Below are positions 1-64,000 of a stretch of 64,000 nucleotides of DNA, in pieces (the stretch's first letter is position 1; every line of letters begins with the position of its first letter). The position numbers and the translations under genes are program-made. The stretch is from the NCBI GenBank assembly GCA_018712785.1, contig DVGK01000043.1:1-64000 (forward strand). Reading direction: 5' to 3'. The notes below the pieces were generated by a model. That model saw only the letters and a program-made list of their open reading frames with translations. It was not told where the DNA came from and did no database searches. The DNA is from Candidatus Choladousia intestinavium (GTDB lineage Bacteria; Bacillota; Clostridia; Lachnospirales; Lachnospiraceae).

Positions 1-384
1 CAAAATTGTGTCTTCATCCATCTTCTCCCCGGACGCGTTAATCAGCTTGATACCATTATCGTAGTAAGGGTTATGGCTGGCAGAAATCATAATGCCGCAG
101 TCAAAATTCTCTGTCCTGACCACATAGGACACACTGGGGGTTGTGGTTACGTGAAGGAGATATGCCTCAGCTCCGGAAGCAGTCAGTCCGGCCACCAAAG
201 AATATTCGAACATATAGGAGGACAGGCGGGTATCCTTTCCGATGGCGACTCTGCACCTGACTCCCTCTTCCTTGCCCCGGCTGTAGTACCATCCAAGGAA
301 TCGTCCGATTTTATATGCATGCTCCACTGTCAGATTCTTATTGGCTTCCCCGCGGAAACCGTCTGTACCAAAGTATTTTCCCAT
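1..384 (-). CDS. glmM: Phosphoglucosamine mutase, N-terminal part (3' end beyond window)
   Basis: Reverse-strand translation starts MGKYFGTDGFRGEANKNLTVEHAYKIGRFLGWYY and contains the active-site motif GIMISASHNPYYDNGIK. Confidence 0.93.
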   Translation of the reverse strand, partial: MGKYFGTDGFRGEANKNLTVEHAYKIGRFLGWYYSRGKEEGVRCRVAIGKDTRLSSYMFEYSLVAGLTASGAEAYLLHVTTTPSVSYVVRTENFDCGIMISASHNPYYDNGIKLINASGEKMDEDTIL

Positions 385-581
385 TCTTCTACTCCTTTAT
401 TTGCTTTTTAAACAGAGTGTTCAAGCCTTCTGAAAGGCCTTTCACATAAAGAAATCCGCAAAATTTCTTGTATACAAAAAACCTCCTGCTCTATAGTATA
501 TCCATGAGAGGGATGTTATTCAAGAATTTTTCGTGTTTTTTATAATTCTATCGTAACAGCCGTTACTGTTTACGCAGGATA

Positions 582-1197
582 TTACTCTGATAAATAAATC
601 CTGGCGTAGTTTACATCGTCCTCCATACATTCCTCATAAGATGCCTGTTCCTGGAAAAATGATGCCATTTTGTCCTCAATAAGATCTGTACTGGTCAGAG
701 AACGAAAGAAAAAGGCCCGATCCGGGGTGGTCAGAAGCTGTCTGTACTCCTGTATTAATTCTTCCGAAAACAACGCGGTGCAGGCGGCAGGCTTGTATTT
801 CATACACTTCATCGCAAAGTACTTCCAGATCCTCTTTGATATGGCTGGCTAAAAGAAGGATCTTGGGATCCTCCATAATCGCCTGGGCGATGCCTAACCG
901 CTGCTTCATTCCAAGGGAATACTTCCCCACACGTTTTTTGCTCTTCCAGTCCAGGCCCGTTTCCTCCATAGCCTCCTGGATTTCTTCCCAATCCGGTTCT
1001 GAATTTCCGCAAGGAATTGGAGGTTTTGAAAATCAGTATTACTATTTAAAAAGCCAGGCGTTTCAATCAGTGCGCCAATGTTCTCAGCAAAGACTCCGTC
1101 TTTACCGATTTTCTTCCCCAACACTTCGATAAAGCCGCTGTCAGGAAGATATAAGCCGCAGATCAATTTCAGAAGGACCGTTTTTCCCGCTCTTAAG
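582..1197 (-). pseudogene. Decayed bacitracin-type (BcrA-like) ABC transporter ATP-binding protein
   Basis: Pieces in three frames: AGKTVLLKLICGLYLPDSGFIEVLGKKI, then YSLGMKQRLGIAQAIMEDPKILLLASHIKEDLEVLCDEVYEI, then the C-terminal tail. Walker A is cut at its N-side; the Walker B/D-loop segment is missing. Confidence 0.85.
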
Positions 1198-1391
1198 CGA
1201 GAAAATAATTTTAAAAATCATAAATATATCAAAAATTACAATTTAGTTTTTTCATTAAACATATGTGATAAGATTTAAAAGATAACTAATGTAAGAAAAA
1301 TCTATGTTTTTATATTTTTTGTTGATTTTTTTACAAATATTATGTACAATCCTTTATAGATGAAAATGCAGTATCTTAATAAAGGAGTAAA

Positions 1392-1796
1392 ATGGCTGGT
1401 AATATTTTGACTAAAAATGAAATGATTATTATGAATGTCTTCTGGGAAGTAAAAAAACCTCTGACAAGCGCAGAGCTTACTAATTTAGTGGCGGATAAAA
1501 ATTGGTTTCCATCCTATGTTATTACTGCGCTGCGCTCCCTTGAGGCGAAAGGATTTGTAAAGGTATGCGGGACTGTCCGGCATTCGACACAGTACGCAAG
1601 GCAGTTTGTAAGTACTGTCTCCAGGGAAGAATATGCCGCAAGACTGGCCCTTACAAGCGGAATCAAAAAGAATGCGCTTGCGGACGTAACACTGGCTCTT
1701 GCCAGGGAGGTCAGCGATGATGATGCCGACCTTCAGGACATTTTAGGAGATCTTATAAACATTTTAGTGCAGAAAGAAACGAATAAAGGAAAATAG
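1392..1796 (+). CDS. BlaI/MecI/CopY family transcriptional repressor
   Basis: 134 aa winged-helix protein (LTKNEMIIMNVFWEVKKPLTSAEL...); abuts an M56 peptidase gene. Confidence 0.85.
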   Translation: MAGNILTKNEMIIMNVFWEVKKPLTSAELTNLVADKNWFPSYVITALRSLEAKGFVKVCGTVRHSTQYARQFVSTVSREEYAARLALTSGIKKNALADVTLALAREVSDDDADLQDILGDLINILVQKETNKGK

Positions 1797-1799
1797 CCT

Positions 1800-2960
1800 A
1801 TGGAAAATTTTCTGTTTTCTTTACTTACAAGTATTTTTTGGTGCAGCCTTTTTTTCGTGATCCTTCATATAGCCCGGAAGAAAAGGTATGACACAAGAAA
1901 CCGGAATTCAGATGTTTTATTTCTCTTGTATCTTCTTTTTTTCGTGCGCATCTTTCTGCCATTCGATATCGGTATCGCCAAGGCAGTCCCCATGCCTTCT
2001 ATTTTCAATGGGATCGATACTGCCCTGCGGCTGAATACCTATACGATCTTTCAGCATGATTTTACGCTTATCTCTGCGATCGGTCTTTTTTGCTTTGCCG
2101 TTGGCTGTATAAAAACCTTCCATTTTCTGTTTCGATATTTCCATATCCAGAAGCTCCTGTCACATTTTGCTTGCCCGGATAAATCCGCCAAGGAAATACT
2201 GACAACGATTCAGACGTCTATGAAACTAAAAGGGAAAATACATCTGTTTCAGAGTGACCTGACACAGACTCCCATTTCCTATGGCATTTTCAGGAAAAAA
2301 ATCTGCCTGCCCTCTGTAGAATTCTCAGAGAAGGAACTTTCCAACATCTTTATTCACGAATTAACGCATTTCAAAAACAGAGATCTTCCTGTTAAGTTTT
2401 TTTCAAAGCTTTCTATCTGCTTTTTCTGGTGGCTTCCTTTCACTTATTTAATTTCTAAGGATCTGGAAGAATTTCAGGAAATCCGCTGTGATTTATGCGC
2501 GACCCGCTCTATGTCCAGACAGCAAAAAATTTCTTATCTTTCTACAATCCAAAGATTAGTCAGTGGTTCCGGTAAAGGAAAAAATTTAAAAGCCGCAAAT
2601 GGCAGCCTTACTCCCCTAGCCGGCGATTCATCCCGAAATCTTTTGATTGAAAGATTTGAAACCGTAATCCAGCAGGAGGATAAACAAAAATCCATCGGGT
2701 TACGCGGGATCCTCCTTGCCTTTACGGCCTTTTTCTGTTTTGCAGGCAGCTACCTGGTTGTATTTTTGCCTTTTTATCCCCCGCCCAATACTAAGACTGT
2801 ACCGCAGGACGTAATCGGAGAAATCTCTCCTGAAAACGGCTATATTTCGGCTTCAAAGGGCGGAAAAATTTATTTGATTTCCGATGGTTATTCTTTTGAA
2901 ATCGACCAGGAATTTCTGGAGCTCTCGGAACAGAGCGGCTTCAGAGTCCTATATGAATAG
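1800..2960 (+). CDS. BlaR1/MecR1-like M56 family membrane metallopeptidase
   Basis: Multiple TM segments plus a zinc motif HELTH (FIHELTHFKNRDLP). Short C-terminal tail with no penicillin-binding domain. Confidence 0.87.
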   Translation: MENFLFSLLTSIFWCSLFFVILHIARKKRYDTRNRNSDVLFLLYLLFFVRIFLPFDIGIAKAVPMPSIFNGIDTALRLNTYTIFQHDFTLISAIGLFCFAVGCIKTFHFLFRYFHIQKLLSHFACPDKSAKEILTTIQTSMKLKGKIHLFQSDLTQTPISYGIFRKKICLPSVEFSEKELSNIFIHELTHFKNRDLPVKFFSKLSICFFWWLPFTYLISKDLEEFQEIRCDLCATRSMSRQQKISYLSTIQRLVSGSGKGKNLKAANGSLTPLAGDSSRNLLIERFETVIQQEDKQKSIGLRGILLAFTAFFCFAGSYLVVFLPFYPPPNTKTVPQDVIGEISPENGYISASKGGKIYLISDGYSFEIDQEFLELSEQSGFRVLYE

Positions 2961-2994
2961 AGATGCTCCAGAACGAAGGGAGGGAAGGCTGCGT

Positions 2995-4319
2995 ATGGAC
3001 CTTTGGAAAAAATATTACTACATTTCAGTCAGGGCAGAGATTGTTCTGGCTCTGGCAGGCCTTCTTCTTTTCCTGGTCTTCCCCTCCCGTATGAACCGTA
3101 CGCTTTTATCGCGGCGGATCCAGGGGAAAGCAGGGTCTGCTACTATATCCCGGGAAGGCTGATTTCCGCGGAAGCTTTCCAGGGAGAAGTTTCGGAGGTC
3201 CGTGTGGAATCCTGGGAAGGAGGAAGCCTTCTTGCTTTTTCTCTGGAAAAGTCTCCGGGGGAGGAAGAAATTACGGAGATTTCCATCGAATTCCAATACC
3301 TGGGAGTGCTTCCAAGAGGACAGGCCGCGCTGCCTGGGGAGGCTTCTTTCTTGGAATGGACGGAAGAAAAGGCAGCTCTCCAGTACGCTGTCCCGGAAGA
3401 AGGCTATCTCTTTGCGGCCCGTCAGGAAGGGGATTACAATACAGGGCACTTTTACAGCCTGGAAAAGTCCTCCTGGAACCATCAAAGATGGAACCTTTTT
3501 GGCGGTCTGCTCCTGGGAAGCGCTTATTTTCTTCTGGCGGATCTGGCAGCCCGTTTCGGACGGCGCAGACGCAGGCTGGAAAACCGGAAATACTGGAAGC
3601 TGGACGAGCTGTCCGGGGAATACATTCTGGCGGCCCGTACCAGGACAGACCCGCCGCTGTTAAGAAGAAACCGCAGTGTTTTTAAGAGGGTTCTGTGCTT
3701 CCAGTTCCTTCAAAGGCTTCTGCTTCTGGCAGTTGTCGGCCAGTGGCTGGCGCGTCTGCTTGACCGCTCCTTGGACAGAAGCTTTATCACGTTCAGCCTG
3801 GCGCTGATCCTTTTATCAGTTCTCTTGTATTACGGTCTTTATTGCTGGTTCTATCTAATCGCTTACAAAAAAATACTTTCCCTGGGAGAGCAGAATCCGT
3901 CCGGGGCCGCGGTATGTTTCCTGGATCTTCGCTTTATAAGCGCCCCGGTTCCCCAGTGGGTGCTGTCCGATCTGAATTTCGCCGTATTCATGATGCGGAG
4001 CGGGTATTATCGGGAGTCTGCCCTCTTCGCAGGAGAGCTTTGGCGCTGTTTTGGGAAAAATCAAAAGCAGGGACGGCAGTACCTCCAGTATCAATATGTC
4101 CAGTTCTGCAGCTTCCACTATATGGGGAAAGATGAACAGGCGGCCTGTTATTTAAAAAGAGCCCAGAGCGAAATAGAACGAAATCCCCGTGACAAATACA
4201 GCCGGAAGATAACAGCCAGACTGGAAGAAATCCGGGAAACGGAAGGGCTGTCCGGCTTTGGCAGCGGCTTGCCCTCTGAGGGCAGCCCTGCATCCCAAAA
4301 GGAGGTGAAGGAGCCGTGA
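2995..4319 (+). CDS. Uncharacterised membrane protein with helical-repeat-like C-terminus; apparent -1 frameshift near 3080-3095
   Basis: N-terminus MDLWKKYYYISVRAEIVLALAGLLLFLVFP in the 2995 frame continues as LPYEPYAFIAADPGESRVCYYIPGRL in the 3003 frame. C-terminal helices resemble TPRs. Confidence 0.6.
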
Positions 4320-5677
4320 GAGGGATTCTGAAGACGGCAGGTTTTCTTTTGATTCTGTGGTTCCTTCTGAGAAGTATCTCCGGAATAGAAGAAGGAAAAG
4401 AAGAACTGGAGCTTCCGGAAGGCATGGTATACCTTTACAGCCAGAAGGAGGAATTTGACAGCCAGCTTTCAGAGGCGGATCATCTGGCAGTGTTTGACGG
4501 GAAAGGAAGTCCCATATTTGAAATGGAGGCCCCGGCCTATATCGAAAACGTAATGCTGCCGGAGGGGACCCTTCTGGGAAAATGGACCGGGCTGATTCCT
4601 TCAGACGCGCTTCTGTTTATTACCACTCCCTACAGGCTTTCCGGATCGAAGGAACGGGAAGCAGGCGTATGGGATACGGCTACCCGCTCCTGGATTCTTG
4701 AGATGGAGGCAGGAATGTTTTCCTTCCGGGAAGAGGCTGGGAAGCTTTCCTCCTTTGCCAGGGGCGCGGAATCGTATGACGCAGGATTTCACCCGATTCA
4801 GAAAGAAGAGCAGGACTTTTTTGAAATCGGTGGGCAGACCTTCTATAATGCCTCGGATGCCCTGGGGAAAAACTACATTGCCCGGGCGGACGACTCCTGC
4901 TTCCTGAACCTGGAGGACTTTCTCCTGAAAAACGGTCTGATGGAGGCCCCTCTGCCCCAAGACGGCCTGGAGCTTTTTCAGACTATCGGAGAGCAGTATC
5001 TGATTGTAGGAGGCAGCTACAACGACAGCACCATCCTGGATGATACTTCCACCTACCGGGAACTCCGGTACCTGTCCGATGTAAACGGCAATCTGCTGTA
5101 CCAGAACTGGAACCGGAGCGGAATCGGCTACGCGAGGGATCAGTATGGAAATTTAGACAAGAGATACCTGGAATTTTCCGACGATGGAGGAAAGCCTTCC
5201 CAGTTCCTGGATCTGGAGACCGGAGAAGAAATCACCGTGCCGGAGGGGTGGAGCGATCTGCAGTATAAGAAAGACGGCCTTTTCCTTCTGGAAAACCAGC
5301 AGGATTACTGTATTTACGACGCATCTGACCATTCCCAGGGCCTTTCCTTTCGGACCAAGCTGTTCCGGGACAGGATCTTCCTGTTTGGAAAAAGGAGCTA
5401 TGCCATCCAGTCCCGCTCCGGAGCCCAGTATAACCAGCTTGTCCTAGAAAGGAGAGAGGTTGATCTGGGGACGGACACGGAATTTCTGGCCATAATTCCC
5501 GGTGAAAACCCTGTGATCCTGGAAGGAGGGCAGGACGGCGCCTGCACCGTCTCCTATATCCTGGATGCAGAAGGGAAGCTCCTCTATCAGGGGGACGGAA
5601 ACGTCCGGGGAGCGGATGGGCCGTATTATCTGGAACAGGACGGTACAGAGTATAGAATTTCTATGAATGGAGAATAA
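4316..5677 (+). CDS. Uncharacterised secreted/membrane-anchored protein
   Basis: 453 aa ORF with an N-terminal hydrophobic anchor (GILKTAGFLLILWFLLRSI); start overlaps the preceding stop. Confidence 0.7.
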   Translation: MRGILKTAGFLLILWFLLRSISGIEEGKEELELPEGMVYLYSQKEEFDSQLSEADHLAVFDGKGSPIFEMEAPAYIENVMLPEGTLLGKWTGLIPSDALLFITTPYRLSGSKEREAGVWDTATRSWILEMEAGMFSFREEAGKLSSFARGAESYDAGFHPIQKEEQDFFEIGGQTFYNASDALGKNYIARADDSCFLNLEDFLLKNGLMEAPLPQDGLELFQTIGEQYLIVGGSYNDSTILDDTSTYRELRYLSDVNGNLLYQNWNRSGIGYARDQYGNLDKRYLEFSDDGGKPSQFLDLETGEEITVPEGWSDLQYKKDGLFLLENQQDYCIYDASDHSQGLSFRTKLFRDRIFLFGKRSYAIQSRSGAQYNQLVLERREVDLGTDTEFLAIIPGENPVILEGGQDGACTVSYILDAEGKLLYQGDGNVRGADGPYYLEQDGTEYRISMNGE

Positions 5678-5678
5678 C

Positions 5679-5768
5679 ATGAAACTATCCTATGAGTTGA
5701 CTTACGGAAAAGAAGAGACGGAAATTTTGAAAAAGCTTGTTTCCCAAAAGATGGCAAGCTGTTTCTGA
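5679..5768 (+). pseudogene. Truncated N-terminal paralogue of the following YcxB-like gene
   Basis: MKLSYELTYGKEETEILKKLVSQKMASCF* parallels MEFSYQYEYGEKEIEVIKNLIYSQLKK from 5794. Confidence 0.6.
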
Positions 5769-5793
5769 ACTACAGAGGAGGGAACAGAACATT

Positions 5794-6342
5794 ATGGAAT
5801 TTTCATACCAGTATGAGTATGGGGAGAAAGAAATCGAAGTAATTAAAAACCTTATATACTCGCAATTAAAGAAAGAGACAGATTATAAAAAGCCTTTGGG
5901 ATTCTTCCGGCTTGCACATGTACTCCTGGGGCTTGGCTACATTTTTCTTGCAATTTCTTACTATGCTTCTTCTGCTATGCAAGCGAATACATTTTTATTG
6001 GTATTATATTTACTATTAGGATTTTTTTGGATTGTCATCGGTCTTGGCGCTACAGGAGTCTTATGGAATTACAGCGCGAAAAAAACCGTTGCCAGCCTGC
6101 GTATTCTAAAGGAAAAGGGAAATGTGACCCTGAATGAGCAAGGCGTCTTTCTGTCATCTTCCTATGCGGAGATTCATCAATTTTGGAACAGCCTCACAGA
6201 GTGGGGAAAGTCCGGCTCCTTCGTGTATGTAATCTGCGGAGGTTTTATTCTTCTCATCGACCAGGACAAAATTACAGAGGAAGAGTACCGAACCCTTCGG
6301 AGACTGCTGGAAGATTATATTTCCTTAGAAGGAGCGGCGTAA
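5794..6342 (+). CDS. YcxB-like family membrane protein
   Basis: ATG at 5794 with GAGGAGGGAA upstream; two TM segments and a C-terminal YcxB-like domain pattern (NVTLNEQGVFLSSSYAEIHQFWNSLTEW...). Confidence 0.65.
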   Translation: MEFSYQYEYGEKEIEVIKNLIYSQLKKETDYKKPLGFFRLAHVLLGLGYIFLAISYYASSAMQANTFLLVLYLLLGFFWIVIGLGATGVLWNYSAKKTVASLRILKEKGNVTLNEQGVFLSSSYAEIHQFWNSLTEWGKSGSFVYVICGGFILLIDQDKITEEEYRTLRRLLEDYISLEGAA

Positions 6343-6489
6343 AGAAGGGAAGTTTACGTATTCTGGGCTCCCAAAAACAAGGTCAGGCTCTCTTCCGCTT
6401 CCTGTATCGTACCGCCAAATAAAAGTACGAATGTCAGAACAGCAGCGGCAAAGGATTTTAGGAAATTTCTGTGTTTTCTTTAAAATACG

Positions 6490-6519
6490 TTTACATATTC
6501 CTTTCATAAATGTTATAAT
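6490..6519 (+). promoter_or_regulatory. Putative sigma-A promoter for the acidic lipoprotein gene
   Basis: TTTACA - 18 bp - TATAAT. Confidence 0.5.
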
Positions 6520-6622
6520 TTGATGAACACCTGTGGATTATCTGCTAAATCTCCGCTGGTGTGTGACATCGGAGGAATCTGACCCTGCTTTTTACCGAAA
6601 ATATAAGAAAGGAACCCATTCT

Positions 6623-7939
6623 ATGAAAAGAAAAATGATTTATCTCCTTCTGGGCTTTGTGGCTGCGGTTTCCATTTCCGGCTGCGGACAGAACGAAGAA
6701 GAAACGGAATTTTCCACTTCCGCCCCTGAGGAAACGGCCGAAGAGGATATGGACTTGTCCGCCCTTGACGAGGAAACCGAAGAGGAGGCTTCCCTGGAGC
6801 CCATTACGCCTTCCGATTATCTGGTACAGGATACGGCCGACTACGTTGTGCTTGGAGATTATGAGGGAATTGCCGTAGAGCAGTACACATACGAAGTGAC
6901 CGATGAGATGGTGCAGGATGAAATCCAGCAGTATCTGGAAATGTCCGGAGAGGAAGTGGAGACAGACAGTCCCTCTGAATCCGGAAATATCGTATACTTC
7001 ACCATGACCTACTCCACTCCGGATTCAGATCCCTATGAGGAAAGTACCTACATTACGCTTGGTCTGGAGGAATACGGAAGTGAATTTGACGAGAACCTTA
7101 CCGGCGTTTCCGCTGGAGACACTCTGGAATTTTCCATTTCCTTTGACGACTCGATCTGGATTGAGGAGTGGATGGATCAGACCGTAGACTTTGAAGTTTC
7201 GGTAGAAAGCGTATGCACCCTGGACGTTCCGGAATATGATGACACCTACGCGGAAAGTATGGGCTACACCTCCACCGAAGAGTATGAAAGCGCGGTTCGG
7301 GAATCCCTGATCGCTTCCTACGAAGACTTAAGCTATTCAGACGCCGCGGAATCCCTGATCCTTGCCGCCGTGGACCGCACGGAATTTTCCGGCTATCCGG
7401 AAGATCTGTATGAAGCCTGCAAAGAAGAAACCGAATCCTACTACCTGATGTTCACAGACGGAGACAGTATAGAGGATATTTATGATATTTTCGGTATTAC
7501 AGAAGAAGATCTGGAATCAGAAATTCTCTCCACAGTGAACCGCAGACTTTTTATCAGCGCTTACTGTGCTGAAAATGACATTACGGTAACCGAAGACGAA
7601 TACGTAGAGTATTTAAACGCTCTGGCAGATTCCTACGGCTATGAAAGCGCTGTGGCGGCGGAAGAGGATTACACCAGAGAAGCAGTGGTATGGGCCGCAT
7701 ATGAATCCAAGGTGACGGATCTTCTCTTTGAATCTGCGGAAATCACAGAAGTTCCTTATTCTGAAGACGAGGAGGGAGTGGTGATTGAAGAGGAAGATCT
7801 GGGGGAAGAAATCGTAGATGAGACTGAGACGGATTTGTCAGAAACTGCAGAAGCTGCATCTGAGAGTACTTCTGAAAGTACCGCTGAGACAGCTGCGGAA
7901 GAAACCAGTCCGGTGACAGAAGAGACAGCCGAACCCTGA
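6623..7939 (+). CDS. Acidic lipoprotein with trigger-factor-like domain
   Basis: Lipobox SISGCGQNEEE; trigger-factor-like central region; Glu/Ser/Thr-rich C-terminal tail. Confidence 0.7.
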   Translation: MKRKMIYLLLGFVAAVSISGCGQNEEETEFSTSAPEETAEEDMDLSALDEETEEEASLEPITPSDYLVQDTADYVVLGDYEGIAVEQYTYEVTDEMVQDEIQQYLEMSGEEVETDSPSESGNIVYFTMTYSTPDSDPYEESTYITLGLEEYGSEFDENLTGVSAGDTLEFSISFDDSIWIEEWMDQTVDFEVSVESVCTLDVPEYDDTYAESMGYTSTEEYESAVRESLIASYEDLSYSDAAESLILAAVDRTEFSGYPEDLYEACKEETESYYLMFTDGDSIEDIYDIFGITEEDLESEILSTVNRRLFISAYCAENDITVTEDEYVEYLNALADSYGYESAVAAEEDYTREAVVWAAYESKVTDLLFESAEITEVPYSEDEEGVVIEEEDLGEEIVDETETDLSETAEAASESTSESTAETAAEETSPVTEETAEP

Positions 7940-7987
7940 AACGAATTCCAATTCTGAAAGGAAAGTTGCCTTTCATCCACGTAAAGA

Positions 7988-8012
7988 GGCGGCAGGAAAA
8001 TTTCCTGCCGCC
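7988..8012. terminator. Hairpin between convergent genes, probable bidirectional terminator
   Basis: GGCGGCAGG-AAAATTT-CCTGCCGCC; 9-bp perfect stem between plus- and minus-strand stops. Confidence 0.6.
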
Positions 8013-8032
8013 CTTTGTATGTGTGCCGCTGT

Positions 8033-9178
8033 TTACTGAATGCCGGAATCCGCAATATAGCTTTCATCCTCCAACCCGTACAGAGCCACCGTACCAGTCT
8101 CTTCATATTCAGCCTTCAGCCGTTCATAGTCTGCTTTTCGTTCTGCCAGGTATTCCTCAATATTATCCTGGGTCAGAACGACGCCAAAGCCTTCCCGCTC
8201 TGCCTTTCCGTACATGATATTGACTATCAGATCCGCTACGGTATTATTATAATGGCCTTCATTTACAAAATTGTAGGGATTCAGATTTTCGGGGATAAAT
8301 CCGCTGAAGTCCCATATATCTGTAATCTTCACCAGCTCGCGCAGATAATCGTAATACGCTTCTCCTTCAAACTTATAGATCTCCGCCAGGAAGGTAGGAC
8401 CGATTACCACCTTCAGCGTTACTCCGTTTTCATCACAGATTTCTTTGATCTGCCGCATGGCCTCAATGTTCTGCTCGATCGCGGGAACAGAGGGATCCCG
8501 CTCAAAGAGAGGCCGCAGGTTCTGCTGGTATCTGGGAAGTACATATTCATCCACGTAAGCATCCCAGTCCTCCTCCATAAGGCTGTAGGGATAACTGTAA
8601 TTTCTCTCGCCGGTAATCAGGCTGTCCATTCCTTTTTCAAGCTCATCCTGACCTTCCATAAGATATTCAATACTGGACGTAATGTTTCTGCAAAGATAAT
8701 TCAGCGTTTCCAGGGCCTTATCCAGGGAATTGCCGTTTACAACAGCGGGAACTTCGTAAATTTCATTAGTGTCCTCCCGATTGTACTTCTGCACCTCAAT
8801 ACTGCTTAAATGAAGGGTTATTTCCTCCACCCCTGCCGTTTCAATCAGGTATTGCGTATAAGTAAGAAAGTCCGCGAAGCATCCGTAGGCAAAATAAAAA
8901 TTGTAATAGTTCTTTCCCGTATATTCTGATAACAGCTCGGTGCTCAGCACCCCGGATTTGGATCCGCCCAGCACTACGGCATCATATTCATCTGCGTGTT
9001 TCTTTATATATTTACTTTTCGCAGCCCTTGTATACCCATTGGCATCTACTTCATCGGCTCCCCGCTCTACGGAAAAATAACCTGTGGGATCCACGAAAAA
9101 GTTGGTTGCCATAAAAATCCCGATTCCCACAGCCAGGATTATAAAAAAGGCCGCGATCCACTGCTTCGTATTTTTCAT
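8033..9178 (-). CDS. SGNH/AlgX-DltD-like secreted protein (putative O-acyl transfer partner)
   Basis: N-terminal TM, VVLGGSKSG nucleophile-like motif; 3' neighbour of an MBOAT gene. Confidence 0.6.
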   Translation of the reverse strand: MKNTKQWIAAFFIILAVGIGIFMATNFFVDPTGYFSVERGADEVDANGYTRAAKSKYIKKHADEYDAVVLGGSKSGVLSTELLSEYTGKNYYNFYFAYGCFADFLTYTQYLIETAGVEEITLHLSSIEVQKYNREDTNEIYEVPAVVNGNSLDKALETLNYLCRNITSSIEYLMEGQDELEKGMDSLITGERNYSYPYSLMEEDWDAYVDEYVLPRYQQNLRPLFERDPSVPAIEQNIEAMRQIKEICDENGVTLKVVIGPTFLAEIYKFEGEAYYDYLRELVKITDIWDFSGFIPENLNPYNFVNEGHYNNTVADLIVNIMYGKAEREGFGVVLTQDNIEEYLAERKADYERLKAEYEETGTVALYGLEDESYIADSGIQ

Positions 9179-9191
9179 TCTCTGCCTCCTA

Positions 9192-10619
9192 TCAGAACTG
9201 GAAGTACAAAAACTGCACCACTTGATTCATCTGCATAATGCAGATCACCAGAAGGACACCTGCGAATACCACAGACTTCCATCCGCCCTTAAACCGCTCT
9301 GTCATCTCTCTGGAGTTCGGCAGGAACCAGCAGATAATCAGTCCCGCCAGAAGCACAAGGCTGGTGGTTCCGTTATTCTTTAAAAATCCCCAGCCCTGGC
9401 GAAGGATCTCATACAGGCTGCTTCCCAGTGAGTTAAAGTTCAGCATTCCCTTATACACATTCCATGCGTCTCCAAAGCTTTCCGATACAAAAAGCACTCT
9501 GGCCAGCACCACCCCCAGCATGGTCATAGGGTACGCCAGCACTCCGGGAAGCTTCAGATTCTTCCGCTTCATCCAGGCGGCTATGCAGACGAATACGCCG
9601 TTTACAATTCCCCACGCGATAAAGGTCCAGCCCGCGCCGTGCCAGAATCCGGAAACGAAGAAGGTAACCATGGTAGCTATGTAGTAATTGCGCCACCGGT
9701 TTCCCTTGCGGTAAACAGAACGGAAAATATAAGCGCTCAGGAAACGGGACAAGGTAATGTGCCACCTTCTCCAGTAGTCCTGAAAGTTCCTTGCTTTATA
9801 AGGTGAATCAAAATTCTGGGGAATGATGATGTTGAACATCAGGCCCAGGCCAATAGCCATGTCCGCGTATCCCGACAAATCAAAATAGTAGGAAATGGTA
9901 TACTCAATGGAATGATACCAGGATTCAATCAGGGGAAGCTGATCCGTTATATTGGCAAAAAAATCCTGGGCATTCGTTGTAAGGGGATCCGCCAGCATAA
10001 TCTTCTTTCCGCACCCGATAGCAAAGAGAAACAGGCCCTTGGCGATATTATCATAATTCAGCTTCAGGTTTTTCTCATTTTCAAACTGAGGCACCACCTC
10101 TCCATGGTGGATAATGGGACCCACAATCAGCTGCGGGAAAAAGGTGATAAACAGCAGATAATTAATAAAGTCATACTGCTTTGTCTCTCCCCGGTAGGCG
10201 TCTACCAGGAAGGCAATCAGCTGAAAGGTAAAGAAGGATATACCAATGGGAAGGGCAATATGCTTCAGAGCAAAATCCGTTCCCGTAAGGGCATTAAAAT
10301 TTTCAATAAAGAAATCTGTATATTTATAATATCCCAGCAGGGCTACATTCGCCATCACTCCGATGAACAGCAAAAGCTTCCTCTGGGCTTTCTGTTCTCC
10401 GTCCAGATGCCCCAGGCAGGAGCCCACCAGATAATTTCCCGTAACGCTGGCCAGGAAAAACACGAAGAAATCCGGGCTTCCCTGTCCGTAGAAATACAGG
10501 GAGGCAACTGCCAGCCAGATTTTCGCGATGGAATAATACTTGAAGTGGTTAAAGAAAAAATATACAAAAAAAGTAATGGGCAAAAATAAAAAGATAAACT
10601 GGTACGTTGAAAATATCAT
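9192..10619 (-). CDS. MBOAT family O-acyltransferase (AlgI/DltB-like)
   Basis: Polytopic; MBOAT motifs NFQDYWRRWHITLSRFL and FFVSGFWHGAGWTFIAWG. Confidence 0.92.
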   Translation of the reverse strand: MIFSTYQFIFLFLPITFFVYFFFNHFKYYSIAKIWLAVASLYFYGQGSPDFFVFFLASVTGNYLVGSCLGHLDGEQKAQRKLLLFIGVMANVALLGYYKYTDFFIENFNALTGTDFALKHIALPIGISFFTFQLIAFLVDAYRGETKQYDFINYLLFITFFPQLIVGPIIHHGEVVPQFENEKNLKLNYDNIAKGLFLFAIGCGKKIMLADPLTTNAQDFFANITDQLPLIESWYHSIEYTISYYFDLSGYADMAIGLGLMFNIIIPQNFDSPYKARNFQDYWRRWHITLSRFLSAYIFRSVYRKGNRWRNYYIATMVTFFVSGFWHGAGWTFIAWGIVNGVFVCIAAWMKRKNLKLPGVLAYPMTMLGVVLARVLFVSESFGDAWNVYKGMLNFNSLGSSLYEILRQGWGFLKNNGTTSLVLLAGLIICWFLPNSREMTERFKGGWKSVVFAGVLLVICIMQMNQVVQFLYFQF

Positions 10620-10640
10620 GGTTCCCTCCGTGGTATGTTC

Positions 10641-12242
10641 TTACACCGGCATGTTTCCGTGCCGTTTTGAAAACGGGTCCGCTTTTTTCCCCTCCAGAAG
10701 CCGAAAGGTTCGGGAAAGTCTTTCTATCGTCTCTTCCGGCAGCAGGATCTCATCCACCGCTCCCTTTTTTGCCGCGAGAAAAGGATTGGAAAAGGCATCC
10801 TGATACTCCTGCTTCCGCTGTCTAAACTCTCCCTCCGGATCCTGGGCGTTCTGAAGCTCTTTTCCGTTCAGGATTCTTACGGCTCCCTCTGCTCCCATTA
10901 CCGCAATCTCCGCAATCGGCCACGCGTAGACGGCATCCGCCCCCAGCGTCCTGCAGTTCATGGCAATATAAGCTCCTCCGTAAGCCTTCCTGAGAATCAG
11001 GGTCACCTTCGGCACGCAGGCTTCCGCATAGCCGTACAGAATCTTCGCTCCGTGGCGGATAATGCCGGCCCGTTCCTGAGCCTCCCCCGGAAAAAAAGCA
11101 GGCACATCCACCAGTGTCAGCAGCGGAATCCCAAAGCAGTCGCAAAAGCGGACAAACCGGGTGATTTTATCCGAGGCGTCGCAATCCAGGGCGCCTCCCA
11201 GGTACGCCGGCTGATTCGCCACGATTCCAAGAACTCTCCGGTCAAAGATCCCCAGTCCCACAACCGCGTTGGGTGCGAAATGTTTCTGTATTTCAAAAAA
11301 GCTTTCATTTCCCAAAAGTTTTTCAATGACTTTGTGTACATCATAAACGCTTCTGGGATTCGCCGGCACCAGTTCTTCAAAGGGCGGATACGTCTGTTTT
11401 TTTTCCGGCTGTTTTCTTCTTGACGCAGGAATTCCTTCCTTCAGGATTCTTGCTCTCTGCTCTTTTACAGCCTCTTCTCCGGAATTTTCAGGAAGGTATC
11501 CGAGAAGCTTACGGATACCGTTCAGACAGGATCTCTCATCCTCGTAAAGGGCATGAGCCACTCCGCTGGCTTCACTGTGGACTTTGCTTCCTCCCAGTTC
11601 CTCCAGGGTAACCTTCTGTCCCAGCACCGCTTCCACTACCTGGGGCCCGGTGAGGCACATCTGGCTCACTCCCTTTACCATAAAGATAAAGTCACAAAGC
11701 GCTCCGGAATAACAGGCCCCTCCTGAACAGGGACCCAGAATTGCCGCTATCTGAGGGATGACTCCGGAAGCTTTTACATGACGGCAGAATATTTTGCCAT
11801 AACCATTCAGAGCCATAATCCCTTCTTCGATTCTGGCTCCCCCACTGTCATCAAGAAAAACAATGGGAATCTTTCTTTCGTAGGCCAGGTCCTGAATCCG
11901 GCAGATTTTCTCCGCCTGTACCTCTCCCAGACTTCCTCCTGCCACGGTAAACTCGCTGGCCGCCACGCAGACCGGCCGCCCGTTGATCTCTCCCCAGCCC
12001 GTAAGCACCCCATCCCCCAGGTATGGCTGCCTTCTGGAAAGAGAATCCTGATCTTTCCGGGTCTCATAAAAGGTTCCGAAAGGATGAAACGTTCCGGGAT
12101 CCAATAAAAACTCCACCCGTTCCCAGGCGGTCATTTTCCCCCGCTGATGCTGCCTTTCAACCTTTTCTCTGCCGCCGCCTTCCTTCTGGCGGCGCCGCAT
12201 TTCTATCGTCTGCTCAATACGGTCCGGCCACATGGTTCCCAT
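10641..12242 (-). CDS. Acyl-CoA carboxyltransferase (methylmalonyl-CoA decarboxylase alpha / propionyl-CoA carboxylase beta type)
   Basis: 533 aa with two carboxyltransferase half-domains (FLDDSGGARIEEGI; GPCSGGACYSGAL; RKAYGGAYIAMNCRTLGAD). Confidence 0.88.
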   Translation of the reverse strand: MGTMWPDRIEQTIEMRRRQKEGGGREKVERQHQRGKMTAWERVEFLLDPGTFHPFGTFYETRKDQDSLSRRQPYLGDGVLTGWGEINGRPVCVAASEFTVAGGSLGEVQAEKICRIQDLAYERKIPIVFLDDSGGARIEEGIMALNGYGKIFCRHVKASGVIPQIAAILGPCSGGACYSGALCDFIFMVKGVSQMCLTGPQVVEAVLGQKVTLEELGGSKVHSEASGVAHALYEDERSCLNGIRKLLGYLPENSGEEAVKEQRARILKEGIPASRRKQPEKKQTYPPFEELVPANPRSVYDVHKVIEKLLGNESFFEIQKHFAPNAVVGLGIFDRRVLGIVANQPAYLGGALDCDASDKITRFVRFCDCFGIPLLTLVDVPAFFPGEAQERAGIIRHGAKILYGYAEACVPKVTLILRKAYGGAYIAMNCRTLGADAVYAWPIAEIAVMGAEGAVRILNGKELQNAQDPEGEFRQRKQEYQDAFSNPFLAAKKGAVDEILLPEETIERLSRTFRLLEGKKADPFSKRHGNMPV

Positions 12243-12387
12243 CCTTTTCTCCCTTTTTTCTGTCCGTGGCTACTATAACATACTCTTCCTCATTCGTAAA
12301 GAACGAAAAATTTATTAAAATCCCTTCTCACCACTCCGCCATGCCAGCTCGATTCCGCTGCGCTTCATCTCGCTGCGGCTGATCGCC

Positions 12388-12601
12388 GTATGGCAAGGGA
12401 ACGGAACACTGCCTTCTGCATGCAAGCATGCACGGCATGTTCCCTTCTCACTGCTCCGCCATACACGCCACAGACCCGTCTGCTCCGCAGACTCTCCGCC
12501 TTTCGGCTCCGGTCTGTGGCTGAATGGGCGTCCCGCCCATTCCCGGAAATGAAACTCCCGACCTTTGCAGATAAATCTGCACGGTCCCGAGTTTCATTTC
12601 C
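12388..12601. repeat. Cluster of four consecutive strong hairpins, some nested
   Basis: Inverted repeats: GTATGGC/GCCATAC with AAGGGAAC/GTTCCCTT; CCACAGACC/GGTCTGTGG; GAATGGGCG/CGCCCATTC; GGAAATGAAACTC/GAGTTTCATTTCC. Confidence 0.8.
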
Positions 12602-12623
12602 TGTATGGCTCTTGACTGGTGAC

Positions 12624-14210
12624 TCACATGAGGGGGGCGACGATTCGGAGAAGCTTTCCCGCTGCCACCCGAAGGAACCGGTCGTGCCGGATATCAAAAG
12701 GAGTAATCAGCCGGCATTTGGGAAGGGTCATGACGAAATCATCTTCTATTTTCTGAATTTCTTCCACTTCATACAGCATGACCGCGCACTCATAATTCAG
12801 ATAAAGGCTGCGGTAATCCAGGTTGATGGCTCCGACCACCGCAATCCGGTCATCACTTACGAAAACTTTTGAGTGAACGAATCCCGGCGTATACTCGTAG
12901 ATCCTGATTCCGGCTTCTATAAGCTGCGCGTAATACGTATGCGCAAGCGCAAAGGCGTACTTTTTATCCGGGATGTGGGGGAGCAGAAGCTTTACATCCA
13001 CTCCTCTTCTGGAGGCGTAAAGCAGCGCCTGAAGAAGCTCATAGCCCGGCACCAGATAAGGAGTCATAATATGAACGTACTGTTTGGCTCCATTTAAAAT
13101 TTCAATATAGACACGCTCCGCTATGCGTTCGCTTCCAAAAGGACTGGTCGCGTAGGGCATTATAAAGCCTTCCGCTTTGCTGAAATCTCCCTTCCGCTTT
13201 TCTCCCTCCCTCAGATACACGGACAGGTTATCCAGCGTCCCGGAGGTTCCCCACATCTTCAGGAACATAGCCGTAAAGCTGGCCGCGGCGTCTCCCTGCA
13301 GCATGATTCCCGCGTCCTTCCAATGTCCGAAGCGCTCCTTGCGGTTAATGTATTCGTCCGCCAGATTCACTCCCCCGGTAAATGCCGTAACTCCGTCCAC
13401 CACAACTACCTTCCGGTGATCCCGGTTGTTATAATGTGTGGAAATCACTGGATAAATGGGTGAAAAGACCTTGCACTGGATGCCGCTTCCCCGAAGAAGA
13501 TTCGGAAAATCATGGGGCAGGTTGGACAGCTCGTTCATGCCGTCGTACATTACTCTTACCTCCACGCCTTCCTCCACCTTGGCTTTGAGGATTTTGAAAA
13601 CAGTATCCCACATATATCCCTCAGCGATAATAAAATACTCCAGAAAAATGTATTTCTTCGCCCGGCTCAGCTCCCGGACCAGGGCCGCGAACTTTTCCTC
13701 CCCGCTGGGGAAATAGGTCACCTTTGTATTTTTGTAAACAGGGTAGTCAGCTACTTTTCGGATATAGCCTGCCAGCTGCGCCACACGGCCCTCCTTTGCC
13801 GCCAGCTCCTCCAGCACCTTCTTATCCTGAGGCGTACTGCCCTTTGTTTTCTCGTCAATCTCCTTCAGGCACGCTTTCATATACTTTGTTCCTGGCTGTA
13901 CCTCTACGTATAGATACAGCAGCCCCCCAAATACAGGCAGCAGCAGCACCAACGCCGTCCAGCTCAGCTGGAAGCCCGGATTATCCGTCCTGTTTATAAT
14001 CAGTGTAAAAATAAGAAAACCAAAGATCAGATATCCTCCAAAAAACCAGTGAACGTACTGTGCCAGAATCTGAAGTCCGACAAACAGCAGCAGACACTGA
14101 AGCAAAAGGCAGATCAGAAGGATCCCAGTTCGCCCGAAGATAATCTTCAGTATACCATTTTTTCCTTTTTTCAGAGATTTTCTACTGATTTCATGCAGCT
14201 GATAATTCAT
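12624..14210 (-). CDS. cls: Cardiolipin synthase (PLD family)
   Basis: Two HKD motifs (HYNNRDHRKVVVVDG; HSKVFVSDDRIAVVGAINLDYRS) and N-terminal TM segments. Confidence 0.93.
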   Translation of the reverse strand: MNYQLHEISRKSLKKGKNGILKIIFGRTGILLICLLLQCLLLFVGLQILAQYVHWFFGGYLIFGFLIFTLIINRTDNPGFQLSWTALVLLLPVFGGLLYLYVEVQPGTKYMKACLKEIDEKTKGSTPQDKKVLEELAAKEGRVAQLAGYIRKVADYPVYKNTKVTYFPSGEEKFAALVRELSRAKKYIFLEYFIIAEGYMWDTVFKILKAKVEEGVEVRVMYDGMNELSNLPHDFPNLLRGSGIQCKVFSPIYPVISTHYNNRDHRKVVVVDGVTAFTGGVNLADEYINRKERFGHWKDAGIMLQGDAAASFTAMFLKMWGTSGTLDNLSVYLREGEKRKGDFSKAEGFIMPYATSPFGSERIAERVYIEILNGAKQYVHIMTPYLVPGYELLQALLYASRRGVDVKLLLPHIPDKKYAFALAHTYYAQLIEAGIRIYEYTPGFVHSKVFVSDDRIAVVGAINLDYRSLYLNYECAVMLYEVEEIQKIEDDFVMTLPKCRLITPFDIRHDRFLRVAAGKLLRIVAPLM

Positions 14211-14330
14211 ACAGATAATTCATAACTCCTTTCCAGCTCAAATCCCCGCCCCAAAATCCATCTTTCCTATCTCTTTTCAAATCTCAGAACAGCTTTTTTG
14301 CGCCGTCCAAAAGATGTCCTTTTGAAGACA

Positions 14331-14366
14331 AATACCTGGCAGATGAAAAAACATCTGCCAGGTATT
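14331..14366. terminator. Perfect 15-bp hairpin downstream of nrdD
   Basis: AATACCTGGCAGATG-AAAAAA-CATCTGCCAGGTATT; no strong U-tract. Confidence 0.6.
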
Positions 14367-14424
14367 ATAGCATATTTGCCCGTAGCTGTCATTACCCATC
14401 CCGCCGCGTCGGCAGCGGCAAAGT

Positions 14425-16935
14425 CTACAGAGTTCCTGTAAAGGGCAGGCTGTGGCACGTCTCCATATATTTCTTTATATTGGATGCATTTACGTATTTC
14501 TCCACTTCTCCGTCATGAAGCACAATCAGGGTGGGCGCCTGCCTTACTCCGAAGCGGCTGACCAGCTCCTGGTTCTCTTCAGCGTCTACCAGAGTATACG
14601 CTTCATTTCCCAGTATTCTTTTGGCTGCTTTACAGTTGGGACAGGTTTTCGTAGTAAACAGGTATCTGACCATTCCCGGCTCCTGAGCTGTCTCAATCTC
14701 CACCGGCCCCTCCTTCTTTCCCGCGTGTTCTTCTATATGAGTCCAGCTTTTCTGGGCCTCCTGGAATGCATGGGAACATCCATTTTCTTCTCTCCGGATT
14801 TTCCCATCCGCCTCATGTCTTCCGTAGGAATACGGAATGTCATACAGCCGCCGGTTCTTATACTCCTGTGTCTTTCCGTCGTTCCAGTTCTGAACCGGCC
14901 GGTAGTAGCCGGTAATCCGGCTGTAGACCTCTGTGGTCTTTCCGCAGACAGGACATACCTTCTGCTCTCCCGCCAGATATCCGTGCTCCTGGCAAATAGA
15001 ATAGGTGGGAGACAAGGTATAATAGGGCAGACGGTAATTCTCCGCGATCTTGCGCACCAGTGACGCCGCCGCCTTCCAGTCCGGCAGCCGCTCTCCCAGG
15101 AAGGCATGGAAAACAGTTCCCGAGGTGTAAAGAGTCTGCAGCTCATCCTGAATGTCCAAGGCGTCAAAGATATCCGATGTGTAGTCCACTGGAAGATGGG
15201 AGCTGTTGGTGTAGTAGGGAGTATCTCCCTTCTTGCCTGCCGTAATGATTTCCGGCCAGCGCTCCCTGTCATGTTTTGCCAGCCGGTAGGTGGTGGATTC
15301 CGCCGGCGTTGCCTCCAGATTATACAGATCCCCGTACTCCTCCTGATAGATCACCAGCCGCTCCCGCATATGGTTCAGCACATTCCTGGCAAACTTCTGG
15401 GTTTCCGCATGTGTCAGATCTTTGCGAAGCCAGCAGGCATTTAAGCCGGCCTCATTCATTCCCAGCAGGCCTATCGTAGAGAAATGATTCTCAAAGCTTC
15501 CCAGATAACGTTTCGTGTAAGGATAAAGCCCTTCCTCCAAAAGCTTTGTGATCACATCCCTCTTGATCTTCAGGGACCTGGCTGCTATATCCATCATATG
15601 ATCCAGCCGATGGTAAAATTCTTCCTGGCTGGTAGAAAGATAGGCGATTCTCGGAAGATTGATAGTCACAACGCCTACGCTTCCCGTACTCTCTCCGGAT
15701 CCGAAAAATCCTCCCGTCTTTTTCCGAAGCTCCCGCAGATCCAAACGCAGCCGGCAGCACATGCTCCGCACATCGCTGGGCTCCATATCGCTGTTAATAT
15801 AATTGGAAAAATACGGTGTTCCGTATTTTGAAGTCATGGTAAAGAGCAGCCTGTTATTTTCCGTATCTGACCAGTCAAAATCCTTTGTGATGGAATAAGT
15901 GGGAATCGGGTACTGAAACCCTCTTCCGTTGGCGTCTCCTTCGATCATAGTCTCAATAAACGCCTTATTGATCATATCCATCTCTTTTTTACAGTCCTTG
16001 TAGCAGAAATCCATTTCTTTTCCGCCTACGATAGCCGGCATCTCCGCCAGATCCGCGGGAACCGTCCAATCCAGGGTAATATTGGAGAAGGGCGCCTGCG
16101 TCCCCCAGCGGCTGGGGGTATTCACTCCGTATACAAAAGATTCGATGCATTTCTTGACTTCCGGGTAGGTGAGATGATCCGTCTTCACAAAAGGAGCCAG
16201 GTAGGTGTCAAAAGAAGAAAACGCCTGAGCCCCCGCCCATTCATTCTGCATAATTCCCAGAAAGTTTACCATCTGATTGCACAGAACCGACAGATGCTTG
16301 GCAGGAGCAGAGGTAATCTTTCCCTTGATTCCTCCCAGTCCCTCCTGAATCAGCTGTTTTAAAGACCAGCCGGCGCAGTAGCCCGTGAGCATGGACAGAT
16401 CATGAATATGGATATCTGCGTTTCTGTGGGCGTCCGCGATTTCCTGATCGTAGATCTCAGAGAGCCAGTAATTGGCGGTGACCGCTCCGGAGTTGCTGAG
16501 AATCAGGCCTCCCACTGAGTAGGTAACTGTTGAATTCTCCTTTACCCTCCAGTCCTCCACCTTCACGTAGCTGTTTACAATCTCCTTGTAGTCCAGAATC
16601 GTAGACTTCATATTCCGGATCTTTTCCCGCTGCTTCCGATACAGAATATAGGCCTTGGCCACATCGGCGTACCCGGCCTGAACCAGAACATGCTCCGCGC
16701 TGTCCTGGATACTCTCCACATCGATTTTGCCGTCTTTGATTTTATTCTGAAAATCTGCCGTCACCCGAAGGGACAGAAGATCTGTAATATCTGAATTATA
16801 TTCCATCTGTGTGGCGTCAAAGGCCTTGGCGATCGCGCCTCCGATCTTCGAAAGATCAAACTCCGCAATTTCCCCATCCCGTTTTACTACCTGAAACACG
16901 TTCCCATCCTCCCTTTTCATTCTCGCTTTCTTCAC
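14425..16935 (-). CDS. nrdD: Anaerobic ribonucleoside-triphosphate reductase with C-terminal thioredoxin/glutaredoxin-like domain
   Basis: N-terminal ATP-cone; glycyl-radical motif RITGYYRPVQNWNDGK; CPVCG zinc motif; C-terminal FTTKTCPNCKAAKRIL...VRQAPTLIVLHDGE redoxin fold. Confidence 0.93.
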   Translation of the reverse strand: MKKARMKREDGNVFQVVKRDGEIAEFDLSKIGGAIAKAFDATQMEYNSDITDLLSLRVTADFQNKIKDGKIDVESIQDSAEHVLVQAGYADVAKAYILYRKQREKIRNMKSTILDYKEIVNSYVKVEDWRVKENSTVTYSVGGLILSNSGAVTANYWLSEIYDQEIADAHRNADIHIHDLSMLTGYCAGWSLKQLIQEGLGGIKGKITSAPAKHLSVLCNQMVNFLGIMQNEWAGAQAFSSFDTYLAPFVKTDHLTYPEVKKCIESFVYGVNTPSRWGTQAPFSNITLDWTVPADLAEMPAIVGGKEMDFCYKDCKKEMDMINKAFIETMIEGDANGRGFQYPIPTYSITKDFDWSDTENNRLLFTMTSKYGTPYFSNYINSDMEPSDVRSMCCRLRLDLRELRKKTGGFFGSGESTGSVGVVTINLPRIAYLSTSQEEFYHRLDHMMDIAARSLKIKRDVITKLLEEGLYPYTKRYLGSFENHFSTIGLLGMNEAGLNACWLRKDLTHAETQKFARNVLNHMRERLVIYQEEYGDLYNLEATPAESTTYRLAKHDRERWPEIITAGKKGDTPYYTNSSHLPVDYTSDIFDALDIQDELQTLYTSGTVFHAFLGERLPDWKAAASLVRKIAENYRLPYYTLSPTYSICQEHGYLAGEQKVCPVCGKTTEVYSRITGYYRPVQNWNDGKTQEYKNRRLYDIPYSYGRHEADGKIRREENGCSHAFQEAQKSWTHIEEHAGKKEGPVEIETAQEPGMVRYLFTTKTCPNCKAAKRILGNEAYTLVDAEENQELVSRFGVRQAPTLIVLHDGEVEKYVNASNIKKYMETCHSLPFTGTL

Positions 16936-16950
16936 GCTGTCGTAAGACCT

Positions 16951-16979
16951 AGTATATCATTCAAAAAAAAGGAAGTCAA
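16951..16979 (-). promoter_or_regulatory. Putative sigma-A promoter of nrdD
   Basis: Minus strand TTGACT - 17 bp - TATACT. Confidence 0.65.
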
Positions 16980-16984
16980 CGCAA

Positions 16985-17034
16985 AAACCACTATATATAG
17001 TTTTAATTCACACGAAACCACTATATATAGTTTT
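16985..17034 (-). promoter_or_regulatory. Tandem NrdR-type boxes upstream of nrdD
   Basis: Two copies of AAACCACTATATATAGTTTT-like sequence with CTATATATAG cores at 16991-17000 and 17021-17030, 30 bp apart. Confidence 0.82.
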
Positions 17035-17206
17035 GATTATTCACTCTATATTCAGATTATTCAAATGGAGGACTTTTTTGCTCCATCTCTCCTGCCCTGT
17101 GTTTATGGTTGGTAAATCCCGGAATTTCTGTGCCCTTGCTCAAATTGCAGAGCTTTCTGTCCTTCTGTAATTGTCTGACTTTTATTGCTTTTTTCACTTT
17201 ATATTC

Positions 17207-18448
17207 TCATGTTTTTCCATATATTTCCTTTGGAACGTATGCTTTTACTGCCACACCCTCCGGAAGATACTCCTCAGAGATCAGTTCTCCCCGGCTTCGG
17301 ATCAGCTGCAGGATTCCTCCCTGACTGTATGGGTATACACGCTCAATATAGATCTTCTGCCCCCGCAGGATCTCCTCCAGGGCCGTTTGAATCTCTTCAA
17401 CTCCTTCTCCCGTTTTAGCCGAAGCCGGGATCGTATAGTCAGCGTGAAAATCCCGGATTATGCGCTTCTCATACAAAAGATCCTGTTTGTTCAGCACAGT
17501 AATCACCGGCTTGTCCCCGGCCCCCAGCTCTCTTAAGGTTTCATATACCACATGCATCTGCATCTCAGCCTGGGAACTGGACGCGTCCACCACATGGAGC
17601 AGAACATCCGCGTAGACAGCCTCCTCCAGCGTGCTTTTAAAAGCGTCAATCAGTGTGTGTGGAAGCTTTCTTATAAATCCCACCGTATCCGTCAGAAGAA
17701 TTTCCTGCTTCCCGCTGCGGCGAATCAGTCTGGTACACGTGTCGAGAGTGGCAAAAAGCTTCGGATCCACCAGCGTCTCCTCGCCTGTCATCTGCCTGAA
17801 TAAAGCTGATTTTCCCACAGAAGTATACCCCACCAGCGCCGCAGTGTATCTGGCGGATTTTTTTCTCTGGCCCCGGATCAGGTCTCTGTGCCGTACCACC
17901 TGTTCCAGTTCCTGCTTCAGATGATGAATCCGCACCCGAATCAGTCTCCGGTCCATTTCCAACCGTTTTTCACCTGGTCCTCTCGTTCCGATTCCGCCTC
18001 CCAGTCTTGAAAGCGAATTTCCAAGCCCTGTCAGCCTGGCTGCCCTGTACCTGAGCTGAGCCAGCTCTACCTGGATTTTCCCCTCTCTGGAAACTGCATG
18101 TCTGGCAAAAATATCCAGGATCAGAAGAGTTCGGTCCATTACCTTGCATTCCAGTTCTTCCTGGAGATGGTTCAGCTGGGCCGGCGAAAGCTCATCGTCA
18201 CAGATAATTCCGGTGGCATCCAGCTCCCAGATTTTCTCCTTCAGCTCCTGTATTTTCCCTTTTCCCACATAAGTCGACGGATGAATTTTTTCCCTGCGCT
18301 GAATCACCCGGCCCGCCACCTGGGCGTTGGCCGTCTCTGCCAGTTCCCCAAGCTCTTTTAATGACTCCTCCGCATTTTCTCCAGCCTGTTCCTCCACTCC
18401 TACCAGAATCACTCTCTCCTCTGTCTCACGCTGTTCGTGAAGCTCCAT
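17207..18448 (-). CDS. hflX: GTPase HflX
   Basis: GGIGTRGPGEKRLEMDRR signature and G motifs (GYTSVGKSALF; DTVGFIRKLP; NKQD). Confidence 0.95.
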   Translation of the reverse strand: MELHEQRETEERVILVGVEEQAGENAEESLKELGELAETANAQVAGRVIQRREKIHPSTYVGKGKIQELKEKIWELDATGIICDDELSPAQLNHLQEELECKVMDRTLLILDIFARHAVSREGKIQVELAQLRYRAARLTGLGNSLSRLGGGIGTRGPGEKRLEMDRRLIRVRIHHLKQELEQVVRHRDLIRGQRKKSARYTAALVGYTSVGKSALFRQMTGEETLVDPKLFATLDTCTRLIRRSGKQEILLTDTVGFIRKLPHTLIDAFKSTLEEAVYADVLLHVVDASSSQAEMQMHVVYETLRELGAGDKPVITVLNKQDLLYEKRIIRDFHADYTIPASAKTGEGVEEIQTALEEILRGQKIYIERVYPYSQGGILQLIRSRGELISEEYLPEGVAVKAYVPKEIYGKT

Positions 18449-18687
18449 ATCGTTCCTCCTTGTTTTATATAAGGTTCACGCTGTATTTTTTCTGATAAAA
18501 CCATTCTACACACGCCCGAAGCTCTGTCAAGATACTTGTTGCTCTCCCGCCGGTCATGCCGCAGATCTTGCCTTGTTTTTTGCGTCTTCCTGTACTATAC
18601 TTGACTTTGTCGTTATTTTTTATTCCCGCAGGCAGTATCTGTAAGGAAGCAGTACGGACCGCGGGTTCTTTTCTTTAAGGAGCGTTT

Positions 18688-19437
18688 ATGGAAAAACAAA
18701 TTAAAAAACTGGAAGATATGTCTCTGAATGCCTGGCCTTCTCACCAGATGGAGCTGTACGACGGCTGGATTCTGAGATTCTCTTATTTTTATACACACCG
18801 TACCAACAGTGTAGAACAGTTCGGGACCTCAACGCTTCCCTGGCGCGAAAAAATCCCCTACTGTGAATCCGTCTACCGCCGCTGGGGAACTCCCGCTATT
18901 TTTAAAATCAGTCCTCTGGTTTCAAAGGATTTTGACTACGTTCTGGAAAACCGCGGCTACGAAATCCAGCACGTTACAAATGTAATGACCGTGGATCTGA
19001 ACCAGGCTGACTTATCCTGTCCCTGTCCGGACACAGAAGTGAAGGCGAGGATCCCCTCCTACTGGATTGAGGGACTGCTGAAACTAAAGAAGACTACGAA
19101 CGAAACCCATCGTCTGATCGTCCCTTCTATGTACCGGGCCATTCCCAAAGACACTATCTGTGTCTGCATCTACCGGAATGATGCCATTATCGGAACAGGT
19201 CTGGGCATCCTGGACCGTGACTATGTGGGCGTCTACGCCATCCATGTCCACGAGGACTTCCGCCGTCAGGGACTGGCCAGACAGATCTGTACCTGCATCC
19301 TTTCGGAGGGAAGGAAAGCCGGCGCCGCCCACGCCTATCTTCAGGTAACCGCTGACAATGAACGGGCCTGCCGTCTGTACACTTCTCTTGGTTTTTCTCC
19401 TCTTTATACCTATTTCTTCCGCGTCCGGCAGGTTTGA
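18688..19437 (+). CDS. GNAT family N-acetyltransferase
   Basis: C-terminal GNAT motif (VGVYAIHVHEDFRRQGLARQICTCILSEGRKAGAAHAYLQVTADNERACRLYTSLGF). Confidence 0.87.
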   Translation: MEKQIKKLEDMSLNAWPSHQMELYDGWILRFSYFYTHRTNSVEQFGTSTLPWREKIPYCESVYRRWGTPAIFKISPLVSKDFDYVLENRGYEIQHVTNVMTVDLNQADLSCPCPDTEVKARIPSYWIEGLLKLKKTTNETHRLIVPSMYRAIPKDTICVCIYRNDAIIGTGLGILDRDYVGVYAIHVHEDFRRQGLARQICTCILSEGRKAGAAHAYLQVTADNERACRLYTSLGFSPLYTYFFRVRQV

Positions 19438-19618
19438 CGTGCTGCCGGAGCGCTGATCTTTCCGTCTTTATCCCAACTATTTCGTAAATAGCACCGTATT
19501 TGGAAGTAATGAAAAGGAAAAAAGTATTAATCTTGTTTTATTCCTTTATTGTTACTTATTAATTTGTAAGCCAATGGCATTTCAACCGTATTCGGATACG
19601 TTCCAATGAGGTGTTATT

Positions 19619-19861
19619 ATGGATGGACATCAGCTTATTATCGACCGGATTAAAGACTTGTGCAGAGAAAAAAATATGTCCTACTATATGCTATCTTATC
19701 GTTCTACCGTTCCCCTGACCACCCTGCTCCATATTCTGGACGGTTCTACAAAGAATCCGGGGATCTTTACTATACTGAAGCTTTGTAACGGCCTCGGAAT
19801 CTCTATCATTGAATTCTTTGACACAGAAAAACTGAAAGATATCGAATATAATCTGGATTAA
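19619..19861 (+). CDS. Small XRE/Cro-type HTH protein
   Basis: 80 aa single HTH domain: DRIKDLCREKNMSYYMLSYRSTVPLTTLLHILDGSTKNPGIFTILKLCNGLGISIIEFF. Confidence 0.75.
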   Translation: MDGHQLIIDRIKDLCREKNMSYYMLSYRSTVPLTTLLHILDGSTKNPGIFTILKLCNGLGISIIEFFDTEKLKDIEYNLD

Positions 19862-19876
19862 ATCTTTCTTTTCCTC

Positions 19877-19929
19877 TTGACAAAGGGCGTATTTCATTTT
19901 ATCATATGAACAGTTATTCATATGATAAA
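19877..19929 (+). promoter_or_regulatory. Sigma-A promoter overlapped by a SmtB/ArsR-type operator
   Basis: TTGACA (19877) - 17 bp - TATCAT (19900); perfect 13-bp arms TTTATCATATGAA/TTCATATGATAAA (19898-19929) around CAGTTA. Confidence 0.78.
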
Positions 19930-19971
19930 TACAAAATTTGTTTACCCCTGTTTTAAATGGAGGATTTATTT

Positions 19972-22488
19972 ATGGAAAAGAAAGTTTACATTTTGGAAAA
20001 TCTGGGCTGCCCCAACTGTGCGGCTAAGATTGAGCAGAAGGTCTCCCGCCTTCCGGGCGTCTCGGACGTATCCCTTGCCTACGCTACCAAACAGCTGCGC
20101 CTTACGGCAGAGGATCCTGATTCACTCCTTCCGGAAATCCAGAAAATCGCCAACGCATTGGAACCGGAAATCCTTGTATTGGAACGTCGCCGGGGTTCCC
20201 GCTCCTATCCCCAGACAGAGCAGGGACATCATCATGAGCATAACCACGAACACGGAGAAGGCTGTTCCTGCGGCCATGAGCACCACCATGAGCATCATCA
20301 TGAACATGAGGAAGGCTGCTCCTGCGGCCACGAGCACCACCATGAGCAGGAAATTTCCCCGTATCTTCCCGATGACGGAAGCCCAAAGAAGATCTACCTT
20401 CTGGAAAATCTGGGATGCGCCAACTGCGCGGCTAAAATGGAAAAGAAAATCCGAGAGCTTCCAGGCGTCCATTACGCTTCCATTACATTCGCCACCAAGC
20501 AGCTCCGCCTTTCGGCGGAGAATCCGGAGGCTTTGCTTCCCAAGATTCAGGAGATCTGCGCTTCCATAGAATCAGAAGTGATTGTCAGGGAGAGAGAAAA
20601 CCGGCAGCCCCCGGCTCCTGCTTCAAAAGCTTCTTCCTCCAGGCTGGCTGGACACGGAAAAGAGATAGCCCTGGTAGCCGCAGGCGCCGCGCTGTTTCTG
20701 GCAGGAGAGGTTCTGGAACACTTGAACTTTTCCCTTTTTTCCCTGTGCGTCCTGGCGGCCGCTTACATCCTTCTCGGTGGAAAAGTAGTCCTTACCGCTC
20801 TTAGAAATATCGGAAAAGGGCAGATTTTTGATGAGAACTTTCTGATGAGCGTAGCGACCCTGGGCGCCTTCGCTATCCGGGAATATCCGGAGGCTGTGGG
20901 GGTTATGCTGTTTTACAGAGTCGGCGAACTCTTTGAAGAGATCGCTGTTGAGAAAAGCCGCTCTCAGATTATGGATGCTGTGGATCTGCGGCCGGAAGTG
21001 GTCAATCTCTCTGTGGACGGCCAAGTCAAAGTAATCCCAGCTCAGGAAGCGAGAGTGGGGGATCTTCTGATCGTCCGCCCCGGCGACCGGATTCCCCTGG
21101 ACGGAGTCGTGGCGGAGGGTGAAAGCCGCATCGATACTTCCCCCGTAACCGGGGAGCCTGTTCCTGTAAAAGCCGTCACAGGAGATTCCGTAATCTCCGG
21201 CTGCGTAAACACCTCCGGACTCTTAAAAATCCGTGTGGAAAAGGTGCTGGAAGAATCCATGGTAACACGGATTCTGGATTCTGTGGAGAATGCCGCCGCC
21301 AGCAAGCCGAAAATCGACCGTTTTATTACAAGATTTTCCAGAATTTATACTCCGATAGTAGTCTTCCTTGCCCTGGCTACCGCGGTTCTGCCTTCGCTGG
21401 CAACGGGGAACTGGGATTACTGGGTCTATACAGCCCTCTCCTTCCTGGTTATGAGCTGTCCCTGTGCCCTGGTTCTGAGCGTGCCTCTGGCTTTCTTTTC
21501 CGGCATCGGAGCCGGTTCTAAAAAGGGAATTCTTTTTAAAGGCGGCGTCTCCCTGGAGGCTATGGCCGGCGTACAGGCCGTCGTCATGGATAAAACCGGA
21601 ACAATCACGGAAGGAACTTTCATCCTTCAGAAATCCGTTTCCTGTGGTTCCATGACAGAGGATGAGCTTCTCGCCCTGTGCGCCTCCTGTGAACTCTCCT
21701 CCACCCACCCCATCGGGGCAAGTATCTTAAGCGCTGCCAGGAAGAAAGGTCTTTCCCTCTCCCGCCCGAAATCCCTGGAGGAAATCGCCGGATGCGGAAT
21801 CCGGGCAGAATTTAATGAAGGCCAGGTGCTCTGCGGCAACAGAAAGCTGATGGAAAAGTATCATATTCCTCTGGAAGAATATCATAAAACAGGATTTGGA
21901 ACGGAGGTGCTTGCTGCAAAGGACGGAGTGTTTCTGGGATATCTGCTGATCTCCGATACGGTAAAGCCGGGAGCCAAATCGGCTGTTTCCTCGCTGAAGC
22001 GTCTTGGCATCACAACTGCGATGCTTACCGGCGATGCGGCCGACAGCGCGCAGGCTGTGGCAGAGGAAACAGGCATTGACGAAGTATTCGCAAAGCTGCT
22101 TCCGGAAGAAAAGCTGAAAAAGCTGGGAGAAATCCGAAGCCGCCACGGCAGTGTCATGTTTGTGGGGGACGGCATAAATGATGCCCCGGTGCTGGCCGGG
22201 GCAGATGTGGGAGCCGCTATGGGAAGCGGCGCGGATGCCGCCATCGAAGCGGCAGACGCGGTCTTTATGACTTCTGATATGGCAGCGATTCCTCAGTCCT
22301 TAGATATCGCGAGGCGAACGAAACGCATCGCCTGGCAGAATGTAATTTTCGCCCTGGCTGTCAAGATACTGGCTATGATTCTGGGTCTCTGCGGATTCGC
22401 TTCTATGTGGCTGGCCGTATTTGCCGATACAGGAGTCGCCATTCTCTGTATTCTAAACTCGATCCGCACTCTGTACCAGAAGCTCTGA
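19972..22488 (+). CDS. cadA: Heavy-metal (Cd/Zn/Pb-type) P1B ATPase with two HMA domains and a His-rich linker
   Basis: Two HMA motifs (GCPNC, GCANC), His-rich linker, CPC motif (MSCPCALVLSVP), DKTGT, GDGINDAP. ATG at 19972 follows GGAGG. Confidence 0.92.
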   Translation: MEKKVYILENLGCPNCAAKIEQKVSRLPGVSDVSLAYATKQLRLTAEDPDSLLPEIQKIANALEPEILVLERRRGSRSYPQTEQGHHHEHNHEHGEGCSCGHEHHHEHHHEHEEGCSCGHEHHHEQEISPYLPDDGSPKKIYLLENLGCANCAAKMEKKIRELPGVHYASITFATKQLRLSAENPEALLPKIQEICASIESEVIVRERENRQPPAPASKASSSRLAGHGKEIALVAAGAALFLAGEVLEHLNFSLFSLCVLAAAYILLGGKVVLTALRNIGKGQIFDENFLMSVATLGAFAIREYPEAVGVMLFYRVGELFEEIAVEKSRSQIMDAVDLRPEVVNLSVDGQVKVIPAQEARVGDLLIVRPGDRIPLDGVVAEGESRIDTSPVTGEPVPVKAVTGDSVISGCVNTSGLLKIRVEKVLEESMVTRILDSVENAAASKPKIDRFITRFSRIYTPIVVFLALATAVLPSLATGNWDYWVYTALSFLVMSCPCALVLSVPLAFFSGIGAGSKKGILFKGGVSLEAMAGVQAVVMDKTGTITEGTFILQKSVSCGSMTEDELLALCASCELSSTHPIGASILSAARKKGLSLSRPKSLEEIAGCGIRAEFNEGQVLCGNRKLMEKYHIPLEEYHKTGFGTEVLAAKDGVFLGYLLISDTVKPGAKSAVSSLKRLGITTAMLTGDAADSAQAVAEETGIDEVFAKLLPEEKLKKLGEIRSRHGSVMFVGDGINDAPVLAGADVGAAMGSGADAAIEAADAVFMTSDMAAIPQSLDIARRTKRIAWQNVIFALAVKILAMILGLCGFASMWLAVFADTGVAILCILNSIRTLYQKL

Positions 22489-22495
22489 AGCATAC

Positions 22496-23881
22496 TTATC
22501 TCTGCATTCTCCAGCCAGGATGATACTTATTCTTTAAAGTACCGTTTACCAGCTTTCCCCAACCCAGGGGAAAGCCGGAGACACAGACAAGCTGCCAGCC
22601 TTTATCCCTGGCCGTATCCATGTGCTCCGTCTCAATGGTTTCTCCGGAGAGATACCGGAGGATTCTGGGATCCTCCGGGGAAAAGTCCAGGGAAGACGCA
22701 TATTCCTCTTTCCTCAGAGCCATAGCCAGAGACTGGGAGGGCTCAAACCGGTTCCGCTTCATCTCTCCCAGATACAGGCCGCTTCGGAGAAAATCCAGTC
22801 CGCCTATGGGCGGCTGGATTTCCGGCTGATAATAAATCTGACCGCAGCGGGATTCTATGCGGTTCTTCTGAAAGCTTTTGGAGATATCTTTAAAAAAGAG
22901 CTCCAGAAGCTTTTCTTCTTCTCTGGAAAGTCTGCTTTCTCCGGAAGGCTTCCGGTAAAAAGCCGGCGAAAGCTCCCCTTCCTTCTGAAAAAGAGCCATA
23001 AAGTGGCCTTCCCCACGGATCTTGTGTGGAAACAGCCGCGCGCATTTCTTAAGCGTTTCTTCTCCTCCTCCAAGCTCCGGCCTTCCCGGAGAAAATCCGA
23101 AGTCTCCCGGAAGCTCCGTCAGATGAAGCTCCGGGCATTCTTTCAGCACATGGGAAACCACCTGTTCATTTTCCTCCGGAGAAAAGGTACACGTAGAATA
23201 CAGAAGCATGCCCCCAGAGCGCAGCATTTTTGCCGCCCGCACGGTAATATCCTTCTGGATTACGGCGCAGGACTTTACTTTCTCCAGGCTCCATGCCCTG
23301 GCGTTGGCCCCGTCCTTCCGGAACATCCCCTCTCCGGAACAGGGAGCGTCCACCAGGATCTTATCAAAATACCCGGCAAACCTCTCTTCCAGCCTGGCCG
23401 GCACCTCATGAAGCACCAGGGAATTGGTGATTCCGAATACCTCCAGATTTTTCAGAAGGGCCTTTGCCCTGGAAGCGCTGATCTCATTGGCCGCCAGCAG
23501 CCCCTGCCCCAAAAGCCTTGCCCCCAGGGCGGTAGCCTTGCCTCCCGGTGCCGCGCACAGATCCAGCACCCGCTCTCCGGGCCGGACCGGAAGCAGTTCT
23601 CCCGGAGCCATGGCACTGGGCTCCTGCAGATAATAAAGGCCAGCATAGTAAAAAGGATGACGAGCCGGGTCATCCTCTTTTTTATAATAATAGCCATTCT
23701 TTGTCCAGGGAATCCTTTCCAGATGAAAAGGAACCGCCCTTTCAAATTCCTCCGGAGATATTTTCAGAGGGTTCACCCGAAGTCCGAATTCCCTTGGCTC
23801 CCGGTAGGTTTCCAGAAATTCTTCGTACTCCTCACCCAGCATCTCTCTCATTCTCTCTAAAAATTTCTCAGGCAGTTCCAT
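22496..23881 (-). CDS. RsmF/NOL1-NOP2-Sun family rRNA m5C methyltransferase
   Basis: DLCAAPGGKATALGARL, VDAPCSGEGMFRKD, YSTCTFSPEENEQVV. Confidence 0.92.
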   Translation of the reverse strand: MELPEKFLERMREMLGEEYEEFLETYREPREFGLRVNPLKISPEEFERAVPFHLERIPWTKNGYYYKKEDDPARHPFYYAGLYYLQEPSAMAPGELLPVRPGERVLDLCAAPGGKATALGARLLGQGLLAANEISASRAKALLKNLEVFGITNSLVLHEVPARLEERFAGYFDKILVDAPCSGEGMFRKDGANARAWSLEKVKSCAVIQKDITVRAAKMLRSGGMLLYSTCTFSPEENEQVVSHVLKECPELHLTELPGDFGFSPGRPELGGGEETLKKCARLFPHKIRGEGHFMALFQKEGELSPAFYRKPSGESRLSREEEKLLELFFKDISKSFQKNRIESRCGQIYYQPEIQPPIGGLDFLRSGLYLGEMKRNRFEPSQSLAMALRKEEYASSLDFSPEDPRILRYLSGETIETEHMDTARDKGWQLVCVSGFPLGWGKLVNGTLKNKYHPGWRMQR

Positions 23882-23935
23882 AATGCTTCCTCCCTCTTTC
23901 TTTTTCCGCGGCCCCGGCGCGCCTTTTCTTCAGGA

Positions 23936-24439
23936 TCACGCTTCCCATCTGTATCTTGTCAGCTCTCCCGAAAGCCGCATTCCGGGAAACCCGTTCTGCC
24001 TCAGAGCCTCATACAGAACAATGGCGGCGGAATTGGACAGATTCAGAGATCTGGTTTCGCCAATCATGGGAATCCGCATGCAGGTATCCGGATGCTCCTT
24101 TAAAATCTCCTCCGGAATCCCGGCGCTCTCCTTTCCGAACATCAGAAAGCAGTCCGGCTCATAGGAAATCTCTGTATAAACCTTTCTGGCCTTCGTCGTG
24201 GCCATATAAATCCTTGCGTCCGGATTCTTTTCCATAAAATCCTGATAATCGATATACCGGACTACGTCAATCTCTTTCCAGTAATCCATACCGGCCCGCT
24301 TCAGCGCCTTCTCTGACAGGGAAAATCCCAGCGGCTCAATCAGATGCAGTCTGGTCCCGGTAGCCGCGCAGGTTCTTCCGATGTTTCCGGTGTTGGAAGG
24401 GATCTCCGGCTCAAATAAAACGATATTCAGCTTCACCAT
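23936..24439 (-). CDS. trmL: tRNA (cytidine(34)-2'-O)-methyltransferase (SPOUT)
   Basis: MVKLNIVLFEPEIPSNTGNIGRTCAATGTRLHLIEPLGF; knot motif MFGKESAGIPEEIL; LNLSNSAAIVLYEALRQ. Confidence 0.93.
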   Translation of the reverse strand: MVKLNIVLFEPEIPSNTGNIGRTCAATGTRLHLIEPLGFSLSEKALKRAGMDYWKEIDVVRYIDYQDFMEKNPDARIYMATTKARKVYTEISYEPDCFLMFGKESAGIPEEILKEHPDTCMRIPMIGETRSLNLSNSAAIVLYEALRQNGFPGMRLSGELTRYRWEA

Positions 24440-24443
24440 CTCC

Positions 24444-25601
24444 TTACAGCTTTTTCACAAAATGTCCCAGCCGCCCCAACGCCTCTTTCAGCGCCTCCAG
24501 AGAGTAGGCATAGGAGATCCGCAGAAAGCCTTCCCCGCAGTCTCCGAAGGCTGTCCCCGGGACCACCGCCACGTGTTCTTCCTCCAGAAGCCTGGTGGCG
24601 AACTCCTCCGAAGTCATTCCGAATTTTTTCACAGAGGGGAACACATAAAAGGCTCCGAATGGCTCAAAACAGGGCAGTCCCATCTCCTTAAAGGCATACA
24701 TGAGATATCTTCTGCGCTGGTTATAAGCCTCCCGCATGACGGTCACATCCCGGTCTCCGTTTTTAAGAGCCTGCACAGCCGCGTACTGGCTGTTAGTGGG
24801 CGCGCACATAATGGCATACTGATGGATTTTTGTCATCTGCTCGGTTATCTCTCTTGGCCCGCAGATATATCCAAGCCTCCATCCAGTCATGGCATAGGAT
24901 TTGGAGAACCCGTTGATGGTCAGCGTCCTCTCCTTCATCCCCGGCAGGGCGGCGATAGATACGTGCTGGGCTCCATAGGTAAGCTCTGAATAAATTTCAT
25001 CAGAAATCACATACAGATCCTTTTCTTTCACCACCTCTGCCACAGCCTCCAGGTCCTCTTTCCTCATAACCGCTCCTGTAGGATTATTCGGAAAAGGAAG
25101 TACCAGTATTTTGGTCCGGTCCGTAATTTTTTCCAGCAGCTCCCCGGCCGTAAGGCGGAACTGATTCTCTTCCTTCAGTTCAATGGTCACAGGCACTCCG
25201 TCCGCCAACAGGGTACAGGGCAGATAGGAAACGTAGCTTGGCTGGGGAATCAGCACCTCGTCTCCCGGATCCAGCATGGCCCGAAGGGCCAGATCAATCC
25301 CCTCGCTGCCCCCTACCGTTACAAGGACCTCATGAAGTGGGTCGTATTCCAGGTCAAATTTTCTCTTCAGATACCGGCAGATCTCAATTCTCAGCTCTTT
25401 CAGCCCGGAATTTGAGGTATAGAAGGTTTTCCCCTTTTCCAGGGCATAAATTCCCTCATCACGGATATGCCAGGGCGTATCAAAATCCGGTTCCCCTACC
25501 CCCAGGGAAATCACATCCTCCATCTCGCTGACAATATCAAAAAATTTCCGGATGCCGGAGGGCTGGATTTCCTTTACTTTCTTGCCTAACGGGTCTCTCA
25601 C
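24444..25601 (-). CDS. Class I/II PLP-dependent aminotransferase
   Basis: SLGVGEPDFDTPWHIRD, FPNNPTGAV, SDEIYSEL, GFSKSYAMTGWRLGY. Confidence 0.93.
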   Translation of the reverse strand: MRDPLGKKVKEIQPSGIRKFFDIVSEMEDVISLGVGEPDFDTPWHIRDEGIYALEKGKTFYTSNSGLKELRIEICRYLKRKFDLEYDPLHEVLVTVGGSEGIDLALRAMLDPGDEVLIPQPSYVSYLPCTLLADGVPVTIELKEENQFRLTAGELLEKITDRTKILVLPFPNNPTGAVMRKEDLEAVAEVVKEKDLYVISDEIYSELTYGAQHVSIAALPGMKERTLTINGFSKSYAMTGWRLGYICGPREITEQMTKIHQYAIMCAPTNSQYAAVQALKNGDRDVTVMREAYNQRRRYLMYAFKEMGLPCFEPFGAFYVFPSVKKFGMTSEEFATRLLEEEHVAVVPGTAFGDCGEGFLRISYAYSLEALKEALGRLGHFVKKL

Positions 25602-26080
25602 GGCATCATCAGCATCCTTTCGTCTTTGGACTTCTTTCCGAATATAGTTCCATAGTCCTTATATTTTTTCAGAATAAAATGGGTAGCTGTACTCAGCACG
25701 GAATCCAGCGTGGACAGCTTATCGCTGACAAAGGCCGAGACATCCCGCAGCGTCTTCCCCTCCAGGATCACCAGCAGGTCAAAGGCTCCGGAAATCAGAT
25801 AGACAGACTGAACCTCCGGATAATTATAGATTCTCTCCGCAATGGAATCAAACCCCTGTCCTCTCTGGGGCGTCACCCTCACCTCAATCAGGGCGGTCAC
25901 CTTCTCTGTAGATGTTTTTTCCCAGTCAATCAGAGTGTGATATCCGCAGATCACCTGCTCCTTCTCCATCTGGGCCACTTCATTGGCAATCACCGCCTCG
26001 CTGGAGCCCAAAAGCACTGCCAGCTCTTTCAAATCAATCTTACTGTTTTTTTCAAGAAAGGTTAAAATCTGTTCCCTCAT
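25598..26080 (-). CDS. Lrp/AsnC family transcriptional regulator
   Basis: MREQILTFLEKNSKIDLKELAVLLGSSEAVIANEVAQMEKEQVICGY plus an AsnC ligand-binding domain; overlaps the aminotransferase start. Confidence 0.87.
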   Translation of the reverse strand: MREQILTFLEKNSKIDLKELAVLLGSSEAVIANEVAQMEKEQVICGYHTLIDWEKTSTEKVTALIEVRVTPQRGQGFDSIAERIYNYPEVQSVYLISGAFDLLVILEGKTLRDVSAFVSDKLSTLDSVLSTATHFILKKYKDYGTIFGKKSKDERMLMMP

Positions 26081-27078
26081 TCCGTTTCCCTCCTGGTTTT
26101 TAAATCGAACCGTTCCTGAAGCCGATACCACTCGTCCTGGGCGGGGCGGTCCAGAAACCGGCATTCCTCCCCATTGTAAATCTTACGCGCCTTCTCTTTG
26201 AGGATTTTCCCGATGCATACCGCGGGAATTCCTTCTCTTTCCAGCTCCCGAACCAGATCCTCTCCGTGTTCTGTTCCTGCTATAAGAGAGCCGCCGGAGT
26301 AGAGATTATAGGGATTCACCTGAAAATACTCACAGATCTCTACCGTCTCCTGACGTATAGGAATCTTTTTTAAGTCCACTTCCATTCCAAACTTCCACCG
26401 CTCTCCCAGCTCCCAGAGCCCTCCGAAAATTCCGCCCTGAGAGAGGTCGTGCATCACACAGGAACCGTATCTTCCGATAATCTTGGCCTCTCTCTCCACA
26501 GACATCCAGATTTCAAATTCTTTTGCCCGTTCAATCAAAGCAGGAGGGAAAACCTCCTTCAGTTCTCCCTCTCTCCTTTTAGCCAGAGCAGCCGTTCCTC
26601 CCAGACCGATCCAACGGGTCACCACCAGATCCCAGCCTGGCCGGGGAATCGCCGCGGCTCCTGTCTCGTTTCTTTCTCCCAGACACGTAACCGCATATAC
26701 TGGTTCGGACACGGCAGCGGAAATTTCTGTATGGCCTCCGGCTGCCGCGATCCCCATTCTCCCGGCCTGCTCCGCCAGCTCCTGCATTTTTCTTCGTATA
26801 TCTTTCTCCTCCCATATGTCCGGGAACACGGCCTGGAGGATAAAGTATTTCGGCGTACAGCCCCCGGCAAATAAGTTGTTGGCGCAGGAGAGCAGAATCT
26901 GATCCGGCCGGTCCTCAAACCCCGGTACAAAAGAAGCACAGGAGACAGCCTGCACACTGCCTCCCTGAAAAAAACTGCAGTCTTCCCCGTACTTTTCTCT
27001 CCACCTGGCGTCCTCTGAATAAAGAATCCGCAGCACCGACCTCTTTAAAGCCGCTTCTTCCAGCTTTCCTGTCCTCAT
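26077..27078 (-). CDS. AIR synthase-related (PurM/HypE-like) protein
   Basis: MRTGKLEEAALKRSVLRIL...; PurM-like ATP-binding pattern (VVTRWIGLGGTAALAKRREGELKEVFP; MHDLSQGGIFGGLWEL). Confidence 0.7.
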   Translation of the reverse strand: MRTGKLEEAALKRSVLRILYSEDARWREKYGEDCSFFQGGSVQAVSCASFVPGFEDRPDQILLSCANNLFAGGCTPKYFILQAVFPDIWEEKDIRRKMQELAEQAGRMGIAAAGGHTEISAAVSEPVYAVTCLGERNETGAAAIPRPGWDLVVTRWIGLGGTAALAKRREGELKEVFPPALIERAKEFEIWMSVEREAKIIGRYGSCVMHDLSQGGIFGGLWELGERWKFGMEVDLKKIPIRQETVEICEYFQVNPYNLYSGGSLIAGTEHGEDLVRELEREGIPAVCIGKILKEKARKIYNGEECRFLDRPAQDEWYRLQERFDLKTRRETE

Positions 27079-27125
27079 GTCTCTTTTCTCCTTCTCTATA
27101 CAGACGTTCCCGCCGCTCCCATCCG

Positions 27126-28727
27126 CTACTGGATAATCGTAACATCCCCTCCCGTTCCGGAAGCACTCTCCTGGGCTGCCGGAGCCTGCGTCTGGGGCGT
27201 TTCCGTCTGCGCCGCTTCTGTCTGGGGCGCTTCCGTCTGTGCCGCTTCTGTCTGGGGCGCTTCCGTCTGGGTCGTCTCTGTCTGCGCCGCCTCTGTCTGG
27301 ACTCCGTTTGCCAGAAGAGCCTGAACCTGCTCCAGACTGTTCTGCCCTATGGCAGAGTAGAGGGCGCTGGTCAGAGCCGTGTTGGAGGACACCACTCCCA
27401 CCTCCCAGATGGCCGCCGTAGCCTGGTACGTACTGCTGTTTACCTGAATCGTCTCCGAGAGCACTCCGTCGTAGTAGATATTCTTCCACAGCACCGCGGA
27501 CAAGCCCTCATGGGGCGTCTGCACCTGCACAAGATAGCCTACATTCTGGTCTGTCTTTGCCACCAGCTGTATATTATTGGTGGCATCCGTCCTGGCCGTC
27601 ACTTCGCTGACAAATTCGATGGTCCGGTTCGCCGGCCTTGTCTCCTCTCCGTAAATGGTAAAGTTCAGCACTCCGCCATAGGCAGAGCCCGCGATATACA
27701 CCGGCGTCTCCAGGGTATTGGTAAATACCAGATCCATCAGCCCCTCCGCGATGGCTGCGTCCTTGGAGGGATCCACATAGGAAACTGTCATGGTGTGATT
27801 GGATCTCTGATCCACCTGAAGCTCCGCCTTCAGCACCGCGTTATAAAGGGTTGTGGAAACCTGGCAGATTCCTCCCCCGTAGCTGTCCACCACCTGGCCG
27901 CTCTCATAAGAGGGCGCCAGCTCATAGCCGTTTTCCGCCGTAAAGGGCACCACGGCATCCGTTACGGAAAAACTCTCTCCCGGCATTAAAAGGGTCCCGT
28001 TAATCTTTGAGGTTCCCGTCACAATATTCTGGGCCCTGGCCGCTGAAGAAGCTGAATAATCCGTGGTGGCTGTCCCCAGAACATCCGTCATTTTGCTGAG
28101 CGTTTCCGCTGTTACCTCCGGAGACACCCGCTCCACCGTGGCTTCTATCACGGTGTCCCCGGCTGTCCATCCCTCTATGTACTCCTCCAGAGCCGTCAGG
28201 GTAGCGTCCACATCCAGAGTCAGCCCGTCTGTTCCTCCTTCCACATAGAGCAGTCCGTCGTCTCCCATATAAACCGAGCCCTCCACAGGCTCCGAGTTAT
28301 AGGCGCTCATTCCCTCCACAAAGGAACGGAGGGCATCCTCGTCAATGGTATATTCTATCTCAAATTGTATGTTCTGATTCTGAAGATCCTTCTGTTCTTT
28401 ATATCGCTGTACAATATTTCCTGTGGTTCCCAGATGGCTGATCTCTGTAATAAGATCTGTATTTTTCCACTGAAGCCCCAGCTCTCCCCAGGTTCTGGAT
28501 TCCTGGTCTTCATCCATGGTAAGGGTAATCACAGAATCTGAAAGCGCCTGCACCTGCTGCTGTACTACAGTTTCCGCTTCTGCAGCCGTCATTCCGCTTA
28601 CATCCACACCGTTGATAAATACGCCTTCGCTGATCACGTTCTCCCCCGCCTGACAGGTCAGCGCCATCCAGGGCAGCATCAGATAGAAAACCGCCGCCGC
28701 TGCTTTGCACAGTATTCTTTTTTTCAT
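27126..28727 (-). CDS. VanW family peptidoglycan-binding-like exported protein with Thr/Glu/Ala/Gln repeat tail
   Basis: Signal peptide; VanW core (GTSKINGTLLMPGESFSVTDAVVPFTAENGYELAPSYESGQVVDSYGGGICQVSTTLYNAVL); tail TEAAQTETTQTEAPQTEAAQTEAPQTEAAQTETPQTQ. Confidence 0.88.
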   Translation of the reverse strand: MKKRILCKAAAAVFYLMLPWMALTCQAGENVISEGVFINGVDVSGMTAAEAETVVQQQVQALSDSVITLTMDEDQESRTWGELGLQWKNTDLITEISHLGTTGNIVQRYKEQKDLQNQNIQFEIEYTIDEDALRSFVEGMSAYNSEPVEGSVYMGDDGLLYVEGGTDGLTLDVDATLTALEEYIEGWTAGDTVIEATVERVSPEVTAETLSKMTDVLGTATTDYSASSAARAQNIVTGTSKINGTLLMPGESFSVTDAVVPFTAENGYELAPSYESGQVVDSYGGGICQVSTTLYNAVLKAELQVDQRSNHTMTVSYVDPSKDAAIAEGLMDLVFTNTLETPVYIAGSAYGGVLNFTIYGEETRPANRTIEFVSEVTARTDATNNIQLVAKTDQNVGYLVQVQTPHEGLSAVLWKNIYYDGVLSETIQVNSSTYQATAAIWEVGVVSSNTALTSALYSAIGQNSLEQVQALLANGVQTEAAQTETTQTEAPQTEAAQTEAPQTEAAQTETPQTQAPAAQESASGTGGDVTIIQ

Positions 28728-28776
28728 AGATCAATCCCCTTCACAATTTAGAAAATCCCGCCTCTCTGTTCTCAAA

Positions 28777-28884
28777 TCAGTAGAGAGCCGGGAGCAGCAT
28801 GCCAAGTACCATGGCCACAACAATCAAAATCACGATCACTGCCGCGATCCTCTGTTTCGTCTTTGAATCATGAAAATTCATCAT
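28777..28884 (-). CDS. Small single-TM protein (35 aa), absent from the supplied ORF track
   Basis: MMNFHDSKTKQRIAAVIVILIVVAMVLGMLLPALY*; purine-rich AAAAGGTAAAGG upstream; fills the gap between exonuclease and vanW genes. Confidence 0.6.
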   Translation of the reverse strand: MMNFHDSKTKQRIAAVIVILIVVAMVLGMLLPALY

Positions 28885-28889
28885 AGCCT

Positions 28890-29603
28890 TTACCTTTTCA
28901 TCCTTCCATATTTTAATATAATTCCGTCAATCATCCGGGAAGCTTCGCTTTTCGTGAGCTCCTCAATTTTGACGTTATCATTTATTCTATGATATTTTAG
29001 TAAATCCCGCAAGTAGACTTTTTGTGAATTCGTAATGGGACTGGCCTTTTTCACTTTAAAGTTCAAGGCAGACGGCTCAAAAAGCTCCGGATATACTTCC
29101 GAATATTCCTCTTTCAGCCTCTCATAAATCCTGGCTGCCGTCAGTGCATCGTCCAGAGCTCTGTGGTGATGCTCCTGAGGAATTCCATAATAGGCAGATA
29201 CCTGGTCCAGAGATTTCTTTGGAAGCCCCGGAAGACAGCATCTGGAAATCCTCAAAGTATCCAGTCCCTTTCTCTCATAAGAAAATCCCAGAGATACAGC
29301 GTTCTGTTTCATAAAACCATAATCGAAAGAGAGATTGTGGCCCAGAAGCACCTCTTCCCCCGAAAAGTCCAGAAACGCTGTCAGCCCTTCCTTCAGGGAA
29401 GGACTTCCCAGAACCATTTCCCGGGTAATTCCCGTAAGCTCAGAGATAAACGGCGGAATCGGAATGCCGCAGTCAATGAAAGTGGAAAAGGTTCCCGTCA
29501 CTTCCCCTTCCTCCACTTTTACCGCGCCGATCTCCAGAATCCGGTCTGTATCGGGCCTTAGACCTGTGGTTTCCAAATCCAGAGCAATATAGCTGTTTCT
29601 CAT
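28890..29603 (-). CDS. 3'-5' exonuclease (DnaQ/PolC exonuclease-like)
   Basis: ALDLETTGLRPDTDRILEIGAVKV, LLGHNLSFDYGFM, HHRALDDALTAARIY (DEDDh motifs). Confidence 0.9.
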   Translation of the reverse strand: MRNSYIALDLETTGLRPDTDRILEIGAVKVEEGEVTGTFSTFIDCGIPIPPFISELTGITREMVLGSPSLKEGLTAFLDFSGEEVLLGHNLSFDYGFMKQNAVSLGFSYERKGLDTLRISRCCLPGLPKKSLDQVSAYYGIPQEHHHRALDDALTAARIYERLKEEYSEVYPELFEPSALNFKVKKASPITNSQKVYLRDLLKYHRINDNVKIEELTKSEASRMIDGIILKYGRMKR

Positions 29604-29694
29604 TGTCTTTTGTCTCCTTCGTTCCGTTCTGTTTCATGTCCATGTCCGGCTCCCGGCGCTGTCTCTGAATCGCCGCCTGTCACAGCAGGGAAAT

Positions 29695-31449
29695 CTATTC
29701 TCCGACTTCATAGATTTTGGCGTCATAGGTAAGAGGATTTCTCCTGCCATAGTCAAACAAAATCCAACTATCCTTTCTCTCTCCCTTTCCCAGGACATCA
29801 AAATGAAAATGCTCCAGATGAGTCATATGCATAAGCTGCTTCCAGCTTCTTTCCCTGTATTCCGGAAGATATTTTCTTTCCTCCGCTTCTTTTTTATAAA
29901 ACTCAGCTGCTTTCTCTCTTTCATCCGCATCGGTCTCTTTCCAGAAAGGTCTGGATTTTGCTTTTTCTCTGAGATACAGGTCGAAGACCAGAAGCTCTTC
30001 ATACAGCTGTCCTTGCTCCCGTCCCTTCAAAAGAGCGAAGCCTCGCAAAAGCTCCATTCTCTGAAGTCTGGAGTATTTTCTCCCCGGCTCTGTATGTCTC
30101 TTCCTGTACGCAGCCAGATTTTCATACATGGAAAAGGGGGAAGGAAAGCTTTTTTCCAGAGCCCTCATTGTAAAACGGTACTGACCGCTGTTGTAGTAAA
30201 TTTCCAGAACCTCCTCGATCTCTTTTAATTTCAGCAGTTCCTCACAGGTCATCCACTTCGTCTGAAGCACCTCATAGGGCGGACGGCTCCTATAGATGAT
30301 TCCGTATTTTTCCGTCTCCCGGTACAGAGGCGAGCCCTTCAGCACCTTTAAAAATCCCAGTTGAAGTTCCTGGGGGTGCAGGCCGTATACCTGGTTAAAG
30401 GAATCGGCAAAGCTTTCCATATCCTCCCAGGGCAGCCCGGCGATCAGATCCAGGTGCTGATGAACCCTTCCAGTCTTCGCGATCCTCCTGACCGGCTCCT
30501 GGATTTTGTCAAAAAATGCCTGCCGTCCGATAGCCTCCAGGGTCTTCTCATTTACAGACTGGACGCCGATCTCCAGCTGCACAAGCCCCGGACGCATTGC
30601 GGAAAGAACCGTGATCTCATCCTCTGTCAGCAGGTCGCCGGAGATTTCAAAATGAAAATTCGTAATTCCGTTGTCATGCTTCTGAAGATATTTCCAAATC
30701 CGGACTGTTCTGGAGGGACTGCAGTTAAAGGTTCTGTCTACAAATTTTACCTGTTTCACTTTTTTCTCCAGGAAAAAGGATAATTCCTCTTCCACCAGCT
30801 CTATGCGGCGGAACCGCACGCCTTTTTCAACCGAGGAGAGGCAATAGCTGCAGCCAAAGGGGCATCCCCGGCTGCTTTCATAATAGAGGATTCGGTTCTC
30901 AAAGGGAGCTTCCTCTCCCATAAGTCCCCGGTATACAAAGGGAAGCTCATCCAGGTCAGGAAGAAGGGCCGGTCCTGTCTCTGAAATCATCCTCGTCTCT
31001 TCCTGTCCTCCGGCATCCCGCCGGAACGCCAGCCCGGGAATGTCCTCTAATCTCCCGCTCCCTGTCTCATAGTACTGAAGAAGCTTTGCAAAGGTTTTCT
31101 CTCCCTCTCCTCTCATCAGGCCGTCAAATTGGGGATTTTCCTTTAAAAATCCGGCGGGTTCCCAGGACACCTCCGGTCCCCCTGCCCAGATTTTGGTTTC
31201 AGGAAGCACTTTTTTCACATTTTCAGCCGTTTCCAGTACCAGCTCCCGATTCCAGATGTAGCAGGAAAAAAACAGAAGCTTTGGCTGTTCCCTGAAAATC
31301 ATGGAGAAAATCTCCTCCGGCTGCTGGTTGACCGTACACTCGATCAGAGTAATTTTATCCTCATATTCCGGAACACTGGCCTTCAGACTGTATACCGCCA
31401 GATTAGAATGAATATATTTCGCGTTTATGGCCACAAGAACAATCTTCAT
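29695..31449 (-). CDS. B12-binding-domain radical SAM protein (DUF4080 type)
   Basis: MKIVLVAINAKYIHSNLAVYSLKAS...; radical SAM motif SSRGCPFGCSYCLSS. Confidence 0.88.
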   Translation of the reverse strand: MKIVLVAINAKYIHSNLAVYSLKASVPEYEDKITLIECTVNQQPEEIFSMIFREQPKLLFFSCYIWNRELVLETAENVKKVLPETKIWAGGPEVSWEPAGFLKENPQFDGLMRGEGEKTFAKLLQYYETGSGRLEDIPGLAFRRDAGGQEETRMISETGPALLPDLDELPFVYRGLMGEEAPFENRILYYESSRGCPFGCSYCLSSVEKGVRFRRIELVEEELSFFLEKKVKQVKFVDRTFNCSPSRTVRIWKYLQKHDNGITNFHFEISGDLLTEDEITVLSAMRPGLVQLEIGVQSVNEKTLEAIGRQAFFDKIQEPVRRIAKTGRVHQHLDLIAGLPWEDMESFADSFNQVYGLHPQELQLGFLKVLKGSPLYRETEKYGIIYRSRPPYEVLQTKWMTCEELLKLKEIEEVLEIYYNSGQYRFTMRALEKSFPSPFSMYENLAAYRKRHTEPGRKYSRLQRMELLRGFALLKGREQGQLYEELLVFDLYLREKAKSRPFWKETDADEREKAAEFYKKEAEERKYLPEYRERSWKQLMHMTHLEHFHFDVLGKGERKDSWILFDYGRRNPLTYDAKIYEVGE

Positions 31450-31477
31450 ATTTCCTCCTTACGCATCTGCCGCACCG

Positions 31478-33097
31478 TCAGGGCCGATTTGCAAGTTTAG
31501 GCACAGCGCCTTCTTCCGCCGGTTTTCCCCGCCGCCTGCCGTTCAGTTTTTCTTTTACAGAAGGGTACTGATTCAGATCTGTGTAAGGCAGAAACTGCGC
31601 TTTATGCATCTTTTCCAAAAAATCGCCGGCATTTCCAAATTGAAGGTACGTAATGTTCTCCATAATTTTTTCTATATCCTTCAGCATCTCCCGATTCAGC
31701 AAAAGCTCTGCCGCCCCTTTCAGAGAGGCGTTTCCCAGAACGCAGAATTTCTCTCTGGGGAGATCCGGATAAATGCCTATGGTAACGGCAGCTTCCAGCT
31801 CAAGATGTGTCCCGAAGCCCCCTGCCAGATAGAAGCGGCCAATCTGTCCAGCCTCCAGTCCGAATTCTTCCAGCAGATATTCTACCATGGTATGGGCAGC
31901 GGCCTTTGTCCGGATAAACTCCTGCACATCTGTCTGGGTAAAAACAAGGTCTTCTCCCTGATCGGACTCATCTGCCCAGGCGTAGCATACTGCCGGCTCT
32001 TCCTTTTCAGGAGCCAGGTGGTTGGGTACTTTTATAATCCTGTCAAATTTATCTATATTAAAATTCCCCGCCGAATCCACCCAGCCCTCCAGGAACATTT
32101 CCGCAAGAAGCTCTACAATTCCGGACCCGCAGATTCCCCTTGGCTTTCCTCCGCCTATAGTGTGAATTTTAAGTGTCCCCCGCGAGATGGAAACACAGTC
32201 CACCGCCCCTTTCTCGGCCCTCATGCCATATCGGCTGATGCCTCCCTCCAGAGCAGGGCCGGCTGCTCCTGCTCCTGCCAGGAGAAATTCCGCGTTCCCC
32301 GCCACCAGCTCTCCGTTGGTTCCTATGTCGATAAAGACGGAAAGCTCTTCTCCTTTATAAAAACCGGCTTCCAGAAGACCGCTGATAATATCCCCGCCCA
32401 GATAATTGGCTGCTGAAGGGAAAATATATACGTAGCCGGGCATCTCAATCCCCAGCTCTTTTCCCCTGATAAATCCGCCCTCTTTTGCTGCCGGCGCGAA
32501 GGGCGTCTCAAAGACAGGCCAGGGAAATAATCCCAGAAGCAGATGAATCATGGTAGTGTTTCCCGCCACAGTCATACACAGATATTCGTCTCTTGGCACC
32601 CCGCACTCCTCTTCGCAGAGCTCCAGCAGCCGATTCAGGCCGTCGGCTGTCAGTTCCTGCAGCTCCCGTAGGTGTTCCGGCTGATCTTTTGTATAAAAAA
32701 TACGGCTTAAAATTTCTTCGCCATAGGGAATCTGGGGATTAAAGATGCTTTGGGACGCCGCCTCTTTGCCTGTATCCAGATCTATGACCTTCATCATAAT
32801 GGTGGTGCTTCCCAAATCCACTGCTGCCCCATACTGACACTGCGAGGTGTCGCCCTTTTCCAGCCGCAGAACCTCCCATTTTTCTCCCTGCCATCCCAGA
32901 ACAGCCGTAAATTTCCATTCTGCTTCCCGGCAGAAGGGATAGAGGGTTCTGAGCGTTTTTAAGGGGACAACCGCCTCATACCCCTGTTCCCTCAGACCGT
33001 CCAGCAGCCGCTCCCGGTCGCCTCTGGCGTCCTCTTCTGTGGGAGGTGAAAGTTCCAGATATATTTTTCTGCCTAATCCATCATGCTTTTTTTCCAT
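31478..33097 (-). CDS. ASKHA-domain protein (DUF4445/RACo-like corrinoid-activator family) without N-terminal ferredoxin
   Basis: GRKIYLELSPPTEEDARGDRERLLDGL linker; YGAAVDLGSTTIMMKVIDLDTGKE; SVFIDIGTNGELVAGN. Confidence 0.8.
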   Translation of the reverse strand: MEKKHDGLGRKIYLELSPPTEEDARGDRERLLDGLREQGYEAVVPLKTLRTLYPFCREAEWKFTAVLGWQGEKWEVLRLEKGDTSQCQYGAAVDLGSTTIMMKVIDLDTGKEAASQSIFNPQIPYGEEILSRIFYTKDQPEHLRELQELTADGLNRLLELCEEECGVPRDEYLCMTVAGNTTMIHLLLGLFPWPVFETPFAPAAKEGGFIRGKELGIEMPGYVYIFPSAANYLGGDIISGLLEAGFYKGEELSVFIDIGTNGELVAGNAEFLLAGAGAAGPALEGGISRYGMRAEKGAVDCVSISRGTLKIHTIGGGKPRGICGSGIVELLAEMFLEGWVDSAGNFNIDKFDRIIKVPNHLAPEKEEPAVCYAWADESDQGEDLVFTQTDVQEFIRTKAAAHTMVEYLLEEFGLEAGQIGRFYLAGGFGTHLELEAAVTIGIYPDLPREKFCVLGNASLKGAAELLLNREMLKDIEKIMENITYLQFGNAGDFLEKMHKAQFLPYTDLNQYPSVKEKLNGRRRGKPAEEGAVPKLANRP

Positions 33098-33223
33098 CTT
33101 TCTCCTTTTCTGAATCAATCTGAATGATATGCGAAATGCCGCACAGGCAAACTTCAGGGACAAAACGCATTCTTCTTTTTATCCCTGTGTCTGTACGGCA
33201 CCTTTCCATGCATACCGCAGTCA

Positions 33224-34156
33224 TTACAGCACCAGCTTGGCCGCTCCGTAAATCCCGGCGTCATTTCCCAGCTCTGCCAGGACGAATTCTGTCTCCTTGC
33301 AGGATGAGAACGCATACTTTTTAAAGTTTTTCACAATAAAATCCAGCAGAATCGGCCCGGCCTTTGACACGCCGCCCCCGATTACAATCACCTGTGGATC
33401 CGCCACTGACGCAAAGATGGACAATGCCTTTCCCAGGTACAGTCCAAACCGTTCCGCCACCCGGACGGCCAGAGCGTCTCCTTCTTTTACAGCGTCGAAT
33501 ACCGCCTTGGCGGATATATGTCGTCCCCGTAAGAGAGATGGCTCCTGGCTCTTCTCCAGCTCCTCCCTGGCGAGACGGGCAATTCCTGTTGCCGATGCCA
33601 CTTGCTCCAGGCATCCGCAGTTGCCGCAGTTGCAGGGATCCGTAATCGAGTCCTCCACATGTACGTGTCCAATCTCCCCTCCGGCCCCGTGGGCTCCGGC
33701 AATCACCTTTTCATTTACGATAATTCCTCCTCCCACACCGGTTCCGAGAGTCACCATGATCAGACTGCGTCTGCCTGAGGCGCCGCCCTTCCAAAGCTCA
33801 CCCAGGGCTGCTACGTTTGCGTCATTCCCTGCCTTTACCTTCAGTCCGGTCAGCTCTTCCAGATCCTTTTCAATACATACATGCCCCCAGTGCAGATTCA
33901 CAGCCACCGGCACCTCTCCATTGTCGTTCACCGGTCCCGGAACACCGATTCCTACTCCAGCCACCTCTTCCCGCTGAATTTTCTTTTCTTCCATTTTCTT
34001 CAAAATAGCAGAAGCAACATCCGGAAGAATATACTTTCCGTTCTCCTGAATCCTGGTAGGAATCTCCCATTTATCCAGGAGCTGGCCTTCCGTTGTAAAA
34101 AACCCGCATTTTACAGTGGTACCTCCCACATCTATCCCAAAACAATACCTTTTCAT
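33224..34156 (-). CDS. glk: ROK family glucokinase
   Basis: CFGIDVGGTTVKCGFF; LGTGVGGGIIVN; ROK zinc motif CNCGNCGCLEQVASATG. Confidence 0.93.
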   Translation of the reverse strand: MKRYCFGIDVGGTTVKCGFFTTEGQLLDKWEIPTRIQENGKYILPDVASAILKKMEEKKIQREEVAGVGIGVPGPVNDNGEVPVAVNLHWGHVCIEKDLEELTGLKVKAGNDANVAALGELWKGGASGRRSLIMVTLGTGVGGGIIVNEKVIAGAHGAGGEIGHVHVEDSITDPCNCGNCGCLEQVASATGIARLAREELEKSQEPSLLRGRHISAKAVFDAVKEGDALAVRVAERFGLYLGKALSIFASVADPQVIVIGGGVSKAGPILLDFIVKNFKKYAFSSCKETEFVLAELGNDAGIYGAAKLVL

Positions 34157-34171
34157 CTGTTTTACCTCCGG

Positions 34172-35110
34172 TCAATTTTCATCTTTGTTCTTCATCAGGC
34201 TGTTCTGTACCCGATTGTACAGCTCCTGAGCCGCATTGTATCCCATCTTTTTCTGCCGGTGATTCGCGGCGGCTGATTCCACGATCACGGCCAGGTTCCG
34301 CCCGGGACGGATGGGAAGGGACTGGCAGACAACTTTATTTCCTAAGAACTCCGTATACTGCTCTTCCAGTCCGAGACGGTCGTACTCCTTCTCCCGGTCC
34401 CACTCCTCAAGCTTGATCACCAGATCAATGGACTGGGTATTTTTTACACTTGCTACACCGAAGAGGGTCTTCACATCAATGATTCCAATTCCTCTCAACT
34501 CAATGAAATGGCGGGTAATATCCGGAGCGGTTCCGATCAGTGTTTCATCGCTTACCTTCCGTATCTCCACTACGTCATCTGTTACCAGACGGTGTCCCCG
34601 CTTAATCAGCTCCAGGGCCGCCTCGCTTTTTCCGATTCCGCTTTCGCCCATAATCATGACGCCTTCTCCATATACATCCACCAGCACGCCGTGAATAGAA
34701 ATACAGGGGGCCAATTCCACATTCAGCCATCGGATCACTTCCGCCATAAAGGACGAGGTGGTTGTCTTCGTAGTAAAAATCGGCACCTCATACTTCTCCG
34801 CCAGCCGCAGCATGTCCTCATCCGGCTCTGTCATGGTAGTATAAATCACGCACGGAACATGGTAAGACAAAAACTTTTCATACACGGGGATCTTCTTCTC
34901 TCTGGGAAGATGCTCCAGATACGTATATTCCACGTACCCGATAATCTGCACTCTCTGAGAATAAAAATGATCAAAATAACCTGTAAGCTGGAGCGCCGGC
35001 CGGTTGATCTCCGAAGTAACGATCTTCTTCCCTGTCATATCAATATTGGGAAGTACATTGGTCAGGTTCATTTTATCCGCCAGCTTCTCAATTGAAACAC
35101 TGCTTGCCAT
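34172..35110 (-). CDS. hprK: HPr kinase/phosphorylase
   Basis: Walker A GESGIGKSEAALELIKRGHRLVTDDVVEI; IELRGIGIIDVKTLFG. Confidence 0.96.
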   Translation of the reverse strand: MASSVSIEKLADKMNLTNVLPNIDMTGKKIVTSEINRPALQLTGYFDHFYSQRVQIIGYVEYTYLEHLPREKKIPVYEKFLSYHVPCVIYTTMTEPDEDMLRLAEKYEVPIFTTKTTTSSFMAEVIRWLNVELAPCISIHGVLVDVYGEGVMIMGESGIGKSEAALELIKRGHRLVTDDVVEIRKVSDETLIGTAPDITRHFIELRGIGIIDVKTLFGVASVKNTQSIDLVIKLEEWDREKEYDRLGLEEQYTEFLGNKVVCQSLPIRPGRNLAVIVESAAANHRQKKMGYNAAQELYNRVQNSLMKNKDEN

Positions 35111-35235
35111 TTCTGCTAACCTCCATCTCTGCTTTTCCTGTGGGCTGTATCTGCACGTTCCCCACAGCCGTTTTCTTAATTATTATAAAGAATGAAACGG
35201 AATTTGTCCACCACATCAGAGGTTTTCCCCGGGGT

Positions 35236-37116
35236 TCAGTCTTCCCCGGAAGTTCTTTTCTGGTGGAAAAACTCATAAACCTGCCGGGCGCTGGGGGCGT
35301 TCATAGAGGGAACCGCCGCCAGCTCCTCCTCCGTGGCGTCCCGGATTGCTTCCAAAGATTTAAACGCCCGCATCAGCGCTTTTCTCCTGGAAGGACCAAT
35401 CCCCGGAATATCGTCCAGGATGGAATGAATCTGCTGTTTTCCCCGAAGACTCTTGTGATACTCAATGGCGAACCGGTGAGCCTCATCCTGGATCCTGGTA
35501 ATCAGCTTGAAGCCCTCTGAATGGGTATCGATTTCCAACTCCCTGTTTTCATAATAGAGCCCTCTGGTTCTGTGATAATCATCCTTCACCATTCCGCAGA
35601 CAGGAATGGACAGCCCCAGATTTTCCAGTACCTTCAGAGCAATATTTACCTGTCCTCTGCCACCGTCCATAAGAATCAGATCCGGAAAACGGCTGAAGCT
35701 GGCCAGTTCTCCCGAGGCCTTTTTCTGCTCCATCTCTTCCCGCTCCTTCAGCCCGTGGGAGAATCTTCTTGTAAGCACCTCTTCCATACTGGCATAATCG
35801 TCCGGTCCCTGTACCGTGCGGATCTTGAATTTTCTGTAATCGCTTCGCTTCGGCTTTCCCTTTTCGTAGACCACCATAGATCCTACAGACTCAAAACCGT
35901 TGGTGTTGGAAATATCATAGGCCTCCATCCGCATGGCATTCTCAATTCCCAGAAGCTTTTCGATCTCATGGACGGCTCCTATGGTCCGCCCTTCCTCTCT
36001 CTTGATTCTCTCCCGGTCCTGGTGCAGGACGATGGCCGCGTTCTCCGCCGCCAGCTCCACCAGCTTTTCCTTTGTCCCCTTTTTCGGTACCCTGAGATAA
36101 ACTCTCTGCCCCCGTTTTTCACTGAGCCAGGACTCTACAATCTGGTGATCCTCAATTTCCGTCTCCAGCATCAGCTCCTTGGGCACAAAGGGAGTTCCCG
36201 CGTAAAACTGCTTGATAAAGCTGTTGAGAATCGCTGCCTTCGTATCCTGCGGCGCTACCCGCAGGTAAAAATGATCCCTTCCGATCATCTTTCCCCCGCG
36301 TATGAAGAATACCTGAACCACAGCGTCGCCTCCGTCTGCCGCCAGCGCCAGCACATCCTTATCCTCTCCGTCTCCCTGAGTAATTTTCTGCCTCTGGGCT
36401 ACCTGACGCACACTGTTCAGCAATTCCCGGTATTCTATGGCCTTCTCAAAATCCATTTCCTCTGCCGCCTGGTTCATCTGTTTTTCCAGAAGATTCAGCA
36501 CCGGGCTGTAATTTCCTCCGAGAAATTCCAGAGCCTGGTTTACGTATCCCCGGTACGTCTCCTGATCGATAGTTCCCTGACAGGGCCCCTTGCACTGGCC
36601 GATGTGATAATACAGGCAGGGACGCTCCTTGCCGATATCCCGGGGCAGACTTCTGCTGCAGCTTCTTAAGTGATACAGCTTCTGAATCAGGTCAATGGTG
36701 TCTTTTACAGCTCCCGCGCTGGTAAAGGGGCCAAAATACCTGGACTTGTCTTTTTTCATGGTTCTGGAAAAAAGCACCCTGGGAAACTCTTCTCCCAGCG
36801 TCACCTTGATAAAGGGATAGCTTTTGTCATCCTTCAGCATGGTATTATATTTGGGCCGGTGTTCTTTAATCAGATTGCATTCCAGTACCAGGGCTTCCAG
36901 CTCCGAGTCTGTCACAATGTACTCAAATCTCCGGATCCGCTCCACCATCTGTTCGATCTTTACGCTTTTATTCCGGCTGCTCTGAAAATACTGCCTGACC
37001 CGGTTTTTCAGGCTGATCGCCTTTCCCACATAGATGATTTCATCCCTCTCATCATGCATAATGTAAACACCGGGACGGCCTGGCAGTTTTTTCAGTTCTT
37101 CTTCTATATCAAACAT
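35236..37116 (-). CDS. uvrC: Excinuclease ABC subunit C
   Basis: N-terminal GIY-YIG ([34 protein letters not shown]), UvrB-binding motif, C-terminal (HhH)2. Confidence 0.97.
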
Positions 37117-37392
37117 CTGCTTCCTCCCAAGCCATGGTTGCTTTTCAATTGTTTTAAGTTTCCTTTAGATTTCTTTCAGCTTTTAATCACCCTTTAGACA
37201 CATTTCTCCAATATACTCATTTTCATCGAAAGACAAGAAGTCATTCCCGTACACGGCGCGTCTGTATGGGGGACGGCTTCGCCAAACAACAATCTTAACC
37301 TTTGGTTAAGTTTACATACATTTTCTCTTCTTTCAGGGTTCGCTGCAGGTACCTTCAGGGCCGCAGCAGCCCTTTGTTTTCGCTGTTTGCTT

Positions 37393-37911
37393 TTAAAAGC
37401 TTCTGATTTTATCTTCCGCCTCGCTTCTTGTTTTCTCTATCCTGCGTATCTGAATGTAATAACCGTACGTGTCGTTTACTTTTATGTAGACTCTGTCTCC
37501 CGCCTTATGGCCCAGAATCGCTTTGCCAAGAGGAGACTCAATGCTGATGAGTCCGTGTACAGAATCTCCTCTTACCGTTGTGACCAGACGGTAAACTTCT
37601 GTTTCATCATCCTCTTCAAAATAGATTTCCACGGTATTGTTAATGCCCACTTCATCTTCGCCGGAATCGTCATGAATCACTCTGGCGGTCTTCACCATCC
37701 GCTCCAGATACCGGATTCTGCTTTCGTTGCGGTTTTTATCCTTCTTTGCCGCATGGTATTCAAAGTTCTCGCTGAGATCTCCGTGCGCCCTGGCCTCTTT
37801 TACTGCCTCAATGGCCTCCTTGCGGACCACCAGCTTCCGATATTCGATCTCCTCTTCCATTTTTTTAATATCCTGTTCTGTAAGCTGATCATACATAGGC
37901 TTTTCCTCCAA
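37393..37911 (-). CDS. greA: GreA/GreB family transcription elongation factor
   Basis: EARAHGDLSENFEYHAAKKDKNRNESRIRYLERM; C-terminal SPLGKAILGHKAGDRV. Confidence 0.92.
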   Translation of the reverse strand: MEEKPMYDQLTEQDIKKMEEEIEYRKLVVRKEAIEAVKEARAHGDLSENFEYHAAKKDKNRNESRIRYLERMVKTARVIHDDSGEDEVGINNTVEIYFEEDDETEVYRLVTTVRGDSVHGLISIESPLGKAILGHKAGDRVYIKVNDTYGYYIQIRRIEKTRSEAEDKIRSF

Positions 37912-38611
37912 AATACAGATCTTTTACTGCCGCAAACAGCTCCCGCTCGTTTTTCACCTGCAGATCCGGCATAAAACCGCTCTCAGGGAGCTTATGTCCC
38001 CGGCGGTTCAGCCACAGGGACTTCCATCCTGCCCTTTTGGCTCCGGTCACATCATTCGCGTAAGAATCGCCGGCGAACCATATTTCCTCCGGCTGCAGCC
38101 CCAGACGTTTTTCTATGATTCTGAAAATTTCCGGCTCCGGCTTAGCCGCCCCCAGATCTCCGGATACAAAGACCCGCTCTCTGGGAATCCATTTTAAAAG
38201 ACCCAGCCTTTCTACTTTCCCCCACTGGTGGGCGGAAGCGCCGTTTGTAATGACCCCCGCCGGTATCCGCCTTTCCGTACAGAAATCCAGGATTTCTTTT
38301 ATGGTTTCCGGCAGAAAGATATGATTCAGATTTTCTTTATAATAATCTTCAAATTTCAGCGCCTCATCCTGGGAAATAAAAATCCCGAAATCTTCAAATG
38401 CCTTCTGAGTCCGGTAGATACGCATGGCGTCCATCGTAATTTCCCCTGACTGGGACAATTCAAAAACTTCGTCGCTGTGTCTGCGGCTGGCCACAAACAG
38501 TCGCTCGGCCAGTCCGTCGTAAGCGTCGCCGTACATCTGGCCGCAGGCCTTTCTGAAGGGCTGCGTCTGATCATAAAGCGTATCATCCACATCAAATAAG
38601 ATTGCTTTCAT
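37889..38611 (-). CDS. HAD superfamily hydrolase
   Basis: MKAILFDVDDTLYDQ; GVITNGAS; FAGDSYANDVTGAKRAGW. Confidence 0.92.
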   Translation of the reverse strand: MKAILFDVDDTLYDQTQPFRKACGQMYGDAYDGLAERLFVASRRHSDEVFELSQSGEITMDAMRIYRTQKAFEDFGIFISQDEALKFEDYYKENLNHIFLPETIKEILDFCTERRIPAGVITNGASAHQWGKVERLGLLKWIPRERVFVSGDLGAAKPEPEIFRIIEKRLGLQPEEIWFAGDSYANDVTGAKRAGWKSLWLNRRGHKLPESGFMPDLQVKNERELFAAVKDLYFGGKAYV

Positions 38612-38675
38612 CCTGTGTATCTCACCTTTCCTTTCTGCCAACCCCTGCTGAACCGCTGTGTTCCTTACTCTTCTG

Positions 38676-39923
38676 TCACCTCTCCCAGACCTCTATGCCA
38701 TTCCTTATCCTTCGGAGGCCTTTGACAAAAATAGAAGCAAGGGCAGACATCAGAATGACTCCGGCTCCGATCAGAAAAACCTCCTGAACCAGCCAGACGA
38801 TTTCTTCCATGGACTGCTGAATCCCCTCCCGCATCACGGATACCATCATGCGGTAGAGATCCCCTCCCGGAATCAGCGGAATCAGCAGCGGAACCTCAAT
38901 CACCAGCACAGGGGTCTTTAGCCTCCTGGCCGCGATCTCTCCCACAGCGGCAGCGGCGAGAACGGCGAAAAACAGTCCCGACAATGTATGCCCCCAGCTC
39001 TGCATGAAAAGGAAAATCCCCCAGGACACAGCCCCTCCGCAGCCGATCAGCAAGAGCCTTTTCCCGCCAAGCTGGAACATCATGGCAAATCCCACGGCTC
39101 CTGCTCCCGCCGTAAGAATCTGCAGAATCATCCTGACCCAGACGGCTCTGGCCTGCTGTGTTTCTACGCTGAATCCGAAAAGCGTCATTACAAAGATAAA
39201 GCCTGCCGCAATGGCCACGGTCCGCAGAAGGGATTCGCACACCCGTAGAAGTCCTGTCATCGTGTCTCCGTTCAGCATGTCGCGGATGGAATTTGTAAAG
39301 ACCAGTCCAGGAATCAAAAGCATAATATTCCCCATAATCACCGCGTCCGCCATAAAGTAGACGCCTGACTTCCGCAGAAGGCAGAGAAGCAGGCTTCCTG
39401 CCCCTGAACAGAAGGCATACCGCAGGATCCCGTTCTCCAGAAGATGCTCCAGAAAGTACAGGAGGAAGTAAAGGCAGATACCCACACCTCCCGCCACGGC
39501 CGCTTCCCTGGCGCCTCCGCCGTAAAATACGGAAAAGACAGCCGCGATTCCTCCATACAAAAGAGCCATGCTCCTGTGGGAACGCACCTTCAGTTCCTGG
39601 ATTTCCCGTATTTTTTTCTCCAGCGCTTCCGGCTCAAGGGGATCCGCGCAGACCTCCCTTGCCAGCTGATTCATCCGGTCCACCCGCTGCAGGTTTGTAT
39701 CATATTCCCTGACTCTGCGGGTCTGTGTCAGGATCCTGTTGTCCCGGGTTGTAACAGTAAGAAACATAAAAGAGCTGATCGCAAACGCCTCGATCTGCAA
39801 AAACCCGTATGCTCTGCACATACGGGTCATCGTGTCCTCTACTCGGTTAATTTCACCGCCGGACTTTAAAATCAGCTCCCCGGCATCCAAAATGCACTTC
39901 AAAAGCTTATTGTCCCTGTCCAT
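38676..39923 (-). CDS. ThrE-type threonine/serine exporter (two domains fused)
   Basis: ILKSGGEINRVEDTMTRMCRAYGF; polytopic membrane topology. Confidence 0.88.
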   Translation of the reverse strand: MDRDNKLLKCILDAGELILKSGGEINRVEDTMTRMCRAYGFLQIEAFAISSFMFLTVTTRDNRILTQTRRVREYDTNLQRVDRMNQLAREVCADPLEPEALEKKIREIQELKVRSHRSMALLYGGIAAVFSVFYGGGAREAAVAGGVGICLYFLLYFLEHLLENGILRYAFCSGAGSLLLCLLRKSGVYFMADAVIMGNIMLLIPGLVFTNSIRDMLNGDTMTGLLRVCESLLRTVAIAAGFIFVMTLFGFSVETQQARAVWVRMILQILTAGAGAVGFAMMFQLGGKRLLLIGCGGAVSWGIFLFMQSWGHTLSGLFFAVLAAAAVGEIAARRLKTPVLVIEVPLLIPLIPGGDLYRMMVSVMREGIQQSMEEIVWLVQEVFLIGAGVILMSALASIFVKGLRRIRNGIEVWER

Positions 39924-40209
39924 GGATTCTACCTGTCTCCTTCTTGCAGCAAATAGGAAGACGCATCCTCTCTACCAGCTTCTCCTTCTGGCTTCGGTCC
40001 ATCTTCTTTATAGCCGCTTCTCTTCGCATGGCCTCTGTCCTGTCGTCAAAAACCTCATAATACACCAGCTTCACCGGGCGGCGGCTTCTGGTATACTTGG
40101 CGCCCCGGCCGCTGTTATGGACGCGCACTCTCTTCTCCAGGCTGTTGGTCCATCCTGTATAATACGTTCCGTCCGAGCACTGGACAATATACGTGTAGCT
40201 TACTTCCAT
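39907..40209 (-). CDS. GIY-YIG nuclease family protein (YhbQ/UPF0213-like)
   Basis: MEVSYTYIVQCSDGTYYTGWTNSLEKRVRVHNSGRGAKYTRSRRPVKLVYYE. Confidence 0.92.
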   Translation of the reverse strand: MEVSYTYIVQCSDGTYYTGWTNSLEKRVRVHNSGRGAKYTRSRRPVKLVYYEVFDDRTEAMRREAAIKKMDRSQKEKLVERMRLPICCKKETGRIHGQGQ

Positions 40210-40469
40210 GAGAACCCTCTCACAATATGTAAAGGGATGGCTCGCCATCCCCTGGATTTATTTAAAGCAGCCGGAAAACCGTATTCTGCTAAAACCAAAA
40301 ACATTTTTGTAAATGAGTCCGGCTGCGGAACTTATACTCAGATGAGAGTCTGCCTTCCAGTCCTTGAGGACCGGGAAAACTCCCTCCTACATATAAGCGC
40401 AAAATCATTTTTGAACTGCTTCTGTTCTATTATACGCTGTTTTCTTATTTTCGTGAAAGCATCTGTTTT

Positions 40470-41405
40470 TTATTCTTCAAAATACAGCACCGGATCCACT
40501 GCCTCATCCTGGTGGGTCATTTTAAAGTAGAGGTTGCTTCCCTCTTCGCTGTAATACTTGGTAGGCTCACTGACATACCCCAGCAGATCGCCTGCCTCCA
40601 CCACATCTCCCTGGGCAGCCGCTACATCCTTCAGCTGGCCGTAAGTAAGCTTGTATCCATTCCCGATGTTCAGAACGAGGGTCGTCCCCGTCTCCTCATC
40701 TGTCCCTATGGACTCCACGATACCCCGGGCAGATGCCAGCACTTTGTTTCCCGCTTCGCTGGAGATAATCAGCGCCGGATTATATTTGTACTGGTTCAAT
40801 GTGTCAAAGTAGACACTGCCGTCCATACTGTAGTCGATCAGTATGGTGCCGGCCGCGGGCCAGAGCAGCGAAGCGCTCTCGTCAAAAGCGATTCCCTGAT
40901 CCAAAAGTGCCTGTTCAGAGATCACCTGGCCGGATGAAGCTTCCTGGGAAGCTTCCTGGGAAGCCTCCGGATCTTCAGACACCTGAAGCTCTTCCGTCTG
41001 CGTCTCCCCCGTCTTTTCCTGAATAGCAGCCGTATCCTCTGCCGCGTCTTCACCGGTCTGTACAGGCTCCTGGATGGCCGCCGCTTCCTGCTCTTCCATC
41101 ACTTTTTCTGACGTCCCTTCTTCCGGCGCCGCTTCTCCGGCTGCGGAAACTTCTGCCTCCTCCGGAGTCTCTTCTTCTGTAAGATCTGTTACAGTGTCGT
41201 TGACAGAAGCCAGCTCCTCAGGCGTCATCTCCGTCTCAAGATAAGCCGTCTGCTCATATTCCGTCTCCGGCTCAGAATCTTCTCTCCTCTGAGACCTGTC
41301 TACCGCCACAATGCTTCCCAACACAAGTACCCCGGCCAGGCACAGCCCAAAAGTCCACATTCTGCCGCGCCCGTTCCATAAATTTCTGAATCCTCTCTTA
41401 TCCAT
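40470..41405 (-). CDS. M23/LytM-fold membrane protein with degenerate active site
   Basis: N-terminal TM, Glu/Ala-rich linker and C-terminal LytM-like fold lacking the usual His/Asp zinc ligands. Confidence 0.75.
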   Translation of the reverse strand: MDKRGFRNLWNGRGRMWTFGLCLAGVLVLGSIVAVDRSQRREDSEPETEYEQTAYLETEMTPEELASVNDTVTDLTEEETPEEAEVSAAGEAAPEEGTSEKVMEEQEAAAIQEPVQTGEDAAEDTAAIQEKTGETQTEELQVSEDPEASQEASQEASSGQVISEQALLDQGIAFDESASLLWPAAGTILIDYSMDGSVYFDTLNQYKYNPALIISSEAGNKVLASARGIVESIGTDEETGTTLVLNIGNGYKLTYGQLKDVAAAQGDVVEAGDLLGYVSEPTKYYSEEGSNLYFKMTHQDEAVDPVLYFEE

Positions 41406-41527
41406 ATCATTCACCTCGTCTTCTTTCCCGCGAGTACACATCTCGCCTGAGATTTCTCACCGGTTTAATGATAGGATTACCAGAAAAGCCAGGGTTATAC
41501 AGCTGCTTTTTATTTTCTTATAAGGTT

Positions 41528-44020
41528 TTACACCTCAAAGCTGGAGGGATCCACCGTAATCTTCACCTTGTCCAGATGCCAGATATCATCCACATACTCC
41601 TGAATCGTACGGTCGGAAGTAAATTTGCCGCAGGAGGCCATGTTCAGCATAGCCATTCTCGCCCACCTGGACTCATCACGGTATGCCTGCTCCACCAGCT
41701 CCTGCGCTCTGGCGTATGCCTTGAAGTCAGCCAAAATGAAGTAGGTGTCGGCTCTGTCGCTGCTGTTGGTATTCAGCAGAGAATCATAGATATCCCGGAA
41801 CAGCTCGGGATTATTTCTGCAGTACTCGCCGTTGATCAGCTGCATCAGTACCCGGCGGATATCCTGGTCATTGTTAAAGTACCAGGTAGGATCATATCCT
41901 CCGTTGTTTTCAAAGTCAATGACCTGCTCCGCGCTGAGTCCGAAGATAAAGGCATTCTCCTGTCCCACTTCTTCTACGATTTCCACATTTGCCCCATCCA
42001 TGGTTCCCAGGGTGGGAGCGCCGTTTAACATAAACTTCATGTTTCCGGTTCCGGAAGCCTCTTTACTTGCAGTAGAGATCTGCTCTGAAACATCGGCCGC
42101 CGCGAAGATCAGCTCCGCGTTGGAAACCCGGTAATCTTCTATAAATACCACCTTCAGCTTGCCCTTAATGGACGGATCATTGTTGATCACATCGGCAACA
42201 CTGTTGATCAGCTTAATGGTCAGCTTCGCGCGGCGATAACCGGCCGCTGCCTTGGCTCCGAAGATAAAGGTTCTGGGATAGAAATCCATCTCCGGATGAT
42301 CCTTGATCTTGTTGTACAGATACATGACATGCAGGATATTCAGCAGCTGCCTCTTGTACTCATGGAGCCTCTTTACCTGTACGTCAAAGATGGATCTGGG
42401 ATCCACATCGATTCCGTTGTGCTCTTTAATATATTTTGCCAGACGGATCTTATTCTGATATTTAATATTCATAAACTCCTGCTGGGCTTTTTTGTCATCC
42501 ACATAGAGCTTCATTTTGCTGATCTGAGGAAGATCTGTAATCCACTCATCGCCGATGTGGTCGGTCACCCAGTCTGCCAGGAGGGGATTCCCGTGAAGCA
42601 GGAAACGCCTCTGGGTGATGCCGTTTGTTTTATTATTAAACTTCCAGGGCATCATCTCATAGAAATCTCTCAGCTCCTGCTTTTCCAGGATCTCTGTGTG
42701 AAGCCTTGCCACGCCGTTGACAGAATAGCCCGCCGCAATAGCCAGATGAGCCATTTTCACCTGTCCATCGTATATAATGGCCATCTTGCGGATCTTTTCC
42801 TGATTGCCCGGATATTTCTTCTGGATTTCCTCTACAAATCTGCGGTTAATTTCCTCCACGATCTGATATACGCGGGGGAGAAGCCGTGAAAACAGCTCGA
42901 TGGGCCATTTTTCCAGGGCCTCAGCCATGATGGTATGGTTTGTGTAAGCGCAAGTCTTTGTCGTTACCTCCCAGGCTTCATCCCATTCCAGTCCTTCCTC
43001 GTCCACCAGGATACGCATCAGCTCTGCAACTGCTACGGTAGGATGGGTATCATTCAGCTGGAAGGTAGCCTTCTCGTAGAATTTACGGATATCGCTGTGG
43101 TTCTTCTTATATTTCGCGATCGCCGCCTGAACGCTGGCGGAAATGAAGAAATACTGCTGCTTCAGACGCAGTTCTTTTCCCGCGTAGTGATTATCGTTGG
43201 GATACAGAACATCCACAATGTTCTTCGCCAGGTTCTCCTGCTCCACAGCCTTCTGGTAATCCCCCTTGTCAAAGGAATCCAGCTGGAAGTCGTTGATCGC
43301 CTCAGCATCCCATACTCTCAGAGTATTTACGACATTGTTGTTGTACCCCAGAATCGGAATATCAAAGGGAACCGCTCTCACGGACTGGTAGCCCTCCTGG
43401 ATAAAGTGGGTTCTCTTTGTCCTCTCATCGTATTCTACCCGGACATACCCGCCGAATTTTACAATCTTAGCGTATTCCGGGCGGCGAAGTTCAAAGGGAT
43501 TGCCGTCCTTAAGCCAGTTATCCGGCACTTCCACCTGATAGCCGTCCTGGATTTTCTGTTTAAACATACCGTAGCGGTAGCGGATGCCGCAGCCGTATGC
43601 CGCGTATCCCAGCGTAGCCAGAGAATCCAGGAAACAGGCTGCCAGACGTCCCAGTCCGCCGTTGCCCAGGGCTGCGTCCGGTTCCTGATCCTCAATCACA
43701 TTCAGATCCAGCCCCATCTCATCCAGAGCTTCTTTTACTTCTTTATAAGCAGTAAGGTTAATCAGATTATTTCCCAGAGCGCGTCCCATCAGAAACTCCA
43801 TGGACATATAGTAAACCATTTTGGGGTCATCGATCTCATACTGTTTCTGGGTAGCCAGCCAGTTGTCGATAATCACGTCTTTTACCGCATAGGAAACCGC
43901 CTGGAAGATCTGCTGCTGATCTGCCTCCTTCAGGGTTTTCCTGTACAGTGTCTTTACATTTTCCTTGACCCGTTCTTTGAATACTTCTTTGTTCAATAAT
44001 TTGTTCATAATCTCCTCCAT
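41528..44020 (-). CDS. glgP: Glycogen/starch/maltodextrin phosphorylase
   Basis: MEFLMGRALGNNLINL; PLP motif EASGTGNMKFMLNGAPTLGTMDGANVEI. Confidence 0.96.
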   Translation of the reverse strand: MEEIMNKLLNKEVFKERVKENVKTLYRKTLKEADQQQIFQAVSYAVKDVIIDNWLATQKQYEIDDPKMVYYMSMEFLMGRALGNNLINLTAYKEVKEALDEMGLDLNVIEDQEPDAALGNGGLGRLAACFLDSLATLGYAAYGCGIRYRYGMFKQKIQDGYQVEVPDNWLKDGNPFELRRPEYAKIVKFGGYVRVEYDERTKRTHFIQEGYQSVRAVPFDIPILGYNNNVVNTLRVWDAEAINDFQLDSFDKGDYQKAVEQENLAKNIVDVLYPNDNHYAGKELRLKQQYFFISASVQAAIAKYKKNHSDIRKFYEKATFQLNDTHPTVAVAELMRILVDEEGLEWDEAWEVTTKTCAYTNHTIMAEALEKWPIELFSRLLPRVYQIVEEINRRFVEEIQKKYPGNQEKIRKMAIIYDGQVKMAHLAIAAGYSVNGVARLHTEILEKQELRDFYEMMPWKFNNKTNGITQRRFLLHGNPLLADWVTDHIGDEWITDLPQISKMKLYVDDKKAQQEFMNIKYQNKIRLAKYIKEHNGIDVDPRSIFDVQVKRLHEYKRQLLNILHVMYLYNKIKDHPEMDFYPRTFIFGAKAAAGYRRAKLTIKLINSVADVINNDPSIKGKLKVVFIEDYRVSNAELIFAAADVSEQISTASKEASGTGNMKFMLNGAPTLGTMDGANVEIVEEVGQENAFIFGLSAEQVIDFENNGGYDPTWYFNNDQDIRRVLMQLINGEYCRNNPELFRDIYDSLLNTNSSDRADTYFILADFKAYARAQELVEQAYRDESRWARMAMLNMASCGKFTSDRTIQEYVDDIWHLDKVKITVDPSSFEV

Positions 44021-44038
44021 CTTGTTTTCATGGGGCGC

Positions 44039-47000
44039 TTACTGCTTCTCAACCCCTAAAGTGACTGCTTCTCCGTTGATGCTCCATTCCTTGCTGTAGC
44101 CTGCCATCTGACCGTATAAGGCCTCTGTTCCCAGAACCTCCTTCAGGATCTCCGGCTCATGGGCCTTCAGAACTGTCTCAATTCTGGAATTTCCCGTCGT
44201 CCAGATCCGGATCTGATCCGTCACCTGGAAGCCGGCCTCCTTGCGCATGGTCTGAATTTTGCTGATCAGCTCCCGAACAAAGCCCTCCTCAATCAGCTCC
44301 TGCGTCAGGCGGGTATCCAGCACAACGGAAACCTCTCCGTTATCCTCGGAGACATATCCCTCCGTCTGGGCAGTCTCAATCAGAAGATCTTCCTCTGTGA
44401 GAACCACCTCAGTTCCATCTATATCCAGCTTTAGAGCGCCTGAGCTCTTCAGCTGAGCCATAGCTTTATTTCCATCCAGTTCAGGAAGAAGCTGACGGAT
44501 CTTTCCAAGCAGCTTTCCGTATTTCGGCCCTACGGTTCTCAGCTGCGGTTTAAAGGTATAGGAAATAAATCCGCTGACATCCTCCGTGAAGCTGACTTCT
44601 TTCACGTTCAGCTCATCCCGGATAATATCCACAAAGTATTCCGGGAGGCTGTAGGGAGCCTTCACAAACATCTGGCTGACAGGCTGACGGTTCTTGATGT
44701 TGGCCTGGTTTCTGCAGGCCCTTCCCATAACCACAATCTTCAGCACTTCATCCATATCCTTTTCCAGCTCTTTATCAATCTGAGAAGCATCTGCCTCAGG
44801 GAAATCACAAAGATGAATACTCTCCGGTGCTTCCGAATCCACGTTCCGCACCAGATTCTGATAAATCTCCTCCGTCATGAAGGGAACCATGGGAGCCGCT
44901 GCTTTACATACAGTCACCAGCGCCGTATACAAAGTCATGTACGCGTTGATCTTGTCCTGCTCCATGCCCTTTGCCCAGAAGCGCTCTCTGTTTCTTCTCA
45001 CATACCAGTTGCTCATATCATCCACAAATTCCTGGAGAGCTCTGGCTGCTTCAGGAATCCTGTATTTCCCCAGGTTATCATCCACATCCTGTACCATGGA
45101 ATTCATCTTTGACAGGAGCCACCGGTCCATAACCGGCAGTGTCTTATAATCCAGCTGATAATTCATGGGATTGAATTCATCAATATTTCCGTACAGCACG
45201 AAGAAAGCGTACGTATTCCAGAGAGTTCCCATAAACTTCCTCTGGCCCTCAATCACTGTTTTTCCCTGAAAGCGCTTGGGCAGCCAGGGCGCCCCGGCTG
45301 TGTAGAAATACCAGCGGATCGCGTCCGCTCCGTATGTCTCCAGGGCCTCAAAGGGATCCACTGCGTTCCCCTTGGATTTGCTCATCTTCTGGCCATTCTC
45401 ATCCTGTACATGTCCCATGACGATTACATTTTCAAAGGGCGCTCTGTTGAACAGCAATGTAGAGATAGCCACCAGCGAGTAGAACCATCCTCTGGTCTGG
45501 TCGACAGCCTCAGAAATAAACTGAGCCGGGAAATGCTTTTTAAAATAATCTGTATTTTCAAAAGGATAATGATACTGGGCAAAGGGCATAGCCCCGGAGT
45601 CAAACCAGCAGTCAATTACCTCCGGCACCCGGCGCATCTTCTTTCCGCATTTTGGACAGCGGATGGTCACGGCGTCGATGTAGGGACGATGCAGTTCAAT
45701 TTTCTCCGGACAGTCCTCAGACATCTCTTTCAGCTCCGCGATACTTCCCACAGAGTGCATATGGCCGCATTCGCATTCCCAGATATTCAGCGGCGTTCCC
45801 CAGTAACGGTTTCTGGAGATTCCCCAGTCCTGTACATTTTCCAGCCAGTCTCCGAATCTGCCCTTGCCGATGCTCTCTGGTATCCAGTTGATGGTGTTAT
45901 TGTTCCGGATCAGGTCCTCCTTCACCGCAGTCATCTTAATGAACCAGGATTCTCTTGCGTAATAGATCAGAGGCGTATCACAGCGCCAGCAGTGAGGATA
46001 GCTGTGCTCAAATTTAGGCGCCGCGAACAGCAGCCCCCTCTTGTCCAGATCTTCCAGAATCATAGGATCCGCTTTTTTGCAGAAAACGCCGGCCCATGGA
46101 GTCTCCTCTGTCATCTCACCTTTCCCGTTCACCAGCTGAACGAAGGGAAGATCGTATCTCCTGCCCACTTTACTGTCGTCTTCACCGAAGGCAGGCGCGA
46201 TGTGTACGATGCCCGTACCTTCTGTAAGGGTTACGTACGTATCGCAGACAACATAGTATGCCTTCTTGTTTACCCTTGCGTACGGGAAAAGGGGCTCGTA
46301 TTCCTTATACTCCAGTTCTTTCCCTTTGCAGCTCTCCAGTACCTGGTAAGTGCCTTCACCCAGAACAGAATCACAGAGAGCCTCCGCCAGATAATAAACC
46401 TGACCGTTTTCATTCATTTTTACTTTAACGTAAGTTTCCTCCGGATGCACGCACAGCGCCACATTGGAGGGAAGAGTCCAGGGCGTGGTCGTCCAGGCAA
46501 GAATAAAGGCGTCTTCCCCTTTTGCCCTGAATTTGGCCACCGCAGAGCGCTCCTTGATCTCTTTATACCCCTGGGCGACCTCATGGCTGGAGAGAGGGGT
46601 CCCGCATCTGGGGCAGTAGGGAACTACCTTATACCCTTTATACAGAAGCCCTTTTTCCCAGATCTGTTTCAGCGCCCACCACTCGGACTCAATATAATCA
46701 TTATGGTAGGTTACATAGGGATGATCCATATCAGCCCAAAAGCCCACGGTATTGGAAAAATCCTCCCACATCCCCTTGTACTTCCACACACTCTCTTTAC
46801 AGTGTTCAATAAAAGGCTCCAGCCCGTACTCCTCAATCTGTTCTTTTCCGTCCAGCCCCAGCGTCCGCTCCACTTCCAGCTCCACCGGAAGTCCGTGGGT
46901 ATCCCAACCGGCCTTTCTTGGCACCATCTTGCCCTTCATAGTCTGATAACGCGGAATCATATCTTTAATGGCCCGTGTTTCCACATGGCCGATATGGGGC

Positions 47001-47158
47001 TTTCCATTTGCTGTAGGCGGCCCGTCATAGAAGGTATACGTTTCGCATCCTTCCCGGTTCTCCATACTCTTCTCAAAAATTTTATGCTCCTTCCAGAACT
47101 TTTCTGTCTGTTTTTCACGTTCAACAAAGTTCAGATCCGTGGATACTTTATCGTACAT
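44039..47158 (-). CDS. ileS: Isoleucyl-tRNA synthetase
   Basis: GPPTANGKPHIGHVETRAIKD; KMSKSKGNAVDPFE; 1039 aa. Confidence 0.97.
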   Translation of the reverse strand: MYDKVSTDLNFVEREKQTEKFWKEHKIFEKSMENREGCETYTFYDGPPTANGKPHIGHVETRAIKDMIPRYQTMKGKMVPRKAGWDTHGLPVELEVERTLGLDGKEQIEEYGLEPFIEHCKESVWKYKGMWEDFSNTVGFWADMDHPYVTYHNDYIESEWWALKQIWEKGLLYKGYKVVPYCPRCGTPLSSHEVAQGYKEIKERSAVAKFRAKGEDAFILAWTTTPWTLPSNVALCVHPEETYVKVKMNENGQVYYLAEALCDSVLGEGTYQVLESCKGKELEYKEYEPLFPYARVNKKAYYVVCDTYVTLTEGTGIVHIAPAFGEDDSKVGRRYDLPFVQLVNGKGEMTEETPWAGVFCKKADPMILEDLDKRGLLFAAPKFEHSYPHCWRCDTPLIYYARESWFIKMTAVKEDLIRNNNTINWIPESIGKGRFGDWLENVQDWGISRNRYWGTPLNIWECECGHMHSVGSIAELKEMSEDCPEKIELHRPYIDAVTIRCPKCGKKMRRVPEVIDCWFDSGAMPFAQYHYPFENTDYFKKHFPAQFISEAVDQTRGWFYSLVAISTLLFNRAPFENVIVMGHVQDENGQKMSKSKGNAVDPFEALETYGADAIRWYFYTAGAPWLPKRFQGKTVIEGQRKFMGTLWNTYAFFVLYGNIDEFNPMNYQLDYKTLPVMDRWLLSKMNSMVQDVDDNLGKYRIPEAARALQEFVDDMSNWYVRRNRERFWAKGMEQDKINAYMTLYTALVTVCKAAAPMVPFMTEEIYQNLVRNVDSEAPESIHLCDFPEADASQIDKELEKDMDEVLKIVVMGRACRNQANIKNRQPVSQMFVKAPYSLPEYFVDIIRDELNVKEVSFTEDVSGFISYTFKPQLRTVGPKYGKLLGKIRQLLPELDGNKAMAQLKSSGALKLDIDGTEVVLTEEDLLIETAQTEGYVSEDNGEVSVVLDTRLTQELIEEGFVRELISKIQTMRKEAGFQVTDQIRIWTTGNSRIETVLKAHEPEILKEVLGTEALYGQMAGYSKEWSINGEAVTLGVEKQ

Positions 47159-47267
47159 GATATGTGCCTCCTTAACTATATCGGTAACTCAGAAAAATGA
47201 AAGAGAGTAACAGCTCGGCACAGCCGGACTGCTACGAGAGTGAATACTATATACAACACATTCAATA

Positions 47268-47297
47268 ATTATAGCTTACCTTATTCTTTATTGTCAA
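47268..47297 (-). promoter_or_regulatory. Putative sigma-A promoter of ileS
   Basis: Minus strand TTGACA - 18 bp - TATAAT, about 110 nt upstream of the ATG. Confidence 0.7.
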
Positions 47298-47369
47298 TTT
47301 CTGAAAGGAGGGAATTTAAAAAAAGTTGTCCGTTTTTTTCTAAAACCTTGATGAATTCCCCATTTTTCG

Positions 47370-47398
47370 TTGCTTTTTTTAATGAAATCATCTATACT
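47370..47398 (+). promoter_or_regulatory. Putative promoter of the YesL-like gene
   Basis: TTGCTT - 17 bp - TATACT. Confidence 0.4.
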
Positions 47399-47503
47399 GT
47401 ACAATAAAGCTGAAAATCCTTTCCGCTCCTGACGCAGAGTCTTCAGCCGAAGGATTCTCGTTTTTGACTTTATGAAATTTTCCGAAAGCGAGTGTTTTGA
47501 AAG

Positions 47504-48211
47504 ATGAGAAAGTTTTTTGACATGGATAATCCCTTTTTCCGCACTTTGGGAAAGCTGGCGGATCTTATGATTTTAAATGTGCTTTTTATCCTCTGCAGCA
47601 TTCCCATTGTCACCATCGGAGCCTCCCTCACGGGCATGTATTATGTAACCTTAAAGATTGCCGAAAACGAAGAAGGGTATATTGCCAGAAGCTTCTTCAA
47701 ATCTTTTAAACAGAATTTCCGCCAGGCAACAGTCATCTGGCTGATCGCCCTCGGCCTTGGCATCGTATTCGGCCTGGATTTCTATATTCTCTCAGCCGCC
47801 GAAGGCACTCTGTTTGACATCGTGAAGATGGCCATTACGGCGACGCTGATTCTGTATCTGATTACATTAATTTATGTATTTCCGACTCTCGCCAGATTTT
47901 ATAATACCATCCGGGGAACCATCCGGAACGCTTTCCTTATGTCGGTGGCAAATTTACCCAGAACCTTCCTGGCTCTGGTGATTACCGTCGGTTCTGTACT
48001 GATAACCTTTCTGAACGGCTATACCCTGGTTTACGGGCTTTTGATCTGGATTCTGGCCGGTTTTTCTTTGGTTGCTTATGCGAATTCTTTTCTGATTAAA
48101 AAGATTTTCGCAAAATACTCGCCTCAGGAGCCGGAAACCGACCCGGACGCCTGGGACGCGGACGCTTCCGCCGCCGAAAGCCTGGAAGACCAGTCCGGAA
48201 ACGCGCAGTAA
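47504..48211 (+). CDS. YesL/DUF624 family membrane protein
   Basis: MRKFFDMDNPFFRTLGKLADLMILNVLFILCSIPIVTIGASLTGMYYVTLKI. Confidence 0.9.
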   Translation: MRKFFDMDNPFFRTLGKLADLMILNVLFILCSIPIVTIGASLTGMYYVTLKIAENEEGYIARSFFKSFKQNFRQATVIWLIALGLGIVFGLDFYILSAAEGTLFDIVKMAITATLILYLITLIYVFPTLARFYNTIRGTIRNAFLMSVANLPRTFLALVITVGSVLITFLNGYTLVYGLLIWILAGFSLVAYANSFLIKKIFAKYSPQEPETDPDAWDADASAAESLEDQSGNAQ

Positions 48212-48308
48212 TCTGCCGGCCGCGAAAGACATCGGGTCCGCGGAAGCAAAAAGTATTCAATACAAAAATTATTCAATACAGATAGGTATTCCCAATTTTA
48301 CATCTGAT

Positions 48309-48368
48309 ATGCTCCCTTTCATGCAGCAGGCTTTCATTCCTCGCTTGCCTGCGGCCGCTGGGGAGCAT
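48309..48368. repeat. 60-nt hairpin downstream of the YesL-like gene
   Basis: ATGCTCCC/GGGAGCAT outer stem and GCAGCAGGC/GCCTGCGGC inner stem. Confidence 0.5.
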
Positions 48369-48548
48369 TTCTGCTTTAGAGGTATTTTCATTTTATCTAT
48401 TGAGTTTTGCCTGCCGTCTCTCTGTCGCCCACAAAATATCCTGATCAGATGCTTTATATTTTATTTATTTAATATTTAGCCGAAAGCACTGTACGTTTCA
48501 ATCGTTATGTGATATAATACAAATATTAAAGTGAAAGGAGGGAAGCAT

Positions 48549-49112
48549 ATGACCATCAACGAAAAACTAGATCTGATTCTGGAAAATATTGGAATTCTGG
48601 GGAAGCGCACAGATCAGCTCGGAGACCGTTTGGTTCAACTTGAAAACCGTTTGGGGCAGCTTGAAGACCGCATAATTCTGCTCGAAAAGCGCATGGTTCA
48701 GCTCGAAGACCGCATGGTTCAGCTCGGAGACCGCATGGTTCAGCTCGGAGACCGCATGGTTCAGCTCGGAAACCGCATGGTTCAGCTCGAAGACCGCATG
48801 GTTCAGCTCGAAGACCGCATGGTTCAGCTCGAAGACCGCATGGTTCAGCTTGGAGACCGTATGGGTCGGCTGGAAGAACGCATGGATCAGTCGGAAGACC
48901 GCATAAACACTCTGGCCGATATGATAGCTAAAAATCATCAGCTGCTGGAAGAGTTTTATGTAAGGCAAAAAGAATTTAATACAGATCTGCTCGACCGGTT
49001 TGCCATTATTGATGGCAAACTGGAAATGCAGGGAAATCAGATCGCCCGAAACGCGTCTATCATCAAGGCATATTATCCGCCGGGCACTTCACCTCTTGCC
49101 GAACCGGCATAG
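48549..49112 (+). CDS. Heptad-repeat coiled-coil protein
   Basis: ATG at 48549 after GAAAGGAGGGAA; about 14 consecutive 7-aa units (e.g. MVQLEDR). Confidence 0.8.
   Translation: MTINEKLDLILENIGILGKRTDQLGDRLVQLENRLGQLEDRIILLEKRMVQLEDRMVQLGDRMVQLGDRMVQLGNRMVQLEDRMVQLEDRMVQLEDRMVQLGDRMGRLEERMDQSEDRINTLADMIAKNHQLLEEFYVRQKEFNTDLLDRFAIIDGKLEMQGNQIARNASIIKAYYPPGTSPLAEPA
48693..48860 (+). repeat. Eight near-identical 21-bp tandem repeats
   Basis: ATGGTTCAGCTCGAAGACCGC repeated eight times with few substitutions. Confidence 0.95.
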
Positions 49113-49213
49113 ATTAATCCTTATTTTTTTACGCAGTGCTGTATCTGTTTGGACAGAATCTAGCAGCCAAAAGCTTATACAAAACAGGTCAAATAGATAC
49201 AGTAATCTGCGCA

Positions 49214-49906
49214 TCAGACTTCAACCGGAACATACCGGTCGATCTCCAGAGAGTCAGCCGTCACTTTGCAGTCAACTGCCAGAATCTGAACGCCCGCTGC
49301 GGCTGCGCGTCTCAAAGCTTCGCCAAACGCGGGGTGCGTTTGATCATTGGGCACTACTTTTTTAATTTCCTTCATTTGAACCACAAACAGCAGGTAAGCT
49401 TCATATCCCATTTTTACAGCATGAACCAGTTCTTCCAGATGACGTACTCCCCGTTCCGTAGGCGCATCCGGAAAGGATGCTGTTCCCCCATTCTCCAGAG
49501 TCACTCCTTTGACTTCCATATAACACCGGCGTCCTCCGTCTTCAATGTAAAAATCCAGACGGGAATCTCCAAAACGAACCTCTCGCTGCACCTTAGCCTC
49601 TGAAGAAAAAAGACTTCCCCGGCGGAGCCATTCTTCCGCCGCCTCATTTGGCGCCTGAGAATCCATGTTAATCAACATTATTCCGCTTTCCGTTTCTTTT
49701 TCCACACTGATCAGATCGAACCGGGTTTTTCTTCCTTTTTTATCCTGACAGGAAAGAAAACATAAAGTTCCTGAAATCAAAAGCTCCCTGCATCTTCCTG
49801 TATTCTTCACATGTACCGTTTCTCTTCTTCCTTCAATCTCTACCTCCGCTACAAAGCGGTTCTGGCGCCGGATAAATTTCCCGCTGCAAATATTTTCATA
49901 CTTCAT
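49214..49906 (-). CDS. sfsA: SfsA family DNA/RNA nuclease (sugar fermentation stimulation protein)
   Basis: RRQNRFVAEVEIEGRRETVHVKNTGRCRELL; YMEVKGVTLENGGTASFPDAPTERGVRHLEEL. Confidence 0.94.
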   Translation of the reverse strand: MKYENICSGKFIRRQNRFVAEVEIEGRRETVHVKNTGRCRELLISGTLCFLSCQDKKGRKTRFDLISVEKETESGIMLINMDSQAPNEAAEEWLRRGSLFSSEAKVQREVRFGDSRLDFYIEDGGRRCYMEVKGVTLENGGTASFPDAPTERGVRHLEELVHAVKMGYEAYLLFVVQMKEIKKVVPNDQTHPAFGEALRRAAAAGVQILAVDCKVTADSLEIDRYVPVEV

Positions 49907-49931
49907 TCTTTCTCCAATGTCCTTCTTCGTT

Positions 49932-51155
49932 TTAAATTTTTTCATCCACAAATTCGAAAGCGTCCTGCATCACTAAGGCCGCCGCCCCCATAGCTCCCAG
50001 ATTTCGTCCGAATTCTGAGGCAACGATTTCCAGATTTGCGCTGTTTTCCTCTATTGTGTCCTGCCTAACAATTTCCCTCACCTGATCCAGCAGGAGATCC
50101 CCGATCTCAGCCAGCTCACCGAACAAAACAATTTTTTTAGGCGCGAAAATATTCACCAGCATTCCGATGGCATCTCCCATAAATCCTCCAATCTGCTTAA
50201 GCAGCTTCAGAGAATCCTCATGCCCGCGCCGTACGGATTCCACAAATACAGACATTGTAATCAAGTCCGGATCCCCTCCGGTCATTTCCTGAATCTCCTT
50301 AAATCTCCCTACATAGATTCCATCTATAATTTTATTGACGACAGCCACGTCTGATATCTCAGAGTTCAGACATCCGTAGCGGCCGCAGGAGCAGAGACGG
50401 CTTCCCCCTTTAATTTTTACATGTCCAAGCTCGCCGGAGTATCCGTACGTACTGCTTACCGGCTGATTATTAATAATCGGAATCAATCTGGCTCCGGAAC
50501 GGATGGATATAAACAGCATATCCTCGCACTTTCCATGGTAAACCAGCCACTTATACGCATAAATCATTACATTTATATTGTTATCCATGTAACAGGGAAT
50601 ATTAAATTCATCTTCAATGATCTTTTTTATGGGAATATTTTTCCAATCCTCGATATGATCATAGAATACCGCAACCCCTGTCTTTTTATTGCTGTACCCG
50701 GGAACTCCCAAACCAATTCCGATCACTTTTTCTTTAGATAATTCTAAATAATCCAGCGTTTTTCTGATTATGCTTTTTACCAGTCCTATAACATCCTTTG
50801 CCCTTTTATGCTGGCCGCTGATTTTTTCATCCCCGCTGAAAACCAGCTTCCCCGTAAAATCAAGTACCACGCACCATACCCGGTACCGGTTAAATTCCAC
50901 TCCCACAAAATATCCCCACTGAGCATTGAGCCTGAGCCACACAGGCTTTCTTCCTATTCTTACATCATTGCACTGTTCCTCATAAATCTGATTCTTACTG
51001 ATCATTTCGTCTATAGCATTTAATACGGTTGTCATACTATAGGCAGTGATTTTCTTAATGTCATTTCTGGAAACATTTTCATTAAGGCGAATAATACTTA
51101 ACATTTTATTCTTTTGATACTGTTTTCTGCTTTCCAATATAGATTCACTGCTCAT
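49932..51155 (-). CDS. ROK family transcriptional regulator (NagC/XylR type)
   Basis: N-terminal wHTH (MLSIIRLNENVSRNDIKKITAYSMTTVLNAIDEM) and a ROK domain with CSCGRYGCLNSE. Confidence 0.9.
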   Translation of the reverse strand: MSSESILESRKQYQKNKMLSIIRLNENVSRNDIKKITAYSMTTVLNAIDEMISKNQIYEEQCNDVRIGRKPVWLRLNAQWGYFVGVEFNRYRVWCVVLDFTGKLVFSGDEKISGQHKRAKDVIGLVKSIIRKTLDYLELSKEKVIGIGLGVPGYSNKKTGVAVFYDHIEDWKNIPIKKIIEDEFNIPCYMDNNINVMIYAYKWLVYHGKCEDMLFISIRSGARLIPIINNQPVSSTYGYSGELGHVKIKGGSRLCSCGRYGCLNSEISDVAVVNKIIDGIYVGRFKEIQEMTGGDPDLITMSVFVESVRRGHEDSLKLLKQIGGFMGDAIGMLVNIFAPKKIVLFGELAEIGDLLLDQVREIVRQDTIEENSANLEIVASEFGRNLGAMGAAALVMQDAFEFVDEKI

Positions 51156-51402
51156 ATCTCGTCCTCCGTCAGGCAATAGCTTTCTCCTAAAATACTTTTA
51201 GTATATCAGAAACATTCCAGTATTGTAAATTTTTTTCAAAAGAACCGCCGCAATACTACAAAGCGGCAATATACCTTATCGCGGCGTGTGCCCCCCGCCC
51301 GAAGGGCCCTTCCTATAGAAAAAAAGAGCCGACACATCAGGCCGTCGATCAATCATCACACCTGTGCAGCAGCTCCCTTTTAAAATATTTTTTTATTTTC
51401 AA

Positions 51403-52893
51403 TTAAATCTGCAGGTTTTTTCCTTTTTCCATGATCCCTTTATACTTTTCATAGAGTTCCTGCCATTTCTGTCTTTCTTCCGGTTCATATGCTTTCATAG
51501 CAAAAGAATATGCCGACAGCTCTCTCATCTCCTCCACAGAAGCGACTTCTCCTGTCCCATACAGCTGAGTCAGAAGATTTCCGTACAAAGTAGCATAGGG
51601 CATTCCTGCCAGAACCGCGCTTCCGAAGGCGTTGCTGATCAGCTGCATCAGAAGCTCATTTCTGGTACCGCCGCTGATCACATTGATCTCCCTGAAATTT
51701 AACCCAGCCTCACCGAAGGCCGCGCCGTAATATCTGGTTTTCAATGCAATGCTTTCGTAAATGCTTCGGATGAATTCCCCATCTTCCGACAGTTCACGCT
51801 GTCCTGTCTTTTTAAAATACAAGTTCATCTTTTCGCAGAAATCGCCGCCTGCATCTACAAACAGATCCGCCTCAACATCAAACCAGGGAACCTGCTCTTT
51901 GACCTCCCTGGCCATACAGATCATCTCTTCATGGGTAAGGGTCTGACCCTGTTCTTTTTTTGTCCGCATGTATTCATTAATATGCCAGCAGGCAGAGAAA
52001 TCACGGTAAACGATTTTCCTGCGGCTGATACCGCCGGTATTTTTCAGTCCTTTTCTATACGCAGTATCGTTTACAAATACCTGTTCCCGTTCCACACCCA
52101 TATTAATGTTGGTCCCCACGCTAATATACAGCTTTTCCGGTCCAAAACCAGGGATCGCCGCTACTGCCGAAGCCGTATCATGCCCTACTGCGGCAATCAG
52201 TTTCGTCTGTCGGCTTCCGGTTTCCACTTTTACCCGGTCCGACAGAATTCCTTTTACCGTCCCCGGATCAATAATTTTCGTATAAATCCTGTCCGGAATG
52301 GAAAAGCGGGCAGCAACCTCCCTGCTCCATTCCTCCTGCGTCGTCTCCATCAGACAGGATGTACCGGCAATTGTCATCTCCGAAGTCTTTTCCCCTGTAA
52401 GAAAATACCCCAGAAGATCCGGCAAAAGCAGCATAGTATCTGCATTCTGCAGAATCGGATTCTGTTCTGTAACGTACGAATACAGCTGCGGAAGAGTATA
52501 CGTACGGTTGCACTGACATCCGGTCAGAAAGAAAAGCTCCTTTCTGTCCATTACCCGTTCCATATCCTGCAGAACCGCAGAAGTTCTCTGGTCCCGGTAA
52601 TGGTAGACCGGTTCCAGAAGTCTCCCCTGCCTGTCAAGCAGTCCATAGCTGGCGCCCCATGTGTCTATTCCCAGCGTATCAGGGTCTCCATATTTTCCCG
52701 TAAAATAAGCCAGGCCATCCACAATGGAATGATACAGCGCAAATAAATCCCAGTATAGAGCCGTTCCGATATCCACAGGGCGATTCGGAAAATCCCTATA
52801 CTCCTCCACAGACAGCTTCCTGCCGTCATATACCCCCAGCGCCATCTTGCCGCTGCTGGCGCCTATATCGACTGCCGCCGTCTTTTTCCCCAT
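51403..52893 (-). CDS. FGGY family kinase, rhamnulokinase-like
   Basis: MGKKTAAVDIGASSGKMALGVYDG; LGIDTWGASYGLLD; VYHYRDQRTSAV, RhaB-like layout. Confidence 0.85.
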   Translation of the reverse strand: MGKKTAAVDIGASSGKMALGVYDGRKLSVEEYRDFPNRPVDIGTALYWDLFALYHSIVDGLAYFTGKYGDPDTLGIDTWGASYGLLDRQGRLLEPVYHYRDQRTSAVLQDMERVMDRKELFFLTGCQCNRTYTLPQLYSYVTEQNPILQNADTMLLLPDLLGYFLTGEKTSEMTIAGTSCLMETTQEEWSREVAARFSIPDRIYTKIIDPGTVKGILSDRVKVETGSRQTKLIAAVGHDTASAVAAIPGFGPEKLYISVGTNINMGVEREQVFVNDTAYRKGLKNTGGISRRKIVYRDFSACWHINEYMRTKKEQGQTLTHEEMICMAREVKEQVPWFDVEADLFVDAGGDFCEKMNLYFKKTGQRELSEDGEFIRSIYESIALKTRYYGAAFGEAGLNFREINVISGGTRNELLMQLISNAFGSAVLAGMPYATLYGNLLTQLYGTGEVASVEEMRELSAYSFAMKAYEPEERQKWQELYEKYKGIMEKGKNLQI

Positions 52894-52894
52894 A

Positions 52895-53599
52895 TCAGTC
52901 ACCTTTAATTCTTCTCTTTTCCCTGTTTTCCTTATAAATCTCAAAGAAACGATCGACCTCATCTCTTCCAAGAGATTTTTCTTTTCCGATGATATATTTT
53001 GTAATCAAAATCTGCTCGGCAAGGGCCTCGCACGCTTCTACCACATTCATGGCATCTTCCACCGTTTTGCCTACGGCAAGACTTCCATGATTTCCCAGAA
53101 GGACGATCCTGTACCCTTCTGCCAGATACGGCTCCGCCATAGTCAGAATATATTTGGTTCCCGGAGCTCCATATGGCACACATGGAATTCTGTGGAAATT
53201 CCCCATCATCTCCGGAAAGGCTTCCGTCTCAATATCCAATCCCGCCATAGAAAAAGCCGTCAGAATCTTGGAATGACTATGTACCACACCGGCTACGTCC
53301 CACCCGTTTTCTTCGCAGATGTCATAAGCCATTGTATGCATAATAATTTCAGACGTTTCTTTCATTCCCCAGATTCTTTTTCCATTTTCATCTACAACCG
53401 CAATTTTTTCAGGAGTCAGTATTCCTTTATTTTGTCCGGTAGGGGTAATATAAATTTTTCCATCCTTTTTGGTTGAAATATTGCCTGCAAAGGAATTTAC
53501 AAGTCCCTTTTCATCCATTCTTTTGGCTACAAACAGTACTTCATGAATCGCTTCTTCTGAAATTCCCAGCTCAAGCATTTTTTCTTTCATATTGTCCAT
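52895..53599 (-). CDS. Class II aldolase/adducin family protein (fuculose/rhamnulose-1-phosphate aldolase-like)
   Basis: NSFAGNISTKKDGKIYITPTGQNKG; ETSEIIMHTMAYD; VVHSHSKILTAFS; LLGNHGSLAVGKT zinc ligands. Confidence 0.88.
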   Translation of the reverse strand: MDNMKEKMLELGISEEAIHEVLFVAKRMDEKGLVNSFAGNISTKKDGKIYITPTGQNKGILTPEKIAVVDENGKRIWGMKETSEIIMHTMAYDICEENGWDVAGVVHSHSKILTAFSMAGLDIETEAFPEMMGNFHRIPCVPYGAPGTKYILTMAEPYLAEGYRIVLLGNHGSLAVGKTVEDAMNVVEACEALAEQILITKYIIGKEKSLGRDEVDRFFEIYKENREKRRIKGD

Positions 53600-53644
53600 A
53601 TTAATCTGCCCTCTCTTTTCTTAAAGTTTTCTAAGAATTAATTA

Positions 53645-54538
53645 TCATGTCTTCTCAGCTCCGGCTGTCAGACCCTCAATCAGCTGCTTCTGACAGAAAA
53701 TATACAGGATGATAACCGGAATGACACTGATTACAACCATGGGGAAAATCTGTTCTATATTAAATAAAAAAGCAGACAGATTGTTCTGAAGTACCACCGT
53801 GGCTGTCCTCTGATCTCCGCTGAGGAAAATCAGGGGCATATAAAAGTCGTTATAGATTGTCAGTCCTGAAGTTAAGGCCACCGTTCCGAAGATCGGTTTT
53901 GACAGAGGCATCATGATTCTGGCAAATATTGTAAATTCATTTGCACCGTCAATTTTGGCGCTCTCTGCCAGCGATTCCGGAAGCTTCGCAAAAAAACGCA
54001 TAAACAGGAAAGAGGCCAGCGATAAGTTTCCAATATAGATCAGAATAAGCCCCCAGGGTGTATTCACAAGATGCATGGCATTGATCACTCTGAAGTTAAT
54101 CAATACACCCAGCTGTATCGGAAACATCATTCCCAGCAGTATAAATGTCTGCAGAAAGCCTTTCCCTTTAAATTCATATCTGGCATACCCGTATGCCAGC
54201 ATAGAAGACACAATCAAGAGTCCTACAATCGACACTCCTGTAATGAAAATACTGTTCCCCATGGCCCGCAGGAAATTACTTTCCGTAAGCACTTCTATAT
54301 AATGACTGAAATCCAAAGATTTTGGCAGAGAGAAAATGTCCGTTACAATTTCCGTACCACTTTTAAAAGAGGAAATAAGCGTTATATATAGAAGAAGGAC
54401 AATAATCGAACTGTACATCAGGCACAGGATTGTCACCAGCCAGCTTTTATGCTTCAGCTTCTTTTTTAATCCTAATTTCTTTTTCATATCCATCACCCTT
54501 CTGCTTATATCAACCTCATCCATGAGATTTTTATTCAT
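53645..54538 (-). CDS. Carbohydrate ABC transporter permease (MalG type)
   Basis: EAA-loop motif ESLAESAKIDGANEFTIFARIMMPLSKPIFGTVAL. Confidence 0.92.
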   Translation of the reverse strand: MNKNLMDEVDISRRVMDMKKKLGLKKKLKHKSWLVTILCLMYSSIIVLLLYITLISSFKSGTEIVTDIFSLPKSLDFSHYIEVLTESNFLRAMGNSIFITGVSIVGLLIVSSMLAYGYARYEFKGKGFLQTFILLGMMFPIQLGVLINFRVINAMHLVNTPWGLILIYIGNLSLASFLFMRFFAKLPESLAESAKIDGANEFTIFARIMMPLSKPIFGTVALTSGLTIYNDFYMPLIFLSGDQRTATVVLQNNLSAFLFNIEQIFPMVVISVIPVIILYIFCQKQLIEGLTAGAEKT

Positions 54539-55547
54539 TCCATACTTTAATTTTCCCTAAAGCAAAATTCATCAGGGAGGTGAAAATCAGAATAAACACA
54601 AAGGTTACTGTCCCGATTGTCGCCGCATAGCCGAGATCAATATTCAGGCTGCTGGCTGAGCCGCTGCCGAAGGCCGTCCTGTAAAAATACATATTTACAA
54701 AATCAAGAGTACCGTCCGCGCCGCCAAAAGTTCCCGCCAGCATATAGGGAAGGTCAAAAAGCGTAATACCCCAGATAATATCAAGCACCAGCACATTCGT
54801 CATACCCGGCCCGATATCCGGAAGAATCACATATAAAAACTGTTTGAATCTTCCTGCCCCGTCAATCATTGAGGCTTCTATGGTTTCGTGTGAAACCCCT
54901 TTCATGCTGGAAAGAATAATCAGCATACCGATAACCGCGCTGGACCAGATCGCCAGTCCTACAAGAATCGGAAAAGCCATGTTGGAATCTGCCAGCCATC
55001 CCGGAACCGCAGTTCTGGGAACACCCAGAGCAATCAGAACTTTATTTACAATTCCAAAGCTGGCATTAAAAAATATGGTGGCAAAGAATGCGATAACAGC
55101 CGTACTCAGGACATACGGCAGGAAAAACATGGCCTGAAAGAATTTGTGCCACCGGATTTTGGAATACAGCAAATAAGCAGTTCCCACCTGGATTGGCACA
55201 ACAATAAAGTACTCACATAAAATAAATTTAATATTATTTCCAAATGCGTTCCAATATGTGGAGGCGTTCTCCGGATTCATAAACAATTTCGTAAAATTGT
55301 CAAGCCCCACAAAAGAGATCTCTCCCACTCCATTCCAGGAGGCAAAGCTGAGGAAGAAATTCGCAATCAGCGGTACAATCATAAATGCACAATAAAAAAT
55401 CAGCCCCGGGAGCATAAACCATATATATGGTCTGTGTTTTTTCTTTTTCTTAACTGCTTTTTCCATATAATCCCTCATTTCCATGCTGATTTTATTTCCC
55501 GGGGAAGCACAGGTGTCCTGTCCTTCCCCAAGAGTAATGTCAGACAT
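54531..55547 (-). CDS. Sugar ABC transporter permease (MalF type)
   Basis: HETIEASMIDGAGRFKQFLYVILPDIGPGMTNVL EAA-like loop; six TM segments. Confidence 0.92.
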   Translation of the reverse strand: MSDITLGEGQDTCASPGNKISMEMRDYMEKAVKKKKKHRPYIWFMLPGLIFYCAFMIVPLIANFFLSFASWNGVGEISFVGLDNFTKLFMNPENASTYWNAFGNNIKFILCEYFIVVPIQVGTAYLLYSKIRWHKFFQAMFFLPYVLSTAVIAFFATIFFNASFGIVNKVLIALGVPRTAVPGWLADSNMAFPILVGLAIWSSAVIGMLIILSSMKGVSHETIEASMIDGAGRFKQFLYVILPDIGPGMTNVLVLDIIWGITLFDLPYMLAGTFGGADGTLDFVNMYFYRTAFGSGSASSLNIDLGYAATIGTVTFVFILIFTSLMNFALGKIKVWNE

Positions 55548-55571
55548 TGTCTGCCGGATCTCACTTCATTT

Positions 55572-56885
55572 TTAACCTACATTTGCCTGTACGTTGTCAC
55601 AGAATTCCTGAGCATCCAGAGAGCCGCTGAATACACTCATAATATTGGCCTGGAAATAATCCTCAGCAGCTGTGCCGTACTGGAATACTTTCTCCTCGTT
55701 AGAAGCAATCAGAGTATCTGCCTCACCGATTTCTGTTGCAATCGGATCATCAGAAGGTGTTTCCTCCAGTGAAGGAATGGATGCGTTAGAATTAATATAA
55801 GTCTGCTGTCCTTCAGCCGTAGCCATCCACTGTACGAACATAATAGCCGCTTCAAGATTTTCAGAATTCGGATTGATGCTGTAGCCGCCGTTTGCAGTAA
55901 TACATGCATAGATCTGTCCATCCGCGTCATTCGCCAGTTTGAATACGTCAAAATTCAGATTCTCATTCGCTTCCCGGATCGTTGACAGAAGCCAGGAACC
56001 GCAGATGATCATTCCTGTGCTGCCGGTAGCGAATTCCATGCAGGCCGCGTTCGCATCGTTAGCGGTAGAACTGATGGAGAAATATCCTTTCTGGTTCCAT
56101 TCAGCCAGTTTCTGAAGGGCTGCTACGTTTACTTCTTCATTGAATTCAGCAGTTCCTTCTCCCAGTCTTGTAAAGAAGTCCGGGCCGCCCTCCTGCGTGC
56201 ATACCAGGAAATCCCACACGTGCATTACAGACGCCCAGTCTGTTCCCGCCAGAGTCAGAGGTACGATACCGTCCTCCAGCATCTGATCACAGAGAGCTTC
56301 AAATTCGGCAACTGTAGTTGGAACTTCATAACCATTTTCCTCAAAAATATCTGTATTATAATATACGGTTCTGGTATCAATACTTGAGGTAGGCACGGCA
56401 TAGAGAGTATCATCTACATAGCAGATGTTGCTTACCATAGTAGGCTCTCCGTCCGGCTCAAACAGAGACATATCTACCACATCCGTCAAATCCATGGCAT
56501 TACCGGCATCTACCATAGATTCCAGGGTTGAATTTTTAGTTCCCAGCGTCCAGTAAACATCTGGTCCGTTTCCAGACTGGAAAGCCGTGGAAAGAGCTGT
56601 ATAATATGTGCCCTCAGCCTGTGACTCATAGCTGAAATCGATGTTCGGATATCTTTCCTGCAGCACATCAATATAGGCTTCCGCGCATACGCCTCTCTCA
56701 GAGGTCCCCTCCCAGATTACCAGCGATCCGCTGAGAGATTCATCCACTTCCGCCTCTGCTGCCGCTTCCGTTGCTGCCTCCGTTGCCGCCTCTGTCTCCT
56801 CCGCAGCAGCCGGAAGGATTGTCCCTGCCACCATCAGCCCGGACATTGCAGTTGCCAGTAAAGCTCTCGTCCATCTTTTTTTCAT
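55572..56885 (-). CDS. Sugar ABC transporter extracellular solute-binding protein (family 1)
   Basis: Signal peptide; LVIWEGTSERGVCAEAYIDVLQERYPNIDFSYES; gene context. Confidence 0.9.
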   Translation of the reverse strand: MKKRWTRALLATAMSGLMVAGTILPAAAEETEAATEAATEAAAEAEVDESLSGSLVIWEGTSERGVCAEAYIDVLQERYPNIDFSYESQAEGTYYTALSTAFQSGNGPDVYWTLGTKNSTLESMVDAGNAMDLTDVVDMSLFEPDGEPTMVSNICYVDDTLYAVPTSSIDTRTVYYNTDIFEENGYEVPTTVAEFEALCDQMLEDGIVPLTLAGTDWASVMHVWDFLVCTQEGGPDFFTRLGEGTAEFNEEVNVAALQKLAEWNQKGYFSISSTANDANAACMEFATGSTGMIICGSWLLSTIREANENLNFDVFKLANDADGQIYACITANGGYSINPNSENLEAAIMFVQWMATAEGQQTYINSNASIPSLEETPSDDPIATEIGEADTLIASNEEKVFQYGTAAEDYFQANIMSVFSGSLDAQEFCDNVQANVG

Positions 56886-57014
56886 TGTGTTTTCCTCCTT
56901 TTCTATTGCATTTCACGGATTTCTCCGCATTGTCACGTTGGTGATCTATTTCTTCCTCCATTTGCGCCTGCCATTGCAGCGCATGAATGGAGACCCCAAC
57001 CATGTTAAAAGTCA

Positions 57015-57572
57015 CTACTCATAGTTTCTGTGACGTTTTTCCATTTCCGCATCCGAAAGCTTCAGCCGTTCCTTCAGCTCCTGAGAGATGATATCAAAAA
57101 GAAGAACCGCCGCCTGCTCATACAGATTTCCCATAATCTGGCCGCTCTGCACAAGATCTCCCTTGGCCCTCCAGGCCATTGCCGGAAGCCTGCAGATCAC
57201 ATCCGAGATCTTCCCTATATCGCTGTGCGGATCCGCTGTCACTGTCACGACTGTCGCTCCGGCCTCCTTAGCCTTCTCTGCCAGGTAGACCACATGACTG
57301 TAAAATCCCGGCCCGCATGAGACAAAAAATACATCTCCCGGTCCAATTCCCGGCGCGGTATCTTCCATGGCCCAGTGGGCATCCAAACCGAGATGCATCA
57401 GACGCATAACAAAAAATTTTAACCCAAGCCCCTCTCTCCCGGCTCCGTAACAGACAATTTTCTTTGCCGAAAGAACCGCGTCCATCAAAGGCATTATATC
57501 CGCGTCATTCATTTTCTCGAAAACGTTTTTTAATTCTTCAAGCTCCTGATCCGCTCTTGCCCGCAGTCCCAT
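57015..57572 (-). CDS. SIS-domain sugar isomerase (6-phospho-3-hexuloisomerase-like)
   Basis: KIVCYGAGREGLGLKFFVMRLMHLGLDAHWAMEDTAPGIGPGDVFFVSCGPG; 185 aa HxlB-like layout. Confidence 0.82.
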   Translation of the reverse strand: MGLRARADQELEELKNVFEKMNDADIMPLMDAVLSAKKIVCYGAGREGLGLKFFVMRLMHLGLDAHWAMEDTAPGIGPGDVFFVSCGPGFYSHVVYLAEKAKEAGATVVTVTADPHSDIGKISDVICRLPAMAWRAKGDLVQSGQIMGNLYEQAAVLLFDIISQELKERLKLSDAEMEKRHRNYE

Positions 57573-57636
57573 GCGCCCCTCCTTTATTTCTTTTTCACAT
57601 AAATTCAGTCCTCATTTTTTCTTTTTCGATGTAATT

Positions 57637-57665
57637 ATCCTATAATAATAACGCATTTTTGTCAA
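57637..57665 (-). promoter_or_regulatory. Putative promoter of the SIS/ABC/aldolase/kinase cluster
   Basis: Minus strand TTGACA - 17 bp - TAGGAT; imperfect palindrome ATACATTTTCGTGTAT just upstream. Confidence 0.45.
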
Positions 57666-57928
57666 TATCCAAATACATTTTCGTGTATATTGCATAGTTT
57701 ATCCGTTCTGTTTTTGTTGTAAATTCCCTATTTAAATCGTTTTCGTTTTTAGTGCTGGTCACTTCTCTCTCATGGAACACAGAAACCTATTTTGCCGCAG
57801 TGCCTGATCAGAGTCTGTACAGCTCTTTTATAAAACCATAGGAAAGACACTCCACGAGTTTTCTATGGTCATGAACAAAAAAAGCCGGACACGCGCCCAG
57901 CTTTTTCATTTTCAATCTCTTTTTTAAT

Positions 57929-59482
57929 TTATGCCTCTCCGTTTGCCACTACCGGTGTCGGCCGTCTCTGGTCGAAAACCTCCGAAGCGTTAAACATAGA
58001 ATCCAGCACAGTGGTTCCGCCCTGCGTTGCCTTATAAAGCAAATACCCGTCAAGATCAATTCTCCCCTGACGCACATATTGATCGGTTATCTGCACCCAG
58101 CATGGAACCGAGCTGTCTACATTGCAGTAAAAATTATAGCCGTTCTCTTTAAAGTACCGGTATTTTTCATTATCGTCGCTGTAGCCTTCCCAGCTTCCGA
58201 TGTCATTTCCATGGGCGAAAATAATCGTATCCACAGGCCCCACAATGTTTTGCACTGTGTTTACCCATTTCTCATTATCCCTGCGGAGCTCATCTACCGT
58301 TTTATTCGTGACGCTCAGATGTCCCCAGGTATGGCTGGCAAACTCCCATCCTTCTGCTTTTAAAGCTTCCGCGATCTTCTTTGCCTCAGCCACATCTGCA
58401 TCCCAGTCAAATTCAGGATGCTCCTGCAGCCACTTAGCCTGGTCTTCCATCAGATTCTGCTTATCTCTGTAGTCCACATCGGTCCGGTAACCAAACACTC
58501 CGTTATAGCCCGTCAGAGCGATCATGCCTCTGGCTCCCTTATAGGCTCCGTCCGGATGCTCTTCCAGGAAAGTGTTCAGTCTGGGAACCACGTCAAAATC
58601 CCCCACTTCCTCTGTTCCGTCCGGTTTTACATAATGGCATTTTACCTTCCCGTTCTCATCCAAAACCAGTTTGTCCGGATAGCTGGCCGCCTCGTAGGAG
58701 TGATAATAGCTCAAATCGTCCACCGAGAGAACCACCGGCTTCTTGTCCGGAGGAAGCATCAGATTCGTATTCGGAGAGAAATGCACGGTTCCGTCCGCAT
58801 CCCTGGTTTCCGTCACCAAATCTCTCAGACGCACAAATACGTATCCGTTATCGTACATCTGCTGGGTAATTTTATCGAATTCCTCTACCGTCGTCATCCA
58901 GGCATTCATTCCATCCACCTGGCTCTGTCCCAGCACAGACACATTAAATGCCGCATCCGTGTTGTTAATCAGGGAATGATAGAAAATATGAGGAACCGTA
59001 GTCACATCCACCGCCACACAGGATGCCTTTTTCGTTTCATAATCCGTAATAGCCTGTGTTACTGCCGTGTTGGTCTCGTAATCCGGCACCGTCTTCAAAA
59101 GCTCAATAGCTCCGTCATAGTCATACCCTGCCGCCATAAGGCCAGCCTGTTCCAGAAGATTCTCCGACGAAGCTCCCGCCGTTTCCGTTTCGGAGGCCGA
59201 AGCAGCCTGTGTCTGAGCAGTCGTCTCCCGCTGGGCTGTTGTCTCCGTCGCAGAGATGACCGTTCCCGTATTTTCTTCTCGACCTGCGTCGCCTTCGGAA
59301 ATCCCCATCCGCTTCTGGATCGTCCGCGTGACAAGAAGAGCCGCCCCAACCACAAGCACCAGGGACACTGCCAGGCAGACGCCTCTCATTATCATTACCT
59401 TCTGTTTTCTTTTTCTTCTTTTCAGATATCTTTCTCTTTCAGATCCTTCCCGCCTTCTGTTCGTTCCTGTACTCACACTCAT
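57929..59482 (-). CDS. Polysaccharide deacetylase (NodB-like) family membrane-anchored protein
   Basis: TM anchor; VVLSVDDLSYY and WEFASHTWGHLSVTNKTVDEL motifs. Confidence 0.8.
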   Translation of the reverse strand: MSVSTGTNRRREGSERERYLKRRKRKQKVMIMRGVCLAVSLVLVVGAALLVTRTIQKRMGISEGDAGREENTGTVISATETTAQRETTAQTQAASASETETAGASSENLLEQAGLMAAGYDYDGAIELLKTVPDYETNTAVTQAITDYETKKASCVAVDVTTVPHIFYHSLINNTDAAFNVSVLGQSQVDGMNAWMTTVEEFDKITQQMYDNGYVFVRLRDLVTETRDADGTVHFSPNTNLMLPPDKKPVVLSVDDLSYYHSYEAASYPDKLVLDENGKVKCHYVKPDGTEEVGDFDVVPRLNTFLEEHPDGAYKGARGMIALTGYNGVFGYRTDVDYRDKQNLMEDQAKWLQEHPEFDWDADVAEAKKIAEALKAEGWEFASHTWGHLSVTNKTVDELRRDNEKWVNTVQNIVGPVDTIIFAHGNDIGSWEGYSDDNEKYRYFKENGYNFYCNVDSSVPCWVQITDQYVRQGRIDLDGYLLYKATQGGTTVLDSMFNASEVFDQRRPTPVVANGEA

Positions 59483-59523
59483 TTGTACTTTCCCCTTTTT
59501 AATTTTATTCCTGCGAGCAACGA

Positions 59524-59658
59524 GCCAAGCGAACATGCTCGCATGTCCATTTGGCGACTGCCGCGAGGGTCAAAAACCCCGCAGCTCTGCTGCGCTGCAA
59601 GTTTGATGCCCCATAGCTTGCTGCGGGATTTTTGACTCAGGGCTCTTTTTCAGAGCCC
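59524..59658. repeat. Intergenic palindromic element with three stem-loops
   Basis: ACATGC/GCATGT within GCCAA/TTGGC; about 19-bp near-perfect arms GAGGGTCAAAAACCCCGCAGC/GCTGCGGGATTTTTGACTC; GGGCTCT/AGAGCCC. Confidence 0.8.
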
Positions 59659-59684
59659 CGACACAAAACTGCAAATGTTCATTT

Positions 59685-60833
59685 CTACAAAAGCTTCCGA
59701 AACAGATTCTCAATATCCTCCACAGAGGCCTCCCTGGGATTTCCGGGAGCACATGCGTCCGCCGCTGCGCTTCTGGACAGGAAGGGTACGTCCTCTTCTC
59801 TGGCGATCTCTTTTAAATCCGCCGGTATCCCAATATCCGCAGATAGTTTTCTTACAGCCTCCACTGCGGCTTTCCTGTATTCCTCCATGCTCATACGTTC
59901 CGTATTTTCCACTCCCATAGCCTTTGCTATATACTTGTACTTCTCCCCTGTGGCCTCCGCGTTGTACTCCATAACCACAGGAAGAAGAATCGCATTGGCC
60001 ACTCCATGAGGCGTGTCATATACGGCTCCCAGGGCATGGGCCATTGAATGAACAATTCCAAGACCCACATTTGAAAATCCCATCCCTGCGATATACTGGC
60101 CAAGGGCCATCCCTTCCCGGCCTTCTTCCGTATTCTGAACCGCTCCCCGCAGAGAGGACGCGATCAGCTCAATCGCTTTAAGGTGGAACATATCCGTCAT
60201 CTCCCATGCAGCCCTGGTAATATATCCCTCAATGGCATGTGTAAGGGCATCCATTCCCGTAGCGGCCGTCAGGCCCGCCGGCATAGAAGCCATCATATCC
60301 GGATCCACCACAGCCACCACCGGAAGATCATGAACATCCACGCAGACAAATTTTCTTCTGTTTTCCACATCCGTAATGACGTAATTGATTGTAACCTCCG
60401 CCGCAGTTCCTGCCGTAGTAGGAACCGCAATGATCGGAACAGAAGGATTCCTGGTAGGAGCTGTTCCCTCCAGGCTCCTCACATCAGAAAATTCAGGATT
60501 ATTCGCGATAATCCCAATTGCCTTGGCCGTATCCATAGGAGAACCTCCGCCTACAGCCACAATAAAATCAGCGCCGGACTTCTGATAGGCCCTGACTCCG
60601 TTCTGGACATTCTCAATGGTAGGATTGGCCTTAATATCAGAAAAAATTTCATACTCTGCTCCGGCTTCCCGCAGGATAGCAGTTATTTTTTCCGCAGCTC
60701 CGGATTTTGCCAGATGCGGCCCGCAGCAGAGCAGAGCCTTTTGGTAGCCCCGCCTTTTTACTTCCCCCGCAATCTCTCTGACGGCCCCTTTCCCATGATA
60801 CGATGTCTCATTGAGTATCATTCTGTTTACCAT
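59685..60833 (-). CDS. fucO: Iron-containing alcohol dehydrogenase, lactaldehyde reductase-like
   Basis: MVNRMILNETSYHGKGAVREIAGEVKRRGYQKALL; VPTTAGTAAEVTINYVITD; GMGFSNVGLGIVHSMAHALGAVYDTPHGVANAILLP, closely resembling recalled E. coli FucO. Confidence 0.88.
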   Translation of the reverse strand: MVNRMILNETSYHGKGAVREIAGEVKRRGYQKALLCCGPHLAKSGAAEKITAILREAGAEYEIFSDIKANPTIENVQNGVRAYQKSGADFIVAVGGGSPMDTAKAIGIIANNPEFSDVRSLEGTAPTRNPSVPIIAVPTTAGTAAEVTINYVITDVENRRKFVCVDVHDLPVVAVVDPDMMASMPAGLTAATGMDALTHAIEGYITRAAWEMTDMFHLKAIELIASSLRGAVQNTEEGREGMALGQYIAGMGFSNVGLGIVHSMAHALGAVYDTPHGVANAILLPVVMEYNAEATGEKYKYIAKAMGVENTERMSMEEYRKAAVEAVRKLSADIGIPADLKEIAREEDVPFLSRSAAADACAPGNPREASVEDIENLFRKLL

Positions 60834-60897
60834 AAAAATCCCTCCTCGATCTTATCGTTCCGTTTCTTCCGGCTCTCTCCCGGCTTCTTCAAGCTTC

Positions 60898-61251
60898 TCA
60901 GTCTTCGCTCTCTTCCGGATCCGCAGCAGTCTCGTTTTCCGCCGCTTCCTGTTCTTCTCCCGTTTCCTCTGTCAGTCCGGAATCCTTCTGAGCGTCATTC
61001 TCAGCTCCCGCTGCTTCCTCCCTTCCGGCTTCTTCCTTTTCTTCTCTGCTCATCCGGTAGAGTCTTCGTCCGCAGACAGCCGCGATCCCCACTCCCAGCA
61101 GCGCGAACAGAACGCCGAAAAGAATCATCAGAGCGGTCTGATCCTGAGGCACTTCTCCGCCTCTTATGCTCTGAAACATGCTGTAGGCCAGATAAACCAG
61201 ATACAGTCCGGCCACTAAGTAAATTGTCTGTCTGCTCTTTTCCCGCTTCAT
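60898..61251 (-). CDS. Small two-TM membrane protein with acidic tail
   Basis: 117 aa ORF with hydrophobic segments YLVAGLYLVYLAYSM and ALMILFGVLFALLGVGIAAV. Confidence 0.6.
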   Translation of the reverse strand: MKREKSRQTIYLVAGLYLVYLAYSMFQSIRGGEVPQDQTALMILFGVLFALLGVGIAAVCGRRLYRMSREEKEEAGREEAAGAENDAQKDSGLTEETGEEQEAAENETAADPEESED

Positions 61252-61367
61252 ATTTGTTCCTCCGTCTCCTGCCGTTCTGTCTTCACCGGCAGTTTTCCGC
61301 CTCTTTCGTTATTGTGTTCCTCATTGTATCATACCTTCCGTATTCCTTCCAGGCTCTTAAGGAATTT

Positions 61368-62219
61368 TTAGGAATTCAGAAGCTCCTTATAGATCTCTCT
61401 CTTGCTGACTCCCCGGTCTCCGGCAGCAGCCTTCATGGCCTCTTTTTTATCCATCCCCTGCCCTATGTAAAAATCCACATGTTCCTGGATGCTCATATTC
61501 TCCCATACCCTTCTCTCATCCTCCTGTACCTCTTCCCTGGTTTTCCCTTCCAGCACAAGGACGCATTCCCCCCTGGGAGACTCTGTCTCATACCGCTTCA
61601 AAGCTCCGGAAAGCGTCGTCTCCCAGCTCTCTTCATGCCGTTTTGTCAGTTCCCGGCACAAGGTAAGTCTTCGGTCTCCTAACGTCTCGTATAGCTCCTT
61701 CAGGGTCTCCGCAAGACGGTGAGGCGCCTCATACAACAGAATCGTCCTGGTTTCTCTCTGCAGCTCCCAAAGGATCCTGCGCCTCTCTTTCTTTTCTCTG
61801 GGAAGAAAAGCCTCAAAGCAAAACCTCCTGGAAGAAAGACCGGAAAGAGTCAGGGCCGTAACACAGGCACAGGGTCCCGGAAGAGAAGTGACGGCGATGC
61901 CTGCATCCCTGCACATGCGCACCAGCTCCTCTCCGGGATCTGAAATTCCCGGAGTTCCCGCGTCCGTGATCAGAGCGATGTTCTCGCCCTTTAGAAGTCT
62001 CTTTACCAGCATTCTTCCCTTTTCGATCTTATTATACTCATGGTAGCTGGTCATAGGCGTATGAATTTCAAAATGGTTCAGAAGCTTGATGCTGTTTCTT
62101 GTGTCTTCCGCCGCGATCAAATCCGCCTCTTTTAAAGTACGCACCACGCGCATGGTAATATCCTCCAGATTTCCGATGGGCGTAGCGCACAGATACAGCA
62201 TTCCCTTTTCTCCGGTCAT
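61368..62219 (-). CDS. rsmI: 16S rRNA (cytidine(1402)-2'-O)-methyltransferase
   Basis: MLYLCATPIGNLEDITMRVVRTLKEADLIAAEDTRNSIKLLNHF; ALITDAGTPGISDPGEELV. Confidence 0.97.
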   Translation of the reverse strand: MTGEKGMLYLCATPIGNLEDITMRVVRTLKEADLIAAEDTRNSIKLLNHFEIHTPMTSYHEYNKIEKGRMLVKRLLKGENIALITDAGTPGISDPGEELVRMCRDAGIAVTSLPGPCACVTALTLSGLSSRRFCFEAFLPREKKERRRILWELQRETRTILLYEAPHRLAETLKELYETLGDRRLTLCRELTKRHEESWETTLSGALKRYETESPRGECVLVLEGKTREEVQEDERRVWENMSIQEHVDFYIGQGMDKKEAMKAAAGDRGVSKREIYKELLNS

Positions 62220-62231
62220 AAAATCCCCCTT

Positions 62232-62969
62232 CTAATATCCGTATATTTCCAGGACCTCTCTGGTATACTCTCCCGGAGCCTGATACACGATCAGCGGCTT
62301 TTCCACTGTCATTCTGGGACGTCCGCCCCTGACGGCCTCAATCAGAACCATATTAGGCTCCCGGTCAGCATATGGATAAACCAACCTCATCCTTTTAGGC
62401 TCCAGCCGATGTTCCGACAGCGCCCGGATAATCTCCGCCAGTCTGAAAGGTCTGTGTACCATATAAAATCTGCCTCCGGCTTTCAGAAGCCTAGCCGCGG
62501 CCGAAACCACGTCCTCCAGTGTACAGAAAATCTCATGGCGCGCCGCCGCCTTATCCAAATCTTGGTTCACCAGACCATGACTCTCCGTCATATAAGGCGG
62601 ATTAGAAGTCACCACATCAAAGGAAGCCGGGGCAAACAGCTCCCCGGCCTTTTTAATGTCCCCCTGAACAATAGATACCCGATCCTCTATCCCGTTCAGA
62701 GCTACGCTTCTTACCGCCATATCCACACTTTTCTCTGAAATCTCCAGGCCGGAAAAGCTTTCTCCTTTCGTCTTGGCCGCCAGAAGAATCGGGATAATTC
62801 CGGTGCCCGTTCCCAGATCCAGCACATTCTCGCCCTCTCTGACTTTGGCAAACCCCGTCAGGAGGACAGCATCCATTCCAAAGCAGAACAGCTTTTCATT
62901 CTGTATAATCCGGAATCCGTCCCTGTGCAGATTATCCACACGTTCTCCCTCTTTCAGTTCAATCTTCAT
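62232..62969 (-). CDS. tRNA1(Val) adenine-N6 methyltransferase-like (TrmN6 family)
   Basis: LDLGTGTGIIPILLAAKTKG; VVTSNPPYM (NPPY motif). Confidence 0.92.
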   Translation of the reverse strand: MKIELKEGERVDNLHRDGFRIIQNEKLFCFGMDAVLLTGFAKVREGENVLDLGTGTGIIPILLAAKTKGESFSGLEISEKSVDMAVRSVALNGIEDRVSIVQGDIKKAGELFAPASFDVVTSNPPYMTESHGLVNQDLDKAAARHEIFCTLEDVVSAAARLLKAGGRFYMVHRPFRLAEIIRALSEHRLEPKRMRLVYPYADREPNMVLIEAVRGGRPRMTVEKPLIVYQAPGEYTREVLEIYGY

Positions 62970-63876
62970 TCAGTTTTGACTTTCCTTCCTTTTTATCCAG
63001 AGCCTCCAGCTGCTTTAATTCCTTGTCTACAGCTCCCTTATCCCTGGCTTTTTCTTTTCTTCGTCTTGGCTTGAACTTTAAATCCTGGGCGTCATACTCG
63101 TGAAGTTCTTTCTCATCATTTACATCAATCAAGACCTTCACCCTCTGCCTGAGAACATTTACGCTCTGAACCTCGCCCTTTAAGCCGTCCGCAGTCGTTA
63201 CCATATCTCCCGGAGACGGAAGGCGGCTGTTCAGATACTCGTAAGTCTCCTCCTCATTCTTCAGACAGCACATAAGTCTGCCGCAGACCCCCGAAATCTT
63301 CGTTGGATTCAGGGAAAGATTCTGCTCCTTTGCCATCTTAATGGACACCGGCGCGAATTCCGAAAGAAAGGTGCTGCAGCAAAGGGCTCTTCCGCAGATA
63401 CCGATCCCTCCCAGAATCTTTGTCTCGTCTCTCACTCCGATCTGACGCAGTTCAATTCTCATTTTAAAAACTGCGGCCAGGTCCTTCACCAGCTCGCGGA
63501 AATCAATTCTTCCGTCTGCTGTAAAATAAAACAAAACCTTATTGTTGTCGAAGGTGTATTCTGTGTCAATCAGCTTCATCTCCAGCCCATGCTTGCGTAT
63601 CTTCTCCAGGCAGATCCGCATGGCGTCCTTCTCCTTGGCCCGGTTCTTTTTGGCTCTCGCGTCATCCTCCTGAGTAGCCACGCGGATTACCGGCTTTAAG
63701 GGCTGTACCACCTTCTCTTCTTCTACCTCCCGGACTTTTCCCACCACGGTTCCGTATTCAATCCCCCTGGCGGTTTCTACGATTACGTGATCGGAAGGCC
63801 GGATCTTATAATTTTTGGGGTCAAAATAATAGACCTTCCCCGCGTTTCTGAATCTTACTCCAACTATCTTAACCAT
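62959..63876 (-). CDS. ricT: PSP1/RicT (YaaT) family protein
   Basis: MVKIVGVRFRNAGKVYYFDP; LGGIGICGRALCCSTFLSEFAPVSIKMAKEQNLSLNPTKISGVCGRLMCCLKNE. Confidence 0.96.
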   Translation of the reverse strand: MVKIVGVRFRNAGKVYYFDPKNYKIRPSDHVIVETARGIEYGTVVGKVREVEEEKVVQPLKPVIRVATQEDDARAKKNRAKEKDAMRICLEKIRKHGLEMKLIDTEYTFDNNKVLFYFTADGRIDFRELVKDLAAVFKMRIELRQIGVRDETKILGGIGICGRALCCSTFLSEFAPVSIKMAKEQNLSLNPTKISGVCGRLMCCLKNEEETYEYLNSRLPSPGDMVTTADGLKGEVQSVNVLRQRVKVLIDVNDEKELHEYDAQDLKFKPRRRKEKARDKGAVDKELKQLEALDKKEGKSKLNED

Positions 63877-64000
63877 GTATATTCTCCTTTATGACAAGGA
63901 ACAGAAGCTCGATTGTCAAATCAAAGTTCACGTTGGCGGCCAGACGCCTTTTCGCCGTCTCAATCGCCTTCATCACTTCCTCCGCCCCCTCATAGGAGCA
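63869..64000 (-). CDS. holB: DNA polymerase III delta-prime subunit, C-terminal end (5' part beyond window)
   Basis: CSYEGAEEVMKAIETAKRRLAANVNFDLTIELLFLVIKENIHG*; overlaps the ricT start. Confidence 0.75.
   Translation of the reverse strand, partial: CSYEGAEEVMKAIETAKRRLAANVNFDLTIELLFLVIKENIHG

Follow-up and report, generated by a model that had tools for sequence, protein, structure and literature searches.

Bacterial MITEs, such as ERIC, RUP and Correia/NEMIS, are intergenic elements of 100-200 bp that carry terminal inverted repeats (TIRs), are flanked by a target duplication and give transcripts predicted to form stable stem-loops; ERIC and Correia RNA can also affect the neighbouring mRNA, and most families in the review table have 5'-TA termini (reviews PMC2229807, PMC10969869). 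A second point of comparison is the Clostridiales-1 RNA (RF01699), which was catalogued as a small RNA (sRNA) (Weinberg et al. 2010, PMC2864571).

The locus described here lies in a 64,000-nt stretch of Lachnospiraceae DNA (the window), where a gap of 381 bp (12243-12623) separates cls from a carboxyltransferase/mmdA-like gene. A sequence-only reading had pointed to a dense array of hairpins in this intergenic region, which it put at ~380 bp, and had proposed a structured RNA, a 3'-UTR element of cls or a palindromic mobile/REP-like element. The sequence is as it claimed: CCACAGACC...GGTCTGTGG around GTCTG-CTCCG-CAGAC, GAATGGGCG-TCC-CGCCCATTC, and GGAAATGAAACTC...GAGTTTCATTTCC (12545-12557 / 12589-12601) around TGCAGA-TAAA-TCTGCA were all found in place, and the repeat pair it had placed about 120 bp apart is a 22-bp direct repeat at 12321 and 12441, with a spacing of exactly 120 bp. 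One stem had been misassigned: GTATGGC (12388-12394), taken as part of the AAGGGAAC stem, has its real partner in GCCATGC (12338-12344), and folding paired the AAGGGAAC arm with GTTCCCTT (12439-12446).

Folding of both strands, which had been proposed as a check, placed the gap far beyond chance, with z = -10.7 (plus strand) and -9.0 (minus strand) compared to dinucleotide shuffles. The hairpins are not independent; on the minus strand, positions 12458-12609 fold as a single four-way junction (element A), in which an outer stem that the earlier reading missed, P1 (GCCATACA/TGTATGGC), encloses a long and bulged P2, a short P3 and a branched P4, uniting the three hairpins in one structure (Table 1). 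Between the adjoining element B and the carboxyltransferase gene, within window positions 12243-12310, there is a promoter-like stretch, CTTTACGAATGAGGAAGAGTATGTTATAGTAGCCAC (minus strand), that is conserved in two loci of relatives (L036 and L037).

Table 1. Features of the gap and its flanking genes (window positions).
Feature	Position	Strand	Basis
Carboxyltransferase/mmdA-like gene	10641-12242	-	
Direct repeat copy 1, right end of element B	12321-12342	+	Repeat comparison
Element B, second structured unit adjoining element A	about 12330-12459	-	Sub-threshold Clostridiales-1 match; alone 3' of cls in L037
Direct repeat copy 2, right end of element A / junction with B	12441-12462	+	Repeat comparison
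Element A, very probably a MITE core, P1-enclosed four-way junction	12458-12609	-	Covariance model R1, 133.8 bits, E 4.3e-27; fold
P1 3' arm TGTATGGC	12458-12465	-	Fold
P4, branched hairpin GCCACAGACC..GGTCTGTGGC with two inner hairpins	12467-12520	-	Fold, covariation
P3, GAATGGGCG-GGA-CGCCCATTC	12522-12542	-	Fold, covariation
P2, long hairpin with internal loop and inner GCAGATTTATCTGC hairpin	12545-12601	-	Fold, covariation
P1 5' arm GCCATACA, inner part of left TIR	12602-12609	-	Pairs with 12458-12465; homology with TIR of intact copies
Outer left terminal repeat in decayed form, GTCACCAGTCAAGA (GTAACAGTTCAG where intact), immediately 3' of cls stop codon	12610-12623	-	Inspection against relatives' copies
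cls	12624-14210	-	NCBIfam bac_cardiolipin, score above cut-off

Of 60 relatives covered by a plain DNA search, 32 carried similar sequence, and all 32 belong to one genus of gut Lachnospiraceae, that of the window; when these matches were folded, the P1[P2,P3,P4] plan was kept while the stem sequences were largely different. The covariance search and the same-genome copy count that the sequence-only reading had also called for were carried out with model R1 (58 pairs, built from 14 of the DNA-search matches). R1 matched 41 of the 47 genomes of the genus; the highest number in one genome is at least 43, and the window's own genome has at least five, these counts being lower bounds because the best candidates per genome alone were scored. 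Across the family, 21 of 150 genomes matched, the window's own among them, and across the class only three of 291: the window's genome, a second member of its family (E 4e-32) and a weak match in another family. Outside the genus, element A is thinly spread in the Lachnospiraceae and almost missing from the rest of the class, and no match to it was found among plasmids, phages and viral contigs. Among named records, the one nearest to the cls of the window is that of Candidatus Choladousia intestinigallinarum, at 95% identity. Two copies elsewhere in the window's genome (L075 and L077, on C125 and C57) carry long P2 stems with almost perfect pairing, and these stems show no sequence relationship to those of other copies.

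To analyse ends, orientation and targets, we took 82 high-scoring copies with their flanks. Similarity between young copies stops sharply at GTAACAGTTCAG... and ...CTGAATAGTTAC, and well-preserved copies have a near-constant length, with a standard of 176 bp, which is too short for a transposase gene. These two sequences form imperfect TIRs in most intact copies, and their inner part is the P1 stem. Both ends were recognisable in 55 of the 82 copies, which showed 8-bp flanking direct repeats (exact in 18/55, at least 7/8 matching in 24/55; 1.3 expected from flanks re-paired at random) of an A/T-rich target. When the joined flanks of eight insertions were searched in the genus, contiguous matches were obtained for several: the L107 insertion has an orthologous unoccupied site in genome G064, with a single CAGAATTG, and contiguous matches in other genomes for two further joined sites fit empty sites, although they have diverged at the junction. 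Besides the standard 176-bp form, these ends also occur with other interiors, at recurrent sizes of about 64, 115, 148, 226 and 276 bp, and in L086, from another genus, the same end sequence bounds an unrelated interior with an 8-bp duplication, CAAATTAT. Given the dispersed copies, TIRs, target duplications and empty site, the hairpin cluster is very probably a copy of a new Lachnospiraceae MITE family, in agreement with the mobile half of the earlier palindromic mobile/REP-like candidate. A longer subfamily, about 226 bp with its ends (L213; 205-nt matches, e.g., L167, L169 and L172), carries an extra hairpin of ~50 nt in the P3 loop between the same ends.

The window copy itself has a decayed outer repeat (GTCACCAGTCAAGA in place of GTAACAGTTCAG) and no recognisable target duplication, and is therefore old. 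Its position at cls is common to near relatives, where we found a variant of element A (L036), element B alone (L037), the full element (L039), only P1 (L038) or P1 and P4 (L040) 3' of the gene. Together with the sense orientation of the window element and its very stable fold, the presence of related or reduced elements in four of these loci, with a different type in L037, could be read as a cis-acting structured RNA conserved for cls, i.e., a 3'-UTR element, terminator or processing site. We consider this reading very improbable, since the interior at the cls site is freely lost or swapped (L038, L040, L037), and domains lost or exchanged in place speak against a fixed cls function. Moreover, by simple ORF calling the 82 fetched copies are intergenic and follow no orientation rule: where the neighbouring genes are co-directional, 36 are antisense and 21 sense, while 13 lie between divergent and 11 between convergent genes. 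Most adjoin genes other than cls. A sense-strand cis-regulatory role as the defining function is rejected on these orientation counts and the varied genes, and copies that adjoin many different genes in both orientations cannot be defined by the proposed label of a cls 3'-UTR element. The site just 3' of the cls stop codon (window 12610-12626) is a recurrent landing place across species, being occupied by Clostridiales-1 or a related element, by element A or by element B (L219, L220, L223, L291, L036-L040).

Turning to the fold, an alignment of 53 copies, drawn from many genomes and with a median pairwise identity of 0.65, had 94.5% of its cells paired, falling to 34-45% in a slid control with partners shifted by 1-3 columns; as the alignment was fitted to the model, the absolute pairing values lean upward. 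Compensatory change on both sides was found in 56 of the 58 pairs in these copies. The covariation is secure on account of its large effect size and the visibly different perfect stems: the fold has been kept by compensatory base changes over evolution. The sequence-only reading's structured RNA thus holds as regards a conserved, strongly covarying fold, with action as RNA being putative, and the sequence is clearly not the single-copy, non-conserved one without compensatory changes that it had named as the contrary outcome.

For a test of strand, G.U and A.C pairs were counted in structure-blind alignments; under neutral decay the two should be equal, because each G.U is an A.C on the opposite strand. 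Copies from the plain DNA search showed 39-45 G.U vs 15-19 A.C on one strand (95% interval above 1), and the high-scoring, mostly young copies 28 vs 27. These counts suggest between-lineage selection on the strand reading P2-P3-P4, either as RNA or as single-stranded DNA, the G.U excess being suggestive only, because it is modest and the copies share ancestry and are not independent.

An Rfam search with element A, using the window and better-kept copies, gave no family match, and matches to Rfam microRNAs (mir-934 etc.) were far below cut-off and reflect chance hairpin similarity. Element B matched RF01699 over its full length at a sub-threshold 20.1 bits (cut-off 48), and neither A, which had no match, nor B was accepted as a member. 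Clostridiales-1 nevertheless resembles element A in that it is dispersed in the same bacterial family and genomes and has an outer stem around one long internal-loop hairpin and two more; it differs in that its ends are GATG..CATC and its target duplication is apparently 7 bp long. RF01699 is a high-copy dispersed repeat in these genomes, with up to 67 matches (G031). Ends were recognisable in 18 copies, and in 10 of these the 7 bp preceding the left end recurred 3' of the right end, compared to 1.7 expected by re-pairing, a control used because A/T-rich flanks make chance matches common. RF01699 itself looks like a dispersed MITE; we did not find it stated to be a mobile element in the literature searched. 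Its dispersed copies were seen in G031, G024, G121, G008 and G065 (loci L215-L230 and L276-L293).

The likeness to Clostridiales-1, an Rfam sRNA family, along with the strong covariation and the G.U asymmetry, is what would be seen if element A were an independent trans-acting small-RNA gene family spreading by duplication. However, the copies have transposon ends and target duplications and lack a fixed genomic context, element A matches no Rfam family, and Clostridiales-1 itself behaves as a mobile repeat, which makes such an sRNA family improbable. More improbable still is a REP/REPIN-type element, whose hairpins would be recognised on single-stranded DNA by a Y1 (RAYT) transposase. REPs are short palindromes that are moved by Y1 transposases and are not known to make target duplications. 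Multicopy intergenic palindromes are indeed present, and a folded single strand would be in keeping with the strand asymmetry of the G.U excess, yet inverted terminal repeats, an 8-bp target duplication and an empty site with one target are unlike the Y1 signature. The REP half of the earlier candidate thus falls, the element being 176 bp long with an 8-bp duplication, and we give this alternative hardly any weight.

For a MITE, the mechanism would be as follows: a transposase from a separate autonomous element would recognise the ends and move the element as DNA, and the interior would be kept if copies that keep amplifying need one folded strand, as a transcript or as single-stranded DNA. 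Any effect that the element may now have on cls or on the gene downstream of it, through 3'-end protection or termination, would be secondary. As for the autonomous partner, no convergent end pair 0.7-4 kb apart was found at the listed places of G001, G008, G013 and G035. The genomes are draft assemblies in many pieces, from which multicopy insertion sequences can drop out, so the partner may be missing from them. Long end-to-end pairs were considered as autonomous copies, and none of those inspected qualified (L086 and L143 are separate short elements or chance), while a search for ends that run into non-MITE sequence turned up solo ends, deletion derivatives and complete MITEs, and no partner. 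IS66 family ends begin with GTAA and the family makes an 8-bp duplication. As the MITE has both features, IS66 was the best guess for the mobiliser; however, a scan of 20 IS66 loci of the genus gave no end pair in common with the MITE, and IS66 is absent from the genomes richest in the MITE. It was rejected on these grounds.

Taken together, these results remove a false lead, namely that the hairpins are a cls-specific RNA, and define a mobile repeat present across the genus, which can be masked and typed and can serve to follow insertion polymorphism. They also suggest that the catalogued candidate sRNA families include at least one transposable element, RF01699, and that MITEs can be a source of strong covariation in screens for bacterial RNAs. 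It is now a testable question why compensatory changes preserve a fold of 58 pairs in a MITE. One tentative answer, to which we would give less than even weight, is that the element A family, element B and Clostridiales-1 form a class of structured MITEs in Lachnospiraceae with different ends and a common three-hairpin plan; amplification or host tolerance would require a specifically folded strand made from the element, either RNA or single-stranded DNA, such that selection keeps the fold over the sequence.

No description of the element A family was found in the literature searched, which took in a minority of subscription papers. The family is new, though its kind is not, since structured MITEs (ERIC, Correia and others) are well known. 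In line with ERIC, RUP and Correia/NEMIS, it falls in the same size range, is intergenic and has terminal inverted repeats and a target duplication; unlike them, it has other ends and an 8-bp duplication, and its interior is a multi-domain four-way junction that shows compensatory changes across lineages and the gain and loss of domains.
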